This document shows, one piece after another, positions 1-64,000 of a stretch of 64,000 bases of DNA (positions are counted from its first letter, which is position 1; each line of letters starts with the position of its first letter). This stretch comes from Acidovorax sp. SUPP3334. Its GTDB lineage: Bacteria; Pseudomonadota; Gammaproteobacteria; Burkholderiales; Burkholderiaceae_C. The notes beneath the pieces were generated by a model. It ran no database searches. It worked only from the letters and a program-made list of their open reading frames with translations, and was not told the origin of the DNA. The stretch is from assembly GCF_030159055.1 (NCBI RefSeq), contig NZ_BQXQ01000016.1:1-64000 (forward strand), read 5' to 3'. A program made the position numbers and the translations under genes.

Positions 1-17
1 GCCAGTTGTTGCACTGG

Positions 18-647
18 GTTCCGGCCAGTGCGCATATCCCAGTGATCTAGACTTACAGCAGTTCGTGTATGGTTGGTGGTAGAGTTCCGGCCAGTGCGCA
101 TATCCCAGTGATCTAGACTTAGCAGCCGCAACCACCGATCTTGGTGCCGGTTCCGGCCAGTGCGCATATCCCAGTGATCTAGACTAGCAGCGATGTGTGG
201 TACGCTGAGGCTTGGGTTCCGGCCAGTGCGCATATCCCAGTGATCTAGACTGGTGGTTGCATAGGCGGAGCATCGAACACTGTTCCGGCCAGTGCGCATA
301 TCCCAGTGATCTAGACTATGGAGTCTTCACAGTACCGCCCAACACGAGTTCCGGCCAGTGCGCATATCCCAGTGATCTAGACTGCCGGAGCGTTACGCGT
401 CCGGCTCGGCTGCGTTCCGGCCAGTGCGCATATCCCAGTGATCTAGACTGGCTTATTGATACTGGTAGCTTGTAAGGAGGTTCCGGCCAGTGCGCATATC
501 CCAGTGATCTAGACTAGAGTTGCGTTATTTGAACACAGCAAAGGCGTTCCGGCCAGTGCGCATATCCCAGTGATCTAGACTCGTAGAGGTGTATGCATCC
601 TCCAAGGCCTGGTTCCGGCCAGTGCGCATATCCCAGTGATCTAGACT
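18..647 (+). CRISPR. Type II-C CRISPR array, 10 repeats
   Basis: Ten identical 36-bp repeats start at 18, 84, 150, 216, 282, 348, 414, 480, 546 and 612, each beginning GTTCCGGCC and ending ATCTAGACT. The nine complete spacers are all exactly 30 bp, giving a strict 66-bp period. Bases 1-17 are part of another spacer, so the array continues left of the window. The + strand is taken as crRNA sense because the tracrRNA anti-repeat near 5199-5226 is its reverse complement. The last six repeat bases, TAGACT, resemble a -10 box in the position where Neisseria II-C repeats carry one; that promoter role is inference. Transcription would run towards cas2, convergent with the cas genes. Confidence 0.97.
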
Positions 648-658
648 CTGATCGCGAT

Positions 659-685
659 AACCCCTTGATTCGTCAAGGGGTTTTT
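659..685 (+). terminator. Rho-independent terminator after the CRISPR array
   Basis: AACCCCTTGA, a TTCG loop, TCAAGGGGTT and then TTT form a strong hairpin with a T-run on the + strand only. It lies 11 bp after the last repeat, so it fits termination of a pre-crRNA transcribed left to right and shields cas2 from convergent transcription. Confidence 0.85.
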
Positions 686-718
686 CGCTTCTACAGTCCA
701 GTAAAACATTGCGTCCGG

Positions 719-1072
719 CTAGAAAAGATCGAACTGGTCAGGCGCTTTTTGCACAGGCTGACGGCGGTGGCCGTGGAAGGAGATGGCTCGCTCATACTGC
801 TTATCAGTGAACTGGAAGATATGCACTTTGCCCCCGGCCGGCAAGGCCTGCTCCACCTGCCGGCAAAGGGTGTCCACCTGGGCCTGGCTGGTGCAAAAGC
901 GCAGGTAAACGCTGAACTGGCTCATTTGGAAGCCCACGTCCAGCAAGGCATTGCGAAAGCCCGTGGCCGCCTTGCGTTCGGCTTTGGTAATCACAGGCAG
1001 ATCGAACATTACCACCATCCACATGAGTCGGTACCCCGTCAGCATAGTTGCAATCCTGTCGGTTGGCGTCAC
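719..1072 (-). CDS. cas2: CRISPR-associated endonuclease Cas2
   Basis: 117-residue Cas2, which with Cas1 forms the spacer-integration complex. It has the expected ferredoxin-like start, with a hydrophobic strand MWMVVMFDLPV whose Asp is the usual metal-site residue, then the helix with ERKAATGFRNALLDVGF and SVYLRF. Length is normal for type II Cas2. Its start overlaps the cas1 stop by 4 bp (ATGA), so the two are translationally coupled. It is the last cas gene before the array. No csn2 or cas4 is present, which makes the locus subtype II-C. Confidence 0.95.
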   Translation of the reverse strand: MTPTDRIATMLTGYRLMWMVVMFDLPVITKAERKAATGFRNALLDVGFQMSQFSVYLRFCTSQAQVDTLCRQVEQALPAGGKVHIFQFTDKQYERAISFHGHRRQPVQKAPDQFDLF

Positions 1073-1998
1073 TCAGGATCGAAGCTCCCCGCCAATGACA
1101 GCGGCAATCCGGGCAGGGGCAAGTCGAGCCGAAGACGTTCTCCCAGGTACACCTGGGCCAGCGAAGTGGCCATGCGCTGCATGCACACCATGACGGGGGT
1201 TACTCCCTGCTGGGTTTGCATGTCGTCGTACAGCACGCGCACCAAGGCGCGTTTGGTATCGGGCGTGACGTGGGCCTCGCCCGCCCGGTACAGTTGCCAG
1301 ACCTTGAGGTCCACCACTGGGCGGAAGGGCTCCATCAGGTCGTCCACCAGCCGCATGGGGTTGGCATCATTGCTGTGATGCAGGCCCAGACTGGGATGCA
1401 GGCCGGCGGCCACCACGGCCCGGGCGGTGGCCGAGCGCAGCACGGTGTAGCCGTAGTTGAGCAAGGCATTCAAGCCATCGCCATCTTGGTCGCGCCGAAA
1501 GTCCGCACCGAACAGCAGGCCCCAGTAGCGCCGTGCGCCCTGTCCTTCGATGTTTTCTGGATCGCCGCTGCGCACCTTGCCCACCAGGGCCAACAGCGGG
1601 GCAGTGGCGGCGCCCGCAGCCTCCAGCGCGGCGGCCTGCTGCTCCAGCTTGGCCTTCACCACCGTGGCCCACAGGCGCTTGAGCAAGGGCAGGCCGGCGG
1701 CCAATTGCGCCTCGATGCGCTTGGCCTGCACGTGGTGGCCGTCGATGGGCAGCAGCATGCCGACGGCGTTGTGGTTGGCGCCGCAAAGCACGAAGGGCGC
1801 ACCGCGTTCGGCCAGGGCCACCAGCAGATTGTTGGTGTAGCTCAGGCCGTGGGCGTTGGCGATGACTGCCGCCACGTCGTCCAAGGGGACCTGGCCCAGC
1901 TCCTTGCGCTCGCCTTCGGTGTCTCGAACGACGAGGAACCCCCGGTGCATGAAGAGGTGCCGCCTGTCGTCCGCGATTTCGACGATGCGGCCGACCAT
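1069..1998 (-). CDS. cas1: CRISPR-associated endonuclease Cas1
   Basis: 309-residue Cas1 integrase, the catalytic subunit of spacer acquisition. The C-terminal alpha-helical domain carries the metal-binding residues: a Glu near residue 151 in PENIEGQGARRYW, a His in GLHPSLGLHHS, and an Asp/Glu pair in RLVDDLMEPFRP. The N-terminal beta domain starts directly with GRIVEIADD. It sits 6 bp after the cas9 stop and overlaps cas2, so cas9-cas1-cas2 is one operon in the minimal II-C order. Confidence 0.96.
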   Translation of the reverse strand: MVGRIVEIADDRRHLFMHRGFLVVRDTEGERKELGQVPLDDVAAVIANAHGLSYTNNLLVALAERGAPFVLCGANHNAVGMLLPIDGHHVQAKRIEAQLAAGLPLLKRLWATVVKAKLEQQAAALEAAGAATAPLLALVGKVRSGDPENIEGQGARRYWGLLFGADFRRDQDGDGLNALLNYGYTVLRSATARAVVAAGLHPSLGLHHSNDANPMRLVDDLMEPFRPVVDLKVWQLYRAGEAHVTPDTKRALVRVLYDDMQTQQGVTPVMVCMQRMATSLAQVYLGERLRLDLPLPGLPLSLAGSFDPE

Positions 1999-2004
1999 CG
2001 TGCG

Positions 2005-5000
2005 TCAGCCCTGGAACCCCGGATCGCGCAACTCGCCGATGGGGGAGATCGTGACTTGGCGGGCCTTGGCTTTCTGGAAAGATCCGACCATTTTGGAGAC
2101 ATAGGGCAACTCGCCGCTCCTGTTGCGCGCATCCACGTTGGCTTGATTAACCTCTGACATGAAGACCTGTCCCGCTACGGACATCTTCGCCACTCGAAAG
2201 GTTTGCAAGATTCCCTCACCTGTTTCCAGCCGCACGCTATCGCCAATCACCAGCCGCATGGCCAATGCCTTGCCGTTCTGTCCTCGGCCAATGTGTCGCA
2301 GCTGTCCCAGCCCGCCTGCCCGAACGATGCGGTACGCCTCGAACGTGGAAATAACCTGTCCTTCCCACTTACCCTTGTCGTTGACGGTGATCTCGATGCA
2401 ATAGTTGCTGCCGCCCACATAGCCCTTGTACGGCAACGGCCGGCCTTCGGCATCCACGCCATGGCGCTGGGGCTGGCCGGGCTCGGCGATACGGATGAGG
2501 TTGCTGATCTCTCGCCCAGCGCTGCCATCGGCCTTGCGGCGTTGTCTGATGCTGCCGTCGCGTAGGATGCCGTAGCTGGTCTCCTCCATCATGGCGCCTT
2601 CGTAGCCGTGGTCGGGTTTGTGGCTGACCCAGATGTGGCCTACGGCGCGCTCCACGTGGGCACGGTAGGTGGGCCAGGGCATCGGCATGTCCTCGACGAG
2701 GCGCGTCAGGCCGTTGTCGCGGGCCAGGGCGTTGGCATGGGCGAAGCGCTGCATCAGGCCCTGGTCAGTGACGCCGATCACGCAGGCATCGACCGCGTGG
2801 TGGCGGTGGTCGTTACGGTTCTTTTCACCGTTCAGGCCCAGCACGTCGTTCAGGCCGAACTTGCCACGCAGCAGCGCCGTCATCTGGCCGGGAATCACGC
2901 GGGTGGCGCTGCCGGGGCACACCAGCCGCAGATATTCGGCTGCCACGCGAGAAAGGTAGCGTGTGTCGTTGAGCGCACGGGCCAGAAAATCCTTGTCCTC
3001 GCCCAGCCAGCGTTCGTAGCCGTCGGGTGCGAAGCGGTAGCGCTTACGCAACGGCATGCGCTCCGCGCGTTCCAGGATGCCGTCATAGCTCCAGCCCTGG
3101 GACTCGAAGTCGGCTCGAGCATCCCAGGGCGTGCGGTTACGCTTGATGCGGTTGGCTTCGCGCAAGGCCACCGTGCGGTTGTTCAGGCTGTCGTCCAGCG
3201 TCATGGAAAACGGCAGGATGTGTTCGATCTCCACGCGCTCACACAGCAGCATGGCCGCGCTGATCTGCACGCCGCTATAGGGACAGCGCCTGTCTGCGGC
3301 GTCGTGGCTTAACTCCTCCCACAAGATCCATTTCTGGATGTCCAACGTGCGCACCCGCTCTTCGCTGATGCTCAGCACCTCGGAGATGGAGCGGCGGATG
3401 CGCGCATTGCGCCTCTGGTTGTCCGCCTGTCGCTGCTGGGCCTCCAGCTTCTGTTCACGGCTCTGCTTGAGGTCGCGCGCCAGCTCGATCACCACCTCGG
3501 CGGGCCGGCCGTAGCGGCGAATCAGTGCATTGACCACCGTGCGCAACTGGTTCAGCCCGATGTGGACGGTGGGGTTGGCGATCTTGCCATAGCGCTTTTC
3601 TTCCGCGTCTTCGGGTTTGCCACTGCCGAAGGCCACGTGGCGCTGCAGTGCCCGGCCGTAGTAGGGCAGTTGCCTCCAGGCGTGGACCGCTTTGATCTCT
3701 CCAGTGGAGGCGATGGTGCGTTCGCCGATGCATTCCACCTCGTCATCACCGTGGTCGAAGTTGAACCCCAGGTCGCTGTGGTGCACAAACCCGGCCGCCT
3801 GCACGGCCTTGTCGTAGGTAACGACGTCGCGCCGCAGCTCTGGCACGATGCGCGCAAGCGCCGTGCGGCCCAGACTGCCGTAGCCTTCGGGCAGGCCGGC
3901 ATTGGCAATGGCCTGCGCCCTCGCTTCATCCACGCCAGTGTGCGCCTGCAGCCAGGCGACCAGGCACTGTTCGCTTTCCTCGGTCATCAACTGCGTGACG
4001 ATCTCGTCCTGCAGCGCGGCGTCGAAGCCCACCCACAGGGGGCCGAACAGGTCCTTCTTGCCCAGCGCCGCCGCTGTGGCATTGCCCTTGAGACCGTCGC
4101 GCTTTGCATCCTCCAAGTTGAAAAGCGCCGAGAAGCCCAGCGCTTTGCGCATGGCAGTGAAGGTCACCTTGGCCTGCTTTTCCAGCAGCGCCACGATCTG
4201 GTCGCGCTGCGGCAGAGTCAGCGTTTCCTCGCGCAGATCGCCATGCAGTACGCGGAGGTGGTTAACTTCCTGATAAATGCGGAAGCGCTGCGTGCTGGGC
4301 AGCGCCAGCAGGGCGCGCGGCTCGTCGGGCACAAGGGTGCAGCGGCCGGGCTTCACGGGCCGCAGCTTGCGCTGGTGCAGCAAGGTGTCGCGCAATTCGG
4401 CACGGGCGGCCTCGTTGAACAGCGCGGGGTTGAAGGCCGCCTGCGCGGCCCACAATGCATCGAACTCCTGCGCCACCATGGCGCGATCGACATACAGGTC
4501 GTAGCGCTTATCGATGCGCTTCTTGCCTTCGTCGGTGGTCAAGGGCGTTTCGCGGTAGCGGGCGCGCACACCCTGATCTCTCACGCCTTCCGGCTTCTGC
4601 TCCATTCGCGCTTTCCAAAACCATTCACCTACGGTGCGGCAGCCAGATTCATGCATCTGCGCACGCAGCGTGCCGATGGCCTGCTTGAGCGCACCGCTAT
4701 CACTGTCTTTGCGGTCGGTCTTGCGATTGCTCTGAAAACCCCGGCGCTGGTTCAGGTGAAAAAGAGCCCGGCCGAATTCCTCCGGTGTCAGCGCAGCTTC
4801 CAACCCGCGTGCGCGCAGCGCATAGGGATTGAGCTTTTCTAACGCTTTGCGGGTCGCCTCGTCCTGTGGGAAGAAGCCACGCCGTTCCAGGGCCGCCAGC
4901 ATGCGGGCCTTGCGTTTGAGCAGCCGGTCACGCCGCCGTCGCATGGCACGCGCAGCACGGCGGGTTACCGCGAGAGAAGAGCCATCTTTTGGATTGCGGC

Positions 5001-5136
5001 CGTCACTGAAGATGCGCACGCCTGCTTTGATGATCGCGGAAGGATCCCCCTGCGTGTTAAGCCGGAACAACGCCCAGCCCAGCGAAGTCGATCCCAGATC
5101 GAGTGCCAACCGATACACCATTTTTCCCGGCTGCAT
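2005..5136 (-). CDS. cas9: CRISPR-associated endonuclease Cas9 (type II-C)
   Basis: 1043-residue RNA-guided nuclease of the compact II-C class. RuvC-I is LALDLGSTSLGWALF with Asp13; RuvC-II is VVIELARDL with Glu551; RuvC-III is HHAVDACVIG with Asp783. The HNH domain reads VEIEHILPFS with His639 and later Asn662 in REANRIKRN. The residue before the catalytic His is Glu638 where most Cas9 proteins have Asp. An Arg-rich bridge helix (RRAARAMRRRRDRLLKRKAR) follows RuvC-I. The start at 5136 is supported by GGGAGG six to seven bases upstream; a second in-frame ATG lies at 5121. Together with Cas1-Cas2, a tracrRNA and an array this appears complete. Confidence 0.97.
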   Translation of the reverse strand: MQPGKMVYRLALDLGSTSLGWALFRLNTQGDPSAIIKAGVRIFSDGRNPKDGSSLAVTRRAARAMRRRRDRLLKRKARMLAALERRGFFPQDEATRKALEKLNPYALRARGLEAALTPEEFGRALFHLNQRRGFQSNRKTDRKDSDSGALKQAIGTLRAQMHESGCRTVGEWFWKARMEQKPEGVRDQGVRARYRETPLTTDEGKKRIDKRYDLYVDRAMVAQEFDALWAAQAAFNPALFNEAARAELRDTLLHQRKLRPVKPGRCTLVPDEPRALLALPSTQRFRIYQEVNHLRVLHGDLREETLTLPQRDQIVALLEKQAKVTFTAMRKALGFSALFNLEDAKRDGLKGNATAAALGKKDLFGPLWVGFDAALQDEIVTQLMTEESEQCLVAWLQAHTGVDEARAQAIANAGLPEGYGSLGRTALARIVPELRRDVVTYDKAVQAAGFVHHSDLGFNFDHGDDEVECIGERTIASTGEIKAVHAWRQLPYYGRALQRHVAFGSGKPEDAEEKRYGKIANPTVHIGLNQLRTVVNALIRRYGRPAEVVIELARDLKQSREQKLEAQQRQADNQRRNARIRRSISEVLSISEERVRTLDIQKWILWEELSHDAADRRCPYSGVQISAAMLLCERVEIEHILPFSMTLDDSLNNRTVALREANRIKRNRTPWDARADFESQGWSYDGILERAERMPLRKRYRFAPDGYERWLGEDKDFLARALNDTRYLSRVAAEYLRLVCPGSATRVIPGQMTALLRGKFGLNDVLGLNGEKNRNDHRHHAVDACVIGVTDQGLMQRFAHANALARDNGLTRLVEDMPMPWPTYRAHVERAVGHIWVSHKPDHGYEGAMMEETSYGILRDGSIRQRRKADGSAGREISNLIRIAEPGQPQRHGVDAEGRPLPYKGYVGGSNYCIEITVNDKGKWEGQVISTFEAYRIVRAGGLGQLRHIGRGQNGKALAMRLVIGDSVRLETGEGILQTFRVAKMSVAGQVFMSEVNQANVDARNRSGELPYVSKMVGSFQKAKARQVTISPIGELRDPGFQG

Positions 5137-5154
5137 GAATTACCTCCCTGTTGT

Positions 5155-5183
5155 TTGCCGTTTGTAACGGATTCGGGTAAATT
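5155..5183 (+). promoter_or_regulatory. Predicted tracrRNA promoter
   Basis: TTGCCG (5155-5160), a 17-bp spacer and TAAATT (5178-5183) form a plausible sigma70 promoter on the + strand, with a start near 5190, just ahead of the anti-repeat. Its boxes interleave with those of the cas9 promoter on the other strand, so the two polymerases could not bind at once. Confidence 0.5.
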
Positions 5184-5188
5184 CGCAA
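5161..5188 (-). promoter_or_regulatory. Predicted cas9 operon promoter
   Basis: On the minus strand TTGCGA (5188-5183), a 16-bp spacer and TACAAA (5166-5161) give a sigma70-like promoter with four of six matches in each box. Transcription would start near 5154, leaving a short leader with the cas9 ribosome site. It overlaps the predicted divergent tracrRNA promoter base for base. Inferred by eye. Confidence 0.45.
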
Positions 5189-5189
5189 A

Positions 5190-5280
5190 CACTTAGTTCA
5201 CTGGGATATGCGCTCTGGACGCTAACAAGCTGAAAGATGCACCAAATGGAAGGCCCCGCATGCGGGGCCTTCGTCATTTT
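5190..5280 (+). ncRNA. tracrRNA
   Basis: Bases 5199-5226 are nearly the reverse complement of the CRISPR repeat: CACTGGGATATGCGC is shared with one mismatch after it, then CTGGACGCTAAC pairs imperfectly with the repeat start GTTCCGGCCAG, leaving the small internal loop typical of crRNA:tracrRNA duplexes. The tail follows at once (AAGCTGAAAGATGCACC) and ends in the perfect palindrome AAGGCCCCGCATGCGGGGCC plus TT, then CGTCATTTT as terminator. The gene diverges from cas9. The 5' end is estimated from the promoter; the 3' end from the terminator. Its last 56 bp are duplicated at 6254-6309. Confidence 0.9.
5220..5275 (+). repeat. 56-bp direct repeat, copy 1 (tracrRNA tail)
   Basis: Bases 5220-5275 are identical to 6254-6309 over all 56 positions. 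Copy 1 is the 3' part of the tracrRNA. The two copies bracket the NYN gene; identity stops exactly at the last anti-repeat bases on one side and after CTTCGTC on the other. Confidence 0.97.
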
Positions 5281-5336
5281 AGAAGCACCGCGTATATGCG
5301 AATGCGGTCCATTGGCTGGGCCACCCGCCATCATCG

Positions 5337-6026
5337 TCACCAATGCAAAGGCTTGCTGGCAGGTTTCTTCTTGGTTGCAACATGCTGCGGCAACTGTGAC
5401 TGAGCCAGTTCATCTTCCCGAATGTGATGGCGCACCCAGTGAGCCAGGGCAGTGAGCCGCTTGTTGGGTACTTTGCCTTTTTCTGTGTCCTTGTCACGCA
5501 GGGGCATGACCAACCCCAGTCTGGCCGCTGGCACGTCCTCTCGGATCATTCGAAGGGCAGGCTCCAGATCGCTGTCATTGGAGCAGATCACCAGTTGATC
5601 GCATGCGCCACGCACTGCATCACGGTAAGCATGCAGCGCAATATTTACATCGGTCTGCTTTTCTTCGATCATCCAAACACGCGAAACGCTGTCTTTGGAG
5701 GGGGCGGAGCCTTCCTGATAACTTGGCAGGGACGCCAGCCCGAAGATGTGGAATCCATTGATGACTTGGACGAGCCCAGGGCCGTGAGCTTGTAGCGCGC
5801 GGAGATATTGGGTTTGAGCCCGAGATGACGCATCTCCATGCCGGGCGTAAGCCGCTTTGACTGGCGCCGTGAAATATTTGATGGATATAACGGTTGCGCT
5901 GGGGTCTTGCGGTGACAGGATGCAATCACGAAACAGCGTAGCGATGTCCAACCATTTGTACGGCGTACCCTTGAGACGGGAGTAGTAGAGGTTGTAGCCG
6001 TCGATGTAGATATAGGTTCTCGTCAA
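5337..6026 (-). CDS. NYN-domain (LabA/DUF88-like) putative ribonuclease
   Basis: About 229 residues. The N-terminus RTYIYIDGYNLYY is the first acidic motif of NYN/PIN-like nucleases, with later acidic residues in EEKQTDVNIALHAY and the hallmark ICSNDSDLEPALRMIRED, followed by GLVMP. Proteins of this fold cut RNA with metal ions; the substrate here is unknown. The C-terminal tail is basic (ATKKKPASKPLHW). The start TTG at 6026 was chosen because a terminator-like hairpin lies just upstream at 6043-6069 and GGTGGGA precedes it; an ATG at 6098 would give 253 residues with the hairpin inside the gene. It sits between the tracrRNA and a partial tracrRNA copy, so a link with CRISPR RNA is possible but unproven. 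Confidence 0.8.
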   Translation of the reverse strand: MTRTYIYIDGYNLYYSRLKGTPYKWLDIATLFRDCILSPQDPSATVISIKYFTAPVKAAYARHGDASSRAQTQYLRALQAHGPGLVQVINGFHIFGLASLPSYQEGSAPSKDSVSRVWMIEEKQTDVNIALHAYRDAVRGACDQLVICSNDSDLEPALRMIREDVPAARLGLVMPLRDKDTEKGKVPNKRLTALAHWVRHHIREDELAQSQLPQHVATKKKPASKPLHW

Positions 6027-6042
6027 TGCTGTTCCCACCAAT

Positions 6043-6069
6043 AAAAAGGCCACCTTGCGGTGGCCTTTT
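6043..6069 (-). terminator. Hairpin with U-run in the NYN gene leader (attenuator-like)
   Basis: On the minus strand AAAAGGCCACC, loop GCAA, GGTGGCCTTTTT is a strong intrinsic-terminator shape lying between the predicted promoter (extended -10 TGCTAAAAT, box at 6125-6120) and the likely start at 6026. It would attenuate NYN expression or block read-through from metH. The same hairpin also works on the + strand. Confidence 0.6.
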
Positions 6070-6165
6070 CGCCCTAAACCAAGCCAACTGAATGACACGG
6101 CGAAGGGATTGTGGACCAGATTTTAGCAAAGTGATACGGCTGATTTTATATCATCATAGGGCACT

Positions 6166-6192
6166 TTGCGAAGGTAGAAATTTTTCTATAAT
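6166..6192 (+). promoter_or_regulatory. Promoter of the tracrRNA-like RNA
   Basis: A perfect TATAAT lies at 6187-6192, with TTGCGA at 6166-6171 (15-bp spacer) or TTTGCG at 6165-6170 (16-bp spacer) as the -35 box. The predicted start is 6198-6200, about 21 nt before the GTTCCGG at 6221. The AT-rich stretch stands out in a GC-rich region. Confidence 0.6.
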
Positions 6193-6198
6193 TTCATA

Positions 6199-6315
6199 TG
6201 TGTTTGCCATGTGCGAAGGTGTTCCGGCGCGGGTTGTTATGCAATTCCGTTGGCGCTAACAAGCTGAAAGATGCACCAAATGGAAGGCCCCGCATGCGGG
6301 GCCTTCGTCTCTTTC
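6199..6315 (+). ncRNA. Candidate natural single-guide-like RNA (second tracrRNA copy)
   Basis: From the predicted start there are about 21 nt of unique sequence (to 6220), then GTTCCGG (6221-6227), identical to the first seven bases of the CRISPR repeat. A small hairpin follows (GGGTTG 6231-6236 pairing with CAATTCC 6242-6248, loop TTATG), then GCGCTAAC (6253-6260) and a tail identical to the tracrRNA. GTT can pair with AAC and GCGC with GCGC, or the CG/CG of the true duplex can form, so one RNA holds guide, repeat-like strand, loop and tracr-like strand. This is the order of an engineered sgRNA and of the S. pyogenes long tracrRNA. Transcription and Cas9 binding are inferred, not shown. It could instead be a decayed duplicate. 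Confidence 0.55.
6254..6309 (+). repeat. 56-bp direct repeat, copy 2 (tracrRNA tail)
   Basis: Exact copy of 5220-5275, lying 12 bp beyond the metH stop. It keeps the tail and the perfect palindrome but not the anti-repeat. Recombination between copies would remove the NYN gene and leave an intact tracrRNA. Confidence 0.97.
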
Positions 6316-6320
6316 AAGGT

Positions 6321-9062
<2,742 letters not shown>

Positions 9063-9093
9063 CAGGCTCACCTGCGCAATCGGTGGTTGGGAA

Positions 9094-9184
9094 CAGGTGA
9101 GCGTCGTTGGACAGTGGGGCCAGCGCCGCCCGAGCCTGACGCCTTGAGCCGGGTTGATCGGCAGGCGCTGCAACGCTCCTCGGG
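9094..9184 (-). promoter_or_regulatory. S-adenosylhomocysteine (SAH) riboswitch
   Basis: On the minus strand CCCGAGGAGCGTTGCAGCG opens the element, CAGGCTCGG closes the first helix against CCGAG, and CAACGACGCTCACCTG closes the pseudoknot side, matching the SAH riboswitch pattern known from beta- and gammaproteobacteria. It ends 31 bp before metH. This class switches genes on when SAH accumulates, fitting recycling of homocysteine to methionine. Confidence 0.9.
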
Positions 9185-9246
9185 GGCGACCGGATTTTAC
9201 GCGGCCCGCGCTTTCGGGCGTCGCGCGGCGGCCAGAGAGACCGTTC

Positions 9247-9981
9247 TCAGCGCACCGGCAGGAACTGCAGGAACGAGCCGCCCACCAACCCCTGCACATA
9301 GGTGATGGCGGCGCGCCGGTATTTTTCGAGAGCGACCGCCGCCAGCAGATCGAGCCGGCCGATGATCTTGCCGAACTCGCGCTCGAAGCTCAGGTTGCGT
9401 CCCTGCGGGCCGATCTCGTCGGCCAGCAGCAGCGGCTGCCCGGCGGCGGTGCGGCGCTGCGACAGCATCCACGCCGCGATCTCCACATTGCGGGCGGCGT
9501 TGTACAGGTGCTGCGCATCCAGGCTGTCGAGCAGGAAGAATTCGATCTTCCCGTCGTGCGCGGTGATCAGCATGTCGGCGGTGGCGAAGATGAAGGCGGC
9601 CACGCGGTCGCCGGCGAATTCAGGCGCCAGGGCCAGGGCCATCGCCGCAATGTCGCGGCGGCCCTGCAGGGGCGCCCATGTTCCGCCCTGCTCGATGGTG
9701 GTGCGCACCTGTTCCATGGCCTGCTCGCGGCCCGCCGCGGTGGTCTTGCGCCACTCGGCCGGATTGCGGCGATACAGCTTGTCCATCAGCCGGTACAGGC
9801 TGTCCAGGTTCTCCCGCATGCCGAGCGTTGCCATGCGGTTCACATCGGACTGCCCCAGTTCACTGCCGCTGGCAGAGGTGCCCCTCGCCTCGCCGTGCGG
9901 CGCAGGCGGGCCGGAGGTGCACCCGGACAGCGCCGCCAGGGCACAGCAGGACAAGAGAAGGGGAACGAGGGACGGTCGCAT
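9247..9981 (-). CDS. Putative lipoprotein of unknown function
   Basis: 244 residues. The start at 9981 gives a clean lipoprotein signal: MRPS, a hydrophobic stretch [14 protein letters not shown] and the lipobox LSGC, predicting a lipid-anchored envelope protein. The mature part is largely helical, with no membrane segment and no catalytic motif I recognise (for example [19 protein letters not shown] and [19 protein letters not shown]). It lies upstream of metH on the same strand, but the riboswitch leader between them argues for separate control of metH. Function unknown. Confidence 0.75.
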
Positions 9982-10318
9982 GTGCGCCGCATTATGGGCA
10001 AGGCCGGCACGGTGGAAAAGCCGGTGAAGAACCGGCCCGGGCACGCCACCCGATGCGGGCCCGGGGCAATGGCAGTGCACCAATCAACTAATTGTTACGG
10101 TAGATTCCAGCCTCAGCACATCTAACAGTTACGCCCATCGTCTTTCATCGCATTTGTCCGTTACAGCCATGCACAGTACAGTCATCCGACAAATAGAAGA
10201 AGAAGCCGTCCAAACCAGTGGAATGTGCCTGTTTTCATGAATTTTCGCGCAAGGTTGTCCTACGACCTGATGCAAAATTCCCCATTTTGGGGCAATAGCC
10301 CCTACTGGAAAGAAGTCC
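9982..10318. other. Intergenic region between divergent genes
   Basis: 337 bp without a supportable gene. It holds the divergent promoters of the lipoprotein and the EamA transporter. It is less GC-rich towards 10090-10280, but no confident promoter boxes, RNA structure or repeat was recognised. Confidence 0.5.
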
Positions 10319-11263
10319 ATGTCTCCGCCCCACTCCCCGCTCGCGCAACGCAGAAACGTGTTTCTGCTGGCGCTGTTGTGCTGCCTGCTCTGGGGCAGTT
10401 CGTACCCGGCCATCAAAAATGGCTACGAACTGTTCGGTATCGAGGGCGGAGACATTCCTTCCAAGCTGGTGTTCGCGGGGTGGCGCTTTGCACTCGCCGG
10501 CCTCGCACTGCTGGCGTGGGTGGCCGCCAGCGGCAGGGAGCTTCGTGGCTGGCCTGCCAGGGCCTGGGGCCAGTTGGCGATGCTGGGCCTGCTGCAGACC
10601 ACGCTGCAATACATTTTTTTCTACATCGGCGTGGCCAATACCACGGGGGTGAAGGCTTCGATCATGAATGCCACCGGCACCTTCTTCAGCGTGCTGCTGG
10701 CCCACTGGCTGTACCACAACGACCGCATCAGCCATGCCAAGGCCTGGGGCTGCATTGTGGGATTCGCCGGGGTGATGGCAGTCAACTTCGGTGCAGGCCT
10801 GGCCGGGGCGCTGACCGCCTTCGAGTTCGCCCTGCTGGGCGAGGGTTTCGTGGTCATCGCGGCGCTGGTGCTGGCCCTGGGCGGCGTCTATGGCAAAAGC
10901 ATTTCGCAGGGCATGGACCCGGTCGTCATGACGGCCTACCAGTTGACCATCGGCGGCGTGGTGCTGCTGGTGCTGGGCTATGCGATGGGCGGCAGCCTGG
11001 GCGAGGTGACGTGGGCCTCTTCGTCGCTGCTGGCCTACCTGGTGCTGCTGTCCGCCCTGGCCATATCGATCTGGAGCCTGCTGCTCAAGCACAACCGGGT
11101 GAGCCTGGTCACGGCGTTCAACTTCATGGTGCCCGTGTTCGGCACGCTGCTGTCGGCCTGGTTCCTGAAAGAGGACCTGCTGGAATGGCGCAACGCAGCG
11201 GCACTGGTGCTGGTGTGCGGCGGCATCTGGCTGGTGACGAGGGCACCGGCGCCCCGCGCGTGA
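10319..11263 (+). CDS. EamA/DMT-family transporter
   Basis: 314 residues with about ten hydrophobic segments in two similar halves, as in drug/metabolite exporters of the inner membrane. The first half begins LLALLCCLLWGSSYPAIK, the characteristic first helix with the GSSY-P motif; the second half includes VVIAALVLALGGVYGKSIS and ends LVLVCGGIWLVTR. Substrates of this family range from amino acids to nucleotides and cannot be told from sequence. AAAGAAG lies a few bases before the ATG. It is a single gene upstream of icd. Confidence 0.92.
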   Translation: MSPPHSPLAQRRNVFLLALLCCLLWGSSYPAIKNGYELFGIEGGDIPSKLVFAGWRFALAGLALLAWVAASGRELRGWPARAWGQLAMLGLLQTTLQYIFFYIGVANTTGVKASIMNATGTFFSVLLAHWLYHNDRISHAKAWGCIVGFAGVMAVNFGAGLAGALTAFEFALLGEGFVVIAALVLALGGVYGKSISQGMDPVVMTAYQLTIGGVVLLVLGYAMGGSLGEVTWASSSLLAYLVLLSALAISIWSLLLKHNRVSLVTAFNFMVPVFGTLLSAWFLKEDLLEWRNAAALVLVCGGIWLVTRAPAPRA

Positions 11264-11426
11264 ACCGGCGGTGGCCGCCCCGCTCAGGCGCCCTCCTCTT
11301 TCGTGCCCTCTGCCGGCCGCTGGGGGCACCGGCCCGAACGGCGCTGAGGGGCATCTCCACCCGCTGCTTTCAGAAAGCGCGAAAATCGCAGGCTGATCCG
11401 TCCCCCTTCCCAAGGAGCCCAAGCGC

Positions 11427-13664
<2,238 letters not shown>

Positions 13665-13700
13665 TGGTGTTTACCCGCTGACATCGGCACTGCCTGATAG

Positions 13701-13741
13701 ATGAAAGCCGTATCCGCCGTCTCGGCGGGTACGGCTTTCAT
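13701..13741 (+). terminator. Possible terminator downstream of icd
   Basis: ATGAAAGCCGTA and TACGGCTTTCAT form a 12-bp perfect stem, with a second stem CCGCC/GGCGG in the loop. There is no T-run after it, so it may be a weak terminator or simply an mRNA 3'-end hairpin. Confidence 0.45.
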
Positions 13742-13794
13742 TGGGATTGACGTTCACCTATGCCGATGAGTGAACCCAAGGGGCGCCAAGCAGC

Positions 13795-14214
13795 GCTAAA
13801 AGACAACGAACTGGGCGGCGTACGACGCCGCGCTCAAAGCGAGAGGATCGCTGACGATCTGGCTGGACAAGGACATGCAGTGGTACGCGCCGGCCAGTGG
13901 CAAACGCGGTCGCCAGCCCATCTTCGGCGATGCGGCGATTGAGTTTTGCCTGAGCATCGAGTGCCTGTTCGGTCTGGCCCTGCGCCAGAGCCTGGGGTTG
14001 GTGCAGGGCTTGCTGCGCCTGGCAGGCATGGACTGGCGAGCCGGTGGCCAGCGTCGGCGGGGATGGAGCCTACGACACCAAGGGCTGCCATGCGGCAATA
14101 GCGCAAAGGGGCGCACAGGCGGTGATACCGCCGCGCAAGAACGGCAAGCCGTGGAAAGAGACTCCGATGGGAGCGGCGGTGCGCAACGAAGCTTTGCGGG
14201 CCTGCCATAACTCC
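13795..14214 (+). pseudogene. IS5-like transposase remnant with internal deletion
   Basis: Two pieces of one DDE transposase can be read. From about 13812 comes WAAYDAALKARGSLTIWLD followed by the IS5-type block PIFGDAAIEFCLSIECLFGL and GLVQGLLRLAGMDW. After about 14044, in another frame, comes GGDGAYDTKGCHAAIAQRGA and IPPRKNGKPWKE. The residues between them, including one catalytic Asp region, are missing, and the 3' end is lost in a luxR fragment. It cannot encode an active transposase. No terminal inverted repeats were recognised. Confidence 0.85.
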
Positions 14215-14496
14215 CCTGCTCGGTATTGCGCGACGACTGCGGCGCGTGCTGCGCCCGCTCTGGGCGCCGCCGACGCGCCCCCTGCCGCCCGCCTGCCGCC
14301 CGTGGCACTCACGCGGCGCGAAACCGAGGTGCTGTCCTGGATCGCCAAGGGCAAGACCAACCGCGATATCGCCGACATCCTGGGCATGAGCCCGCGCACG
14401 GTGAACAAGCACCTGGAACACATCTTCGAGAAGCTCGGCGTGGAAACCCGCACCGCGGCGGCGGCGCTGGCCGGGCAACTGCTGCAAGAGCCGTGA
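14215..14496 (+). pseudogene. C-terminal fragment of a LuxR-family regulator
   Basis: From about 14300 the reading frame encodes a full LuxR/FixJ helix-turn-helix: LTRRETEVLSWIAKGKTNRD, IADILGMSPRTVNKHLEHIF, EKLGVETRTAAA, ending QLLQEP. The N-terminal receiver or sensor domain is missing, replaced by the transposase remnant with which the frame is fused. The fusion may be translated but is unlikely to be a normal regulator. It is best read as a regulator broken by IS insertion and deletion. Confidence 0.8.
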
Positions 14497-14577
14497 GGCG
14501 CCATCCGCGTTGAATGCCGCCCCTTTCTTGGCCATCGGCGACCCCATCGGCTGTCCGTTGCCCCAGACGGCATGCAG

Positions 14578-15504
14578 TCATGCGCCACTCGCCGGCCGGT
14601 CACCCAGCCGCTGCGCCAGAAAGTCGATGAAGCTGCGCAGCTTGAGCGGCATCTGCCGGCGGCTGGCATAGACGGCATGCAGCGTGCCTTCGAAGTCCGC
14701 ATGGCCCGGCAGCTTCACCAGCCGGCCACTGGCCAGGTCCTGCTCCACCAGCCACTCGGGCAGAAACGCCGCCCCCATGCCGGCCACCACGGCGTGGTAG
14801 CTCAGCGTGGTGTCGCTCGACTTCATCACCGCATCCATGCGCCAGGGCGTGCCCTCGTGCAAGCCGTGCAAGACGCGCTCCAGTTGCAGATAGTTGGGCA
14901 CCACCATCGGCACCGGCAGCGAGGGGGCGTCCGCCCCGGGACCGGGCGGCGCGCAGGTGGGTGGCGCGGGGGCGGGCATCGCGCCGGGCGCCACGACGAG
15001 GTGAAAGGCGATGCGGCACAGGGGGCGGGCGATCAGCTGCGGCGCAGGCTCGGCCGTCATGCGCAGGGCCACGTCGAAGCCTTCCGAGACGATGTCGACC
15101 ATGCGGTTGTCCAGGTGCAGGTCCAGCCGCACTTCGGGAAAGGCCCGCCGGTATTCGGCCAGCAGCCCGGCGAAACGCGCGGTGGCGCACCACACGGGGG
15201 CGCTGATCTTCAATTCGCCGCGGGGCCTGCTTTGGCCCTGGCCCACCGAGGCCGCCGCGGCGTCGAGCAGTTCGAGCGCCTGCCGGCCCTGCTCATGGAA
15301 TGCGGTGCCCGCTTCGGTCAGGCTCATGCTGCGGCTGGTGCGGTTCAGCAGGCGCGCGCCCAGCGCACGCTCCAGCCGGGCGATGTGCTTGCTGACCATG
15401 GGCGGCGCCATGCCCAGGCGGTCTCCGGCGGCGCTGAAGCTGCCCGCTTCGACGATCATCTGGAAAACGCGGATGCCGGCAAGGTCGAGGTCCTTGGCGC
15501 TCAT
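14578..15504 (-). CDS. LysR-family transcriptional regulator
   Basis: 308 residues. The winged helix-turn-helix is at the N-terminus (FQMIVEAGSFSAAGDRLGMA, then VSKHIARLERALGARLLNR and TEAG), followed by a periplasmic-binding-like effector domain from about residue 95. The subgroup resembles those with a short C-terminus acting on nearby dehydrogenase or oxidoreductase genes. The ATG at 15504 is the usual short N-terminus; the longer frame upstream has no family match. It diverges from the dioxygenase gene at 15638, which is its most likely target. Confidence 0.93.
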   Translation of the reverse strand: MSAKDLDLAGIRVFQMIVEAGSFSAAGDRLGMAPPMVSKHIARLERALGARLLNRTSRSMSLTEAGTAFHEQGRQALELLDAAAASVGQGQSRPRGELKISAPVWCATARFAGLLAEYRRAFPEVRLDLHLDNRMVDIVSEGFDVALRMTAEPAPQLIARPLCRIAFHLVVAPGAMPAPAPPTCAPPGPGADAPSLPVPMVVPNYLQLERVLHGLHEGTPWRMDAVMKSSDTTLSYHAVVAGMGAAFLPEWLVEQDLASGRLVKLPGHADFEGTLHAVYASRRQMPLKLRSFIDFLAQRLGDRPASGA

Positions 15505-15637
15505 GGTTTCCCATCGGAGAAAGACTGCGGTAACTTTATCGCCATCGATTTCCCTGAAAAGAAACATTAACCTTGCTGGCACCGTGCATGAACACGCCGC
15601 GCCGCCCCTGTGCGCTGCGGCCACTCTGGAGCCTCAC

Positions 15638-16498
15638 ATGACCGCCTCTACCGCTGCCCCTTCGTCGGCCTCGCTGCCGGACGCACCCGCCGTTGCTTGC
15701 CTGCCCACCTATTTCCTGTCCCACGGCGGTGGCCCGTGGCCGTATGTGCCCGAGATGCGCCGCGCCATGCAGGCCCTGGAGCAATCGCTCAAGGACATTC
15801 CCCACCAGATCAACACCCGCCCGAAGGCGGTGCTGGTGGTGTCCGGCCATTGGGAGGACGAGGTCTTCGCGGTGATGTCCAGCCCCCGCCCGCCGATGGT
15901 GTACGACTACTCCGGCTTTCCGCCCCACACCTACGAGGTGCAATACCGCGCCCCGGGTGCGCCGGCCCTGGCCGAGCGCATCGCCGGGCTGATCGAGGCC
16001 GCAGGGCTGCCGAGCCGGCTCGATGCCGAGCGGGGGTTCGACCACGGCACCTTCTCGCCGCTGGAAGTGATGTACCCGGCCGCCGACGTGCCGGTGCTGC
16101 AGGTGTCGCTGCAGCGCGACCTGGACCCGGCCCGGCACCTGGCGCTCGGCCGTGCGCTGGCGCCGCTGCGCCATGAGGGCGTGCTGATCGTGGGCAGCGG
16201 GCTGAGCTATCACAACCTGCGCCGCTTCGGCCAGGCCGGTCTCGCTCCGTCGATGGGCTTCGACCGATGGCTGCAGGACACGCTGGCGTATTCCGACCCG
16301 GCCACGCGGGTCGAGCGGCTCATCGCCTGGGAAGACGCGCCCTACGCCCGCACCGCCCACCCGCGCGAGGACCACCTGATTCCGCTGATGGTGGCCGTGG
16401 GCGCCGCCGAGAACGAGCCCGCCCTGTGCGTGTACAACGAAGAGGGCGTGTACGGCGGGGTGACGGTATCGAGCTACCGGTTCGGCGCGGCGATGTGA
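15638..16498 (+). CDS. DODA-type (class III extradiol) ring-cleavage dioxygenase
   Basis: 286 residues of the LigB/YgiD superfamily. The Zn/Fe ligands typical of the DODA group are visible: His in FLSHGGGP, His in VVSGHWE, the GFDHGTFSPL motif, and SGLSYHNLR with a further His. These enzymes open catechol-type rings next to the hydroxyls; plant-derived phenolics are plausible substrates but this is inference. The ATG at 15638 was taken because the upstream frame overlaps the divergent lysR gene. The 133-bp gap to that lysR suggests a shared control region. Confidence 0.92.
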   Translation: MTASTAAPSSASLPDAPAVACLPTYFLSHGGGPWPYVPEMRRAMQALEQSLKDIPHQINTRPKAVLVVSGHWEDEVFAVMSSPRPPMVYDYSGFPPHTYEVQYRAPGAPALAERIAGLIEAAGLPSRLDAERGFDHGTFSPLEVMYPAADVPVLQVSLQRDLDPARHLALGRALAPLRHEGVLIVGSGLSYHNLRRFGQAGLAPSMGFDRWLQDTLAYSDPATRVERLIAWEDAPYARTAHPREDHLIPLMVAVGAAENEPALCVYNEEGVYGGVTVSSYRFGAAM

Positions 16499-16596
16499 GC
16501 CAGCGCAGGCGGGCTGGGGCCACGGCCACGGGCCACGGGCCACGGCCTTCAGCCATTTGGGGCATCATGGTTTTCCCCTGACTGCCGGCCTGCCCC

Positions 16597-17301
16597 ATGA
16601 CGCTGCTTCACCGTCCCGTGTTTCTGCCCCTGCTTTCCCGCTTCTCGCAAGCCTCCCCGCTCTTCGTGGCGGCCAGCCTGCTGGTGGGCGCCAGCGCCGC
16701 CACGGCGCAGGTCCAGGCCTCTCCTTCCCCCTCGTCTTCGTCTTCCGCTTCGCAGACGGTGCGCCTGCGCGGCACGGTCGAGGCGGCCACGGCCACGACG
16801 CTCACCGTGAAGGAACGCGGCGGGCAGACGGTGGCCCTGGCCCTGCCGCCCACGCTGGTGGTGCAGGAGGTCTATCCGATCGCGCTGAAAGACATCCGGC
16901 CCGGCAGCTTCATCGGCACGGCCGCGCTGCCCCAGGCGGACGGCACGCAGCGCGCCATCGCGGTCACGGTGTTTCCCGAGTCCGCGCGCGGCACCGGGGA
17001 GGGCCACCGCCCGTTCGACCTGCAGCCGCAAAGCACCATGACCAATGCGACGGTGGCGGACGTGGCGGACGTGACCGATGCGGCCGACGCCGGCAAGGGC
17101 CGCACGCTGCGGCTCAAGTACCAGGGGGGCGAAAAGACCGTGATCGTGCCGCCCGGCGCCCCGGTGGTGACCTTCCGCGCGGGCGACCGCAGCCTGCTGG
17201 TGCCCGGCGCCAGCGTCTCGCTCACCGCGCAGGAAGTGAACGGCACGCCCACGGCGCTGCGCATCAACGCCGGCCGCAACGGCTTCGCGCTGCCCTACTG
17301 A
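16597..17301 (+). CDS. Secreted protein of unknown function
   Basis: 234 residues. There is an N-terminal signal peptide (hydrophobic PLFVAASLLVGASAATAQ with likely cleavage after ATA or AQ), then a Ser-rich linker and a body made of repeated beta-strand-like stretches: VRLRGTVEAATATTLTVKER and LRLKYQGGEKTVIVPPGAPV. The pattern resembles small OB-like periplasmic domains of the DUF5666 kind, which is only a suggestion. It is exported, probably periplasmic. It stands alone, with convergent transcription of the PACE gene after it. Confidence 0.75.
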   Translation: MTLLHRPVFLPLLSRFSQASPLFVAASLLVGASAATAQVQASPSPSSSSSASQTVRLRGTVEAATATTLTVKERGGQTVALALPPTLVVQEVYPIALKDIRPGSFIGTAALPQADGTQRAIAVTVFPESARGTGEGHRPFDLQPQSTMTNATVADVADVTDAADAGKGRTLRLKYQGGEKTVIVPPGAPVVTFRAGDRSLLVPGASVSLTAQEVNGTPTALRINAGRNGFALPY

Positions 17302-17365
17302 CGGCTCCCGGCCGCCGCTGGCCACTGACCGATGCCGACCGCCCCCGGTCGGCGTCGTCGTTGCG

Positions 17366-17887
17366 TCAGCGAGCGGCCTGCGCCGTCCCGCCCGACTGGG
17401 CCGAGGCCGGCAGGCCGAAGATGCGGTCGAACCCCCAGTTGAAGACGAAGGTGTAGCAAAGGAAGAAGGCGATCAGCCCCAGGTCCATCACGAAGGCCTG
17501 CCACAGGCTGACCTCGAACCACCAGGCGAAGAGCGGCACCAGCGTGAAGACCAGGCCGCCCTCGAACCCGATGGCGTGGGCGATGCGGCGCGCCGTGCTG
17601 CGCCCGCGCACGGGCTGGCGGGCCTCCCAGCGCTCGAAGGCCCAGTTGAACACCAGGTTCCATACCACCGCGATGGCCGACGCCGCCACCGCCACCACGC
17701 TGGAATGTCCCGACCCCTGCCCGGTGAGCCAGGCCAGCGCCACGGTGGCCGCTGCAATCGCGATGAGTTCGTACAGCGTGACGTACAGCACGCGGCGCGC
17801 GACGCCCTGAAGCCCCGTGGGGCGGTGGGCGGCAGGCGTTGCAGGGGCGGCGGAAGAGGCGGCGGCGGAAGCGTTGGGCAGTGACAT
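17366..17887 (-). CDS. PACE-family efflux transporter (AceI-like)
   Basis: 173 residues with four membrane helices arranged as two tandem bacterial transmembrane pair domains: RVLYVTLYELIAIAAATVAL, WNLVFNWAFERWE, then AHAIGFEGGLVFTLVPLFAW and YTFVFNWGFDRIFG. The paired F-N-W-x-F-[ED]/FDR motifs and the E in LYE and FEG are hallmarks of PACE pumps, which export biocides such as chlorhexidine by proton antiport. It is divergent from a lysR gene at 17963, the same layout as aceI and its regulator. Confidence 0.93.
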   Translation of the reverse strand: MSLPNASAAASSAAPATPAAHRPTGLQGVARRVLYVTLYELIAIAAATVALAWLTGQGSGHSSVVAVAASAIAVVWNLVFNWAFERWEARQPVRGRSTARRIAHAIGFEGGLVFTLVPLFAWWFEVSLWQAFVMDLGLIAFFLCYTFVFNWGFDRIFGLPASAQSGGTAQAAR

Positions 17888-17962
17888 GGTCGCGACTTTA
17901 TGTGCGCCAGGCTGATACATAAAGTCAGCTTGTTTCAGTTTTATTGATAGATACTGCGACCC

Positions 17963-18910
17963 ATGGCGTTTTCTTCCGACAGCGTGCAGGTGTTTCTGGC
18001 CGTGCTGGACCAGGGCTCGTTCTCGGCCGCGGCGCGGGCCCTGTCGCGCGTGCCCTCGGCCGTGAGCATGACCATCGCGCACCTCGAAGCCGAACTGGCG
18101 GTGTCGCTCTTCGACCGCACCGGGCGCGAGCCCCGCCCCACCGCCGCCGCCCGGGCGCTGGAGCCGCAGGCGCGGCTGCTGGCGGGGCAGCTCAGGCAGT
18201 TGAACGCGCAGGCGCTGGCCCTCACGCAGGGGCTGGAAGAGCGCCTGACCCTGGCCATCGCGCCCGAGTTGCTGGCGGGCCACTGGCGCAGCCCGCTGGC
18301 GGCCCTGGCCGAGGAGCACCCGCTGCTGCAGGTCGAGGTGCTGGCCGCGCCGCAGGCCGATGCGCTGGCGCTGCTGCATGCCGGGCGCGCGCAGCTGGCG
18401 CTGGTGTTCGAGCGGCCCAGCATCGACGGGCGCGAGGGCTTTCAGGAGGTGGGCAACGAAACCCTGGTGGCGGTCATGGCGCCCGGCCACCCCGTGCTGG
18501 CGGCCGCACAGGCCGCGGCCACGGCCCGCGGCGAGCCCGCCGCCAGCGCCCTGCTGCGCGAGGAGCACCTGACCACCACGCGCCAGATCGTCGTGGCCAG
18601 CCGCGACCTGGCGCAGACCGACCCGCGCTTCGTGTTCGCGCGCCACCACTGGCGCACCGACAACCACCTGGCTGCGCTCGGGCTCATCGAAGCCGGCCTG
18701 GGCTGGGGCTGGCAGCCGCGCGCATTGGTGCAGCCGCGCATCGCGGCGGGCTCTCTGGTGGAGATGCCGTTCGAAAACCTGAGCAACGGCGTCGCGCTGT
18801 GGGTGGACGTGGTGTGGTCCAAGGAGCGGCCGCTGGGCCTGGGGGCGCGGCGCTTCGTGGAACTGATCGCCCGGCAGGCGGTACGGCCTTCGGGTCAAAA
18901 AAGGCTCTAG
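17963..18910 (+). CDS. LysR-family regulator, probably of the PACE pump
   Basis: 315 residues. The N-terminal helix-turn-helix reads FLAVLDQGSFSAAARALSRV and SAVSMTIAHLEAELAVSLFDR, followed by a LysR substrate-binding domain. It diverges from the PACE transporter with a 75-bp gap, the usual arrangement for a regulator and its efflux target. The last residues (GQKRL) and the TAG stop are supplied by a copy of a dispersed repeat beginning near 18893, so the C-terminus may differ from relatives. Confidence 0.9.
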   Translation: MAFSSDSVQVFLAVLDQGSFSAAARALSRVPSAVSMTIAHLEAELAVSLFDRTGREPRPTAAARALEPQARLLAGQLRQLNAQALALTQGLEERLTLAIAPELLAGHWRSPLAALAEEHPLLQVEVLAAPQADALALLHAGRAQLALVFERPSIDGREGFQEVGNETLVAVMAPGHPVLAAAQAAATARGEPAASALLREEHLTTTRQIVVASRDLAQTDPRFVFARHHWRTDNHLAALGLIEAGLGWGWQPRALVQPRIAAGSLVEMPFENLSNGVALWVDVVWSKERPLGLGARRFVELIARQAVRPSGQKRL

Positions 18911-18950
18911 CGCATATTTCACTAAGGCACATAGCTATACTTTTAATAGC
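18893..18950 (-). repeat. Dispersed palindromic element, copy 1
   Basis: Read on the minus strand: GCTATTAAAAGTATAGC (a short palindrome), a variable middle, then GCGCTAGAGCC. The same order occurs at 20194, 21995, 23223, 25686, 35564 and, inverted, at 49929. This copy overlaps the end of the lysR gene and provides its stop codon. Confidence 0.8.
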
Positions 18951-19268
18951 AAAAATTGAGCATTCGAGGACTTCTGTCGCGGGTGTGCGGTAACAAGTTC
19001 TTAGGCAACGAGTTGGGTCGACCCGCCTTGTTAATGAATGGCAGCAGATGTAGTGAATATTCACCGTCAAAGAAAACGGCTCTATGCCGTTTCGAGTGGA
19101 ACTCGACCTCAGGGAACATGCGGCGTAACGCCGAGCCCAATCGGGGCAGCAGGAGCAAAGGGGTTGGTCGGCAGATCCTTGAGCTTGGCCATGCGCAGGT
19201 AGGCGATGGCGATGAAGTTGCGCACAGTCCTGAAGCCGCGTGCTGCCGTCTTGGTCTGCTGCAGCAAG
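18951..19268 (-). pseudogene. IS remnant: transposase C-terminus and end region
   Basis: Minus-strand reading from about 19262 to a stop at 19111-19109 gives QTKTAARGFRTVRNFIAIAY followed by LRMAKLKDLPTNPFAPAAP. This looks like the C-terminal end of a transposase (ISL3-like in style; family not certain). The remaining 150 bp to 18951 are non-coding, AT-richer sequence such as an IS end. The N-terminal part is gone: the sequence runs directly into an mscS fragment at 19273, so insertion and deletion removed the start of that gene. Confidence 0.65.
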
Positions 19269-19272
19269 CACG

Positions 19273-19746
19273 GTGCAGCGCATCGGCCTCAAGACCACGC
19301 GCATCCGCAGCCTGAGCGGCGAGTAGGTGGTGATGAGCAACACCGACCTGCTCAAGCAGACCATCAACAACTACCGCTACATGCAGGAGCGGCGCATCGT
19401 GTTCCAGTTCAGCGTGCCCTACGGCACCACGGCGGAGCAGGCCGAGGCGATTCCGCAGGCCGCGCGCCGCATCATCGAGGCCGAGGACAAGGCCCGCTTC
19501 GACCGCGCGCACCTGCAGGGCTTCGGCGAGAACGGCCTCAAGTACGAGGTGGTCTACATCGTGCTCGACCCCGGCTACAACGTGTACATGGATTTGCAGC
19601 AGCGCATCAACCTGTCGCTGATGCGCGAGCTGGCCGTGCTGGGCGTGGAGTTCGCCGTGCCCGCGCGCGCGCTGCAGTGGGCCGCGCCCGGCGGTGGCGA
19701 GCCGCCCGGTGGATTCCTGCAGGTGCGGCAGCCCGTGACGGCTTGA
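19273..19746 (+). pseudogene. Truncated MscS-family mechanosensitive channel gene
   Basis: In one frame the sequence reads VQRIGLKTTRIRSLSGE, a TAG stop at 19324-19326, then VVMSNTDLLKQTINNYR and the C-terminal MscS cytoplasmic domain to 19746. This matches the MscS beta domain (TTRIRS-SGE-hydrophobic-NT) but all membrane helices are missing and a conserved Gln codon (CAG) is probably now TAG. A soluble 138-residue piece could still start at the ATG at 19333. It has been decapitated by the neighbouring IS remnant and is not a working channel. Confidence 0.85.
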
Positions 19747-19895
19747 GGCGCATCGGCCGGGACGCGCGCCGCGCGGTGGTGGCCGTCCGCTGCGCCGTTG
19801 GTTGGTTAAAGTAGCGGCCCTCGTCCCGGCTGCACTTCGGCCCTCCGCCCAGCGCGCCCGCGGCATCCCCGATCCCCAACGCGGCAGAAAATCCC

Positions 19896-20147
19896 ATGAC
19901 CCAGGACCCGGCTCGACAGAGCGAATTGAAGAAGATGGAGCTGTGCGAAAGCTGCGCCGGCATCCAGCGCAACTGGCGCCGCGCGCCGGGCCATGCCGAG
20001 CTGGTGCAGCGCGGCAACCGCAAGGAAGAGCGCGACCACGGCACCGTCACCATCACCCGCTACCAGTGCGACCGCTGCGGCACGGCGTGGGAGTACGAAA
20101 ACGACAAGACCGACCAGCGCGCCGGCTGGTCCGTGGTGGGGCGCTGA
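19896..20147 (+). CDS. Small zinc-ribbon-like protein
   Basis: 83 residues with two Cys pairs, CESC (residues 17-20) and CDRC (58-61), spaced like a zinc ribbon. The middle is rich in Arg and Asn (QRNWRRAPGHAELVQRGNRK), and the end WEYENDKTDQRAGWSVV is highly polar. A nucleic-acid or protein-binding role is possible but no function is recognised. ATG at 19896. It stands alone. Confidence 0.7.
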   Translation: MTQDPARQSELKKMELCESCAGIQRNWRRAPGHAELVQRGNRKEERDHGTVTITRYQCDRCGTAWEYENDKTDQRAGWSVVGR

Positions 20148-20454
20148 GGCGCCCGCACCGGGCCCTTGGCCATGATGTCGGTGGATGTTCGATTGCTATT
20201 ATTTCGATAGCTGTATACCCTAGTGTTGATTGCGCTGGAGGCCGATAAGGCTTGAATCGCAGCGCAAGCCCGAGGCGCCCGGCATCGACCGGGTGAACCC
20301 GGCAACCGGTCCCCTGCCTTTCCGACACCGTCCTACGCCAGCGCCCCGGGGTCGGGGCTTAAAACAGTCTTCGTAAGGCGGCGCCTTCGCTCCCTGCCGT
20401 TCCAGGGGTCCGCGCCGTCCGCAGCCACGACTGATTTCAAGGACCCCCGGACCC
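20148..20454. other. Intergenic region with one dispersed repeat
   Basis: 307 bp between the small zinc-ribbon gene and the SDR gene. It contains the dispersed element at 20194-20252 and is otherwise GC-rich sequence in which no gene, promoter or terminator was recognised with confidence. Confidence 0.5.
20194..20252 (+). repeat. Dispersed palindromic element, copy 2
   Basis: GCTATTATTTCGATAGC palindrome, a middle with CCCTAGTG, then TTGCGCTGGAGGCCGAT. This is one of the best-preserved copies and shows both conserved blocks. Confidence 0.85.
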
Positions 20455-21507
20455 ATGTTCTTTGCCCGCTCCCCTGCCTCCGATTCCGAACCGCCCGCCG
20501 ACGGCGGCAACCCCGCCGCTCCCCTGCCCGAGCGCACCGTCGTCGTCATCACGGGCGCATCGAGCGGCATCGGCCACGCCACGGCGCTGGCCTTCGCGCG
20601 CCGCGGCGCGTGTCTGGTGCTCGCCTCGCGCGATGCCGACACGCTGTCGCCGGTGGCGATGGAATGCCGGGCCGAGGGCGGCACCGCCATCGGCGTGCCC
20701 ACCGACGTGACCGACCCCAAGGCCGTGCAGGCGCTGCTGGTCAAGGCGATACGGCACTTCGGCCACATCGACGTGTGGGTGAACGGCGTGGGCGTGGGCG
20801 CGGTGGGCCGCTTCGAAGACGTGCCCGTCGCCGCGCACCGCCGCGTGCTGGAAACCAATCTGCTGGGCCACCTGCACGGCGCGCACGTGGTGATGCCGCA
20901 TTTTCGCGAGCGCGGCCGGGGCACGCTGGTCAACCTCATCTCCATGGGCGGCTGGGTGCCGGCGCCCTATGCGGCGGCTTACACCGCCAGCAAGTTCGGC
21001 CTGCGCGGCCTGTCGGAAAGCCTGCGCGCCGAAGTCTCCGACCTGCCCGGCGTGCACGTGTGCGACGTGGCGCCCACCTTCGTCGATTCGCCGGGCCTGG
21101 CGCACGGCGCCAACTACACGGGCCGCAGCATCCGACCGCCGCTGCCCATGGTGGACCCGCGCCGCGTGGCCGACGCCATCGTTGGCCTGGCCACCCGCCC
21201 GCGCGACGTGACCTGGCTGGGCGCGCCCGCGCTGCCCGGCCGCATCGCCCATGCCGTGGCCCCGGCCGCCGTGGGCCGCGCCATGCGCTGGCTGACCGAT
21301 GCCGCACTGCGCCGCGCGCGCACCGTGCCCAACTCGGACGGCAATCTCTTCGAGCCCTCGCGCGGCACCGCCATCGATGGCGGCCACCGCGAGCACCGCG
21401 ACAGCCGCATGGCGGCCATCGCCGCGCTGGGCATGGCGGGGCTGGCCTATGGCTGGTGGCTCGCCACGCGCGACCGCAGCGGCGCTGCCGACCGGCAGCA
21501 GCCCTAG
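20455..21507 (+). CDS. Short-chain dehydrogenase/reductase with C-terminal extension
   Basis: 350 residues. The Rossmann fold is clear: VVVITGASSGIGHATALAFA (NAD(P)-binding TGxxxGIG), VNGVGVGA in the NNAG position, catalytic Ser near SMGG and the YTASK motif (Tyr-x-x-x-Lys). About 100 extra residues at the C-terminus end in a single hydrophobic segment (MAAIAALGMAGLAYGWWLA), suggesting membrane attachment. Substrate unknown. The Asn-Ala to Asn-Gly change in the NNAG motif is a small oddity. It is apparently a single gene. Confidence 0.9.
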   Translation: MFFARSPASDSEPPADGGNPAAPLPERTVVVITGASSGIGHATALAFARRGACLVLASRDADTLSPVAMECRAEGGTAIGVPTDVTDPKAVQALLVKAIRHFGHIDVWVNGVGVGAVGRFEDVPVAAHRRVLETNLLGHLHGAHVVMPHFRERGRGTLVNLISMGGWVPAPYAAAYTASKFGLRGLSESLRAEVSDLPGVHVCDVAPTFVDSPGLAHGANYTGRSIRPPLPMVDPRRVADAIVGLATRPRDVTWLGAPALPGRIAHAVAPAAVGRAMRWLTDAALRRARTVPNSDGNLFEPSRGTAIDGGHREHRDSRMAAIAALGMAGLAYGWWLATRDRSGAADRQQP

Positions 21508-21616
21508 CAGCAGCCCTGGCCAAAGCCGGGATTGCGTGGCGCAGACGGGTGTGGCCGGCCCGTCGCGCAAGGCCCTTTCACCGGCCGCAGCCTTCTCTTT
21601 GAAAAGGACCATTCCC

Positions 21617-21988
21617 ATGCCCGCTTCCTCCATCTCCCCTGCGGCGCGTGCCGCGCAGAGCTTCACGCTCTACGCCGCCAATGGCCGCGTTTACGCCAGC
21701 AACGTGCGCGACAAGCTCATCGACCTGGGCGAACTGAAAGCATCGCAGGGCCAGTACGGCTATGCGCTGGACGGTGGCGACCATGTGGAGCGCTCGGGCT
21801 TTCCCAGCGCCGAAGACGCGCTGGCCGATCTGGCCAGCACCGTCACCTTCCTGTACCTGGACGGCCAGTTCACCGCGCTGGAAGACCTGTCGGATGGCCG
21901 CAGCCCCGATCTGGCCGATGTTCCGCAGATCCAGATCAACCTGGACGCGCTGGGCCACGGCGAGCCGGCCATTGCAGCAGACGTTTGA
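21617..21988 (+). CDS. Hypothetical protein
   Basis: 123 residues, acidic, with no signal peptide or membrane segment. It contains TLYAANGRVYASNVRDKLID and FLYLDGQFTALEDLSDGRSP, suggesting a small beta-rich fold. I recognise no family. The ATG at 21617 was preferred over the long upstream frame because AAAAGGA lies about 8 bases before it and the upstream part overlaps the SDR gene. It is followed by a dispersed element. Confidence 0.65.
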   Translation: MPASSISPAARAAQSFTLYAANGRVYASNVRDKLIDLGELKASQGQYGYALDGGDHVERSGFPSAEDALADLASTVTFLYLDGQFTALEDLSDGRSPDLADVPQIQINLDALGHGEPAIAADV

Positions 21989-21994
21989 CGGTTT

Positions 21995-22052
21995 GCTATT
22001 GAAATAGGAGTGATGTCGATTGCTGGACATGCGCTGACGGCCGTTTTGGCTT
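21995..22052 (+). repeat. Dispersed palindromic element, copy 3 (degenerate)
   Basis: GCTATTGAAATAGG, then a variable middle and ATGCGCTGACGGCCGTTTT. The second half of the palindrome is eroded but the order and spacing match the other copies. Confidence 0.65.
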
Positions 22053-22178
22053 GAGGGCGCAGCGTTCGGGAATTCCCTGCTGGACGGGCCGAGGCCGCAC
22101 GGCTATCGTTTGTGAACGGTGTTCACAATGGTGTCGGGCGCCGCGATGGGCCCGCCGAGGGCCACAAGGAGAACCCCG

Positions 22179-22619
22179 ATGAAAGTGGAGCCCTACCTGT
22201 TTTTCGACGGCCGCTGCGAAGAGGCGCTCGAGTTCTACCGCACGGCGCTGGGCGCCGAGGTCACCGGCCTGATGCGGTTCAAGGACAACCCCGAGCCCGT
22301 GTCCGATGGGGCCGGCATGGGCTGCGGCGACGCATCGGCACCGCCGCCGGGCGACAAGATTCTGCATGCCGCGTTCCGCATCGGCGAGACGACGCTCATG
22401 GCCTCCGACGGCATGAACGGCGGCAAGCCCGTGTTCCAGGGCGTGTCGCTGTCCCTGTCACCCAACGACGCCGCCGAAGCCGGGCGCCTGTTCGCCGCGC
22501 TGGCCGACGGCGGGCAGGTGCAGATGCCGCTGGCGCCGACGTTCTTTTCGCACGCGTTCGGCATGGTGGCCGACCGCTTCGGCGTGCCGTGGATGGTGGT
22601 GTGCAACCCCGCCGCCTGA
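22179..22619 (+). CDS. VOC-family (PhnB/glyoxalase-like) protein
   Basis: 146 residues. It has the typical PhnB-type opening VEPYLFFDGRCEEALEFYRT and closing FGMVADRFGVPWMVV, with paired beta-alpha-beta-beta-beta modules. Relatives are dimeric metal-binding proteins of unclear substrate, often annotated as 3-demethylubiquinone-like or YjdN/PhnB proteins. The start at 22179 follows AAGGAGAACCCCG, a good ribosome site; the longer frame from 22119 is not needed. Confidence 0.9.
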   Translation: MKVEPYLFFDGRCEEALEFYRTALGAEVTGLMRFKDNPEPVSDGAGMGCGDASAPPPGDKILHAAFRIGETTLMASDGMNGGKPVFQGVSLSLSPNDAAEAGRLFAALADGGQVQMPLAPTFFSHAFGMVADRFGVPWMVVCNPAA

Positions 22620-22659
22620 GCGGCCGGCACGGCTTGCCGCACACTTGCCGTCGTCCTTC

Positions 22660-22695
<36 letters not shown>

Positions 22696-22732
22696 CTCCA
22701 GCGCCCGCGCGGCTTGAACGACCCATCACCCC

Positions 22733-23197
22733 ATGAACGAAACGCCCCACATCGCCGACCTGCCCGCCCGCCACACGGCATTCATCCACGTCACCTGCAC
22801 GCGCGAGGAGATCCAGCAGGTCATGGGCCAGGGCGTGCGCGACTTGATGGACGCGATCGCCGCGCAGTGCGTCTCGCCCGCCGGCCCCTGGTTCACCCAC
22901 CACCGGCGCCGGCCCACCGACACGTTCGACTTCGAGATCAGCGTGCCTGTGGCCGCGCCGGTCGGCCCGATGGGCCGCATGCAGCCGGGCGAGTGGCCGG
23001 CGATGCGCGTGGCCCGCACCGTGCACCGGGGCCGGTACGAAGACCTGGGCACTGCCTGGGGCGAGCTCCTGCAGTGGATCGAAGGCCAGGGCCTGCGGCC
23101 CACGTCCGAGCTGTGGGAGTGCTACCTGACCGGCCCCGAAACCGGCTCGGACCCCACGGCCTGGCGCACCGAGCTGAACCAGCCGCTGCAGGGCTGA
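22733..23197 (+). CDS. GyrI-like small-molecule-binding protein
   Basis: 154 residues resembling the GyrI-like/SRPBCC-style effector-binding domain that also occurs at the C-terminus of AraC and MerR regulators: FDFEISVPVAAPVGPMGRMQ, MRVARTVHRGRYEDLGTAW, LRPTSELWECYLTGPETG. There is no DNA-binding domain. It probably binds small cationic compounds. The (GATT)n tract lies in its leader or promoter, so expression could be phase-variable. Confidence 0.85.
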   Translation: MNETPHIADLPARHTAFIHVTCTREEIQQVMGQGVRDLMDAIAAQCVSPAGPWFTHHRRRPTDTFDFEISVPVAAPVGPMGRMQPGEWPAMRVARTVHRGRYEDLGTAWGELLQWIEGQGLRPTSELWECYLTGPETGSDPTAWRTELNQPLQG

Positions 23198-23222
23198 AAG
23201 CCGTGGAGAGATGCTGCGAAAT

Positions 23223-23280
23223 GCTATTGATTCAATAGCTGCCTGCGCAGTATCGACGGCGGCGCTGGCCTGTTTTGGCT
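23223..23280 (+). repeat. Dispersed palindromic element, copy 4
   Basis: GCTATTGATTCAATAGC palindrome, a CTGCCTGCGCAGTATCGAC middle, then GGCGCTGGCCTGTTTTGGC. It lies just after the GyrI-like gene. Confidence 0.75.
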
Positions 23281-23443
23281 GGATGTCGGTGTTTGGAGCC
23301 GCCAGCCGAGGCAGACCGGTGCGCCGGCGATCGTTCCATGCCTGCACCAGTGCGTTGCGCGCCCGTCGCGTTGCAGCGCCGCCCGCCGCCCCCATGTGGG
23401 AAGGAATGCGCGGCCGGCGCACTGCCAACCAGGAGCTTTCCCC

Positions 23444-24493
23444 ATGCCTGTCGATTCCCCGATTCTGAACACCCAGCCCCTCGGCGCCCTGTGGCCCACG
23501 GTGGACCCGTTTCTGTTTTGCGCCCACCACGACGACGCCTACCCGCCCGGCAACGCCGCGCTGGGGCCCGATGCACCGCTGCACGGCCGGCAGATCGGCC
23601 AGGATTTTTCGGGCCGGGACGGCTGGAGCATGTACCACGGCGACGTGGTGCCCGGCTTTCCGCCGCACCCGCACCGCGGTTTCGAGACCGTGACCATCGT
23701 GCGCAAGGGCCTCATCGACCATGCCGATTCGCTGGGCGCCGCGGCCCGCTTCGGCCAGGGCGACGTGCAGTGGCTCACCGCGGGCGATGGCGTGGTGCAT
23801 TCCGAAATGTTTCCGCTCCTGGACCGCGCGGCGCCCAATCCGCTGGAGCTGTTCCAGATCTGGCTGAACCTGCCCGCCGCCAACAAGCGCGTGGCCCCGC
23901 ACTTCACCATGTTCTGGGCCGGCGACATTCCGCGCGTGGTGGACCGTGACGGGGGCGGGGACGGCGCCGCCACCCACGTGGCGGTGGTGGCGGGCCGGCT
24001 GGGCGATGCTTCGCCCCTGGCGCCGCCGCCCGGCTCCTGGGCCGCGCAGACCGAGGCGGACGTGGCCATCTGGACGCTGCGCCTGGAGCCCGGCGCGCGC
24101 TTCACGCTGCCTGCCGCCACGGGCCAGGACACCCGGCGCATGCTGTATTTCTTCGCCGGCACCGGCGTCACGCTGGCGGGCCAGCCGGTGGCGCACGCCG
24201 CCATCGAACTGCGCGCGGGCGATGCGGTGGAACTGCACAACAGCGGCGCGGCCGACGCCGAATTTTTGCTGCTGCAGGGCCGCCCGCTGGCCGAGCCGGT
24301 GGCGCAGTACGGCCCCTTCGTGATGAACACGCAGCAGGAAATCGCCGAGGCGGTGGCCGACTACCGCCGCACCGGTTTCGGCGGCTGGCCGTGGGGCGAC
24401 GAAGCCCCGGTGCACGGCCCGGATGCGGGCCGGTTCGCCCGGCGGCCAGGCGAGGCCGCGCCGGAGGTGCCGGAGGTGCCGGCGCCGGTGTGA
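23444..24493 (+). CDS. Pirin-family bicupin protein
   Basis: 349 residues. The N-terminal cupin has the pirin metal site: FPPHPHRGFETVT (two His), then GDVQWLTAGDGVVHSEMFP with a third His and Glu. The second cupin (LRLEPGARFTLPAA) lacks such ligands, as usual. Some bacterial pirins oxidise quercetin, others bind enzymes or regulators, so the role is open. The start at 23444 follows AGGAGC. There is an acidic-proline tail (APEVPEVPAPV). It is a single gene. Confidence 0.93.
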   Translation: MPVDSPILNTQPLGALWPTVDPFLFCAHHDDAYPPGNAALGPDAPLHGRQIGQDFSGRDGWSMYHGDVVPGFPPHPHRGFETVTIVRKGLIDHADSLGAAARFGQGDVQWLTAGDGVVHSEMFPLLDRAAPNPLELFQIWLNLPAANKRVAPHFTMFWAGDIPRVVDRDGGGDGAATHVAVVAGRLGDASPLAPPPGSWAAQTEADVAIWTLRLEPGARFTLPAATGQDTRRMLYFFAGTGVTLAGQPVAHAAIELRAGDAVELHNSGAADAEFLLLQGRPLAEPVAQYGPFVMNTQQEIAEAVADYRRTGFGGWPWGDEAPVHGPDAGRFARRPGEAAPEVPEVPAPV

Positions 24494-24603
24494 GCCAGTC
24501 AGGCATGAGGCGCGCACTGCGCTGCCTCGGGTAAATGACTGTTTGTTACGTGACTTTTGGAGATGGGGGACAAAATAGCGCCTGCCGATTCCAGTGACGC
24601 GCC

Positions 24604-24765
24604 ATGAATAGCCTTCTTTTTCTATTGCTGTGCACCGTGCTCGCGCTCCTCGCCTGGGGGGCCTTCCAGATATTGGGCAACTGCGCTTTTCTGTTCATGG
24701 TGGTCATCGTGGTGGCGCTGCTCGTCAGCAAGGCCGGCAAACCGAAGTTCGGCCCAAAGAAGTAG
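24604..24765 (+). CDS. Small membrane protein, 53 residues
   Basis: Begins MNSLLFLLLCTVLALLAWGA and continues with a second hydrophobic segment FLFMVVIVVALLVSKAG, ending with the basic tail KPKFGPKK. Two membrane helices with a short loop are predicted. Small proteins of this type are common and mostly unstudied; no function can be given. There is no strong ribosome site, so the call rests on composition and a clean start and stop. Confidence 0.55.
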   Translation: MNSLLFLLLCTVLALLAWGAFQILGNCAFLFMVVIVVALLVSKAGKPKFGPKK

Positions 24766-24782
24766 CGGCGTCACGCGAGTGA

Positions 24783-25064
24783 GCCGATGCGCTGCTGCAT
24801 ACTGCGGCGCCCTTTCATTACCTGTTCCACCGCAGCACGACCCGCATCGAGCCCACCTGCTATCTGCAGGACCTGTTCACCGCCCCGGCGGCGCGCGGCC
24901 AGGGCGTGGGGCGGCAGCTGATCGAGGGCGTTTACTCGGCGGCGCGGGCGGCGGGCGTGCGCCGCGTGTACTGGCAGACGCACGAGACCAACGCGGCGGC
25001 CCGGCGGCTGTACGACCAGGTGGCGCGGCACGCGGGTTTTCTCATCTACGGAAACGACGCCTGA
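24783..25064 (+). pseudogene. 5'-truncated GNAT acetyltransferase
   Basis: The frame encodes HYLFHRSTTRIEPTCYLQDL, then the acetyl-CoA-binding motif FTAPAARGQGVGRQLIEGVY (R/Q-x-x-G-x-G/A) and NAAARRLYDQVARHAGFLIY, the C-terminal half of a GNAT fold. The first 50 or so residues are absent and a stop lies immediately upstream at 24780-24782; no start codon or ribosome site fits. It is most likely a gene remnant left after a deletion, unless an unusual short form starts at a CTG near 24792. Confidence 0.75.
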
Positions 25065-25187
25065 AGTCGGCCGGGTTCAGGGGCGGCCGCTTGGGGCGGC
25101 GCCTGCCTTGTTCGACAATGCACGCCTGACCGCCGGGCGCGCAGTGCCTGCCGCCTTTGCCGATTCATCGATTCGCCGGAACACGCC

Positions 25188-25658
25188 ATGAACATCTCCA
25201 AAGACACCGCCGTCACCCTCAGCTACAAGGTGACCACGCCGCAGGGCAAGCCGCTCGATTCCGGGCACCTGGCCTATCTGCACGGCGGCTACGAAGGCAT
25301 CTTCCCGAAGGTGGAGGCCGTGCTGGACGGCCAGGCCACGGGCTTCGCCACCACGCTGGACCTGACCGCCGCCGACGCCTTCGGCGAGCGCGACGAAAGC
25401 CTGGTGCGCACCATTCCCAAGAGCGAATTTCCACCGGGCGTGAAGGTGGGCGGCCAGCTGCGCGGCGCGGGCGACGACGGGCAGGAGCGCGTCTTCAACG
25501 TGGTCAAGATCAAGGGCCCCGAGGTGCACCTGGACGGCAACCACCCGCTGGCCGGCCAGGCGCTGCGCTTTTCCTGCAAGGTGACCGAAGTGCGCGCCGC
25601 CACGCCTGAGGAAGTGACGCACCGCCACGTGCACGGCGGCCACGGCCACCACCATTGA
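25188..25658 (+). CDS. SlyD-like FKBP-type peptidyl-prolyl isomerase
   Basis: 156 residues. FKBP domain with the inserted IF-type flap seen in SlyD (acidic AADAFGERDESLVRTIPKSEF) and a His-rich metal-binding tail (HRHVHGGHGHHH). It would act as a cytoplasmic prolyl isomerase and chaperone with a nickel-binding end. The N-terminus ISKDTAVTLSYKVTTPQGKP is typical. ATG at 25188. Confidence 0.92.
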   Translation: MNISKDTAVTLSYKVTTPQGKPLDSGHLAYLHGGYEGIFPKVEAVLDGQATGFATTLDLTAADAFGERDESLVRTIPKSEFPPGVKVGGQLRGAGDDGQERVFNVVKIKGPEVHLDGNHPLAGQALRFSCKVTEVRAATPEEVTHRHVHGGHGHHH

Positions 25659-25685
25659 TCTGAGCTGCGCCGAGTGGCTTGATTT

Positions 25686-25743
25686 GCTATTAAAAGTATA
25701 GCGCTATGCCGTGAATTTTATTGCGCTGGAGGCCGATTCGGCT
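25686..25743 (+). repeat. Dispersed palindromic element, copy 5
   Basis: GCTATTAAAAGTATAGC palindrome followed by a 20-bp middle and TTGCGCTGGAGGCCGATTC. It is a clear full copy between the slyD-like gene and the end of the pilus operon. Confidence 0.85.
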
Positions 25744-25774
25744 CTGATGCGGGCCAGCCGGCAGGCGTTCGGCG

Positions 25775-26761
25775 CTAGAACTGCACGTCCACCACCACGT
25801 TGTCCAGGTAGGTGCCGGGCACGGGCGCCGGCTGGTCGGGGTACACGCGGGCGCGGTACGGAAAGAGGTGCGAGCCCGTGCCGTTGGCGATGCCGCCGGC
25901 CGGCCCGGCGGTGGCCTGGGTGCTGGCCACGCGCGAGCCCGCCGCCGTGCCCCATGGCGTGGTGCCCGCCCCGAAGAAGATGTCGTAGGCCAGCCGGTTG
26001 GTGCCGTTGGCCATCTGCCGCCGCCCGCCGCTGGGGTTGCTGCCCGGCCCCAGGCCCACGGTGTAGCTCATGCCGGTGGTGCACACCAGCGCCACCTGCG
26101 AGGCCGCTTCGCCGAATCCCGCGGGCAGCGCGGCGGTGCCGAAGTTGATGGCGCCGGGGGTGATGAGGCAGTCGTTGGTCACCTGCAGCTCCACGGTCAC
26201 GGTGCGCGTGGCCGAGCCGGCGTACACGGTGCCCAGGCAGGTGCTGATCAGTCCCAGGCCGTCGCACAGGTTGTAGACCCATGCCACCCGCAGCGTGTCG
26301 CGGTAGGTGCCGGCGGGCACGTTGGCGCTCAGCGTGGCGATCTGCAGCGGCACGGTGGCCTTGCGGTTGGGCAGCAGCGTGAGGATGTTCGCCCCCGAGG
26401 CATTGATCACCAGCAGCCCCGACGAATACGTGAGCCCGCTGCCGTTGCCGGCCTGGTAGCCGATGGTCTTGGTGGTGTCGGCGATGTTGCGCAGCAAGAA
26501 GCCGTTGTCGCTGGTGACCGTGGCCCGCAGCAGGCTGTCGGTGGACAGCAGCGACAAAAGCCCCGTGCCGCAGGTGATGGCGAAGCTGCCCGAGGTGCTG
26601 ACGCTGCCGTCGCGCACCGCGAACGACGATGCGGTGCCGAGGGAGCCACCCGTTTCCGAATAGGCGCAGACCGCGGCCACGGCAGGCGCGCCGGCCCCGA
26701 GCGCCGCCAGGCACACGGCGAGCCGCGCAACACGGGCCGCCATGGATCGCCACGCCGTCAT
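25775..26761 (-). CDS. Spore coat U-domain protein, pilus tip adhesin (CsuE-like)
   Basis: 328 residues. Signal peptide (ARLAVCLAALGAGAPAVAA), then two spore-coat-protein-U domains, the second starting near VTVELQVTNDCLITPGAINF and ending VPGTYLDNVVVDVQF. A protein with two such domains, encoded last in the operon after the usher, corresponds to the tip subunit CsuE of archaic chaperone-usher pili. The start at 26761 overlaps the usher stop by 4 bp. It is exported by Sec and assembled at the cell surface. Confidence 0.88.
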   Translation of the reverse strand: MTAWRSMAARVARLAVCLAALGAGAPAVAAVCAYSETGGSLGTASSFAVRDGSVSTSGSFAITCGTGLLSLLSTDSLLRATVTSDNGFLLRNIADTTKTIGYQAGNGSGLTYSSGLLVINASGANILTLLPNRKATVPLQIATLSANVPAGTYRDTLRVAWVYNLCDGLGLISTCLGTVYAGSATRTVTVELQVTNDCLITPGAINFGTAALPAGFGEAASQVALVCTTGMSYTVGLGPGSNPSGGRRQMANGTNRLAYDIFFGAGTTPWGTAAGSRVASTQATAGPAGGIANGTGSHLFPYRARVYPDQPAPVPGTYLDNVVVDVQF

Positions 26762-29127
26762 AGCTGCACCCCTTCGGCGGGTGCCACGGGTTCCTTGCCC
26801 GTGCTGCAGACCACGCGCAGATCGCGCGTGGCGGCATAGGCCTGTTCGCTGAATGCCGCGCGGCACACGCCACCGTCCGGTAGGCGCGCGACCAGCGTGT
26901 TGCGGGCCTGCAGCGCGGTCAAATACACCACGCCGTCCCATCCCACCACCGTGGGCACATTGCCCTGTTCGTGCACCACGGCGGCACCCGCGGGCAGCGG
27001 CGCGCCGCTGGCATCGACCAGGGTGATGGTGGCGGTGCGCATGCGCATCACGGGCAGCCGCACCAGCGTGCCGGTGCCGCGCGCGACCGCCACGCGCTTT
27101 TCCAGGGTGGGCGTGTGCACATCGGCCGGCAGCGACAGCGGATCGATCTCGTAGCGGCCCTCGTAGTAGGCCGGCACCTCCGGCACGAGCAGGTAGCCGC
27201 GGGCGTTGGTGCGTCCTACGCGCTGGTGGTTGAACAGCACCGGCACGTCCGCCATGCCGTCGGTGGACACCAGCGCGAAGCCGTCGCTGATGCGGTTGGA
27301 GGCGAAGGCGTAGCCGTCCATGATCCCGATGGAGCCCGATGCGCCCGCGAACCGGGTGGCGTGGCCGGCCATGCCGTAGGCGCCGCCCTGCACGGTCAGC
27401 GTGTCGCCCCGGTACTGGGCCGATGCCTGGCGGTACCGGTTCGCATCGCCGCCCAGCGTATGGCCCAGGCTCCAGCCGAGGCCGCCGTCCGATGGCACGG
27501 TGCGCTGCACGCTCGTCTGCAGTTGCGTGGCACCGTCGCCGTAGCGGGCCACGGCCGCCTGCGCGCTGGTGTGCGGCCCCAGCAGGTAGGTGAGCTGCAG
27601 CCGCACCTGCGTCTGGCCCGTTTCCACCGTGCGCCCGGCGGTGACCGACACGTAGGCGTTCTGCCCCACGGGCGTGCTGTAGCCGGCGTAGGCGAGCCGG
27701 CTGCGCTGGCCTTCGCGGGTCTGCAGGTCCACCCAGCCCACGCTGACCGAGCCGCGCGCGAGGTTCAGACTGGCATCGAGCTGCCGCGTGCGCTTCGGCA
27801 GCTGGAACCCGTCGCCGGCATAGGTGCTGGCGTCGCCATAGCCGGGGGTGCGCTGCAGTTGCTGCATCGAGATGCCGCCGCGCGTGCTCTGGAACTGGTA
27901 GCCGGCCGCAAGCTGCCAGCCGCCCCGGTCGCGCTCGGACTGGCCGCGCGTGACGGCTGCATTCGCCACGCCCCACAGCCCCAGCCGCACCAGCCCGCCC
28001 ACGCCCGCCACGCTGAGCCCGCGGCCCGCCTGGGCCTGGGCTTCGGCCGTGAAGGCCTCGGTGACGCCCTGGCGGTACACGCCCGAGGCGAGCGGCCGGC
28101 CGTAGGACAGGCTGCGAAAGCCGTAGGCCCGCCGCAGCGCGCCCAGCGACAGCGAATAGTCGGTCCAGCCCGGGCGCAGCAACTGCGTGTTGACGTAGAA
28201 CGGCACCGAGGTCAGCACCTGCCGGCCCAGCGCATCGGTGGTCACCACCGACGCCGTGCCCGAGCCGTTCACCGTGGGCAGTTCGCCCAGCGTGAAGGGG
28301 CCGGGCGCGACCGTGCGGTTCGCCGCGCGAAAGCCGTTGATGAACACGTCCACCGCCGAAGGCACGGCCGCCTGGCCCGAGAACGCGGGCAGCGGGTAGG
28401 TCACCAGGTCGGGCCGGATGCCGAAGTTGCGCGACCACTGCACGCCGCCCATCCGCACGGGCGTGGTCCACGGCAGCGCGCCGGTGATGAGGTCGCCGTA
28501 CAGGGTCTGGGTGGCGGCGTCGGTGTCGGGCCGGGTCCATTGCGTGTCGTAGCGCACGAAGCCGGTGGAAAAGCCGGTGGAGCCGTGCCGCAAGATGCCC
28601 GTGCTCGACACCACGCCCACGGGGCCGAAGTACCGGGCCTCGGACCACAGCGACGACGTGGTGCGGCCCTGCGTGGTCATGGCGTAGGCGTCGTAGTTGA
28701 GCAACAGGCCCGTGCCGCCCGCCAGTTGCAGCGGCTCGCGGACGTCGGCCAGGTCCTGGCGCGGCAACCAGCTGGGCGGCACCTGGATGAGCAGGCGCTG
28801 GCCCAGGCTGTCGTATTCGGTGACCACGCCGGGCAGCGCGTTGACGGCCACGCGCGTGCCGTCGGGCATGGCGGTCTGGATGTGCAGCTCGCGCAGCAAC
28901 TGGGCGTCGATCTCGTAGAGCGAGCCGTTCTGCAGCACGTTGGCCACTTCCCCGGTGGTCTTGCCGTTGACCACCAGCTCCAGGTACAGCGTGGCGGGTG
29001 CGCCGGGTTTGGCGTCCGGCATCGGATAGTCCGCGGCGGTGAGCAGGCGCGGCAGGCATGCCACCAGCACCCCCCAGCGGGCGACGCGGGCACGCAACGG
29101 GGGCGGGTGCGGTTCATTGCGACGCAC
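26758..29127 (-). CDS. Outer membrane usher protein (FimD/CsuD-like)
   Basis: 789 residues, typical of ushers. It has an N-terminal chaperone-binding domain after the signal (LYLELVVNGKTTGEVANVLQ, ELHIQ), the middle plug and beta-barrel segments (GVQWSRNFGIRPDLVTYPLP, LSYGRPLASGVYRQGVTEAF) and C-terminal domains (GRTNARGYLLVPEVPAYYEG). It forms the pore that assembles and exports pilus subunits. Its start overlaps the chaperone stop by 14 bp and its stop overlaps the adhesin start, so the genes are translated together. Confidence 0.95.
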   Translation of the reverse strand: MRRNEPHPPPLRARVARWGVLVACLPRLLTAADYPMPDAKPGAPATLYLELVVNGKTTGEVANVLQNGSLYEIDAQLLRELHIQTAMPDGTRVAVNALPGVVTEYDSLGQRLLIQVPPSWLPRQDLADVREPLQLAGGTGLLLNYDAYAMTTQGRTTSSLWSEARYFGPVGVVSSTGILRHGSTGFSTGFVRYDTQWTRPDTDAATQTLYGDLITGALPWTTPVRMGGVQWSRNFGIRPDLVTYPLPAFSGQAAVPSAVDVFINGFRAANRTVAPGPFTLGELPTVNGSGTASVVTTDALGRQVLTSVPFYVNTQLLRPGWTDYSLSLGALRRAYGFRSLSYGRPLASGVYRQGVTEAFTAEAQAQAGRGLSVAGVGGLVRLGLWGVANAAVTRGQSERDRGGWQLAAGYQFQSTRGGISMQQLQRTPGYGDASTYAGDGFQLPKRTRQLDASLNLARGSVSVGWVDLQTREGQRSRLAYAGYSTPVGQNAYVSVTAGRTVETGQTQVRLQLTYLLGPHTSAQAAVARYGDGATQLQTSVQRTVPSDGGLGWSLGHTLGGDANRYRQASAQYRGDTLTVQGGAYGMAGHATRFAGASGSIGIMDGYAFASNRISDGFALVSTDGMADVPVLFNHQRVGRTNARGYLLVPEVPAYYEGRYEIDPLSLPADVHTPTLEKRVAVARGTGTLVRLPVMRMRTATITLVDASGAPLPAGAAVVHEQGNVPTVVGWDGVVYLTALQARNTLVARLPDGGVCRAAFSEQAYAATRDLRVVCSTGKEPVAPAEGVQL

Positions 29128-29947
29128 GGGGCAGTTGGGCTTCGCGCCCGTTGACCGTCACCGCCAGGGTGTGGCCGGGTGACGGCGGGGCCGCCACGTC
29201 CAGCGGCATCTGGCTTTGCGGCAGCACGTAGTTCAGCACGTCCTTGGGCGGCGCTGCGGACGCGCCCGAGCGCGTCCAGACCACCGAGGTGATGCGGGCG
29301 TGGCCCGTGCCGCGGTTGTGCAGCACGACCTGGCTGGCGCGGCCCTGGGGCTTGAGGTCCCACGACAGGTCGGGCTCCAGCACGGCCGTGCCATCGACCA
29401 GCGAACGGGCGTCGGCCAGGCGCCGCGGCAGCGTGTCCGGGCCATAGACGAACAGCGGAATGGCATAGCGGATCTGCAGCCGCACCGCGACCGCCGCCGC
29501 ATCGGCATTGGCGCGCTCGGGCGGGCCCGGAATGCTGGCGGGGCCGTCGGGAGCCAGCGGGTCCGCGGCTGGCAGCTCGTCCACCAGCACGCGGTAGGTC
29601 TGCTCGGACCGGGGCGGCACCGGCTGCGTCGCCAGCAACCGCACCATCTGCCGTTGGCCCGGCGGAATGTGGCTGATGGGCGGGCTGGCCACCACATCGC
29701 GCTGCACATCGAACTGGTCCTTGCCGTCGGCCTGGCGCCACTGGAAGACCCGCACCTGCATCGACACCGGCGTGCTGCCGCGGTTCTCCAGCCACAGGGC
29801 CACCGCGCGCTGCGGGCCGGTGATGACCGGGTCCACGGGCCAGATCATGATCGGCGTGGCGGCCCAGGCCGGGATCGCCGTGGCGGTAACCATGGCCCAC
29901 GCCAGCGCGGCCGCCAGCCTGCGCAGGAAGGGCGGCATCGTCACCAT
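29114..29947 (-). CDS. Periplasmic pilus chaperone (CsuC-like)
   Basis: 277 residues. Signal peptide ending in AWAA, then the first immunoglobulin-like domain with IMIWPVDPVITGPQRAVALW and the subunit-binding strand, and a second domain (ARITSVVWTRSG, VLPQSQMPLDV). The long insertion around ELPAADPLAPDGPASIPGPP fits the archaic FGL-type chaperones. The ATG at 29947 is preferred over 29938 because AGGTGA lies just upstream; it overlaps the end of the preceding pilin gene. Confidence 0.92.
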   Translation of the reverse strand: MVTMPPFLRRLAAALAWAMVTATAIPAWAATPIMIWPVDPVITGPQRAVALWLENRGSTPVSMQVRVFQWRQADGKDQFDVQRDVVASPPISHIPPGQRQMVRLLATQPVPPRSEQTYRVLVDELPAADPLAPDGPASIPGPPERANADAAAVAVRLQIRYAIPLFVYGPDTLPRRLADARSLVDGTAVLEPDLSWDLKPQGRASQVVLHNRGTGHARITSVVWTRSGASAAPPKDVLNYVLPQSQMPLDVAAPPSPGHTLAVTVNGREAQLPRASQ

Positions 29948-30552
29948 GAAAGGGTCACCTGCAAGGTGTCGGTGTAGGTGCCCGCGCCGATGCCGGAGCC
30001 CGGGAACGTCGCCGTCGCCTGGATGGGCAGCGCCGTGGGCGTGGCGCCCAGCGCCATGTTCGCCACGACGTTGGGCAGCAGCGCCGGCGTGCCCGCCGCC
30101 ATGAGCGTGAGCGCGTACGGAATGAACTGCGAGCCGTTGGAGAGCCTGCGCTGCGCCCCGCTGGCGTGCAGCCCGGCGTTGATGGTCACCTGCAGCGTGG
30201 TGCCCGGCGTGCACAGCACCTGGGCCTGCATGCCCTGCCCGCCTGCCGCCATGACGCTGTGCGTGCCGGTGCGCACGGGCGAATGCACGCCGAAATCCAG
30301 CATGCCGAACGACAGGCCGGTGGTCTGCGAACTGCCCGAAATCTGGCAGCCGCGCGCCACCGTGGCGCTGACGGGAATCGTCCCCGTGGTGGCGATGGGC
30401 GTGGCCGAGCGGGCAGGCGCAGCGGGCCAGGCCGCCAGGGCGGCAGCCAGCGTCCACAGCGCGCCGGCGGTGGCGGTGCGGTGGGTCGAAAACGGGCGGG
30501 CGGAATCGTTCCGGCAAGGCTGCGCCGGGTGCCGTCCGATGGCTTGCATCAT
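29941..30552 (-). CDS. Spore coat U-domain pilin subunit (CsuA-like)
   Basis: 203 residues. A longer basic N-terminus precedes a signal sequence (LWTLAAALAAWPAAPARSA), then one spore-coat-U domain: VARGCQISGSSQTTGLSFGM, LDFGVHSP, and the final strand GTYTDTLQVTLSW, which is the donor/acceptor strand motif. Minor or linker pilin of an archaic pilus. The stop overlaps the chaperone start. Confidence 0.88.
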   Translation of the reverse strand: MMQAIGRHPAQPCRNDSARPFSTHRTATAGALWTLAAALAAWPAAPARSATPIATTGTIPVSATVARGCQISGSSQTTGLSFGMLDFGVHSPVRTGTHSVMAAGGQGMQAQVLCTPGTTLQVTINAGLHASGAQRRLSNGSQFIPYALTLMAAGTPALLPNVVANMALGATPTALPIQATATFPGSGIGAGTYTDTLQVTLSW

Positions 30553-30596
30553 GCTTTTCTCCGGGCGGGCCGGGCGCTCGGCCGGCCGCCGAGCGG

Positions 30597-31235
30597 TCAG
30601 AACGTCAGCGTCACCCCGAGGGTGTCGGTGTAGGCCCCGAAAGGCAGCGACTGGCTGCCGGTCTTGTTGACCTGCCCGTAGATGGGCAAATTGAACGCGG
30701 CGCCCGCCGTGGGAATGGCGACATTCGCCACGGGCGTATTGAGCGGGTAGGGCGTGGTGTGGCTCGCGTCCTGGTACACCTCGTACGGGATGTACGCGGC
30801 CGCGGAGTTCATCGCCCGCGTGCCCACGCCCACCCCGGCGCCCTGGCCGGCGTGCAGCCCGCCGCTCACCGTCACGCTGATGACGGTGATCTCGGGCGAA
30901 CACAGGATCTGCGTGGTGCCGGCCCCGCCGGCGCCGCCCGTGGGCGCGGCGCTCACCGTGCCCGAGAACGTCGCCGGCTGGGTGCCGAAGTCCAGCGTGC
31001 CGAAGCTCACGCCCGACTGCCCGCCCGAACTGCCCGAAATGACGCAGCCCGTGCTGATGCGCATGGTGGCCTGCAAATTACCGGTGAGCGTGTCCGCCGC
31101 GGCGGTTCCTGCTCCGCAGACCAGCGCAAGGCCGATCGCCGCAGCGGCGGGAAGGCCGCGCAGCGTTTGTCCTGGGTGGGTCTGGCTCCATTTTCCGCTC
31201 GGCGTCGCGCCTGCGGGCTCGTCTCTCTTTTGCAT
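30597..31235 (-). CDS. Spore coat U-domain major pilin (CsuA/B-like)
   Basis: 212 residues, first gene of the operon, as the major pilin csuA/B is in Acinetobacter. Signal peptide (AAAAIGLALVCGAGTAAA), then one SCPU domain with STGCVISGSSGGQSGVSFGT, LDFGTQP and the C-terminal strand AYTDTLGVTLTF. AGGAGA lies about 6 bp before the ATG. The upstream 250 bp (31236-31493) is AT-richer and probably holds the operon promoter, but no boxes stand out. Confidence 0.88.
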   Translation of the reverse strand: MQKRDEPAGATPSGKWSQTHPGQTLRGLPAAAAIGLALVCGAGTAAADTLTGNLQATMRISTGCVISGSSGGQSGVSFGTLDFGTQPATFSGTVSAAPTGGAGGAGTTQILCSPEITVISVTVSGGLHAGQGAGVGVGTRAMNSAAAYIPYEVYQDASHTTPYPLNTPVANVAIPTAGAAFNLPIYGQVNKTGSQSLPFGAYTDTLGVTLTF

Positions 31236-31493
31236 CGCTTTCTCCTAAACGCACAGGCAGAAAAATTCGATGGGACAAAGGTGCTTGGCCCTGCAGCATT
31301 CAAGGCTGCAAATGTCTCCGGATACAGTTATTGCACATTTACACGCTACGGCTTCGCATTGTTAACAATTTGAAACAACTGGCCGAAAAATGGAGACTTG
31401 GGTTTGGGCGGCCCAGAAAGCGCTGCGCCGCCGTGGTGGCTGGCGCGGCTGCTATCGTTTTACGGCATGGGGCCGTACTGTGTTTTTTCGGCG

Positions 31494-32366
31494 TTACCGG
31501 CGCAGCAGCAGCGCCTGGCGCAGCAATCGCGCGGCACGGTCGCGGATCTGGAAAGGGCTGTGGCCGGGCAGGGGCCGCACCTTGGAGCGGGAGCACGCGG
31601 CCAGAAAATCTTCCAGGATGGGCGCGTCGTCCATGGTCTGCGACGAGCCGGGCTTGAAGAATTCGGGGTGCCACTGCGTGGCGGCGATGTAGCCGCGCCC
31701 GCGCTCGGGACGGCGGCGGATGGCCTCGGGCACGCCGTCGGGGTGGCTCCAGGCCTCGATCTCGAAGCCCGGTGCGAGGTTCTTGATGCCCTGGTGGTGG
31801 ATGCTGTTGACCACCACCCGCTGTTGGCTCGGGTACATCTGAGACAGCCGGGTGCCGGGCACCAGCTCCACCTCGTGAAAATGCTGGTCGTAGGTGACCG
31901 CGTTGCGGTGCTGCTGGGCGCCTGGGTGCTGGGTCTCGATGTCCTGGTAGAGCGTGCCGCCGAAGGCCACGTTGATCAGCTGCAGCCCGCGGCACACGCC
32001 GAAGATGGGCTTACCGGCCTGCTCGAAGGCTTCGACCACCGCCAGGTCGTACAGGTCGCGGATGCGGTCGCCCAGCCAGGCGTCCTTCAGCGGCACTTCG
32101 CCATACGTGCCGGGCCACACGTCGGCGCCGCCGTGCATCACCACGCCGTCGAGCCAGTCCGCATAGTGGGCGAGCGTGACGTCGCCACGGGCGGTTTCGC
32201 CGGTGGGGCAGGGCACCATCACCACCATCGCGCCGGCGGACATGATCCAGTGCGCGATGGTCTGCTCGACGTACTGCAGGGTCTTGTTGGTGAACAGCGA
32301 GCGTGCGGGGTCCGCATGCGAGAAGCAGGCGGAAAGACCGATCTTGAGGCGCTTGGAAGTGGACAT
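31494..32366 (-). CDS. Class I glutamine amidotransferase-like hydrolase (PuuD-like)
   Basis: 290 residues of the gamma-glutamyl-gamma-aminobutyrate hydrolase type. The nucleophile elbow is FGVCRGLQLINVAFGG (Cys), and the catalytic His lies in YIAATQWHPEFF. Such enzymes cleave gamma-glutamyl bonds in polyamine or related catabolism; substrate here is not fixed by sequence. The start at 32366 begins MSTSKRLKIGLSACF; the longer upstream frame has no family match. No polyamine genes are adjacent. Confidence 0.88.
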   Translation of the reverse strand: MSTSKRLKIGLSACFSHADPARSLFTNKTLQYVEQTIAHWIMSAGAMVVMVPCPTGETARGDVTLAHYADWLDGVVMHGGADVWPGTYGEVPLKDAWLGDRIRDLYDLAVVEAFEQAGKPIFGVCRGLQLINVAFGGTLYQDIETQHPGAQQHRNAVTYDQHFHEVELVPGTRLSQMYPSQQRVVVNSIHHQGIKNLAPGFEIEAWSHPDGVPEAIRRRPERGRGYIAATQWHPEFFKPGSSQTMDDAPILEDFLAACSRSKVRPLPGHSPFQIRDRAARLLRQALLLRR

Positions 32367-32658
32367 GCTCAGCGTTCCGCGAAGGAAGGGCGACTGCGTT
32401 GCGGCCCGCAGTAAATCAAGGGAGAAGGCATCCGAAGGTTGTATCACCCGTCGTGAGGCGGCGCTGTAGGAACCGGCCGCTCCCGCCATGGGCGTCTGCC
32501 CCACAGCCATCGGCGCCGCCCTGTTGCTGTGCGGCCCTTTCGCCGTGTGCGACCATGGCTGCGGGTGACGGCTGAATGCGGGCCTTCCCGCCGCAGCGCC
32601 GCCCCATCACCGTGCCCGGCCACGAGGCCGGGTGTCATTGGAAAAAAGGAGCAACGCT

Positions 32659-33012
32659 ATGCAAGTACAGGTGCACACCGACGAATACATCCAGGGCGGC
32701 GAATCGCTGGCCCAGTGGGTCCAGGAAGAAACCAACAGCCGGCTTGCACGCTTTCGCGAACACCTGACGCGGGTGGAGGTTTTCCTGTCCGACGTGGACG
32801 CCGGCAAGTCCGGCGCCGGCGACAAGCGCTGCGTGATCGAAGCGCGCGCCGCAGGCCGCCCGCCCGTCGCCGCCACTGCCGATGCCGACAAGCTGGCCGA
32901 CGCCTTCACCAGCGCCGTTGACAAGGTGACCCGCGCCCTCGATACCGACCTGGGCCGCCTGAAGGACCGCCACGGCCGCGAAACGATCCGTACCGCGACC
33001 GAGTCCGAGTAA
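32659..33012 (+). CDS. Ribosome hibernation factor-like protein (HPF/RaiA family)
   Basis: 117 residues similar in pattern to short HPF/YfiA proteins: beta-alpha-beta-beta-beta-alpha with the conserved second half KRCVIEARAAGRPPVAATAD, KLADAFTSAVDKVTRALDTD. These bind the 30S decoding centre and inactivate ribosomes in stationary phase. A good AAAAGGAG ribosome site lies before the ATG at 32659. It differs from rpoN-linked hpf by its location. Confidence 0.8.
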   Translation: MQVQVHTDEYIQGGESLAQWVQEETNSRLARFREHLTRVEVFLSDVDAGKSGAGDKRCVIEARAAGRPPVAATADADKLADAFTSAVDKVTRALDTDLGRLKDRHGRETIRTATESE

Positions 33013-33061
33013 GCGATTGGCGGCGGCAGGGCGCATTCACCCTTCGCCGCCCGCGTTCACC

Positions 33062-33085
33062 AGCCCCGCCCTGCGGGGCTTTTTC
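33062..33085 (+). terminator. Rho-independent terminator
   Basis: AGCCCCGC, loop CCT, GCGGGGCT followed by TTTT, 50 bp after the HPF-like gene. It also separates it from the convergent DNA-repair operon. Confidence 0.85.
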
Positions 33086-33100
33086 ATGCCCGTGCGGGCG

Positions 33101-34147
33101 TTACGGCGCGTCCTTTTGCCGCCCAGCGATGCGCCGCTGGGGCACCGTGCCGGGGGCCTCCACCATGCGGCCGCTGCGCGCGTGCGCGGTCTGGGCGAGC
33201 TCGCCGATCAGTGCGGCCTCGGGCAGGTTCTTCCAGTAGCGGGTGGGCATTTCCCTGCGCATCATGTCCAGCTTGAGGCGCGCGGGGTTGAAGATGTTCC
33301 GGTAGTACGTGAGCCACAGCGCCTCGCCCGCATCCGGTGGCGGTGCATCGCTGCGCTTCGCCGCGGGGCCGGTGTGCAGGCGGGCGCCGTCCCAGTGCAC
33401 GCTGCCGTCCGGCGTGAGAATGGCCCAGCGCATCTGCGTGAAGCGGCGCGCGAAGAACGGCGCGTTGGCCTCGGTGATCCGGTGGTCCGGCTCGAACCAT
33501 GCGATGTGCAGCGTGCCGCCGTCGGATTCGGGCACCGGCCGGAACCGCACGAAGGCGCGCATCTTGTGCATGTCGCGCTTCACGGCGCGGGCCAGGTGCT
33601 GCAGGCGCAGGCGGTCCGCGTCCAGCGGGTCATGGCGCAGCCCGGGTTCGTGCGCGAGCCGCCACAGCAGCCGGTACATGAGCGCGAAGCGCCCCGGGTC
33701 CCGGTGCAGCACCACGCGCTCGCACAGCTGTAGAAACTCGCGGGGCACGCGCAGAGCCGGCGGGCCGGGGTCGGGCGCAGCAGAGCGCGCCTGTGCACCG
33801 CCCGCCAGCGGATCGCCTCGCTGGTGCGGCGCAAGGGGCGCGTTCGCAGCCGCCATCGCATCAGTCAAAGGCGCTTCGGTCAACGGCGCCTCGGTCACCG
33901 GCGCCTCGAACAGATCGCCTGCCCCGGATGCATCGGCGAACAGATCGGCCACCGCGTCCGCCTGGGTGAACCACTGCACCTGGTGCGGTGGGCACCCGTT
34001 GTGGACCAGGGCGCGAGCCGCATCGCGAAAGCCGGCCCAGTCGGTGGCGTGGCGCAGGGTGATGGTGGTCGTGGTCGTGGTGGCGGCCGGCGCCTGCGCG
34101 TCTGGCGATGGCGCATGGCAGGTGGCTTGCGAACCGGCGATCGGCAT
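33101..34147 (-). CDS. TIGR03915-type DNA repair/metabolism protein
   Basis: 348 residues. The order of conserved blocks matches the family found next to radical-SAM DNA repair proteins: TLRHATDWAGFRDAARALV near the start, RLQHLARAVKRDMHKMRAFV, RFRPVPESDGGTLHIAWFEP, FFARRFTQMRWAILTPDGSV and LTYYRNIFNPARLKLDMMRR. In other bacteria this domain can be fused to a uracil-DNA glycosylase (UdgX-type); here it ends after the domain, so no glycosylase part is present. It starts 10 bp after the radical-SAM gene and shares its SOS control. Confidence 0.88.
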   Translation of the reverse strand: MPIAGSQATCHAPSPDAQAPAATTTTTTITLRHATDWAGFRDAARALVHNGCPPHQVQWFTQADAVADLFADASGAGDLFEAPVTEAPLTEAPLTDAMAAANAPLAPHQRGDPLAGGAQARSAAPDPGPPALRVPREFLQLCERVVLHRDPGRFALMYRLLWRLAHEPGLRHDPLDADRLRLQHLARAVKRDMHKMRAFVRFRPVPESDGGTLHIAWFEPDHRITEANAPFFARRFTQMRWAILTPDGSVHWDGARLHTGPAAKRSDAPPPDAGEALWLTYYRNIFNPARLKLDMMRREMPTRYWKNLPEAALIGELAQTAHARSGRMVEAPGTVPQRRIAGRQKDAP

Positions 34148-34157
34148 GGCCTGCCCT

Positions 34158-35513
34158 TCAGCCGAACAGCGACGCCTGCACCGGCTGCGAAAGAGCGGCG
34201 GGCGTGCCGATCGCATCGGCTGCATCAGCCGCCCGTGCCGCGCCCAGGGCGCCGGCAGGCCGCGCAGGCGTGGCGAAGAAGGCCTTCAACTGCATCGAAT
34301 CCAGCATGCGCCCCGGCCGGTGGTCCACCGTTTCGACGAACGGCAGCACCTTCTTGAGCGGCACGCGCAGCCGCGACAGGTCGGCATGCCGCACGCGGCG
34401 CACCCGCCGCGAGGCCAGCAGGCGATCCACCGAGCCCACGCCCAGGCCCGGCACGCGCAGCAGCATCTCGCGCGGGGCGGTGTTCAGGTTGACCGGAAAG
34501 CGCTCGGGGTGGGCGATCGCCCAGGCGAGCTTGGGGTCCATGTCCAGCGACAGCATGCCGCCCTGGCGCGCAGGCACGATCTCTTCGTGCGCGAAGCCGT
34601 AAAAGCGCATCAGCCAGTCGGCCTGGTACAGCCGGTGCTCGCGCACCATGGGCGGCGCGGACAGCGGCAGCGCGCGCGAGGCGTCCGGAATGGGGCTGAA
34701 GGCCGAGTAATACACGCGCCGCAGCCGAAAGCCGCCGTACAGCTGCGCGCTGGTGGCCAGGATGGTGCGATCGTCCGCCGCGTCGGCGCCCACGATCATC
34801 TGCGTGCTCTGGCCGCCGGGGGCGAAATGCGGCGCTGCGGCTCGCCGCGTGCGCCCGGGCAGCGAAACGACCTGCGCTGCGCTTCGCTGCTCGCGCCGCG
34901 CCTCCTTGGCATCGGCGATGTGGCCTGCCATGCGCGCCATCGAGCGCCGAATGGCGGCGGCGTCCTTCTCTGGCGCCAGCGCCGCCAGCCCCTGCGCGGT
35001 GGGCAGCTCCACGTTGATGCTCAGGCGGTCGGCGTAGCGGCCGGCGCGCTGCATGAGCTCGGGCGACGCGTCGGGAATGGTCTTGAGGTGGATGTAGCCC
35101 CGAAAGTCGTGCGCCTCGCGCAGCACGCGGGCGACCTCCACCACCAGCTCCATGGTGTAGTCGGGGCTCTGGATGATGCCGCTGGAGAGGAACAGGCCCT
35201 CGATGCAGTTGCGGCGGTAAAAGTCGAGGGTGAGGTCCACCACCTCCTGCACCGTGAACCGAGCGCGCTGCACGTTGCTGCTCACCCGGTTCACGCAGTA
35301 CAGGCAGTCGTACAGGCAGAAGTTGGTGAGCAGGATCTTGAGCAGCGAGATGCAGCGCCCGTCCGGTGCGTAGCTGTGGCAGATGCCCGAGCCTTCGGTG
35401 GACCCGATGCCGCGCCCGCCGACCGAGTTGCGCGGTGCCGCGCCGCTCGATGCGCACGAGGCGTCGTACTTGGCGGCGTCGGCCAGAATCGCGAGCTTGG
35501 AAGAAATGATCAC
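34158..35513 (-). CDS. Putative DNA repair radical SAM protein (TIGR03916-type)
   Basis: 451 residues. The radical-SAM cluster is NFCLYDCLYCVN (C-x3-C-x2-C); KLAILADAAKYDASCASSG is the hallmark N-terminus. Near the C-terminus a helix-hairpin-helix (APREMLLRVPGLGVGSVDRL) suggests DNA binding. The partner is the TIGR03915 protein. The start must be the GTG at 35511-35513, because only a few residues precede KLAILAD in relatives and no ATG is available; this codon touches the LexA box, so the mRNA is probably leaderless or nearly so. Confidence 0.92.
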   Translation of the reverse strand: MIISSKLAILADAAKYDASCASSGAAPRNSVGGRGIGSTEGSGICHSYAPDGRCISLLKILLTNFCLYDCLYCVNRVSSNVQRARFTVQEVVDLTLDFYRRNCIEGLFLSSGIIQSPDYTMELVVEVARVLREAHDFRGYIHLKTIPDASPELMQRAGRYADRLSINVELPTAQGLAALAPEKDAAAIRRSMARMAGHIADAKEARREQRSAAQVVSLPGRTRRAAAPHFAPGGQSTQMIVGADAADDRTILATSAQLYGGFRLRRVYYSAFSPIPDASRALPLSAPPMVREHRLYQADWLMRFYGFAHEEIVPARQGGMLSLDMDPKLAWAIAHPERFPVNLNTAPREMLLRVPGLGVGSVDRLLASRRVRRVRHADLSRLRVPLKKVLPFVETVDHRPGRMLDSMQLKAFFATPARPAGALGAARAADAADAIGTPAALSQPVQASLFG

Positions 35514-35528
35514 TGTATGAATTTACAG
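35513..35528 (-). promoter_or_regulatory. LexA (SOS) box
   Basis: CTGTATGAATTTACAG is a perfect match to CTGT-N8-ACAG, the LexA operator of beta- and gammaproteobacteria, with AT-rich middle and flanking CA/TG. It abuts the start codon of the radical-SAM gene, so DNA damage should induce the two-gene operon. Confidence 0.88.
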
Positions 35529-35563
35529 TGAAGAACGCCCGCAGGCAACGTTTATTCCAACTT

Positions 35564-35618
35564 GCTATTAAAAATATAGCAATATCCCCTAGTGGAATAT
35601 GTGCTGGAAGCCGATTCG
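35564..35618 (+). repeat. Dispersed palindromic element, copy 6
   Basis: GCTATTAAAAATATAGC palindrome, CCCCTAGTGGAATATG middle, then TGCTGGAAGCCGATTCG. It lies between the SOS operon promoter and the end of the tetR gene. Confidence 0.85.
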
Positions 35619-35652
35619 ACCCAAAGCGCCGGAGCGCCAGAGGCCAGCGGGG

Positions 35653-36357
35653 TCAAAGGCCCTTTTCCACCATGTCGAGCAGCCGCTGGGCCACGCGGTC
35701 CATCTGTGGGCCCACCACGCGCGCCAGGGGCCCGTCGATCACCAGCAGTGCCAGGCCATGCACCGCCGACCACGCGAGAAACTCCGCCCCGGGCCGGCGC
35801 TCGGGCGGCAGCACGCCGGCCGCCACCATGCGGTCCAGCGCCGCACCCAGCAGTTGGAAGGGGTCCAGCCCGGTGGCGCCGGCTTTTTGCCCGTGGTGGG
35901 GCGTGCCCGGGCCGATGTCACCCGCCGCAGCGAAGGCCGTGCGGAACAGCCCCGTCTCCTCGCGTGCGAAGCGCAGATAGCCCACGCCCACGGCGCGCAA
36001 GCCAGCGCGGGCGTGTTCCTCGGGCGCCAGGGTGGCGGGCACTGCCGCCAGTTCGGCCTCCATGGCCTGCGCCACTTCGGACAGGGCGACGGCGCGCACC
36101 GCTTCCAGCAAATCCTGCCGGTTGTCAAAGTGGCGATAGGCCGCGTTCGGCGCCACGCCCGCGCGGCGCGTGGCCTCGCGCAGCACCACCGCCTGCGGCC
36201 CCCCTTCGCGGGCCAGCGCCACGCCCGCATCGAGCAGCGCGCGCCGCAGGTCGCCGTGGCGATAGGTCTGGCGGGTCGCGGGGGCGGGGGCGGAGGGCGA
36301 AGCGACGGGGAGTTCGGGCGGAGCGGGCGAACCGGGCGGATGGAGCAAATCGGGCAT
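35653..36357 (-). CDS. TetR-family transcriptional regulator
   Basis: 234 residues. After a Pro/Ala-rich N-terminus of about 30 residues comes the helix-turn-helix (HGDLRRALLDAGVALAREGG, VVLREATRRAGVAPNAAYRH, FDNRQDLLEAVRAVAL), then a C-terminal ligand domain of the TetR_C WHG-like kind (FLAWSAVHGLALLVIDGPL). Target unknown: no divergent transporter is present, since an IS remnant sits directly upstream and may have separated it from its partner. Confidence 0.9.
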   Translation of the reverse strand: MPDLLHPPGSPAPPELPVASPSAPAPATRQTYRHGDLRRALLDAGVALAREGGPQAVVLREATRRAGVAPNAAYRHFDNRQDLLEAVRAVALSEVAQAMEAELAAVPATLAPEEHARAGLRAVGVGYLRFAREETGLFRTAFAAAGDIGPGTPHHGQKAGATGLDPFQLLGAALDRMVAAGVLPPERRPGAEFLAWSAVHGLALLVIDGPLARVVGPQMDRVAQRLLDMVEKGL

Positions 36358-36470
36358 GCGGGTTTGTCGGGATGTGACGCTGTCGATCGTCTCTGCTGAG
36401 GTTTTGTGTACGGCGTCCACAATAACCCATCGGGTGGATGGCTGCCGCATCGCACGGCGGTGCGCTGCTA

Positions 36471-37096
36471 AAAAGTCCGTCCTGAACAACTCGCAAGTCG
36501 TTGATCTTGCTTGCAGTTCTTGGGGTTGATGGCCGCAGCCTTTGCAAGGTATGGTTTTGCCTATCTCTGTTTTCTTGCAAATTCCTCCGGAGATTCCATG
36601 GGTCCGAAGCCTTCGCAGCCGCAAACATGCCCAAGGCCATCGCCCACCCGACCGACAGCCGGCTGCTGGACAAGAGCCGCCAGCACCTGGTGAAGGTGGC
36701 CCAGGAGCACGGCCTGCAATTGCGCCAGAACTACAACCGCGTGGCTCCACGGCTGGCCGCGCAGATCGGGCGCTACGCTCACGCCAAGCAGTTTAAGCAT
36801 CACCCGAACGCTCAAGGCCATGATCAAAAGGCGCAGTGCCATCGAGCCCGCCATTGGGCACATGAAGATGGATGGGCGACTTGCCCGCAACCCGCTCAAG
36901 GGCGCGCTGGGTGATGCGCTGCATGCGGTGATGTGCGGTGCCGGGCACGACCTGCGCCTGATCCTGGCCGCGCTGCGGCTTTTATGCGCCCGATTCGGGC
37001 TGCCGATGCAGGCGGTCATCGCGGCACTGTTCGTCGCACACGGTGACCGCCGACCTGTCCGCGGTTGAGAGCGGAATTGTTCAGGGCGGACTCTTT
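36471..37096 (+). mobile_element. Defective IS5-like element, left copy (internal deletion)
   Basis: About 626 bp bounded by inverted ends, AAAGTCCGTCCTGAACAA on the left and the reverse complement of AAAGAGTCCGCCCTGAACAA on the right. The start of the transposase (GPKPSQPQ) is joined directly to MPKAIAHPTDSRLLDKSRQH near 36628, so roughly 470 bp including the first catalytic region are lost. The 3' part still reads IEPAIGHMKMDGRLARNPLK and HDLRLILAALRL. The same element is present inverted at 41816-42669. No identical target duplication was seen. Confidence 0.85.
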
Positions 37097-37206
37097 AGTC
37101 GCAAAGCCAGAAACATTATGATGCACAAAGCTCCGCCATCGACTCGCTGTCGGATCGGTACGGATAACAACTCGGACCACTAACCAGCAAATTTCAACGG
37201 GCACGC

Positions 37207-39480
37207 ATGTCGAACACCAACAAGACCGATCAGTTCTATGACCAATTGACAACGCTGGTCGATCAATCGCTTGCAGCGGTGCTCAAGAAAGGCTCGACGA
37301 CCAATGAAAATCAAGATATAGAAAGTGCCATCGCCAACTCCAGAACCTTGCTGGAACAGATGCGCGACCGGACCAATAAGGACATTAGAGAGCTGCGCGA
37401 GCTGTCCGAATGGGACACGTTCACCATTGCTTTCTACGGTGAGACGAACGCTGGCAAATCCACCCTTATCGAGACACTACGCATTTTGCTGGGGGACAGT
37501 GAAAAACTCGCCACACAGCAGAAATTCGAGGATTTGGCCATCGATCTGCGCGTGGATCCCGAGAGCCTTGCGTCGATCGAGTTAAGCATTCAGAAGTTGC
37601 AGGCTCAACTCGCGGACAGCCAGCGACTTGCCAACCAGCTCACGCAGCAGTTGAAGAGTGAGGAGGGGGAGCAAGAGGTTGGCCTCGACGTGCTGAGGGC
37701 CACCATCGAGCACAAGCGAAAGAGCCAGAACTTTTGGCAGAAGCTGATGCGGATCTTCAAGAAGCTGGATGAGGAGAAGGCTCTGTCAGAGCGGGAGCTG
37801 GCGCTCGTGCAGCTCAAGGCAGGAAACCAGGCCAGACTGGAAACCATCGCCGCCGAGCCCCGCAAGATCCAGGCCGAGCTGGCGGCCAGGACAGGCGAAA
37901 AAGCCAACGTTGAAAGCGCGTTCACACGGCTGGCTCCTCTGCAAGATGGATGCATCATCGGCAACGGGCGCTCAGACTTCACACTCCAGTCGCATTCCTA
38001 CCGCTTCGTGGCGGGAGGCCAGCAGTTCCAATTGATCGACGTGCCTGGCATCGAAGGTGATGAGAAGCAGGTGATGAGCGCCATCGACTCGTCCGTCAAG
38101 AAAGCCCACGCGGTGTTCTACGTGACGCGCAACCCCACCCCGCCCGGCTCCGGCAGCGAGGGACAGGAGGGCACCATTGACAAGATCAAACGCCAGTTGG
38201 GCAAGCAGACCGAAGTCTGGGCTATTTTCAACAAGAGCGCGACCAACCCTCAGGTTCTGCAAGGCCAGACCTTGGTCACCCAAAACGATGCTGTCGGCCT
38301 AGCCGACATGGGCAAATCCTTGACCGCTTCGCTGGGCACTGAGACCTATAGGGGACATGTGTGCGTCAGCGGCATGCCCGCCTTTCTGGCGGCTGCCACC
38401 TGTCTGCTCCCCAACAACCACCATGTCAAAAGCCGTGAAAAGTTCCTCGCATCAATGGGACGCGATGAAATTCTCCAGCGCAGCGGCATGCATGCCTTCC
38501 TCGAGTTCCTGCGTTCGGAGCTGTGCCAGAACTTTCAGACCAAGATCCGCGATGCCAATGTAAAGAAGATTCGCAGTTGCCTGCAAGACGGCATCAGTCA
38601 CCTACATCAGGTGCGAGACAACTTCGCCAATGCTGCACAGAAGCTAGATGTGCAGCAGAAATCTGCCTCATCTCAGATCGATGGACTGCTGTCCGGGACG
38701 TCGCAGAAGCTCAAGAACGAATGCCATGACGAGCTGAGCGGCAAGAAGTCCGCCATGCGCAGGGCCATCTACGACTACATCGAAGGCGACCATAGCAGTG
38801 ACGATTTCAAAGAGCACCTGACTGGCGAGATCGACGCACTCAAGATCAGCGTCGGCCGGGATCTGGAGGCACGCTTCGCCAAGGTGTTCAAGTCGTTCAC
38901 CGATGAGGCTGAAGCCATCATCCAGAAGAATCAGAAGAACGTCAGCGAGATCCTGCACTACACGATCGATGGCCCGTTCTCATCGCTCAAACTGAACTTC
39001 AATACCGACTTCAAGATGAGCAATGGCATCAACGTCGTGGGCCTGATATCAACGCTAGGCGGAGCTGCGGCGCTGGTCTGGGCATCATTCCTTGCGTCCA
39101 ACCCAGTGGGTTGGACCACTGCGGCAGTGATCGGTGCGGTCGGTCTCGTGTTCAGTCTCTATAAAGCCGTGCGCAGCTTCTTCAGCAGCGACTACAAGAA
39201 GGAGCAGCAGCGCAAGTCCGCTGACGAGAATATTGAGAAGGTGTTCGAGAAGCTCACGGAAATGCTGGACGGCAATCTCGAATCGGCCAGCGCCAAGATC
39301 AATGAGGCCCTGCTCTCGACGAAGACCCAGATGCGCATTCCCTACGAACAGAGTCTCAACACCAAAGTGGCACTGGAGGAAATTGCCGCCAAGATGGCTA
39401 CGCTGCGGGACAAGCTCGTCCCCAAGCCGGCCTCCGCAGCCCCTGCTGCCACGCCGGCCACAGAAACCGCAACCGCCTGA
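37207..39480 (+). CDS. Dynamin-like GTPase (large, membrane-associated)
   Basis: 757 residues. P-loop GETNAGKST at residues 78-86 and G3 motif DVPG at 278-281. Unusually, about 100 residues of predicted coiled coil (QLADSQRLANQLTQQLKSEE and following) are inserted between G1 and G3. A helical bundle follows, then two hydrophobic stretches near residues 607-655 (LISTLGGAAALVWASFLASN; AAVIGAVGLVFSLYKAV) that look like the membrane paddle, and an Ala/Pro tail. Bacterial dynamins remodel membranes; some act against phage. The next gene is a second dynamin 18 bp away, resembling two-gene pairs such as LeoB/LeoC-type systems. Codon and base composition are less GC-rich than in the flanks, consistent with transfer. 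Confidence 0.85.
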   Translation: MSNTNKTDQFYDQLTTLVDQSLAAVLKKGSTTNENQDIESAIANSRTLLEQMRDRTNKDIRELRELSEWDTFTIAFYGETNAGKSTLIETLRILLGDSEKLATQQKFEDLAIDLRVDPESLASIELSIQKLQAQLADSQRLANQLTQQLKSEEGEQEVGLDVLRATIEHKRKSQNFWQKLMRIFKKLDEEKALSERELALVQLKAGNQARLETIAAEPRKIQAELAARTGEKANVESAFTRLAPLQDGCIIGNGRSDFTLQSHSYRFVAGGQQFQLIDVPGIEGDEKQVMSAIDSSVKKAHAVFYVTRNPTPPGSGSEGQEGTIDKIKRQLGKQTEVWAIFNKSATNPQVLQGQTLVTQNDAVGLADMGKSLTASLGTETYRGHVCVSGMPAFLAAATCLLPNNHHVKSREKFLASMGRDEILQRSGMHAFLEFLRSELCQNFQTKIRDANVKKIRSCLQDGISHLHQVRDNFANAAQKLDVQQKSASSQIDGLLSGTSQKLKNECHDELSGKKSAMRRAIYDYIEGDHSSDDFKEHLTGEIDALKISVGRDLEARFAKVFKSFTDEAEAIIQKNQKNVSEILHYTIDGPFSSLKLNFNTDFKMSNGINVVGLISTLGGAAALVWASFLASNPVGWTTAAVIGAVGLVFSLYKAVRSFFSSDYKKEQQRKSADENIEKVFEKLTEMLDGNLESASAKINEALLSTKTQMRIPYEQSLNTKVALEEIAAKMATLRDKLVPKPASAAPAATPATETATA

Positions 39481-39498
39481 ATACTGGAGCAACGTCAC

Positions 39499-41361
39499 AT
39501 GACCAGCGCAATTCATTCATTCGAACAGCAAAAGCAGCAAGCCCTTGGAATCCTGTCCAAACTCAGCACGTTCGTGCAGGAGGGACGCAGTCTGGGCATC
39601 CATGTCCATCCAGATCTCGTGATGAAGCTGGAGAAATCGGTGCGGGAAGCGACGGAGCAGAAGCTCAAGGTCGCTCTGATCGGTGGCTTCTCCGAAGGCA
39701 AGACATCGATCGCCGCCGCCTGGCTGGAGGAACTGGATCGCAAGAGCATGAACATCAGCCAGGCGGAGTCGTCTAGCGAAGTCCAGATCTATGAATACAA
39801 GGATCAGTTGCAGATCATCGACACACCCGGGCTGTTCGGCTTCAAGGAAAAGACCAACGCCACGAGCCAGGAAATCGAGAAGTACAAAGACATCACCAAG
39901 CACTACGTGAGCGAAGCTCACCTCGTGCTGTATGTGATGAATTCAGCCAACCCAATCAAGGAAAGTCACACGGAAGACCTGAAATGGCTGTTCCGCACGC
40001 TCAACTTGCTGCCTCGCACCGTGTTCGTTCTCAGCCGCTTCGACGACGTTGCAGACGTGGCGGAGGATTCAGATTTTCAGGATAAATTCTTCGTCAAGAA
40101 GAACTCGGTGACCAAGCGGCTGAATGACGTATTGGAGCTGACTCCGCAGGAGCAGAGCGATCTTTCCGTTGTCGCCGTCTCGGCCAATCCCTTCGACATG
40201 GGCGTCGACCACTGGTTGCGCAATCTGTCTGAGTTCCGCAACCTCTCTCGCATTGGCGTGCTGCAAAGCGCGACTCAGCAGAAGATTGAGCGCAATGGGG
40301 GACTGATCTCGCTGGCGAACGAGACCCAGAAATCCATCATCGCCGACGTCATCACCCAACAGCTTCCGGCCGCCAAGGAAGCATATGCCTTGCTGGCGGA
40401 CGAAGCGCGGCGGATCACCGAGATCAAGCAAAGTCAGGCCCACGAACTGCAAAAAGTCCACGGCAACATCGCGCAAGCTCAGACGCGACTTCGTGGTCGC
40501 CTGTTGCGCTACTTCGAGGATCTGCAACTGCAGACCCGGAAAGTAGGGCTACCCACCTTCGATGACTTCATGCACCGCGAGATTGGAAATGAAGGTTGCT
40601 TGGTCCAGCAGCGTATCCAGGAAATATTCAGTGAGGAAATCAGCAGCATCAACTCGGATCTGTACCGCATACAGATGAACGTCAACAACGAGTTGAAGCA
40701 CTACGACGACGTGTTGAACGCCATGAGCAAAAAGGGCGTCAAGTTCCTCTCACAGCCGGGTTTCATGACCAAAGACAATGTCCTGCTGGCTCGCGATGGA
40801 CTGAATGCCGCCACGAAAATGGTGGGACTGGACATCAGCAAGTACCTCAAGTTCAAACCTTGGGGCGCCACCAAGCTGGCGAACAGCCTCGGCAGCGCGG
40901 TGGCCATTCTGGGTGTCGCGCTTGAGGTGTGGGACAGCTACAAGGAACAGGAGCGTCAGGCACAGTTTGCCAAGGTGATCGAGAGCATGATTTCCAACTT
41001 CCAGACCCAGTCCAAAGAAGTGGTTCAGCTGATCGACGCACCAGACTTTGCCGACCAGTTCTTCCCAACCTTCGTGACTCTCAAGCAGCAACTCAACTCC
41101 ATTGACCGAGAGATGGGCGCGCTGCATGAACGTCAAGTGCGGTTCAAGAAGTGGTACGACGACGGCACCACCATCGACGGTGAGTTTCGCGAGATCAACA
41201 GTCACGGCGGAAATCATCAGGCGGCCTGGGAAAGCGTGCCGGAGATTGTGATCGATACCAAGCCGATCATTGAAACCATCACGCCAAAGGCTACACCCGC
41301 AAAGCCTCAAGCAGAGACTGAACCGGCGAAGGCATCGCTCTGGTCCAGATTGTTCTCGTGA
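39499..41361 (+). CDS. Dynamin-like GTPase, partner (LeoA-like)
   Basis: 620 residues. P-loop GGFSEGKTS at 62-70, G3 DTPGLFGF from 108, and G4-like SRFDD at 179-183. The GGFSxGKTS form of the P-loop and the start VALIGGFSEGKTSIAAAW resemble LeoA of enterotoxigenic E. coli. A long helical region follows, with a weakly hydrophobic patch near WGATKLANSLGSAVAILGVA as a possible lipid-binding tip, and a Pro/Lys-rich tail ending SLWSRLFS. It is cotranscribed with the preceding dynamin and likely forms a hetero-oligomer with it. The role in phage defence or vesicle release is inference. Confidence 0.85.
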   Translation: MTSAIHSFEQQKQQALGILSKLSTFVQEGRSLGIHVHPDLVMKLEKSVREATEQKLKVALIGGFSEGKTSIAAAWLEELDRKSMNISQAESSSEVQIYEYKDQLQIIDTPGLFGFKEKTNATSQEIEKYKDITKHYVSEAHLVLYVMNSANPIKESHTEDLKWLFRTLNLLPRTVFVLSRFDDVADVAEDSDFQDKFFVKKNSVTKRLNDVLELTPQEQSDLSVVAVSANPFDMGVDHWLRNLSEFRNLSRIGVLQSATQQKIERNGGLISLANETQKSIIADVITQQLPAAKEAYALLADEARRITEIKQSQAHELQKVHGNIAQAQTRLRGRLLRYFEDLQLQTRKVGLPTFDDFMHREIGNEGCLVQQRIQEIFSEEISSINSDLYRIQMNVNNELKHYDDVLNAMSKKGVKFLSQPGFMTKDNVLLARDGLNAATKMVGLDISKYLKFKPWGATKLANSLGSAVAILGVALEVWDSYKEQERQAQFAKVIESMISNFQTQSKEVVQLIDAPDFADQFFPTFVTLKQQLNSIDREMGALHERQVRFKKWYDDGTTIDGEFREINSHGGNHQAAWESVPEIVIDTKPIIETITPKATPAKPQAETEPAKASLWSRLFS

Positions 41362-41586
41362 TCTCAATGGGTCTTCCGCAACGCGTTGGGCGAACTGTAT
41401 GCTTTCATCGCGCTTGATTCTCTCGCTCCTTCGCGTGAGCCGACTCGCGGTGCCACGAACGTGGCGGGACTTTGCCCGTTCCCCAGCCTTACCCGCCGCT
41501 AGCGGCCTACTATCAGAAAGGGATGGCAAGGCATGGACTGCACACTTGAACAAGAAGTTCGGTGTTCCTGAGCGCTGGCTGCGCGC

Positions 41587-41815
41587 TCAGCTCACCATCC
41601 GTTGCAGGTAGCCCATGACCTCCCACGCCCCGAAGGACCGGGCAATGTCCCAGCAGCTATGGCCTTCTGCATCAGGCTGAAGTGGATCGCCTCCGTGCCT
41701 GCAGCACATCAGGTTGAACAGTTCGGGGAGATCGTTTTCCGCGGCTAGCATGAGCGGCGTGCGGCCGCGCGTAGGGTAAGAATGCGAAGCATTGGGTTGA
41801 GCGCCGGCCTCGAGC
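41587..41815 (-). pseudogene. C-terminal fragment of an ankyrin-repeat protein
   Basis: The minus-strand frame gives one clear ankyrin repeat (GRTPLMLAAENDLPELFNLM) followed by GGDPLQPDAEGHSCWDIARS and FGAWEVMGYLQRMVS. The upstream part is cut exactly where the right IS copy begins at 41816, so most of the gene has been lost to an IS-associated deletion. The frame stays open into the IS, giving a meaningless fused start. Confidence 0.75.
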
Positions 41816-42669
41816 GAGCGGGTTGCGGGCAAGTCGCCCATCCATCTTCATGTGCCCAATGGCGGGCTCGATGGCACTGCGCCTTTTGATCATGGCCTTG
41901 AGCGTTCGGGGGATGCTTGAACTGCCTGGCGTGCGCGTAGCGCCCGATCTGCGCGGCCAGTCGAGGAGCCACGCGGTTGTAGTTCTGGCGCAATTGCAGG
42001 CCGTGCTCCTGGGCCACCTTCACCAGGTGCTGGCGGCTCTTGTCCAGCAACCGGCTGTCGGTGGGATGGGCGATGGCCTTGGGCATGACGGTCGTGTCCA
42101 CGATCACACTGTCCACGCTGGAGGCACGCACGACGCCACCGCGCCGGGCGGCCTCGATGCTGGCCGCCAGCAGCGTCTGCACGCCTTCCTCTCCAACGCG
42201 CTTTCTCCAGCGCGTCAGGCTGGACGGGTCGATGGGCGCCTCGGTCTGCAGGTAGGTCTCGCCACACAAGAACTGCCAGTACGGGTTCTCCACCCAGGTG
42301 TTCACCACTGCCTCGTCAGAGGCATCGAAGGCGTGCTGCAGGTACAGCAGCCCAGCCACCAGCCGCGGCGGCAACGCGGGTCGGCCTCGTGCGGACGTGA
42401 AAGAAGCTGCGAAGGTGCGCTCGATCTCGGCCCAGTCGATCAGTGCGGCCAGCTTGACCAGCGGGTGACGCATGTTGATCAACTCGTCCAGACGGGAGAT
42501 GAACAACTCGCCGCTCTGCGGCTGCGAAGGCTTCGGGCCCATCGGAATCCTCGGAGGAATTTGCAAGAAAACAGAGATAGGCAAAACCATACCTTGCAAA
42601 GGCTGCGGCCATCAACCCCAAGAACTGCAAGCAAGATCAACGACTTGCGAATTGTTCAGGACGGACTTC
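41816..42669 (-). mobile_element. Defective IS5-like element, right copy (3' truncated)
   Basis: Inverted relative to the left copy. It retains the 5' end AAGTCCGTCCTGAACAA at 42669-42653 and most of the transposase: GELFISRLDELINMRHPLVK, then the IS5-family block RPALPPRLVAGLLYLQHAFD, YWQFLCGETYLQTEAPIDPS, and DSVIVDTTVMPKAIAHP with the first catalytic Asp. Homology to the left copy stops at 41816 (after LARNPL), so about 250 bp of the 3' end, including the other terminal repeat, are missing. A frameshift-like change near HPPNAQGHDQ also disturbs the frame, as in the left copy. Confidence 0.88.
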
Positions 42670-42786
42670 ATGGTGCAGGCTGGCGAAGCGCTGGCGGATG
42701 GCGGTGTCGAACGCGTCGTCTTTGGCAAACCATTGCTGGGGCGTGCTGTCTTCGAACCAGAAGGACAGGACGCCGCGTTGCGGCAT
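42670..42786 (-). pseudogene. N-terminal fragment of a DUF924-family protein
   Basis: Minus-strand translation from an ATG at 42786 reads GVLSFWFEDSTPQQWFAKDD, then AFDTAIRQRFASLHHE, the beginning of the DUF924 family (pattern VLxFWFG...WFxKDxxFDxxIRxRF). The frame is broken off by the right IS copy at 42669. The rest of the gene is not in the window. Confidence 0.8.
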
Positions 42787-42950
42787 CAGGCAGTGCAGTG
42801 TTCATGGTGGGCGGTGTCAACAGGGGCGGCGAAGTGAAAAGGCGGACGAACAGCGGATGAGCGCCGGACGAACGAAAGCCGCCGCCCGGCATGCGGAGCG
42901 GCGGCTGCGGGCCGCAAGCTGCGGTGCGCAGCCTGCGGATCGACCGGACT

Positions 42951-43853
42951 TTAACGGCCCTTCAGGTTGCCCTGGGCATCGGCGATCACGATCTCGACGC
43001 GGCGGTTCATGGCGCGGCCTTCAGGCGAGCCGTTCTCGGCCACCGGGTACGACTTGCCGTAGCCGCGTGCCGTGATGCGGCTGGTGTCCACGCCGCGCTG
43101 CACCAGCGCGTCGCGCACCGCTTGGGCACGGCGCTCCGACAGTTCCTGATTGTAGCTGTCCGAGCCCACGCTGTCGGTGTAGCCCTCGATCAGCAGCTTG
43201 CGTTCAGGGAACTGCTTGAGGAAGTTGGCCAGCTTGTCCAGGCGGGGAGCGGCCTGGGCGGACAGGTCCGCCTTGTTGAACGCGAAGAGGACATCGCCCA
43301 GCGTGACCAGCAGGCCGCGCTCGGTTTGCTGGCCTTCGATCTCGCGCAGTTGCGCTTCGAGCTGGCGCACGCGGTCTTGCGCGGCGCGCGCTTGTGCCTG
43401 CTGCTGCGCTGCCAGTTGCTCGGCCGTCATGGCGCGGGCCTGGGCGGCTTGAGCGTTGCGGGCCGAGGCTTCGGCTTCGCGGGTGCGGGCTTCCAGGCGC
43501 AGGCGATCGGTTTCGCTGCCGGCCTGCTTGATCTCGGCATCCAGGCGGCGGGCCTGTGCCGTGTTCGTGGCGATCGCAGCGCGCTGCGTGGCCAGATAGG
43601 CCAGGTGGTTGGCTTCGGACTCGTCCTTTTCGTCGCGCAGCACGTGGTCGGCGCGGGCCAGCGTGTCGGTGGCCGACTTCAGTTCGAGCTGTGCATATTG
43701 GCTGACCGCCGGGTCGGTGGCAGCGCGGTTCACGGCGGAGCGGGCCTGCTCGACGGCAGGCAGGGGGCCGGGCGATGCGCAGGCGGCCAGCAGGCCGGCG
43801 GCGAGCAAGGCTGCGGCCAGTGCGGAAGTGCGGCGGAGGGTGGATGACTGCAT
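42951..43853 (-). CDS. OmpA/MotB-family lipoprotein with DUF4398-type N-terminus
   Basis: 300 residues. Lipoprotein signal with lipobox LLAAC (ALLAAGLLAACASPG), then a helical Ala/Gln/Arg-rich coiled-coil region of about 150 residues (ARSAVNRAATDPAVSQYAQL; AQQQAQARAAQDRVRQLEAQ) and a C-terminal OmpA domain with LLIEGYTDSVGSDSYNQELS and RITARGYGKSYPVAENGSPE, which binds peptidoglycan. The ATG at 43853 follows GAAGGA by seven bases; the frame extends to a TTG further up. It pairs with the shorter DUF4398 lipoprotein gene upstream. Confidence 0.92.
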   Translation of the reverse strand: MQSSTLRRTSALAAALLAAGLLAACASPGPLPAVEQARSAVNRAATDPAVSQYAQLELKSATDTLARADHVLRDEKDESEANHLAYLATQRAAIATNTAQARRLDAEIKQAGSETDRLRLEARTREAEASARNAQAAQARAMTAEQLAAQQQAQARAAQDRVRQLEAQLREIEGQQTERGLLVTLGDVLFAFNKADLSAQAAPRLDKLANFLKQFPERKLLIEGYTDSVGSDSYNQELSERRAQAVRDALVQRGVDTSRITARGYGKSYPVAENGSPEGRAMNRRVEIVIADAQGNLKGR

Positions 43854-43945
43854 GGTGTTGTCCTTCAAATCGGGTGGGAGCTACGGCGCGGCAACGGTGC
43901 CGGCGGTGCAAAAGAGGGGCCCGCGGGCCCCAGGCGCATCAGCGA

Positions 43946-44440
43946 TCAGCGGGCCGGAGGCATCGCGCCTGGCATGGGGGCCGGCATGGGCCTTTGCATG
44001 GGCGCTGGCATGGGTGCCGCCATGGGCGCGGGAGCAGCGGCTGGCGCAGGCATGGTGCCGGCGACCGGAGGCGCACGGCGGGTGATTTCGTCCTGCAGCG
44101 ACTGGATGCTGGCCTTGACCTGCTGCAGCGTGGCAGCGTTGTCCGCGGCTTCTGCCTTGGTTTCGGCCACGCGGGCGTCGGCTTCGGCTTCGGCAGCCAG
44201 GCGGCGGGCGCGTGTGTAGTCCTTGCTGTCCAGGGCCTGCTGGGCCTGCGACCACTTGTCGCGGGCGCTCTGCAGTTCCACCGGGGCATTGGCCGCGACC
44301 TTGGGCGCCGTCGTCGCCCGATCGACGGCGGTGCGGCTCACCGCCATTTGCTCCGTGGGCTTGGGGGTGGAGGAACAGGCCGCGAGCGCGCCCAGCGCCA
44401 CCACGGCAGTGGCAGTTCGGATCAGGGTGAAAGTCGACAT
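43946..44440 (-). CDS. DUF4398-containing lipoprotein
   Basis: 164 residues. Lipobox LAACSS after a short signal (ATAVVALGALAACSS), a DUF4398-like helical hairpin (AVSRTAVDRATTAPKVAANA; DYTRARRLAAEAEADARVAE) and a Pro/Met/Ala-rich tail with repeats of AP-M-A-P (MAAPMPAPMQRPMPAPMPG). It lies 92 bp upstream of the OmpA-like lipoprotein whose N-terminus has the same domain, so the pair probably act together at the outer membrane-peptidoglycan interface. Confidence 0.88.
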   Translation of the reverse strand: MSTFTLIRTATAVVALGALAACSSTPKPTEQMAVSRTAVDRATTAPKVAANAPVELQSARDKWSQAQQALDSKDYTRARRLAAEAEADARVAETKAEAADNAATLQQVKASIQSLQDEITRRAPPVAGTMPAPAAAPAPMAAPMPAPMQRPMPAPMPGAMPPAR

Positions 44441-44661
44441 ATTTTTTTCTCCGGACAGGGATGAAATGGCGCTGTGGAGGGGAAGCGAGTGCTCCGCCGC
44501 AACAGGTATCCGATTGTTCGAGCCCAGCCGTGCCGCTGGCGTAGGCCCACCGCAGCAAGCCGCGTGGGCCATGTCCGACGAAACGTGTGCAATTGCTTCC
44601 GGACGCAACGGCAGAACCGGCATTGAAAACAGAGGCCGGGGTGCATTGGCGCCGCCCAACA

Positions 44662-44686
44662 AAAAACGCGCCCGAAGGCGCGTTTT
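44662..44686 (-). terminator. Rho-independent terminator after gapA
   Basis: AAAAACGCGCC, loop CGAA, GGCGCGTTTTT is a symmetric terminator hairpin 33 bp beyond the gapA stop, with A/T runs on both sides so it can work in either direction. Confidence 0.9.
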
Positions 44687-44718
44687 TGGTTTTTGCAGGA
44701 CAGCGGGTGCTGGCTGGA

Positions 44719-45771
<1,053 letters not shown>

Positions 45772-46566
45772 TCAAGAGCCACCCAGTACGTTGTTCATGA
45801 AAAGCTCGCCCTTTCTCGCCGGGAGAATGCTTTTCAGAAAATCCGGTGCCCGGGGCGTCAGGCCCCCGCACTCGTTGATGCACGCCGTGTCGGTCATCGC
45901 CGAGGTATCCGGGCTTAGCATGGGCTTGAAGCCCCTGTTCTTATTGGCGCCCACGGCCCCGTTGCGGTCCCAGATGGCCAAAGCCGTGGCTTTGGAAACC
46001 GGTTTGGCCATGGCAATCACCTGCGACTTGGTCACGGTGCCGACCGCGATGTGAAAGCCAATCAGGTTGGATACCAGATCCTCCTGACTGAACCCGCTGT
46101 CCGTGATGAACTTGGGAAAGTACTCCTGGTAATTTTCGAATTCCAGGCTGACTTCCATGAAGATCGCCAACGCCACGGATTTCTTTTCGTTAGTGGACAG
46201 GTTGTGGCGCACGATGTACTCCCGCGACACGCCTGTAGACAGGTTGGCGCCGAACACGCGCTTACCCATATCCTGCTTGTACGTTAACTTGAAACCGGTG
46301 GAAGACTTGTTGGGAAATTTCGCAGCAGGATAGACATTCGACAACGCCGGCAGCGTGCAGATCTGCCGATGGGCGCCCAGGCAGTGCCGCACATCCGGGC
46401 CTCCCGCATTGATTTCTTTCCAAAGCGCGGAAGCTCCTGTGTGCGCACGGGTGGATTTGGGGTCCATGTGGCCCAGGTCCAGCCAGCCCAGATGGCATGT
46501 GTATACGAGGCCATAGGCTTTCGCCGCGGCTTCGCTCCCATCCACAATATTTTCGCGCTTACTCAT
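45772..46566 (-). CDS. Uncharacterised protein (possibly DUF4056-like)
   Basis: 264 residues, no signal peptide. Near the N-terminus comes YGLVYTCHLGWLDLGHMDP, whose G-x-x-D-x-x-H pattern recalls DUF4056 proteins; this is from memory and unverified. Other stretches include IVRHNLSTNEKKSVALAIFM and DSGFSQEDLVSNLIGFHIAV, and INECGGLTPRAPDFLKSILP at the end. Base composition is less GC-rich than gapA or tkt, and the gene lies between these with another unknown gene 14 bp upstream, so the pair looks like an inserted two-gene module. Confidence 0.7.
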   Translation of the reverse strand: MSKRENIVDGSEAAAKAYGLVYTCHLGWLDLGHMDPKSTRAHTGASALWKEINAGGPDVRHCLGAHRQICTLPALSNVYPAAKFPNKSSTGFKLTYKQDMGKRVFGANLSTGVSREYIVRHNLSTNEKKSVALAIFMEVSLEFENYQEYFPKFITDSGFSQEDLVSNLIGFHIAVGTVTKSQVIAMAKPVSKATALAIWDRNGAVGANKNRGFKPMLSPDTSAMTDTACINECGGLTPRAPDFLKSILPARKGELFMNNVLGGS

Positions 46567-46580
46567 TCTTCTCCAGCGGT

Positions 46581-47045
46581 TTAATCGTTTTCCAGAAAAT
46601 CGAGGGTGACCTCTTTGCAGGTGCCCGCGTCTGCAATGAATATGTCAATCGACACAAAATCCTGCTGCGCACAAACGAGCATCAGGTGTTTCTTGTTGCC
46701 GGTGCTCTGGATCCCATCCTTCATCTCGCACGATTGCTTATCGAATGTGCTTTGATAAGAACGGAACAAGTCAGCGGCGCTTTTCAAGCTACCGTAGGTG
46801 ACCGACGAATAGGGATGGCTCTCGCCGTCGCGGCCCTTCCAACGGTATTTGGGCTTTTCGCATTCATCCAGAATTTCCACTGACCGAAGATGCCCAGGCG
46901 CGCCAAGGCGGTAAACAAGAGAGCCTCGATCCACTCCGCTGGATTCGAACAATGCACCTGCCATGAAAAGCGCTGCAGCGCCGCAAAGCAGAAAGCCGCC
47001 TCCAATGGCAGCCATGATTTTGATAGTTCGGGAGGCTCGCTTCAT
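46581..47045 (-). CDS. Uncharacterised membrane-anchored or exported protein
   Basis: 154 residues. Basic start (MKRASRTIKI) and one hydrophobic segment (AAIGGGFLLCGAAALFMAGA), then a mostly soluble part with several Cys (ILDECEKPKY, DKQSCEMKDG, LMLVCAQQD, GTCKEVTLDF) that could form disulfides outside the cytoplasm. No family recognised. It is the first gene of a pair with the downstream 264-residue protein (14-bp gap), so a joint function such as an envelope or toxin-immunity pair can be imagined but is not supported by a motif. Confidence 0.65.
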   Translation of the reverse strand: MKRASRTIKIMAAIGGGFLLCGAAALFMAGALFESSGVDRGSLVYRLGAPGHLRSVEILDECEKPKYRWKGRDGESHPYSSVTYGSLKSAADLFRSYQSTFDKQSCEMKDGIQSTGNKKHLMLVCAQQDFVSIDIFIADAGTCKEVTLDFLEND

Positions 47046-47142
47046 TCCGGCAGATGGTTCCTGAGTTCAAGCGCGAGAGGAGATACCTGCCAACTTGCGG
47101 AACAGGTTGGCAGGCTCGCTCCATCTCGCCGGGTTGGATCGA

Positions 47143-49197
47143 TCAACGCTTGCGCAGCACCGCCTGCACCGTATCGGCCACGTTCTCTTGCGTGAAGCCG
47201 AAGTGCTTGAACAGCACGGGTGCCGGGGCGGATTCGCCGAAGGTGTCGATGCCGACCACGGCGGCGCAGCCGTATTTCCACCAGCCGTCGGTCACGCCCA
47301 TCTCCACCGCGATGCGGGGGATGCCGGCGGGCAACACGGACTGCTTGTACTTCGTGTCTTCGCGGTCGAAGGTGGTGGTGCTGGGCATGGAGACCACGCG
47401 CACCGCGATCTTGCGGGTGGCCAGCAGTTGCTGCGCCTTGAGCGCCAGCTGCACTTCGGAGCCGGTCGCGATGATGACCGCCTGGGCCTTCTTCTTGATG
47501 CCCACGTCGGCCGGCTCGGACAGCACGTACGCGCCGCGGCTGATGTCGCCCAGGTCGCGCTTGGGGGCATAGGCGATGTTCTGGCGCGAGAGCAGCAGCG
47601 CGGTGGGCTTGGTGCGGTTGGACAGTGCCACGCTCCAGGCCACGGCGGTTTCCGTGGTGTCGCCCGGGCGCCATACGTCCAGGTTCGGGATGAGGCGCAG
47701 GCTGGCGGCGTGCTCGATCGACTGGTGGGTCGGGCCGTCTTCGCCCAGACCGATGGAGTCGTGCGTGAAGACGTGTACCACGCGCAGCTTCATCAGCGCG
47801 GCCATGCGGATGGCGTTGCGGCTGTAGTCGCTGAACGTGAGGAAGGTGCCGCCGTAGGGGATGAAGCCGCCGTGCAGCGCGATGCCGTTCATGATCGCGG
47901 CCATGCCGAATTCGCGCACGCCGTAGTTGATGTGGCGCCCGCCGACGCGCGCGGTTTCGGCGCCCACGTTCACTTCCACCTGCATGACGTCACCATGCTC
48001 GTCGAAGCGCAGGGCGGGCGTGCTCTTGGTGTTGGTGAGGTTGGAGCCGGTCAGGTCGGCGCTGCCGCCCAGCAGCTCGGGCAGTTGCGCGGTGAAGGCT
48101 TCCAGGGCCAGCTGGCTGGCCTTGCGGCTAGCCACGGTTTCGCCCTTGGTGTGCATGCCGACCACGGTGTCCACGGCGGTCTGCGCGAAGTGCTTGGGCA
48201 GGTCGCCCGCCATGCGGCGGGTGAATTCGGCGGCCAGCTCGGGGAACGCTGCGGCGTAGGCGTCGAAGCGCTGCTGCCATTCGGCCTCGGCCTGGGCGCC
48301 GGTGTCCTTGGCGCTCCAGTCGGCATAGACCTCGGCCGGAATCTCGAACGGCACGTGGTTCCAGCCGATGGCGTTGCGCGTGAGCGTGATCTCGTCGGCC
48401 CCCAGGGGCTCGCCGTGGGCCTTGGAGGTGTTCGCGCGGTTGGGCGAACCCTTGCCGATGGCGGTCTTGCAGACGATGAGCGTGGGCTTGTCGAGGGAGG
48501 TCTTGGCGCTTTGCACGGCGGCGGCAACGGCCTCGACGTCGTGGCCGTCCACAGGGCCGATCACGTTCCAGCCGCAGGCGCGCAGGCGGGCCGGGGTGTC
48601 GTCCACGAACCAGGGGGCGACCTGGCCGTCGATGCTGATGCCGTTGTCGTCGTACAGGGCGATCAGCTTGTTGAGCTTCCACGCACCGGCCAGCGACAGC
48701 GCTTCCTGGCTGATGCCTTCCATCAGGCAGCCATCGCCCAGGAAGACGTAGGTGTGGTGGTCCACGACGGCGTGGCCGTCTCGGTTGAATTCCTTGGCCA
48801 GAAGCTTTTCGGCCAGCGCGAAGCCCACGGCATTGGTGATGCCCTGGCCCAGCGGGCCGGTGGTGGTCTCGACGCCGGGCGTGATGCCGTATTCGGGGTG
48901 GCCGGCCGTCTTGCTGTGCAGCTGGCGGAAGTTCTTCAGCTCTTCCAGGGCCAAGTCGTAGCCCGTGAGGTGCAGCAGCGCGTATAGCAGCATGGAGCCG
49001 TGGCCGTTGGAGAGCACGAAGCGGTCGCGGTCGAGCCACTGGGGGTTGGCGGGGTTGTGCCGCAGATGGCGGCCCCACAGCGCGACGGCCATGTCGGCCA
49101 TGCCCATCGGGGCGCCGGGATGGCCGGAATTGGCCTGTTGAACTGCGTCCATTGCGAGTGCGCGGATCGCATTCGCCATTTGTTGAGAATTGGCCAT
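47143..49197 (-). CDS. tkt: Transketolase
   Basis: 684 residues. Transketolase start ([20 protein letters not shown]), thiamine-diphosphate motif with [27 protein letters not shown], the pyrimidine domain ([20 protein letters not shown]) and the C-terminal domain ending [12 protein letters not shown]. It moves two-carbon units between sugar phosphates in the pentose-phosphate pathway. The start at 49197 ([13 protein letters not shown]) fits relatives; the longer frame upstream has none. It lies upstream of gapA on the same strand with two unknown genes in between. Confidence 0.97.
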
Positions 49198-49300
49198 CAG
49201 GGGCGGCTCCGGAAGGGGGGCGGTGGGGGGGAAACCCGGCATTTTACCGGGGCGGCCCGGCGAGCCCCGTCCCCGGCCCGATGCACTACAGTGCAGCCCC

Positions 49301-49696
49301 ATGCAAGGCCTGCACCTCACCGCCGATCTTCACGGATGCCGATGCGCACCGCACTGGCTGACCGACGCCGCTGCGCTGGGTGGCGCCTGCGCCCAAGCAG
49401 TGCGGGCGGCCGGGCTGCAGGCGGTCGGCCAGTTGTTCCATGCCTTTCCCGCGACGGCCGATGGTCCGGGCGGCGTCACGGCGACGCTGCTGCTGGCCGA
49501 GTCGCACTTGTGCGTGCACACCTGGCCTGAAATGGGTGTGGTCACGCTGGATGTCTACGTGTGCAATTTCGGGGCGGACCATTCGGCCAAGGCCGAATCG
49601 CTGATGGCAGCGCTGCTGGCGCTTTTTGCGCCGCAGCGGGCGGAGCGGCATGCGCTGCAGCGCGGCGCCGTGGCGGCCGGGAGCGTGCCCGCATGA
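49301..49696 (+). CDS. speD: S-adenosylmethionine decarboxylase proenzyme
   Basis: 131 residues of the short prokaryotic (speH-like) type. The self-cleavage site is visible as [12 protein letters not shown]: the chain is cut before Ser, which becomes the pyruvoyl cofactor. It makes decarboxylated AdoMet for spermidine synthesis. No spermidine synthase gene follows here. The stop overlaps the ATG of the next gene (ATGA), so the nucleotidyltransferase is translationally coupled. Confidence 0.92.
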
Positions 49697-50469
49697 CGGC
49701 GCCCATGGATCGCTTTTCGTCGCCCGCACAGGTCCCGGCCATGGTGCTGGCTGCCGGCCGGGGCGAACGCATGCGCCCGCTGACCGATACGGTGCCAAAG
49801 CCTCTGCTGCCGGTGCAGGGCGTTGCGCTGCTGGAGTGGCACCTGCGCGCCCTGGCCCAGGCCGGCGTGCCGAATGCCGTCATCAACACGGCGTGGCTGG
49901 GCGCGCAGATCAGCGAGCGATTTGGGGGTGTTTTTGGCCTCCAGCGCAATGAATACGGCGGGAGTGCGCTATCAATTTCATACTCGCATGAGGGCCTTGA
50001 TTTCGGGCGTGCGCTGGAGACCGCCGGCGGCATCGCCCGCGCTTTGCCCCAGCTGGGGCCGGTGTTCTGGCTGGCGGCGGGCGATGTCTTCGCGCCTGAT
50101 TTCGTGTTCGCGGCCGATGCGGTGCATCGCTTTGCCGGCGGTACCGCGCTGGCCCACCTGTGGCTGGTGCCCAACCCGGCGCACAACCCGCGCGGTGACT
50201 TTGGTCTGTCGGAGCAGGGCGTGGCCTTGAACCTTCCGGCGGACAGCCCCGAGCCGCGCTACACCTACAGCACCCTCGCGCTGCTGCGGGCAGAGTTGTT
50301 CCAGTCCCCGTGGTGCGATCTGCCTGCCGGCAACCCGCAGGGCGAGAGTGCGGCCCTTGCGCCGCTGCTGCGCCGGGCGATGGATGCAGGCCGCGTCACC
50401 GCATCGCTCTACACGGGCCGCTGGACCGACGTGGGCACGCCCGAGCGGCTGGCGCAGCTCAACGCCTGA
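49693..50469 (+). CDS. MurU-type sugar-1-phosphate nucleotidyltransferase
   Basis: 258 residues. Nucleotide-binding start MVLAAGRGERMRPLTDTVPK (GxGxRxxPLT) and ALETAGGIARALP, typical of MurNAc-1-phosphate uridylyltransferase and related enzymes of cell wall recycling. Around residues 80-97 the sequence GVFGLQRNEYGGSALSISYS is encoded by an inverted copy of a dispersed repeat inserted in frame, in a surface loop between ISERF and SHEGLD. It overlaps the speD stop. No amgK-type kinase gene is adjacent. Confidence 0.88.
   Translation: MTAPMDRFSSPAQVPAMVLAAGRGERMRPLTDTVPKPLLPVQGVALLEWHLRALAQAGVPNAVINTAWLGAQISERFGGVFGLQRNEYGGSALSISYSHEGLDFGRALETAGGIARALPQLGPVFWLAAGDVFAPDFVFAADAVHRFAGGTALAHLWLVPNPAHNPRGDFGLSEQGVALNLPADSPEPRYTYSTLALLRAELFQSPWCDLPAGNPQGESAALAPLLRRAMDAGRVTASLYTGRWTDVGTPERLAQLNA
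49929..49980 (-). repeat. Dispersed palindromic element, copy 7, inside a coding gene
   Basis: Read on the minus strand: AAATTGATAGCGC, a CCCGCCGTATTCA middle, then TTGCGCTGGAGGCC. Only half of the palindrome is kept. It lies entirely inside the MurU-type gene and leaves the frame open. Confidence 0.8.
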
Positions 50470-50536
50470 GCCTGACCCGAGCTGCCGAGCGCCTCCGCGC
50501 GCGCTTGTGCTGCGTTCGCTCTGTGCCTGCCATTCC

Positions 50537-51286
50537 CTACTGGGGCGGCGGCGTGCTGGCGTGCGCGGGCTGCACGGCGATGCGGGCGCCGGCCTCGCAG
50601 TTGCGGAACATCCACTGGCTGGGCATGAAGCGCGCTTGGGGGCCGTCCGGTGCGGGCTTGCCGACTTCGGCTTGTACGTCGTACGGAATGTGCGGCGCCT
50701 GGAACACGGCGATCTGCCCCTTCTTGCAGGCAAGCGCCGGCACCACCTTGTTGGGCACCCAGCTTTGGCTGGCACTGTCGTAGCGGTAGAGCGGGCCGAT
50801 GCGCTGGTCCTGCGCCAGTTCCACGCGCAGCGGCGTGATCTGCAGCGCGCTCGCCCACACCCCCGCCACCAGCACCGGCTGCGAAAAGCGCACGGCTTCC
50901 AGACCGTGCAGCGCCAGGGGGCGCACCGGCTCGCCCTTGTCGAACGGGTCCTGCCGGTTGATCAGGCTGCCGGCCGGAATCAGCAGTTCGCCGTATTGAA
51001 AATCTTGAGGCAGGGCGAAACGCTCGCGGCTTGCGCGGTACGCGGCGCCGTTCTTCCAGTCCTGCCGCTCGCTGTGCGACAGGTACAGACGCAGTCCCAG
51101 CCAGGCATCGCACAGCAGTGCCACCGCGCAAAGCGCCAGCAGAGCGCGCCGCGACAGCAGCCATTTCTGGGGCAGGTCGATCCACAGCGCATAGGCGCCA
51201 TAGCCCAGCAGCGCGATGGTCAGGACAAGGCCCAGCAGAGGCAGAAAACTCGTCAGGATGAACTGCAGCGGGGCGAAACCGGACAT
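50537..51286 (-). CDS. Uncharacterised membrane protein
   Basis: 249 residues with two N-terminal membrane helices (FILTSFLPLLGLVLTIALLG; LALCAVALLCDAWLGLRLYL) and a soluble C-terminal domain (FQYGELLIPAGSLINRQDPF; MFRNCEAGARIAVQP). No family or catalytic motif is recognised. It is convergent with the MurU-type gene and divergent from pepP, so it is its own unit. Confidence 0.75.
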   Translation of the reverse strand: MSGFAPLQFILTSFLPLLGLVLTIALLGYGAYALWIDLPQKWLLSRRALLALCAVALLCDAWLGLRLYLSHSERQDWKNGAAYRASRERFALPQDFQYGELLIPAGSLINRQDPFDKGEPVRPLALHGLEAVRFSQPVLVAGVWASALQITPLRVELAQDQRIGPLYRYDSASQSWVPNKVVPALACKKGQIAVFQAPHIPYDVQAEVGKPAPDGPQARFMPSQWMFRNCEAGARIAVQPAHASTPPPQ

Positions 51287-51430
51287 GGACCGTATCCAAT
51301 CAAAACAGGCGATGCGGCATTTTCAGCGTGTTTTGCGCCGCTGCCGTGACGGTGAAAAGCAATGCTGCGAAATGTAAAGAGTGCAGCCAAATTGCAAAAA
51401 CAGCCTGCCCGATGCCCTGAGAATGGCTGC

Positions 51431-52822
51431 ATGAGCCCACAGAACTCCCCCTACGCCCAGCGCCGCGCCCGCCTTGCCTCGATGCTCGGCGAAGGTGGCA
51501 TCGCCATCGTGCCCACCGCGCCAGAGCGCCCCCGCAACCGGGACAGCGACTTCCTGTACCGGCACGACAGCTACTTCCACTACCTCACCGGGTTCACCGA
51601 ACCCGGCGCCTGCCTGGTGATCACCGCACAGGGCGCGAGCACGCTGTTTTGCCAGCCCAAGGACCTGGAGCGGGAAATCTGGGACGGTTACCGCCTCGGC
51701 CCCGAAGCGGCGGTCGGCACGCTCGGCGTGGACGCGGCGCACTCCTCGGCGCTTCTGGAGTCGCAGCTGCCCCGACTTCTGGAAAACCGCAGCCGGGTCT
51801 GGTACCCGTTCGCCATCCACGCCGGCCTGGCCGCTCGCGTGGAAGGCTGGCTGAACCAGGTGCGTGCGCGGGTGCGCTACGGCGCACTGTGCCCCGCGCA
51901 GCAGGACGATCTGTGCACCTTGCTCGATGAGATGCGGCTCGTGAAAGACGCGCAGGAGCAGGACATCATGCGCCGCGCCTCGGCCATCAGCGCACAGGCC
52001 CACATCCGCGCCATGCAGCGCAGCGCACGCATGCTGCGCGCCGGCGAAGACGTGCGCGAATTCCACCTCGACGCCGAGCTGCTGCACGCCTTCCGCGAGG
52101 GAGGCTCGCAATGCCCGGCCTACAACTCCATCGTCGCTGCGGGTGCCAATGCCTGCGTGCTGCATTACCGCGCCGACGCAGCCCCCGTGCGCGACGGAGA
52201 ACTGGTGCTGATCGATGCCGGCTGCGAGCTCGACGGCTACGCCAGCGACATCACGCGCACCTTTCCTGCCAATGGCCGCTTCACCGGCCCGCAGCGCGCG
52301 CTGTACGACCTGGTGCTGGCCAGCCAGGACGCCGCCATCGCCGCGACGAAGGCCGGTGCCCGCTTCAACGACCCGCACGACGCCACGGTGGCGGTGCTCG
52401 CGCAGGGCATGCTGGACCTGGGCCTGCTCGACCGCAACGCGGTGGGCACCGCGCAGGACGTGATCGACAGCCGCGCGTACTTTCAGTTCTACATGCACCG
52501 CACGGGGCATTGGCTGGGCATGGACGTGCACGACTGCGGCAGCTACGTGGAGCCCTCCGAGGTCGGCCAGGTCAGCGAGCGCAAGGACCCGCTTTCGGGC
52601 GAGACCATTACCAACCGTCCCAGCCGCATCCTGCGCCCCGGCATGGTGCTGACGATCGAGCCGGGCCTGTACGTTCGCCCGGCGCCGGGCGTGCCCGAGG
52701 CCTTCCACCACCTGGGTATCCGCATCGAAGACGACGCGATCGTCACCGACGGTGGCTGCGAACTCATCACGCGCGGCGTGCCGGTGAAGGCGGATGAGAT
52801 CGAAGCGCTCATGCGCGCTTGA
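51431..52822 (+). CDS. pepP: Xaa-Pro aminopeptidase (aminopeptidase P)
   Basis: 463 residues. N-terminal AMP domain (FLYRHDSYFHYLTGFTEPGA) and C-terminal pita-bread domain with the dinuclear metal ligands: Asp in VLIDAGCELDGYASDITRTF (two Asp), His in HRTGHWLGMDVHD, Glu in LTIEPGLYVRP and Glu in GIRIEDDAIV. It removes an N-terminal residue next to proline. The start at 51431 (MSPQNSPYAQRR) is preferred; the frame continues upstream to 51362 without family similarity. Confidence 0.96.
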   Translation: MSPQNSPYAQRRARLASMLGEGGIAIVPTAPERPRNRDSDFLYRHDSYFHYLTGFTEPGACLVITAQGASTLFCQPKDLEREIWDGYRLGPEAAVGTLGVDAAHSSALLESQLPRLLENRSRVWYPFAIHAGLAARVEGWLNQVRARVRYGALCPAQQDDLCTLLDEMRLVKDAQEQDIMRRASAISAQAHIRAMQRSARMLRAGEDVREFHLDAELLHAFREGGSQCPAYNSIVAAGANACVLHYRADAAPVRDGELVLIDAGCELDGYASDITRTFPANGRFTGPQRALYDLVLASQDAAIAATKAGARFNDPHDATVAVLAQGMLDLGLLDRNAVGTAQDVIDSRAYFQFYMHRTGHWLGMDVHDCGSYVEPSEVGQVSERKDPLSGETITNRPSRILRPGMVLTIEPGLYVRPAPGVPEAFHHLGIRIEDDAIVTDGGCELITRGVPVKADEIEALMRA

Positions 52823-52953
52823 GGCCAGCGCCTTCGCGGCGTGTGTGCTGTGTGGTGCGTCTGCACTGCGCAGCATGAACGGCCTGCCCAGTCCGGTGGC
52901 CGGGCCTTGCCCATGAGGCAGCGAGCTCTGGTCGCTGCGGCGGAGCGCGCACC

Positions 52954-53205
52954 ATGCGCGTGATGGCGCTGTGCATCGCGGCGTGCGCCCTGGCGTGCAT
53001 CGGCACGGCACTGTGGCTTTTGTTGTTCGTCGCGGCGCAGTACTACGGCAGTGCCGGGTACGCGCCCCACTCTGCGGCCATGCCGGGCTATGCGGCTGGC
53101 ACCGTGCAGGCCGATGGCGACGGCATTTTCATTCCCGGCATGCTGCTGCTGGCCGTTGGCGTTTTCCTCGGCAAATGGGCGCTCAACCTGTGGCGCCATC
53201 TTTAG
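52954..53205 (+). CDS. Small membrane protein
   Basis: 83 residues with two hydrophobic segments (LCIAACALACIGTALWLLLF; FIPGMLLLAVGVFLGKWAL) and a polar loop rich in Gly, Ser and Tyr between them. The ATG at 52954 lacks a strong ribosome site; composition and the absence of a better frame support it. No function recognised. Confidence 0.5.
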   Translation: MRVMALCIAACALACIGTALWLLLFVAAQYYGSAGYAPHSAAMPGYAAGTVQADGDGIFIPGMLLLAVGVFLGKWALNLWRHL

Positions 53206-53521
53206 CCGCAGAGTTCCTGGCGGGCGGCCACCGCGCGTCAGCCCCGGTTTTTTGAGCGACTGCCTTGAGCGCCTGCCTCTCGGGGGCGAGTGAGTGCCCC
53301 GCAATGCACCTTGCGTTTCCATAAGTCCCTGCGGGACGCTCTGGCCGTCTTTCCGTTTCGCATTCTTCTTCATTCCTTCGTTGGTTCGGGCATGGGCCGC
53401 CGCCGCGCGCCCAACGATGCCAGCGTCGGCACACCTTCAGAGACAAGGGCCGGCGGGTGTAAAGGGCACCCAATCCGCACGTCGCGGAATACATCAACGA
53501 AAAACGGTTGGAAGAAAGACG
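53206..53521 (+). other. Leader and promoter region of the effector operon
   Basis: 316 bp without a gene. It contains the hrpII box at 53357-53381 and AT-richer sequence before it. A strict -10 box YANNNT at the canonical distance was not clearly seen. The untranslated leader from there to the first ATG at 53522 would be about 110 nt. Confidence 0.6.
53357..53381 (+). promoter_or_regulatory. hrpII/PIP box (HrpB/HrpX-type operator)
   Basis: TTCGC, 15 bp, TTCGT: this fits TTCGB-N15-TTCGB of Xanthomonas/Acidovorax and TTCG-N16-TTCG of Ralstonia. It stands 141 bp before the first gene of a chaperone-effector operon, on the same strand, and predicts control by the AraC-type regulator of type III secretion. 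Confidence 0.8.
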
Positions 53522-53998
53522 ATGAAAAACGAAAAGCCAAAGCCATCACCGCGCAGCCCCGTGCTGTCCACACGGCGCAAAGCCTGCATCCGGGAGGCCG
53601 CCTTGCAGATGGGAGCCGATGCGGCCATCGCCCGGACGTTTGGGGAGACAGGGGAGACAAAAGTAGGAACGTTCACGCTCAGCGTGAAACCCTTGAGCCA
53701 TCAGGAAGACGGCCCATGGGTAGCCATTGCAACGATGGCCCGGCCCGATCGGATGCCCGAGGAAACCTGGACCGACGCACTGCTGTTGGCCAACGGGCAG
53801 TCGATGCTCAGTTCCGGCGTGGGATACGGCCTCGAAGACAACGGTGACGCCGTGCTGGTGCGCCGCCTGGAAACGCAGCAGGAAAGCCAGCAGTTGCTGG
53901 CCGTGCAGCTGTGCGGTTTGCTGGCCATGTGCCAGGCCACCCGCGAGGGCGCGCAGGCGCTGGGCGCAGCGCCGCAGCCCGAAGGGGGTGTGCGATGA
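53522..53998 (+). CDS. Type III secretion chaperone-like protein, first of two
   Basis: 158 residues. After a basic start (MKNEKPKPSPRSP) it shows the CesT/SycE-like layout of small acidic chaperones: TFTLSVKPLSHQEDGPWVAI, MPEETWTDALLLANGQSMLS, DAVLVRRLETQQESQQLLAV. These bind an effector's N-terminus and deliver it to the injectisome. No sequence motif proves it; the call relies on fold pattern, size, the hrpII box and the large candidate effector two genes downstream. Its stop overlaps the next start (ATGA). Confidence 0.65.
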   Translation: MKNEKPKPSPRSPVLSTRRKACIREAALQMGADAAIARTFGETGETKVGTFTLSVKPLSHQEDGPWVAIATMARPDRMPEETWTDALLLANGQSMLSSGVGYGLEDNGDAVLVRRLETQQESQQLLAVQLCGLLAMCQATREGAQALGAAPQPEGGVR

Positions 53999-54486
53999 GC
54001 GCCGTCCTCACTGCCCCTGCGCAACCGGTTGCTCCCGTGCAGGAGTTCGAAGCCTCGCCCCGCGTGCTGGCGTTGATCCGTGACACCGCCTTGTTCCTGG
54101 GCGCATCACCGGAGCAGGCCCGGGAGGCCTCGCGCACCGGAACCATCGCCCTCCAAAGCCGCACCCTTGCCTTGGTGCCCGACATGGATGAAGAGGTGCT
54201 GATCCTGTCCGCCCCCCTGCCCGCAGACTGCCTGGACGATCCGGCCCGGCGCGTGGCGGCGCTGCGGGCCTGCACAGCGCTGATGCTCAGCTTTGGTGCC
54301 GTCTTCGCACGCGGCATCGCCGGTCCGCAAGTGCTGGGCCGCTGTCCGTTGGTCAACACATCGGCGGAGGTCGTCGGCCGACATCTGCTGCAACTCGCGG
54401 CACTTGCCAATGCCGTGCAGGCGGGCGTTCCCCGCGCGGCGAACGAAGCCTGCGCCGACCGGAAGGAGCCTTCCCATGCTGAATAA
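53995..54486 (+). CDS. Type III secretion chaperone-like protein, second of two
   Basis: 163 residues with a CesT-like pattern: RVLALIRDTALFLGASPEQA, IALQSRTLALVPDMDEEVLI, LRACTALMLSFGAVFARGIA. The tandem of two small proteins overlapping each other by 4 bp suggests a heterodimeric chaperone, as known for some effectors. Its 3' end overlaps the effector start by 11 bp. The designation depends on context. Confidence 0.65.
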   Translation: MSAVLTAPAQPVAPVQEFEASPRVLALIRDTALFLGASPEQAREASRTGTIALQSRTLALVPDMDEEVLILSAPLPADCLDDPARRVAALRACTALMLSFGAVFARGIAGPQVLGRCPLVNTSAEVVGRHLLQLAALANAVQAGVPRAANEACADRKEPSHAE

Positions 54487-56248
54487 AACGAACGCGTCAG
54501 ACTCGACCACTCCGGTCCGCTCGGCACCCCCCTCCGGGGCCCAAACGCCCCAGGTGCGATCCACGGGCGCCAGCACGTCCGGCCGCCTGCAGCATGAGGC
54601 GCTGATTGGTCGGCGAGGCCTGTCCCATCCGCGGCCCGAGACGATGCCGCCGCGCCAGCACCTGGCGCTTCAAGAAGGGGATTCCTTCTCGCTGCTGTCC
54701 AGTCCCACGCGTTCCGAGTCCTTTCATACCCCCACGGCCGGGATCAGTGACCGATGGGGTGGCAGCGAGCCGGTCACTCCGAATGCGGAAGGCTCCAGGG
54801 GCGGCTCGGCGATGAACGGGTTCGCGACCGCGAATGCATCGTTCCGGATCATGGCCGGATTGCCGGAGATGAATGATCTCGTCGATATTCCGCTGGATCG
54901 TTTCATGCGCGACAGCCGTCGCATCGACATGCCGCCCTTGGAGGAAAGCGAGGCGCCGGTGATGCCCGAGGCGCAGAGCTGGAACGCGATGCTGAGGCAG
55001 CTGGGCAGTGGTGCCCTGCAAACCGGAGGGGCGGCTTTGCATCGGCTGGGCGAAGCGGCCACGGCGGCCCGCACCGCAGTCTCGGAGTCCACCACGGTTC
55101 AGGCGGTCGGCTCGATGCTGCCCAGCCAGCGCATCATGGGCGCGGCATTGGGCCATGGCATCCATCAGGCCGCCTCCGTCTTCGTGCCGACCTTCGTGCG
55201 CGAAATGATGGCGGAGTCCATGAAAGTCGCATTTCACACCGCGTCGCCCTCCATGGTCCTGGGCATGCAGCTGGGGGTGGGGCTGCTCAACATCGGCATG
55301 GCCGTGATGCGGGAGCGGCGGGAGGCCAGAGATCCGGACGCGGCCGCGCGGGGCTTTCATGCGATGACTGCGTCGCAGTGGGCCGCTTGCTCTGACGACC
55401 AGAAGACAACGCTGCGCAATACGCAAAAGCGCATGTCGCGCCTCGTGACTTTGGAGCAAATCGCCGCTTCCATGACCTCGACCGGGCTTTCGCTGCACGG
55501 CACGCTCACCGGCAATGCGGTGATGGCCGCAGATGCGCTCGCAGTGGACATCAAGACCATGGCGTATTCCTTTGCGCGCGACTTCATCCAGGCGTCTTTC
55601 AGCATGGTCGGCACCGAGGGGGAAACGTCGGGCGGCGTGAGCGGCAGCCACCTCAACTCGGCCAGCCTCTTCTATGGATTGGCCAACGTCGTGGGCAACG
55701 AAGCGTGGTCCGAGCTTCCGATTCTGGGAGGAGACACCGCCGCCGCCCGCGCCGTGCTGCTGGATGGGGCCAGCAGCAGCGGCGCCCGAAGCGCTGCGTG
55801 GGGCGAAATCGCTGGGGCATCCGCCATCAAGGCCGCCATCAACTGGGCGGTGGAGACTGCGGACTGGACCTCCGTCACCCAGCAGGAGGCGCTGCAGTCC
55901 GATACGGTGCAGCAGTGGAATCCCCGCATCACGGGAACGGACTACGGCCGGTTGCTGGACCAGACGCCGGCCCGCATCACCGCCATCACTGCCGGGAATG
56001 CCGTTTTCAACATTCTCGGAAATGTGAACCGGGCGGGCACGCCAGGGCAGCAGGACTTCGTGAGCAACACCCTCGCCGGCATGTTGGCGGGTCTGCAGTA
56101 CGCAGCCATCGGCGGCAGCTGGCAGGCGGAGGGCGCGGTCCGTGCGGCGCGTCGGGAAGCCGAGGCCGAAGTTCTCAATGCGGGCGGGGTCTCTCAGGAA
56201 GGGCTGCGGCAACGCCGGACCCATCCGTCGGGCGACGCACAGGCCTGA
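54476..56248 (+). CDS. Candidate type III effector
   Basis: 590 residues. The first 100 or so are rich in Ser, Thr, Pro, Gln and Gly and poor in structure (NKTNASDSTTPVRSAPPSGA), as in secretion signals. The remainder is helical with several amphipathic or weakly hydrophobic stretches (AALGHGIHQAASVFVPTFVR; MVLGMQLGVGLLNIGMAVM) that could enter host membranes. No catalytic motif or known effector family was identified with certainty. GGAAGGAG precedes the ATG. It lies downstream of an hrpII box and of two chaperone-like genes, with which it is translationally linked. Confidence 0.7.
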   Translation: MLNKTNASDSTTPVRSAPPSGAQTPQVRSTGASTSGRLQHEALIGRRGLSHPRPETMPPRQHLALQEGDSFSLLSSPTRSESFHTPTAGISDRWGGSEPVTPNAEGSRGGSAMNGFATANASFRIMAGLPEMNDLVDIPLDRFMRDSRRIDMPPLEESEAPVMPEAQSWNAMLRQLGSGALQTGGAALHRLGEAATAARTAVSESTTVQAVGSMLPSQRIMGAALGHGIHQAASVFVPTFVREMMAESMKVAFHTASPSMVLGMQLGVGLLNIGMAVMRERREARDPDAAARGFHAMTASQWAACSDDQKTTLRNTQKRMSRLVTLEQIAASMTSTGLSLHGTLTGNAVMAADALAVDIKTMAYSFARDFIQASFSMVGTEGETSGGVSGSHLNSASLFYGLANVVGNEAWSELPILGGDTAAARAVLLDGASSSGARSAAWGEIAGASAIKAAINWAVETADWTSVTQQEALQSDTVQQWNPRITGTDYGRLLDQTPARITAITAGNAVFNILGNVNRAGTPGQQDFVSNTLAGMLAGLQYAAIGGSWQAEGAVRAARREAEAEVLNAGGVSQEGLRQRRTHPSGDAQA

Positions 56249-56448
56249 GCCCTTGATGCCACCAGATAGGCGGGTCCTTGCGCAGTGCCGAGCGCGGCAA
56301 GGCCCGCCGCATTGGAGAACACTTGCCAATCCATCCATTGCGCCATGGACCGATACCGATGAGAGCCCGGGTCGGTCCGGAGTTTATGTAACCTGTTTTC
56401 ATGCAAAATTGAAACCCGATTACATCCACGCAGAGAGAGCCGAACGCC

Positions 56449-57885
56449 ATGCAGATCCGCCGCGCCACCAAGATCGTCGCCACCCTCGGGCCCGCTTCCA
56501 GCGACCCGCAACTGCTGGAGCAGATGATTCGTGCGGGGGTCAACGTCGTGCGGCTGAACTTCAGCCATGGGAAGGCGCAGGACCACATCGACCGTGCCAT
56601 CGCCGTGCGCGAGGCGGCGCAGCGCGCCGGCCGCGAAGTGGCCATCATGGCCGACCTGCAGGGGCCGAAGATCCGGGTGGGCAAGTTCGCCGATGGCCGC
56701 GTGCAATTGCAGCCGGGTCAGGCTTTCATCCTCGACGCTTCGCGCACCGCGCCGGGCGATGACAACGGCGTGGGCCTCGACTACAAGGAGCTGCCGCGCG
56801 ACGTGAAGGCCGGTGACGTGCTGCTGCTCAACGACGGGCTGATCGTGCTGGTGGTGAACGCCGTGCGCGGCGAAGAAGTGCACACCACCGTCAAGATCGG
56901 CGGCGAGCTGTCCAACAACAAGGGCATCAACAAGCAGGGCGGTGGGCTGACGGCGCCGGCCCTCACCGCCAAGGACATGGAAGACATCCGCACCGCGATG
57001 AGCTTTCAGGCCGACTACGTGGCGGTGAGCTTTCCGAAGAACGCCACCGACATGGAAATGGCGCGCCAGCTGTGCAACGTGGCAGCGGCCGAGTACCGGC
57101 ACAAGCCGGGGCTGATCGCCAAGATCGAGCGCGCCGAGGCCGTGCCCCGGCTGGAGGAAATCCTGCGCGTGTCCGACGGCATCATGGTGGCGCGGGGCGA
57201 TCTGGCCGTGGAGGTGGGCAACGCGGCTGTCCCAGCCCTGCAAAAGAAGATGATCCGCATGGCGCGCGACATGGACAAGGTCGTCATCACCGCCACGCAG
57301 ATGATGGAAAGCATGATCACCAACCCCGTGCCCACGCGTGCCGAGGTGAGCGACGTGGCCAATGCCGTGCTGGACGGCACCGACGCCGTGATGCTGAGCG
57401 CCGAGACCGCTGCGGGCAAATACCCGCTGGAGACGGTGGAGGAAATGGCCAAGATCTGCGCCGCCGCCGAGGCCGCGGAAGACCCCGAGCGCGATTCCGA
57501 CTTCACCGGCCAGACGCTGGGCCGCATCGACCAGTCCATCGCCATGGGCGCGCTTTTCACGGCGCACCACCTGGGGGCCAAGGCCATCGTGGCCATGACG
57601 GAAAGCGGCTCCACCGCGCTGTGGATGAGCCGCCACCGCATCCATATTCCCATCTACGCGCTCACCCCCAAGGTGGCCACGCAGCGCAAGATGGCCATGT
57701 ACCGCAACGTGCGCCCGCTGCTCATGGACACCAGTGCCGACCGCGACACCGCGCTGGAGCAGGCCGAGGGCCATCTCAAGAGCCGCAACATCGTGCAGCA
57801 GGGTGATCTTTACGCCATCACGTGCGGCGAGCCGATGGGCGCACCGGGCGGAACCAATATGCTGAAGATCTGCCGCGCCAGCTGA
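56449..57885 (+). CDS. pyk: Pyruvate kinase
   Basis: 478 residues. N-terminal RRATKIVATLGPASSDPQLL, the nucleotide/substrate region NFSHGKAQDHIDRA, the B domain, catalytic region IAKIERAEAVPRLEEI and the signature IMVARGDLAVEVGNAAVP, then ITATQMMESMITNPVPTRAE with the metal ligands. It converts phosphoenolpyruvate and ADP to pyruvate and ATP. AGAGAGAGCC lies before the ATG. Its last 68 bp overlap the end of a convergent PAP2 gene. Confidence 0.97.
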   Translation: MQIRRATKIVATLGPASSDPQLLEQMIRAGVNVVRLNFSHGKAQDHIDRAIAVREAAQRAGREVAIMADLQGPKIRVGKFADGRVQLQPGQAFILDASRTAPGDDNGVGLDYKELPRDVKAGDVLLLNDGLIVLVVNAVRGEEVHTTVKIGGELSNNKGINKQGGGLTAPALTAKDMEDIRTAMSFQADYVAVSFPKNATDMEMARQLCNVAAAEYRHKPGLIAKIERAEAVPRLEEILRVSDGIMVARGDLAVEVGNAAVPALQKKMIRMARDMDKVVITATQMMESMITNPVPTRAEVSDVANAVLDGTDAVMLSAETAAGKYPLETVEEMAKICAAAEAAEDPERDSDFTGQTLGRIDQSIAMGALFTAHHLGAKAIVAMTESGSTALWMSRHRIHIPIYALTPKVATQRKMAMYRNVRPLLMDTSADRDTALEQAEGHLKSRNIVQQGDLYAITCGEPMGAPGGTNMLKICRAS

Positions 57886-58411
57886 GCAGGTGGCGCAGCA
57901 TGGCCCTGGTGGCCAGGGCGCTCGCGCAGCCGGTCAGGGCCCCCGCCAGCACGTCAGCAGGAAAGTGCACGCCCAGGCAGACCCGGCTCCAGGCCACGGC
58001 CGCCGCCAGTCCGAACGCGACCCACTTCCAGGGCGCGTGGCGTCGATGCAGTCCCAGCGCCAAGCCCTGGGCCAGCGCGAAAGCACCGGTGGCATGCATG
58101 CTGGGAAAGCCCGCGCGAACGCCATGCTCGATCCACTGGATGCCGATGCCCAACTGTGCGGGGCGGGGCATGGGAACCCATGCGCGCATGCCGCGTGCGG
58201 CGCACCAGGCAACCACCAGTGCCGCCAGGCCCAGCATGAGTGCCTGGCGCAGCCGGTGGCTGCCAAAGCCCAGGCCGGCGGCCACCAGCAGGCCCGCCAG
58301 GACGGGCAAGCCTTGCGACAGCCAGCGAGCGGCGGTCACGATGCCCGCCGGGGTCGCTGCCGTGGCGTTCACGGCCGTGAAAAGAGCCAGTTCAATGGAC
58401 AGCATGGGCAT
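57818..58411 (-). CDS. PAP2-family phosphatase/acyltransferase, second of two
   Basis: 197 residues, multi-pass membrane protein. The PAP2 catalytic motifs are present in order: RAWVPMPRP (K/R-x6-R-P variant), FPSMHATGAFALAQG (PS-x-H) and SRVCLGVHFPADVLAGA (S-R-x5-H-x3-D). It removes phosphates from lipids such as undecaprenyl pyrophosphate. It overlaps the preceding PAP2 gene by 20 bp and the convergent pyk by 68 bp. Confidence 0.9.
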   Translation of the reverse strand: MPMLSIELALFTAVNATAATPAGIVTAARWLSQGLPVLAGLLVAAGLGFGSHRLRQALMLGLAALVVAWCAARGMRAWVPMPRPAQLGIGIQWIEHGVRAGFPSMHATGAFALAQGLALGLHRRHAPWKWVAFGLAAAVAWSRVCLGVHFPADVLAGALTGCASALATRAMLRHLLSWRGRSSAYWFRPVRPSARRT

Positions 58412-59162
58412 CGATCTCGTCGGGCAGCTGGCTGTCCAGTTCCGGGAAATGCCGGCGCATCATGTGTCCCCCGAGGTCGCAAAGCCAGCCCGTCATCCAG
58501 CAGAACCAGCCAGTCCACAACGTGTGGCTGGTGAAATGCGCCCCCCGTGCCTGCTGTGCCAGTCCCAGGACCACGCCAGCGGCCAAGGCACCGGCGAGCC
58601 ACCAGAGCGCAAAGCGTGGCGCTTTGTGGCGCAGGGCGAAATACCCACCGAGGAATGCGAAGCCGGCCGAGGCATGCCCTGCGGGAAAGCAGTGGCCGCC
58701 GCCGCCGTCCATTACGCCCAGGGCCCAATGCGAGGCATAGCGCGCCACGCCGCCGAACTCCGCCAGGTCCCAGGGGCAGCTGGTGGTGCTGCTCTGCTTG
58801 AGCAGTGCAATCACTCCCAGCGACAGCAGAGCGCTGATCGCCATCTGCACCCGCTCGCCATGGCCCAGCCGGCGCAGCACGCCCACCGGCCACCACACGC
58901 CGACCGCAAGCACCAGCACCAGCACCCAGCCCAGCCGCCGCGCGCCTTCGTGCAGGACGCGCACGAAAAGCCACTGGTCGCGCAGGGGAAAGCCCTGCGA
59001 CGAGCCGAACAGGCGGGCCAGATCGAGGTCCAGGCCCGAGGTGTCCCAGGCGATGAGTGCGGCCAGGATGGCCAGTGCCCAAGCCAGCGGTTGAAGCGAA
59101 GGGGCGGAAGGGGCGGCAGGGCGCGCGGCGGGCGCGGCGCCGGAGGGGGCGGTGATCGGCAT
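58392..59162 (-). CDS. PAP2-family phosphatase, first of two
   Basis: 256 residues. Membrane helices flank PAP2 motifs: FPAGHASAGFAFLGG (P-x-G-H variant), and QQARGAHFTSHTLWTGWFCW with the late R and H residues. The K-x6-R-P motif seems replaced by KQSSTTSCPWDL, as in LpxE/YeiU-type lipid A phosphatases. It is divergent from a two-component system 123 bp away, which often controls lipid A modification genes; a role in removing or transferring lipid A phosphate is inference. Confidence 0.88.
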   Translation of the reverse strand: MPITAPSGAAPAARPAAPSAPSLQPLAWALAILAALIAWDTSGLDLDLARLFGSSQGFPLRDQWLFVRVLHEGARRLGWVLVLVLAVGVWWPVGVLRRLGHGERVQMAISALLSLGVIALLKQSSTTSCPWDLAEFGGVARYASHWALGVMDGGGGHCFPAGHASAGFAFLGGYFALRHKAPRFALWWLAGALAAGVVLGLAQQARGAHFTSHTLWTGWFCWMTGWLCDLGGHMMRRHFPELDSQLPDEIDAHAVH

Positions 59163-59285
59163 GGGGGCGGACGATAGGCAGCCGCTCTTAACGCCGTCTT
59201 AACGAGGCAGGCGGCGATGGGTGGACGGCCCGCGCGGTGGCCGGAGTTTTGATGGGCCTGCGCATCGCGGTGACAATCGCCCCCT

Positions 59286-59987
59286 ATGCGAATCCTCGTG
59301 GTCGAAGACGATGCGGGCATTGCCGACGGCCTGCGCACCAACCTGCACCAGCGCGGCTATGCGGTGGACGTGTGTTCCAGCGTGGCGACCGCCTGGAGTG
59401 CGCTGCGCATGGAGCGGTTCGACGCCGTGCTGCTGGACCTCGGCCTGCCCGACGGCGACGGCGCCCAACTGCTGCGGCGGCTGCGCCACAGCCCTGCCGG
59501 GACGGCAGGCGCGGCCACGCTGCCCGATCCGGCCATGCCGGTACTGATCCTCACGGCCAGGGACCAGGTGCACCAGCGCATCGCCGGGCTGGACGAGGGC
59601 GCCGACGACTACCTGGCCAAGCCCTTCGATGTGGACGAGCTGGAAGCCCGCCTGCGCGCCCTGCTGCGCCGCGCCGCGGGCCGGGCGTCACCCACCATCC
59701 GCCATGGCGACCTGGAGGTGGACCCCGCCGCGCGCACGGTGCGACAGGCCGGCCAGCAGGTGGACATGTCCCCGCGCGAGTTTTCAGTGCTGCTGGTGCT
59801 GCTCGAATCGCGCGGCCGGGTGCTGTCTCGCCAGCAGATCGAGGAAAGCCTCTACAACTGGGAAAGTGCCGTGGAAAGCAATGCCGTGGAAGTGCACATC
59901 CACCACCTGCGCCGCAAGCTCGGCAGCGCACGCATCCAGACCATGCGCGGCGTGGGCTATTTCATGCCGACGGAGGACGCGGCATGA
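59286..59987 (+). CDS. OmpR-family response regulator (PmrA/QseB-like)
   Basis: 233 residues. Receiver domain with acidic pair VEDDAG, phospho-acceptor Asp51 in VLLDLGLPDGDG and Lys in DDYLAKPFD, then a winged-helix DNA-binding domain (MSPREFSVLLVLLESRGRVL; EVHIHHLRRKLG). An extra loop SPAGTAGAATLPDPA sits before the fourth strand. It overlaps the kinase gene by ATGA. Possible target: the divergent PAP2 genes. Confidence 0.95.
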   Translation: MRILVVEDDAGIADGLRTNLHQRGYAVDVCSSVATAWSALRMERFDAVLLDLGLPDGDGAQLLRRLRHSPAGTAGAATLPDPAMPVLILTARDQVHQRIAGLDEGADDYLAKPFDVDELEARLRALLRRAAGRASPTIRHGDLEVDPAARTVRQAGQQVDMSPREFSVLLVLLESRGRVLSRQQIEESLYNWESAVESNAVEVHIHHLRRKLGSARIQTMRGVGYFMPTEDAA

Positions 59988-61393
59988 ACCCCTCCGAACT
60001 TTCCCCGGCCGCGCCCTCCGTGTCGGCGTCCGCAGCCGCGCCGCCGGCCCGGCGCGGCTCGCTCATGCGGCGCCTGCTGGTGTGGACACTGGGGGCGCTG
60101 ATCCTGGTGTGGGGCACCTTCGTGGGCCTGGGCTACCAGACCGGCGTGCACGAGGCGGACGAACTGACCGACGGGCATCTGGCAAGCGTGGCCGCGCTGC
60201 TGCTCAATCTGCGCGCCTCCGACGGGGTGGAGCCGTCGCTGGCCACGCAGCGCGCGCCCACGCCATGGCTCAAGGCGCACGACTACCAGCAGTCGCTCAG
60301 CGTCGTGCTGTGGGGGGCGGACGGGCAACTGCTGTCGCGCACGGGCAGCGTGCCGCTTCCCGCTTTCAATCAGCCGGACGGCTTCGCCGACCTGCAGCTC
60401 GGCGAGCCGCCCGTGGCCTGGCGCGGCTTTTCGCAATGGGACGCGGCCCATGGCCGAAAGATCATGGTGCTGCTGAATCTGGATGAGCGCGATGACTTGG
60501 CCGACGACATCGCCGGCCAGATCATCGAGCCCGGGCTGTGGCTGCTGCCGGTGGTGGCCCTCGCGCTGGGGCTGGCGGTGCGGCGCGGCCTGCGCCCGCT
60601 GTATTCGCTGTCGGACGCGGTGGCGCGGCTGGACGTGGTGCGCGCCGAGCGGCTGGAGGCCGGCAACGCCCCGCGCGAACTCGATCCGATGGTCGTCTCG
60701 ATCAACACGCTGCTGGACCGCCAGCAGGCGGCGCTGGCGCGTGAGCGCCGGCTGGCCAACGAGGTGGCGCACGAGTTGCGCACGCCGCTGTCGTCCATCG
60801 TGCTGCAGGCGCGGGCGCTGGACGGCGGCCTTTCCGGGCCGGAGCAGGCCCAGGCGCTGGCCCGCATCGGGCAGGACGCACTGCGCGCCGGGCATGTGCT
60901 CAACCAGCTGCTGGCCCTGGCCCGTGCCAGCCGCACCCAGCTGCACGAGGCCGCCTCGCCCGTCGATCTGGCCGAGCTGGCGCGCCGGGTGAGCGCCGAC
61001 TACGCCCAGGCCGCCTGGGCGCGCGAGGGCAGCATCTCGGTCGCTGCGCCTGCCGCCCTGGTCTGGCACGGCAACGCGGTGCTGCTGGAGATTGCGCTGC
61101 GCAATCTGCTCGAAAACGCCCTCAAGCACACGCCGCACGGCACGCGCATCGAGGTGCAACTGGGGCAGTCCGACAGCGGTGCGCCCTGGGTTCAGGTGTG
61201 CGACGACGGCGGCCGCGACCGCGCGCAGGGCGCGGCGCCCGCCCCGGTGGACAGCCTGCACCTGGGACACGAGATCATTGCGCGCGTGGCCGAGGCCCAC
61301 GGGGCCCGCTTCGGCGCGAGCGATGCGCCGCCGCCCTTCACCACCAGCTACCGTCTGGAATTCACGGAGTCCATGGCCGGGCCGCCGGGATAA
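59984..61393 (+). CDS. Sensor histidine kinase with degenerate ATP-binding end
   Basis: 469 residues. One membrane helix near residue 35 ([20 protein letters not shown]), a periplasmic domain, a second helix ([20 protein letters not shown]), then the HisKA domain with [18 protein letters not shown]. The N-box NLLENALKH is present, but the G1 box reads [10 protein letters not shown] instead of D-x-G-x-G, the F-box is absent and G2 is only [20 protein letters not shown], so the ATP lid is shortened. It may be a weak kinase or rely mainly on phosphatase activity. It forms an operon with the response regulator. Confidence 0.9.
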
Positions 61394-61482
61394 AATCGCC
61401 GGTTACGAAGCGGTTACCGCCGCGATCGCCGGCCCCCCGAGGGGGCCTTTGTGCCTTCCCCACCATTGAACGGACCCATCCC

Positions 61483-62547
61483 ATGCCTCTCGTCTCGATG
61501 CGCGAATTGCTCGACCATGCCGCAGAAAACCGCTACGGCATTCCCGCTTTCAACGTGAACAATCTGGAGCAGGTCCAGGCCGTCATGGCCGCCGCCGACG
61601 AGACGGGCGCTCCCGTCATCCTTCAGGCCAGCGCCGGTGCCCGCAAGTACGCTGGCGAGGCTTTCATCAAGCACCTGATCCAGGCCGCCGTCGAAGCCTA
61701 TCCGCACATTCCCCTGGTCATGCACCAGGACCACGGCCAGAACCCCGCCGTGTGCCAGGGCGCGATCGACCTGGGCTTTTCCTCCGTGATGATGGACGGC
61801 TCGCTCGAAGCCGACGGTAAGACCATCGCCAGCTACGAGTACAACGTGGACGTGACGCGCAAGGTCGTGGACATGGCGCACAAGGTCGGCGTCACGGTCG
61901 AGGGCGAACTGGGCTGCCTGGGCTCGCTGGAAACCATGAAGGGCGACAAGGAAGACGGCCACGGCACCGACGCCACCATGACGCGCGAACAACTGCTGAC
62001 CGACCCCGAGCAGGCCGCCGACTTCGTGAAGCGCACCCAGCTCGACGCGCTGGCCATCGCCATCGGCACGAGCCACGGCGCCTACAAGTTCACGCGCAAG
62101 CCCACCGGCGACATCCTGGCCATCGACCGCATCCAGGAAATCCACCGCCGCATCCCCAACACCCACCTCGTGATGCACGGCAGCTCCAGCGTGCCGCAGG
62201 AGTTGCTGGAAATCATTCGCCAGTACGGCGGCAACATGAAGGAAACCTACGGCGTGCCCGTCGAGGAAATCCAGAAGGCCATCCAGATCGGCGTGCGCAA
62301 GATCAACATCGACACCGACATCCGCCTGGCCATGACCGGCGCGGTGCGCAAGTTCCTGGCCGAGAATCCCGAAAAGTTCGACGCCCGCGAATGGCTCAAG
62401 CCCGCGCGCGAGGCCGCCAAGGCCATCTGCAAGCAGCGCTACATCGAGTTCGGCTGCGAAGGCCAGGCGCCCAAGATCAAGGGCCACAGCCTGCAAGTGG
62501 TGGCCGGCCAGTACGCTGCGGGCGCGCTGGCCCAGGTGGTGAACTGA
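61483..62547 (+). CDS. fba: Fructose-bisphosphate aldolase, class II
   Basis: 354 residues. Class II zinc aldolase: [20 protein letters not shown], zinc ligands in [15 protein letters not shown] (His), [10 protein letters not shown] and DLxxHG-type [16 protein letters not shown], and [20 protein letters not shown]. It cleaves fructose-1,6-bisphosphate to triose phosphates and reverses this in gluconeogenesis. ATG at 61483; the in-frame region upstream overlaps the kinase end and is not coding for this protein. The transcript ends at strong hairpins after the stop. Confidence 0.97.
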
Positions 62548-62553
62548 CGGACC

Positions 62554-62620
62554 CTGCCGTGCGGGAGCGCTCGTGCTCCCGCACGGCAGGCCCGGCGCAT
62601 TCGCGTGCGCCGGGCCTTTG
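62554..62620 (+). terminator. Tandem hairpins after fba
   Basis: CTGCCGTGCGGGAGC pairs with GCTCCCGCACGGCAG across a six-base loop, and directly after it GGCCCGGCGCA pairs with TGCGCCGGGCC, followed by TTTG. The second hairpin with its short T-run looks like the terminator. Confidence 0.75.
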
Positions 62621-62714
62621 CCATTGGGGCGTGGCGGTGCGCTGAAGCGCATCGGGTAAGCTCGGGCGCAGTGAGCGGAGATCGCCGAGCACAGCCAGCC
62701 GGGAGACAGACAAC

Positions 62715-63830
62715 ATGCAGATAGGTGTACCAGCCGAGTCCATGGTTGGAGAAACCCGGGTCGCCGCGACGCCGGAGACTGTCAAGAAGCTCAAGGCCCA
62801 GGGCCACGCGGTGCGTGTCCAGACGGGCGCCGGCGTGGCCGCCAGCGTGCCCGATGCCGCCTATGCCGCCGTGGGTGCTGAGATCGTGGACGCCGCCTCC
62901 GCCTGGGGCGCCGACCTGGTGCTCAAGGTCCGCTGCCCCACCGAATCCGAAATGCCCCTGCTGCGCCCCGGCGCCACGCTGGTTGGCATGCTCAATCCCT
63001 TCGACGCGGCCGGCCTGCAGCGGCTGGCCCAGGCCGGCACCACCGCCTATGCCCTGGAAGCGGCGCCCCGCACCACGCGCGCCCAGAGCATGGACGTGCT
63101 GTCTTCCCAGGCCAACATCGCCGGCTACAAGGCCGTGATGATCGCGGCCGACAAATACCAGCGCTTCTTTCCCATGCTCATGACCGCCGCCGGCACGGTG
63201 AAGGCCGCGCGCGTGGTGGTGCTGGGCGTCGGCGTCGCGGGCCTGCAAGCCATCGCCACGGCCAAGCGGCTGGGCGCGGTGATCGAAGCCTCCGACGTGC
63301 GGCCCTCGGTCAAGGACCAGGTGGAATCGCTGGGCGCGAAGTTCATCGACGTGCCGTTCGAAACCGACGAAGAGAAAGACGCCGCCCAGGGCTCCGGCGG
63401 CTACGCGCGCCCCATGCCGCCCGGCTGGCTCGAGCGCCAGAGGGGCGAGGTGGCCAAGCGCGTGGCCCAGGCCGATGTCGTCATCACCACCGCGCTCATT
63501 CCCGGCCGGCCCGCGCCCGTGCTCGTCACCGAGGCGATGGTCGAGTCGATGAAGCCGGGCTCGGTGATCGTCGATCTGGCCGCTCCCCAGGGCGGCAATT
63601 GCCCGCTGACCGAAGCCGGCCAGACCGTGGTGCGCCACGGCGTGACCCTGGTCGGTGAAACCAACTTGCCCGCGCTGGTCGCGGCCGATGCCTCCGCGCT
63701 CTATGCGCGCAACGTGCTCGATTTCCTCAAGCTCATCATCAACCCCGAAGGGGCCCTGCACGTGGACCGGCAAGACGACATCGTCGCTGCCTGCCTCGTG
63801 GCCCATGAAGGCGCGGTCACCCGCGCATGA
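62715..63830 (+). CDS. pntA: NAD(P) transhydrogenase subunit alpha, part 1
   Basis: 371 residues, the soluble NAD-binding dI domain only: MQIGVPAESMVGETRVAATP, VVVLGVGVAGLQAIATAKRL (Rossmann G-x-G-x-x-G), EASDVRPSVKDQVESLGAKF and GSVIVDLAAPQGGNCPLTEA. The membrane part is absent, as in genomes with the split PntAA/PntAB/PntB form; those genes do not follow within the window. The enzyme couples proton flow to NADPH formation. Confidence 0.95.
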   Translation: MQIGVPAESMVGETRVAATPETVKKLKAQGHAVRVQTGAGVAASVPDAAYAAVGAEIVDAASAWGADLVLKVRCPTESEMPLLRPGATLVGMLNPFDAAGLQRLAQAGTTAYALEAAPRTTRAQSMDVLSSQANIAGYKAVMIAADKYQRFFPMLMTAAGTVKAARVVVLGVGVAGLQAIATAKRLGAVIEASDVRPSVKDQVESLGAKFIDVPFETDEEKDAAQGSGGYARPMPPGWLERQRGEVAKRVAQADVVITTALIPGRPAPVLVTEAMVESMKPGSVIVDLAAPQGGNCPLTEAGQTVVRHGVTLVGETNLPALVAADASALYARNVLDFLKLIINPEGALHVDRQDDIVAACLVAHEGAVTRA

Positions 63831-63846
63831 CAAGACAAGTATTCCT

Positions 63847-64000
63847 GTGAAGACCCGGCTTATCCCCCAGCTCCCCCTGTCCCGTCTGTCCCGCCGCCTC
63901 GGCGGCCCGCTGCTCGCCATCGCGGCCCTCTGCGGCCTCGCCGCCTGCGCGCCGGTGCAGCCCGCGCTGCCCCACGTCGGCCGCGCCCAGCTCGACCTGC
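63847..64000 (+). CDS. Putative lipoprotein, partial
   Basis: Begins with GTG at 63847, 17 bp after the pntA stop, and runs off the right edge. The first residues show a basic start and a lipoprotein signal: LGGPLLAIAALCGLAACAPV with lipobox LAAC. Only 51 codons are visible, so the function cannot be judged. It is probably cotranscribed with pntA. Confidence 0.65.
   Translation, partial: MKTRLIPQLPLSRLSRRLGGPLLAIAALCGLAACAPVQPALPHVGRAQLDL

What the first reader, a model, noticed from the sequence alone, without database searches (positions are those of the whole stretch)
6166..6315. Candidate natural single-guide RNA next to a type II-C locus
Seen directly: a perfect TATAAT at 6187-6192; about 21 nt later GTTCCGG, identical to the first seven bases of the CRISPR repeat; a small hairpin; CGCTAAC, the end of the tracrRNA anti-repeat; and a tail identical to the tracrRNA including its terminator palindrome. 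The order guide - repeat start - loop - anti-repeat end - tracr tail is that of an sgRNA in one transcript. Known parallels are the S. pyogenes long tracrRNA, which directs Cas9 to its own promoter, and F. novicida scaRNA; I know of none in II-C. That it is transcribed, binds Cas9 and has a regulatory target is inference.
Basis: partly seen in the sequence, partly recalled or inferred. Interest (0 to 1): 0.88.

Follow-up and report, generated by a model that had tools for sequence, protein, structure and literature searches.

The report
Self-silencing natural Cas9 single-guide RNA
A bacterium of the Acidovorax group appears to carry, next to its CRISPR-Cas9 genes, a ready-made single-guide RNA whose nine-letter seed points Cas9 back at the guide's own promoter, probably as an on/off control, and in two relatives guide and target have changed together.

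Summary
In detail: 6187-6312 has a TATAAT, a 22-nt guide-like stretch, GTTCCGG, a hairpin, CGCTAAC and a tracrRNA tail. The nine bases just before GTTCCGG (6212-6220, TGCGAAGGT) recur 45 nt upstream, over the putative -35 of the element's own promoter (6167-6175). Two genus relatives carry the same second tail beside the same gene. There both copies of the nonamer have changed in step (TGCGGAGGT, TGTGGAGGT), while synonymous sites in the neighbouring gene differ at dS about 1. Protospacers of three sister arrays have T at +6 in 9 of 10 cases; all six self-sites found have T at +6, and the guide's own gene has G there. Three further natural sgRNAs with self-sites were found, one (with a G:T wobble) at a cas9 start. 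I conclude that this is a natural sgRNA of a type II-C system, encoded apart from the tracrRNA, that directs Cas9 by a short seed to a promoter region: its own, and possibly the divergent promoter of an NYN gene that matches a candidate defence family (HEC-09). Transcription, Cas9 binding and repression are inferred. New variant of the streptococcal tracr-L kind; a Cas9-controlled defence switch is possible but unproven.

The parts
6167..6175 (+). self-target site of the guide seed (TGCGAAGGT), over the putative -35 of the sgRNA promoter
   Evidence: identical to 6212-6220; covaries with it in G014 and G009; with NGNNAT behind it unique in the genome
6176..6183 (+). PAM-like 3' flank AGAAATTT (T at +6)
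   Evidence: T at +6 in 9 of 10 protospacers of sister arrays and in all six self-sites found
6187..6192 (+). -10 box TATAAT of the sgRNA promoter (TATACT and TACACT in the two relatives)
   Evidence: alignment; no good -35, and not listed by the promoter scan
6199..6220 (+). predicted guide, about 22 nt; seed 6212-6220
   Evidence: start inferred from the -10 box
6221..6227 (+). repeat-derived 5' half of the lower stem, GTTCCGG
   Evidence: identical to the first 7 bases of the CRISPR repeat; invariant in three genomes
6228..6253 (+). short hairpin in place of the long repeat:anti-repeat duplex
   Evidence: folds of the three homologues keep a stem although only 8/26 columns are invariant
6254..6282 (+). 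anti-repeat end CGCTAAC and nexus region of the tracr tail
   Evidence: identical to tracrRNA 5220-5248
6283..6306 (+). terminator palindrome, shared with the metH side
   Evidence: present beside metH in two relatives without a cas9 match
5188..5275 (+). ordinary tracrRNA (anti-repeat about 5193-5226, tail, terminator); ends approximate
   Evidence: cofold with the repeat, -68.6 kcal/mol
18..647 (+). CRISPR array, 10 repeats of 36 nt, cut by the contig end
2005..5136 (-). cas9, 1043 aa
   Evidence: TIGR01865 562.9 bits; HNH_4 and RuvC_III
1069..1998 (-). cas1
   Evidence: TIGR03639 236.3 bits
719..1072 (-). cas2
   Evidence: TIGR01573 64.3 bits
5337..6038 (-). NYN-domain gene (start GTG 6038 or TTG 6026), candidate defence family HEC-09
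   Evidence: PF01936 1.2e-7; PADLOC HEC-09 1.2e-29; dN/dS 0.06-0.07
6040..6114 (-). structured leader RNA of the NYN gene with a terminator-like hairpin
   Evidence: 11 of 24 predicted pairs have compensatory changes in 11 sequences
6120..6128 (-). extended -10 TGCTAAAAT of the divergent NYN promoter (TGCTACAAT in G009)
   Evidence: 38, 38 and 39 nt from the self-site in the three genomes; leader start fits other NYN genes

Best explanation
6199-6312 encodes a natural single-guide RNA of the type II-C Cas9. It is a duplicate of the tracrRNA in which the long repeat:anti-repeat duplex has been replaced by a short hairpin joining a repeat start to an anti-repeat end, so that it needs no crRNA and (by inference) no RNase III. 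Its 9-nt seed, next to a PAM with T at +6, brings Cas9 to 6167-6175, between the divergent promoters of the sgRNA and the NYN gene. Nine pairs allow binding but not cutting (recalled Cas9 behaviour, and the streptococcal precedent). Bound Cas9 covers the putative -35 of the sgRNA promoter and shuts off its own guide; it also abuts the NYN promoter and may repress it. Expression then depends on how much free Cas9 there is. Shown: anatomy, joint change of seed and site, PAM match, recurrence in other genomes. Inferred: transcription, Cas9 loading, repression, effect on NYN.
For: Seed and site are identical within each of three genomes but differ between them (TGCGAAGGT, TGCGGAGGT, TGTGGAGGT), always exactly 45 nt apart, although dS in the adjacent gene is 0.95-1.21. 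PAM: T at +6 in 9 of 10 distinct protospacers of G009, G007 and G014 spacers; T at +6 in all six self-sites, and G at +6 behind each guide in its own gene, which would spare the gene. Scan of 43 tail copies: 31 repeat-like starts, of which 6 have a self-match of 8 nt or more: five natural sgRNAs (window, G009, G014 with 9 nt; G324 11 nt; G316 10 nt) and one repeat-on-repeat artefact. G012 has a 10-of-11 match with one G:T wobble directly upstream of its cas9 start. Random guide ends in the six loci reach 9 nt with T at +6 in 29 of 2345 trials. No other match to the guide's 3' 20 nt with up to 3 mismatches in the genome. GTTCCGG and tail are invariant while the hairpin sequence changes.
Against: No RNA data. 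No consensus -35, and the promoter scan does not list it. The full-length fold pairs part of the guide. The short form is known from only three genomes; the scan of genome contigs found one true example, which is G014 again. The window's own 10 spacers gave no phage hit, so its PAM is inferred from Cas9s 88-89% identical (78-87% in the C-terminal part). One of 10 Acidovorax-array protospacers lacks T at +6, and so does the single one from the distant G022 Cas9. Nine bases plus T at +6 is not rare in the genome: 5 sites, and 8 for the reversed control pattern. The PAM-distal guide part is also conserved in the trio (9/11 columns), which the seed model does not explain. In G324 the TATAAT is 47 nt before the junction, so its guide part would be about 40 nt. 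The site may be conserved partly because it is a -35 box.
Confidence: 0.8

Rival explanations
1. Cas9-controlled defence switch (CrePA-like): the real output is the NYN gene. Cas9 with the sgRNA keeps the divergent NYN promoter down; when Cas9 is lost or blocked by an anti-CRISPR, the NYN nuclease is made and halts the infected cell.
For: NYN sits between tracrRNA and sgRNA in all three short-form genomes; it matches PADLOC HEC-09 and is under strong purifying selection; the distance from the NYN extended -10 to the site is 38/38/39 nt although only 12 of 36 columns between are invariant. [quoted passage not shown]
Against: The site lies about 40-70 nt upstream of the predicted NYN transcript start, next to but not over its core promoter. 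NYN genes have the same kind of leader in genomes where they were not seen near a tracr tail, so NYN does not need Cas9 in general. HEC-09 was correlated with phage susceptibility in one Pseudomonas set (PMC12447246, passage). No toxicity data.
Confidence: 0.3
2. Plain negative autoregulation without other output: the sgRNA only limits itself, holding a small share of Cas9 in a non-cutting form.
For: The site covers the putative -35 of the sgRNA promoter in the trio and lies in the upstream promoter region in G324 and G316.
Against: A loop with no output is hard to keep over dS about 1; in G012 the site is at cas9, which is an output.
Confidence: 0.4
3. Decayed duplicate tracrRNA whose tail survives only as the metH terminator.
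For: The terminator stands beside metH, also in G015 and G002, which have no cas9 match at E up to 1e-20.
Against: In those two the anti-repeat end and most or all of the nexus are absent; in the trio they are invariant over 55 columns together with GTTCCGG, and seed and site change together.
Confidence: 0.04
4. The nonamer pair is a chance or promoter-internal direct repeat (for example a regulator's double site) unrelated to Cas9.
For: About 1.2% of random guide ends match as well (29 of 2345); the first copy overlaps a possible -35.
Against: In the trio, G324 and G316 the repeat ends exactly at the guide/repeat junction and is followed by T at +6; of the other 26 candidate junctions only one (the G034 artefact, C at +6) has a match of 8 nt or more.
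Confidence: 0.05

Closest known systems
Streptococcal long tracrRNA (tracr-L, natural sgRNA of type II-A)
   Same: One RNA that acts as a natural single guide; short stretch complementary to a promoter (9 bp per PMC8730458, passages; 11 nt per PMC11417352, passages) beside a PAM; regulation, not cutting.
   Different: Type II-C; in the window a gene separate from the tracrRNA; repeat duplex cut down to a short hairpin; the target is its own promoter region next to an NYN gene instead of Pcas. G012, G316 and G324 keep a longer repeat part, and G012 targets its own cas9 leader.
Francisella novicida scaRNA
   Same: Small RNA beside a Cas9 locus that guides Cas9 by partial pairing (15 bp) to the 5' untranslated region of a lipoprotein operon and represses it (PMC8730458, passages).
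   Different: scaRNA pairs with a separate tracrRNA; here the tail is in the same RNA, and the site is at its own promoter.
Neisseria meningitidis scaRNA (type II-C)
   Same: Type II-C locus-linked RNA that binds Cas9 and is proposed by its authors to act like an sgRNA, from likeness of secondary structure (PMC13431127, passages).
   Different: Described as a post-transcriptional regulator of efeO mRNA; its transcription is reported not to be regulated by Cas9 or tracrRNA; the passages read mention no seed site in its own promoter.
CreR (types I and V-A) and CrePA
   Same: crRNA-like RNA makes the CRISPR effector repress a cas promoter (CreR) or a protein toxin gene (CrePA) (PMC12737573, passages).
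   Different: Cas9 and a single-guide RNA here; NYN toxicity and its repression are not shown.

Membership tests
tracr-L type natural sgRNA | guide, repeat part, anti-repeat and tracr tail in one predicted transcript | tested here: met
   (sequence only; no RNA data)
tracr-L type natural sgRNA | seed of about 9-11 nt matching a promoter region beside the PAM | tested here: met
   9 nt plus T at +6
tracr-L type natural sgRNA | target is the cas operon promoter | tested here: not met
   site is between the sgRNA and NYN promoters; at the cas9 start only in G012
tracr-L type natural sgRNA | long and short tracr from one locus | tested here: not met
   two tails about 1 kb apart (1034 nt in the window) in the window, G009 and G014
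tracr-L type natural sgRNA | Cas9-dependent repression | not testable with these tools
   no expression data
F. novicida scaRNA | pairs with a separate tracrRNA | tested here: not met
   only a short repeat start is left for such pairing and the element carries its own tail
ordinary tracrRNA | anti-repeat complementary to the CRISPR repeat | tested here: not met
   identity with the tracrRNA starts only at CGCTAAC (6254); no stretch like 5193-5226
CrePA | guide RNA directs the effector to the promoter of a protein toxin gene | tested here: inconclusive
   site is 38-39 nt from the NYN -10; toxicity not tested
CreR | crRNA-like RNA of a type I or V-A system repressing cas | tested here: not met
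   the system is type II
Type II-C CRISPR-Cas locus | cas9, cas1, cas2, array and tracrRNA together | tested here: met
Type II-C CRISPR-Cas locus | no csn2 or cas4 | tested here: inconclusive
   no room for them between array and metH, but the contig ends in the array and only five window proteins were scanned

The most novel reading that the evidence does not exclude
A Cas9-operated alarm in a type II-C system: a dedicated natural single-guide RNA makes Cas9 hold down, by a 9-nt seed, a two-way promoter region that drives the guide itself and an NYN nuclease of a candidate defence family. Loss or inhibition of Cas9 would release the nuclease. It would be a Cas9-based counterpart of CrePA (I know of none, and searches listed none), with the guide in the minimal single-guide form that engineers later invented.
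Probability: 0.3. Interest if true: 0.93.

Novelty: new variant of a known kind. Interest (0 to 1): 0.82.

Why it matters
Cas9 autoregulation by a natural sgRNA was described in streptococci (type II-A; passages). My searches of the held open-licence library for tracr-L with Cas9 and type II-C, and for two or more of natural sgRNA, long-form tracrRNA, tracr-L, type II-C and self-repress, returned no paper; of the 13 papers listed I read passages of two. The original tracr-L paper is not held. If right, such RNAs extend to type II-C, occur in three genera of the family sampled here, can be split into a gene of their own with a trimmed hairpin, and can change seed and site together. The neighbourhood of a candidate defence gene bears on the open question, put in a 2025 review, whether systems like CrePA couple with other CRISPR types. 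It also gives a natural design of a compact II-C sgRNA and a PAM lead (T at +6).

Tried and rejected
Chance repeat: rejected because seed and site change together and the same layout recurs in other genera. Decayed tracrRNA or mere metH terminator: rejected, see rivals. Promoter called by the scan at 6172-6143 on the minus strand: set aside, because the conserved element there is TGCTAAAAT at 6128-6120. Similarity of the guide to the tracr/cas9 promoter (TGTTTGCC near 5152): not kept in the G014 and G009 guides, so rejected. L059 and L060 matched the pattern only through an ordinary anti-repeat. G034: array remnant abutting a tracr tail, no cas9 match. Rfam: nothing reached its gathering score in 5000-6500. 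PDB by sequence: no relative of the NYN protein at E up to 0.01. Viral contigs: one ordinary tracr tail for one exact pattern. Plasmids: no match to 6160-6320 at E up to 1e-6. Pfam and PADLOC: no hit for the frames between cas9 and sgRNA in G316.

PAM count, what was left out: phage hits H3, H4, H7, H8, H40 and H42 were not fetched; further hits to spacers already counted (H11-H17, H23-H36, H38, H74, H75, H77) were not fetched; H2, H76 and H78 were fetched but gave no ungapped match of 83% or more to a spacer; H9 and H43 look like CRISPR arrays; the plasmid search with the G007 array listed 30 of 701 records, mostly IS5 transposases, and none was used. The G022 protospacer (G at +6) was counted apart because its Cas9 is 59% identical. 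The G014, window and G022 arrays were searched in phages only; the 10 spacers of G337 were not searched. Some tail loci (for example G337, G269, G395) did not pass the motif filter and are not in the 43.

Full report
The element. Window 6187-6312 carries TATAAT, a stretch of about 22 nt, GTTCCGG, a hairpin, CGCTAAC and a tracr tail. The tail is 59/61 identical to that of the tracrRNA at 5220-5280. The locus has an array 18-647 (cut by the contig end), cas2, cas1, cas9 (TIGR01865, 562.9 bits) and the tracrRNA upstream of cas9 on the other strand; this gene set is that of type II-C. Between tracrRNA and candidate lies an NYN-domain gene on the minus strand; beyond the candidate is metH. The window is G000:C16 of a 4.98-Mb genome; a genome of the same genus, G014, is an uncultured Acidovorax (its contig is identical to L061 over 8000 bases). 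The repeat and tracrRNA form a long duplex; the candidate keeps only its lower end and replaces the rest by a short hairpin, as engineered sgRNAs do (recalled).

The self-site. The last nine bases of the guide, 6212-6220, recur at 6167-6175, 45 nt upstream, overlapping the putative -35. TGCGAAGGTNGNNAT occurs once in the genome, at this site. TGCGAAGGTNNNNNT occurs five times, against 8 for the reversed control pattern; of the other four, one lies in a tRNA-Gln gene and three in open reading frames. No other place matches the guide's 3' 20 nt with up to 3 mismatches.

Relatives. Of 17 genomes of the genus, 6 have a cas9 match at E up to 1e-20 (G000, G007, G008, G009, G012, G014) and 7 have a tail match at E up to 1e-6, the seventh (G015) to the terminator only. 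Of the 6, three (G000, G009, G014) have the second tail, the NYN gene and the short sgRNA. In all three the guide's last nine bases equal a nonamer exactly 45 nt upstream, but the nonamer differs: TGCGAAGGT, TGCGGAGGT, TGTGGAGGT. Two positions have thus changed on both sides. The adjacent NYN gene has dS 0.95-1.21 and dN/dS 0.06-0.07, so synonymous sites are near saturation. GTTCCGG is 7/7 and CGCTAAC plus tail 55/55 invariant; hairpin 8/26; spacer upstream of the site 12/36; site 7/9, PAM flank 5/8, seed 7/9; the PAM-distal guide part 9/11, which I cannot explain. Stems of the hairpin are kept by pairing. G015 and G002, without a cas9 match, keep the terminator palindrome beside metH but not the anti-repeat end, so the latter is not needed for a metH terminator.

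Recurrence. The tail was searched in 60 relatives (13 with a match), 399 genomes of the family (27), 17 of the genus (7), 61 of the genus of G324 (3), 3 of the genus of G316 (1) and 399 of the order (11); these sets overlap and the cut-offs differ. One exact-pattern scan of genome contigs gave 3 stretches, of which one (G014 again) is real. Among 43 distinct tail copies that passed a motif filter there were 31 repeat-like starts; 6 had an anchored self-match of at least 8 nt: the trio (9 nt), G324 (11 nt), G316 (10 nt) and one repeat-on-repeat artefact in G034. G012 has a long-form sgRNA (nearly whole repeat, loop, anti-repeat) whose guide matches, 10 of 11 with one G:T wobble, a minus-strand site directly upstream of its cas9 start codon. 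An inverted-repeat scan of 44 copies flagged 7 at 12 of 16 or more: the G012 and G316 long forms, the G034 array remnant, and three weak ones in the cas9 coding region (L040, L105 and the window's own tracrRNA); it did not flag the more degenerate G324 (six named here, and I count no other). In G316 the contig ends within the first 35 or so codons of cas9. Random guide ends reach 9 nt with T at +6 in 29 of 2345 trials, so a single case would be weak; the coincidence of several, with joint change of seed and site, is not.

PAM. Spacers from the arrays of G009, G007 and G014 (132 of the 177 extracted) gave 10 distinct protospacers in phages and plasmids. T stands at +6 in 9 of 10, against 11 of 90 at other positions (P about 5e-8 for one position, before allowing for 10 positions and 4 bases). 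The exception is AGCAGCGCCA. The window's own spacers gave no phage hit. One protospacer from G022, whose Cas9 is 59% identical, has G at +6. All six self-sites (AGAAATTT, GGAGATTA, AGAAATTA, AGGGATAT, GGAAATTT, GGAAATAA) have T at +6; the sequence after each guide in its own gene has G at +6, which would spare the gene from its own perfect guide.

Mechanism. Nine to eleven pairs beside a PAM suffice for the streptococcal natural sgRNA to make Cas9 a repressor (9 bp in PMC8730458; 11 nt in PMC11417352; passages read). I infer the same here: Cas9 with the sgRNA sits on the sgRNA promoter and limits it. The NYN promoter is close: its conserved extended -10 (6128-6120) lies 38, 38 and 39 nt from the site in the three genomes. 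Cas9 there would abut, not cover, its core. NYN matches the candidate defence family HEC-09 (1.2e-29). HEC probably stands for Hma-embedded candidate; such genes were named by guilt by embedding and several have shown antiviral activity (PMC12988326, passages), but HEC-09 was correlated with phage susceptibility, not resistance, in one Pseudomonas set (PMC12447246, passage). A Cas9-controlled defence switch is therefore open, at about 0.3.

NYN cassette. Homologues at E up to 1e-10 occur in 28 of 399 family genomes, the window's included. Of 22 NYN leaders extracted, 16 share a GTCATT core. In 11 leaders that I chose from these, a two-hairpin RNA ending in a terminator-like stem is supported by compensatory changes in 11 of 24 pairs. 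The cassette is thus probably older than its place beside the sgRNA.

Limits. No RNA or binding data; promoter positions are inferred; the short form rests on three genomes; the literature search covers open-licence papers only, and the original tracr-L paper was not held.

Noticed in passing
window 6040-6114 (-); leaders in L067, L068, L070-L072, L077, L078, L080: A conserved two-hairpin RNA ending in a terminator-like stem precedes NYN (HEC-09-like) genes, also where no tracr tail was seen nearby; 11 of 24 pairs show compensatory changes in 11 chosen sequences. It resembles an attenuator or an RNA-plus-terminator layout like that of type III toxin-antitoxin loci (the latter recalled).
   Followed up: partly
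L062 about 100-830 (-): In G316 short open frames with no Pfam or PADLOC hit, possibly one gene broken by a frameshift, lie between cas9 and the natural sgRNA, in the place where NYN lies in the window.
   Followed up: partly
L030 4670-4700: The G012 guide contains TGCGAAGGTGT, the window's seed and junction, followed by about 8 extra bases before TCCGG; the guide may have been retargeted from its own promoter to cas9 by an insertion.
   Followed up: no
L010 and L012 near 1500: Two genus members without a cas9 match keep the terminator palindrome beside metH, either a trace of a lost CRISPR locus or the ancestral metH terminator.
   Followed up: partly
L035 about 6550-6700: In G034 two CRISPR repeats, the last one degenerate, abut a tracr tail with no cas9 match in the genome; possibly how natural sgRNAs arise.
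   Followed up: no
L087 300-6200: The G007 CRISPR array region appears to contain IS5-family transposase sequences (plasmid hits).
   Followed up: no
L117 1-115: An IMG/VR contig starts with a tracrRNA-like tail, near a frame that looks by eye like a phage lysozyme.
   Followed up: no
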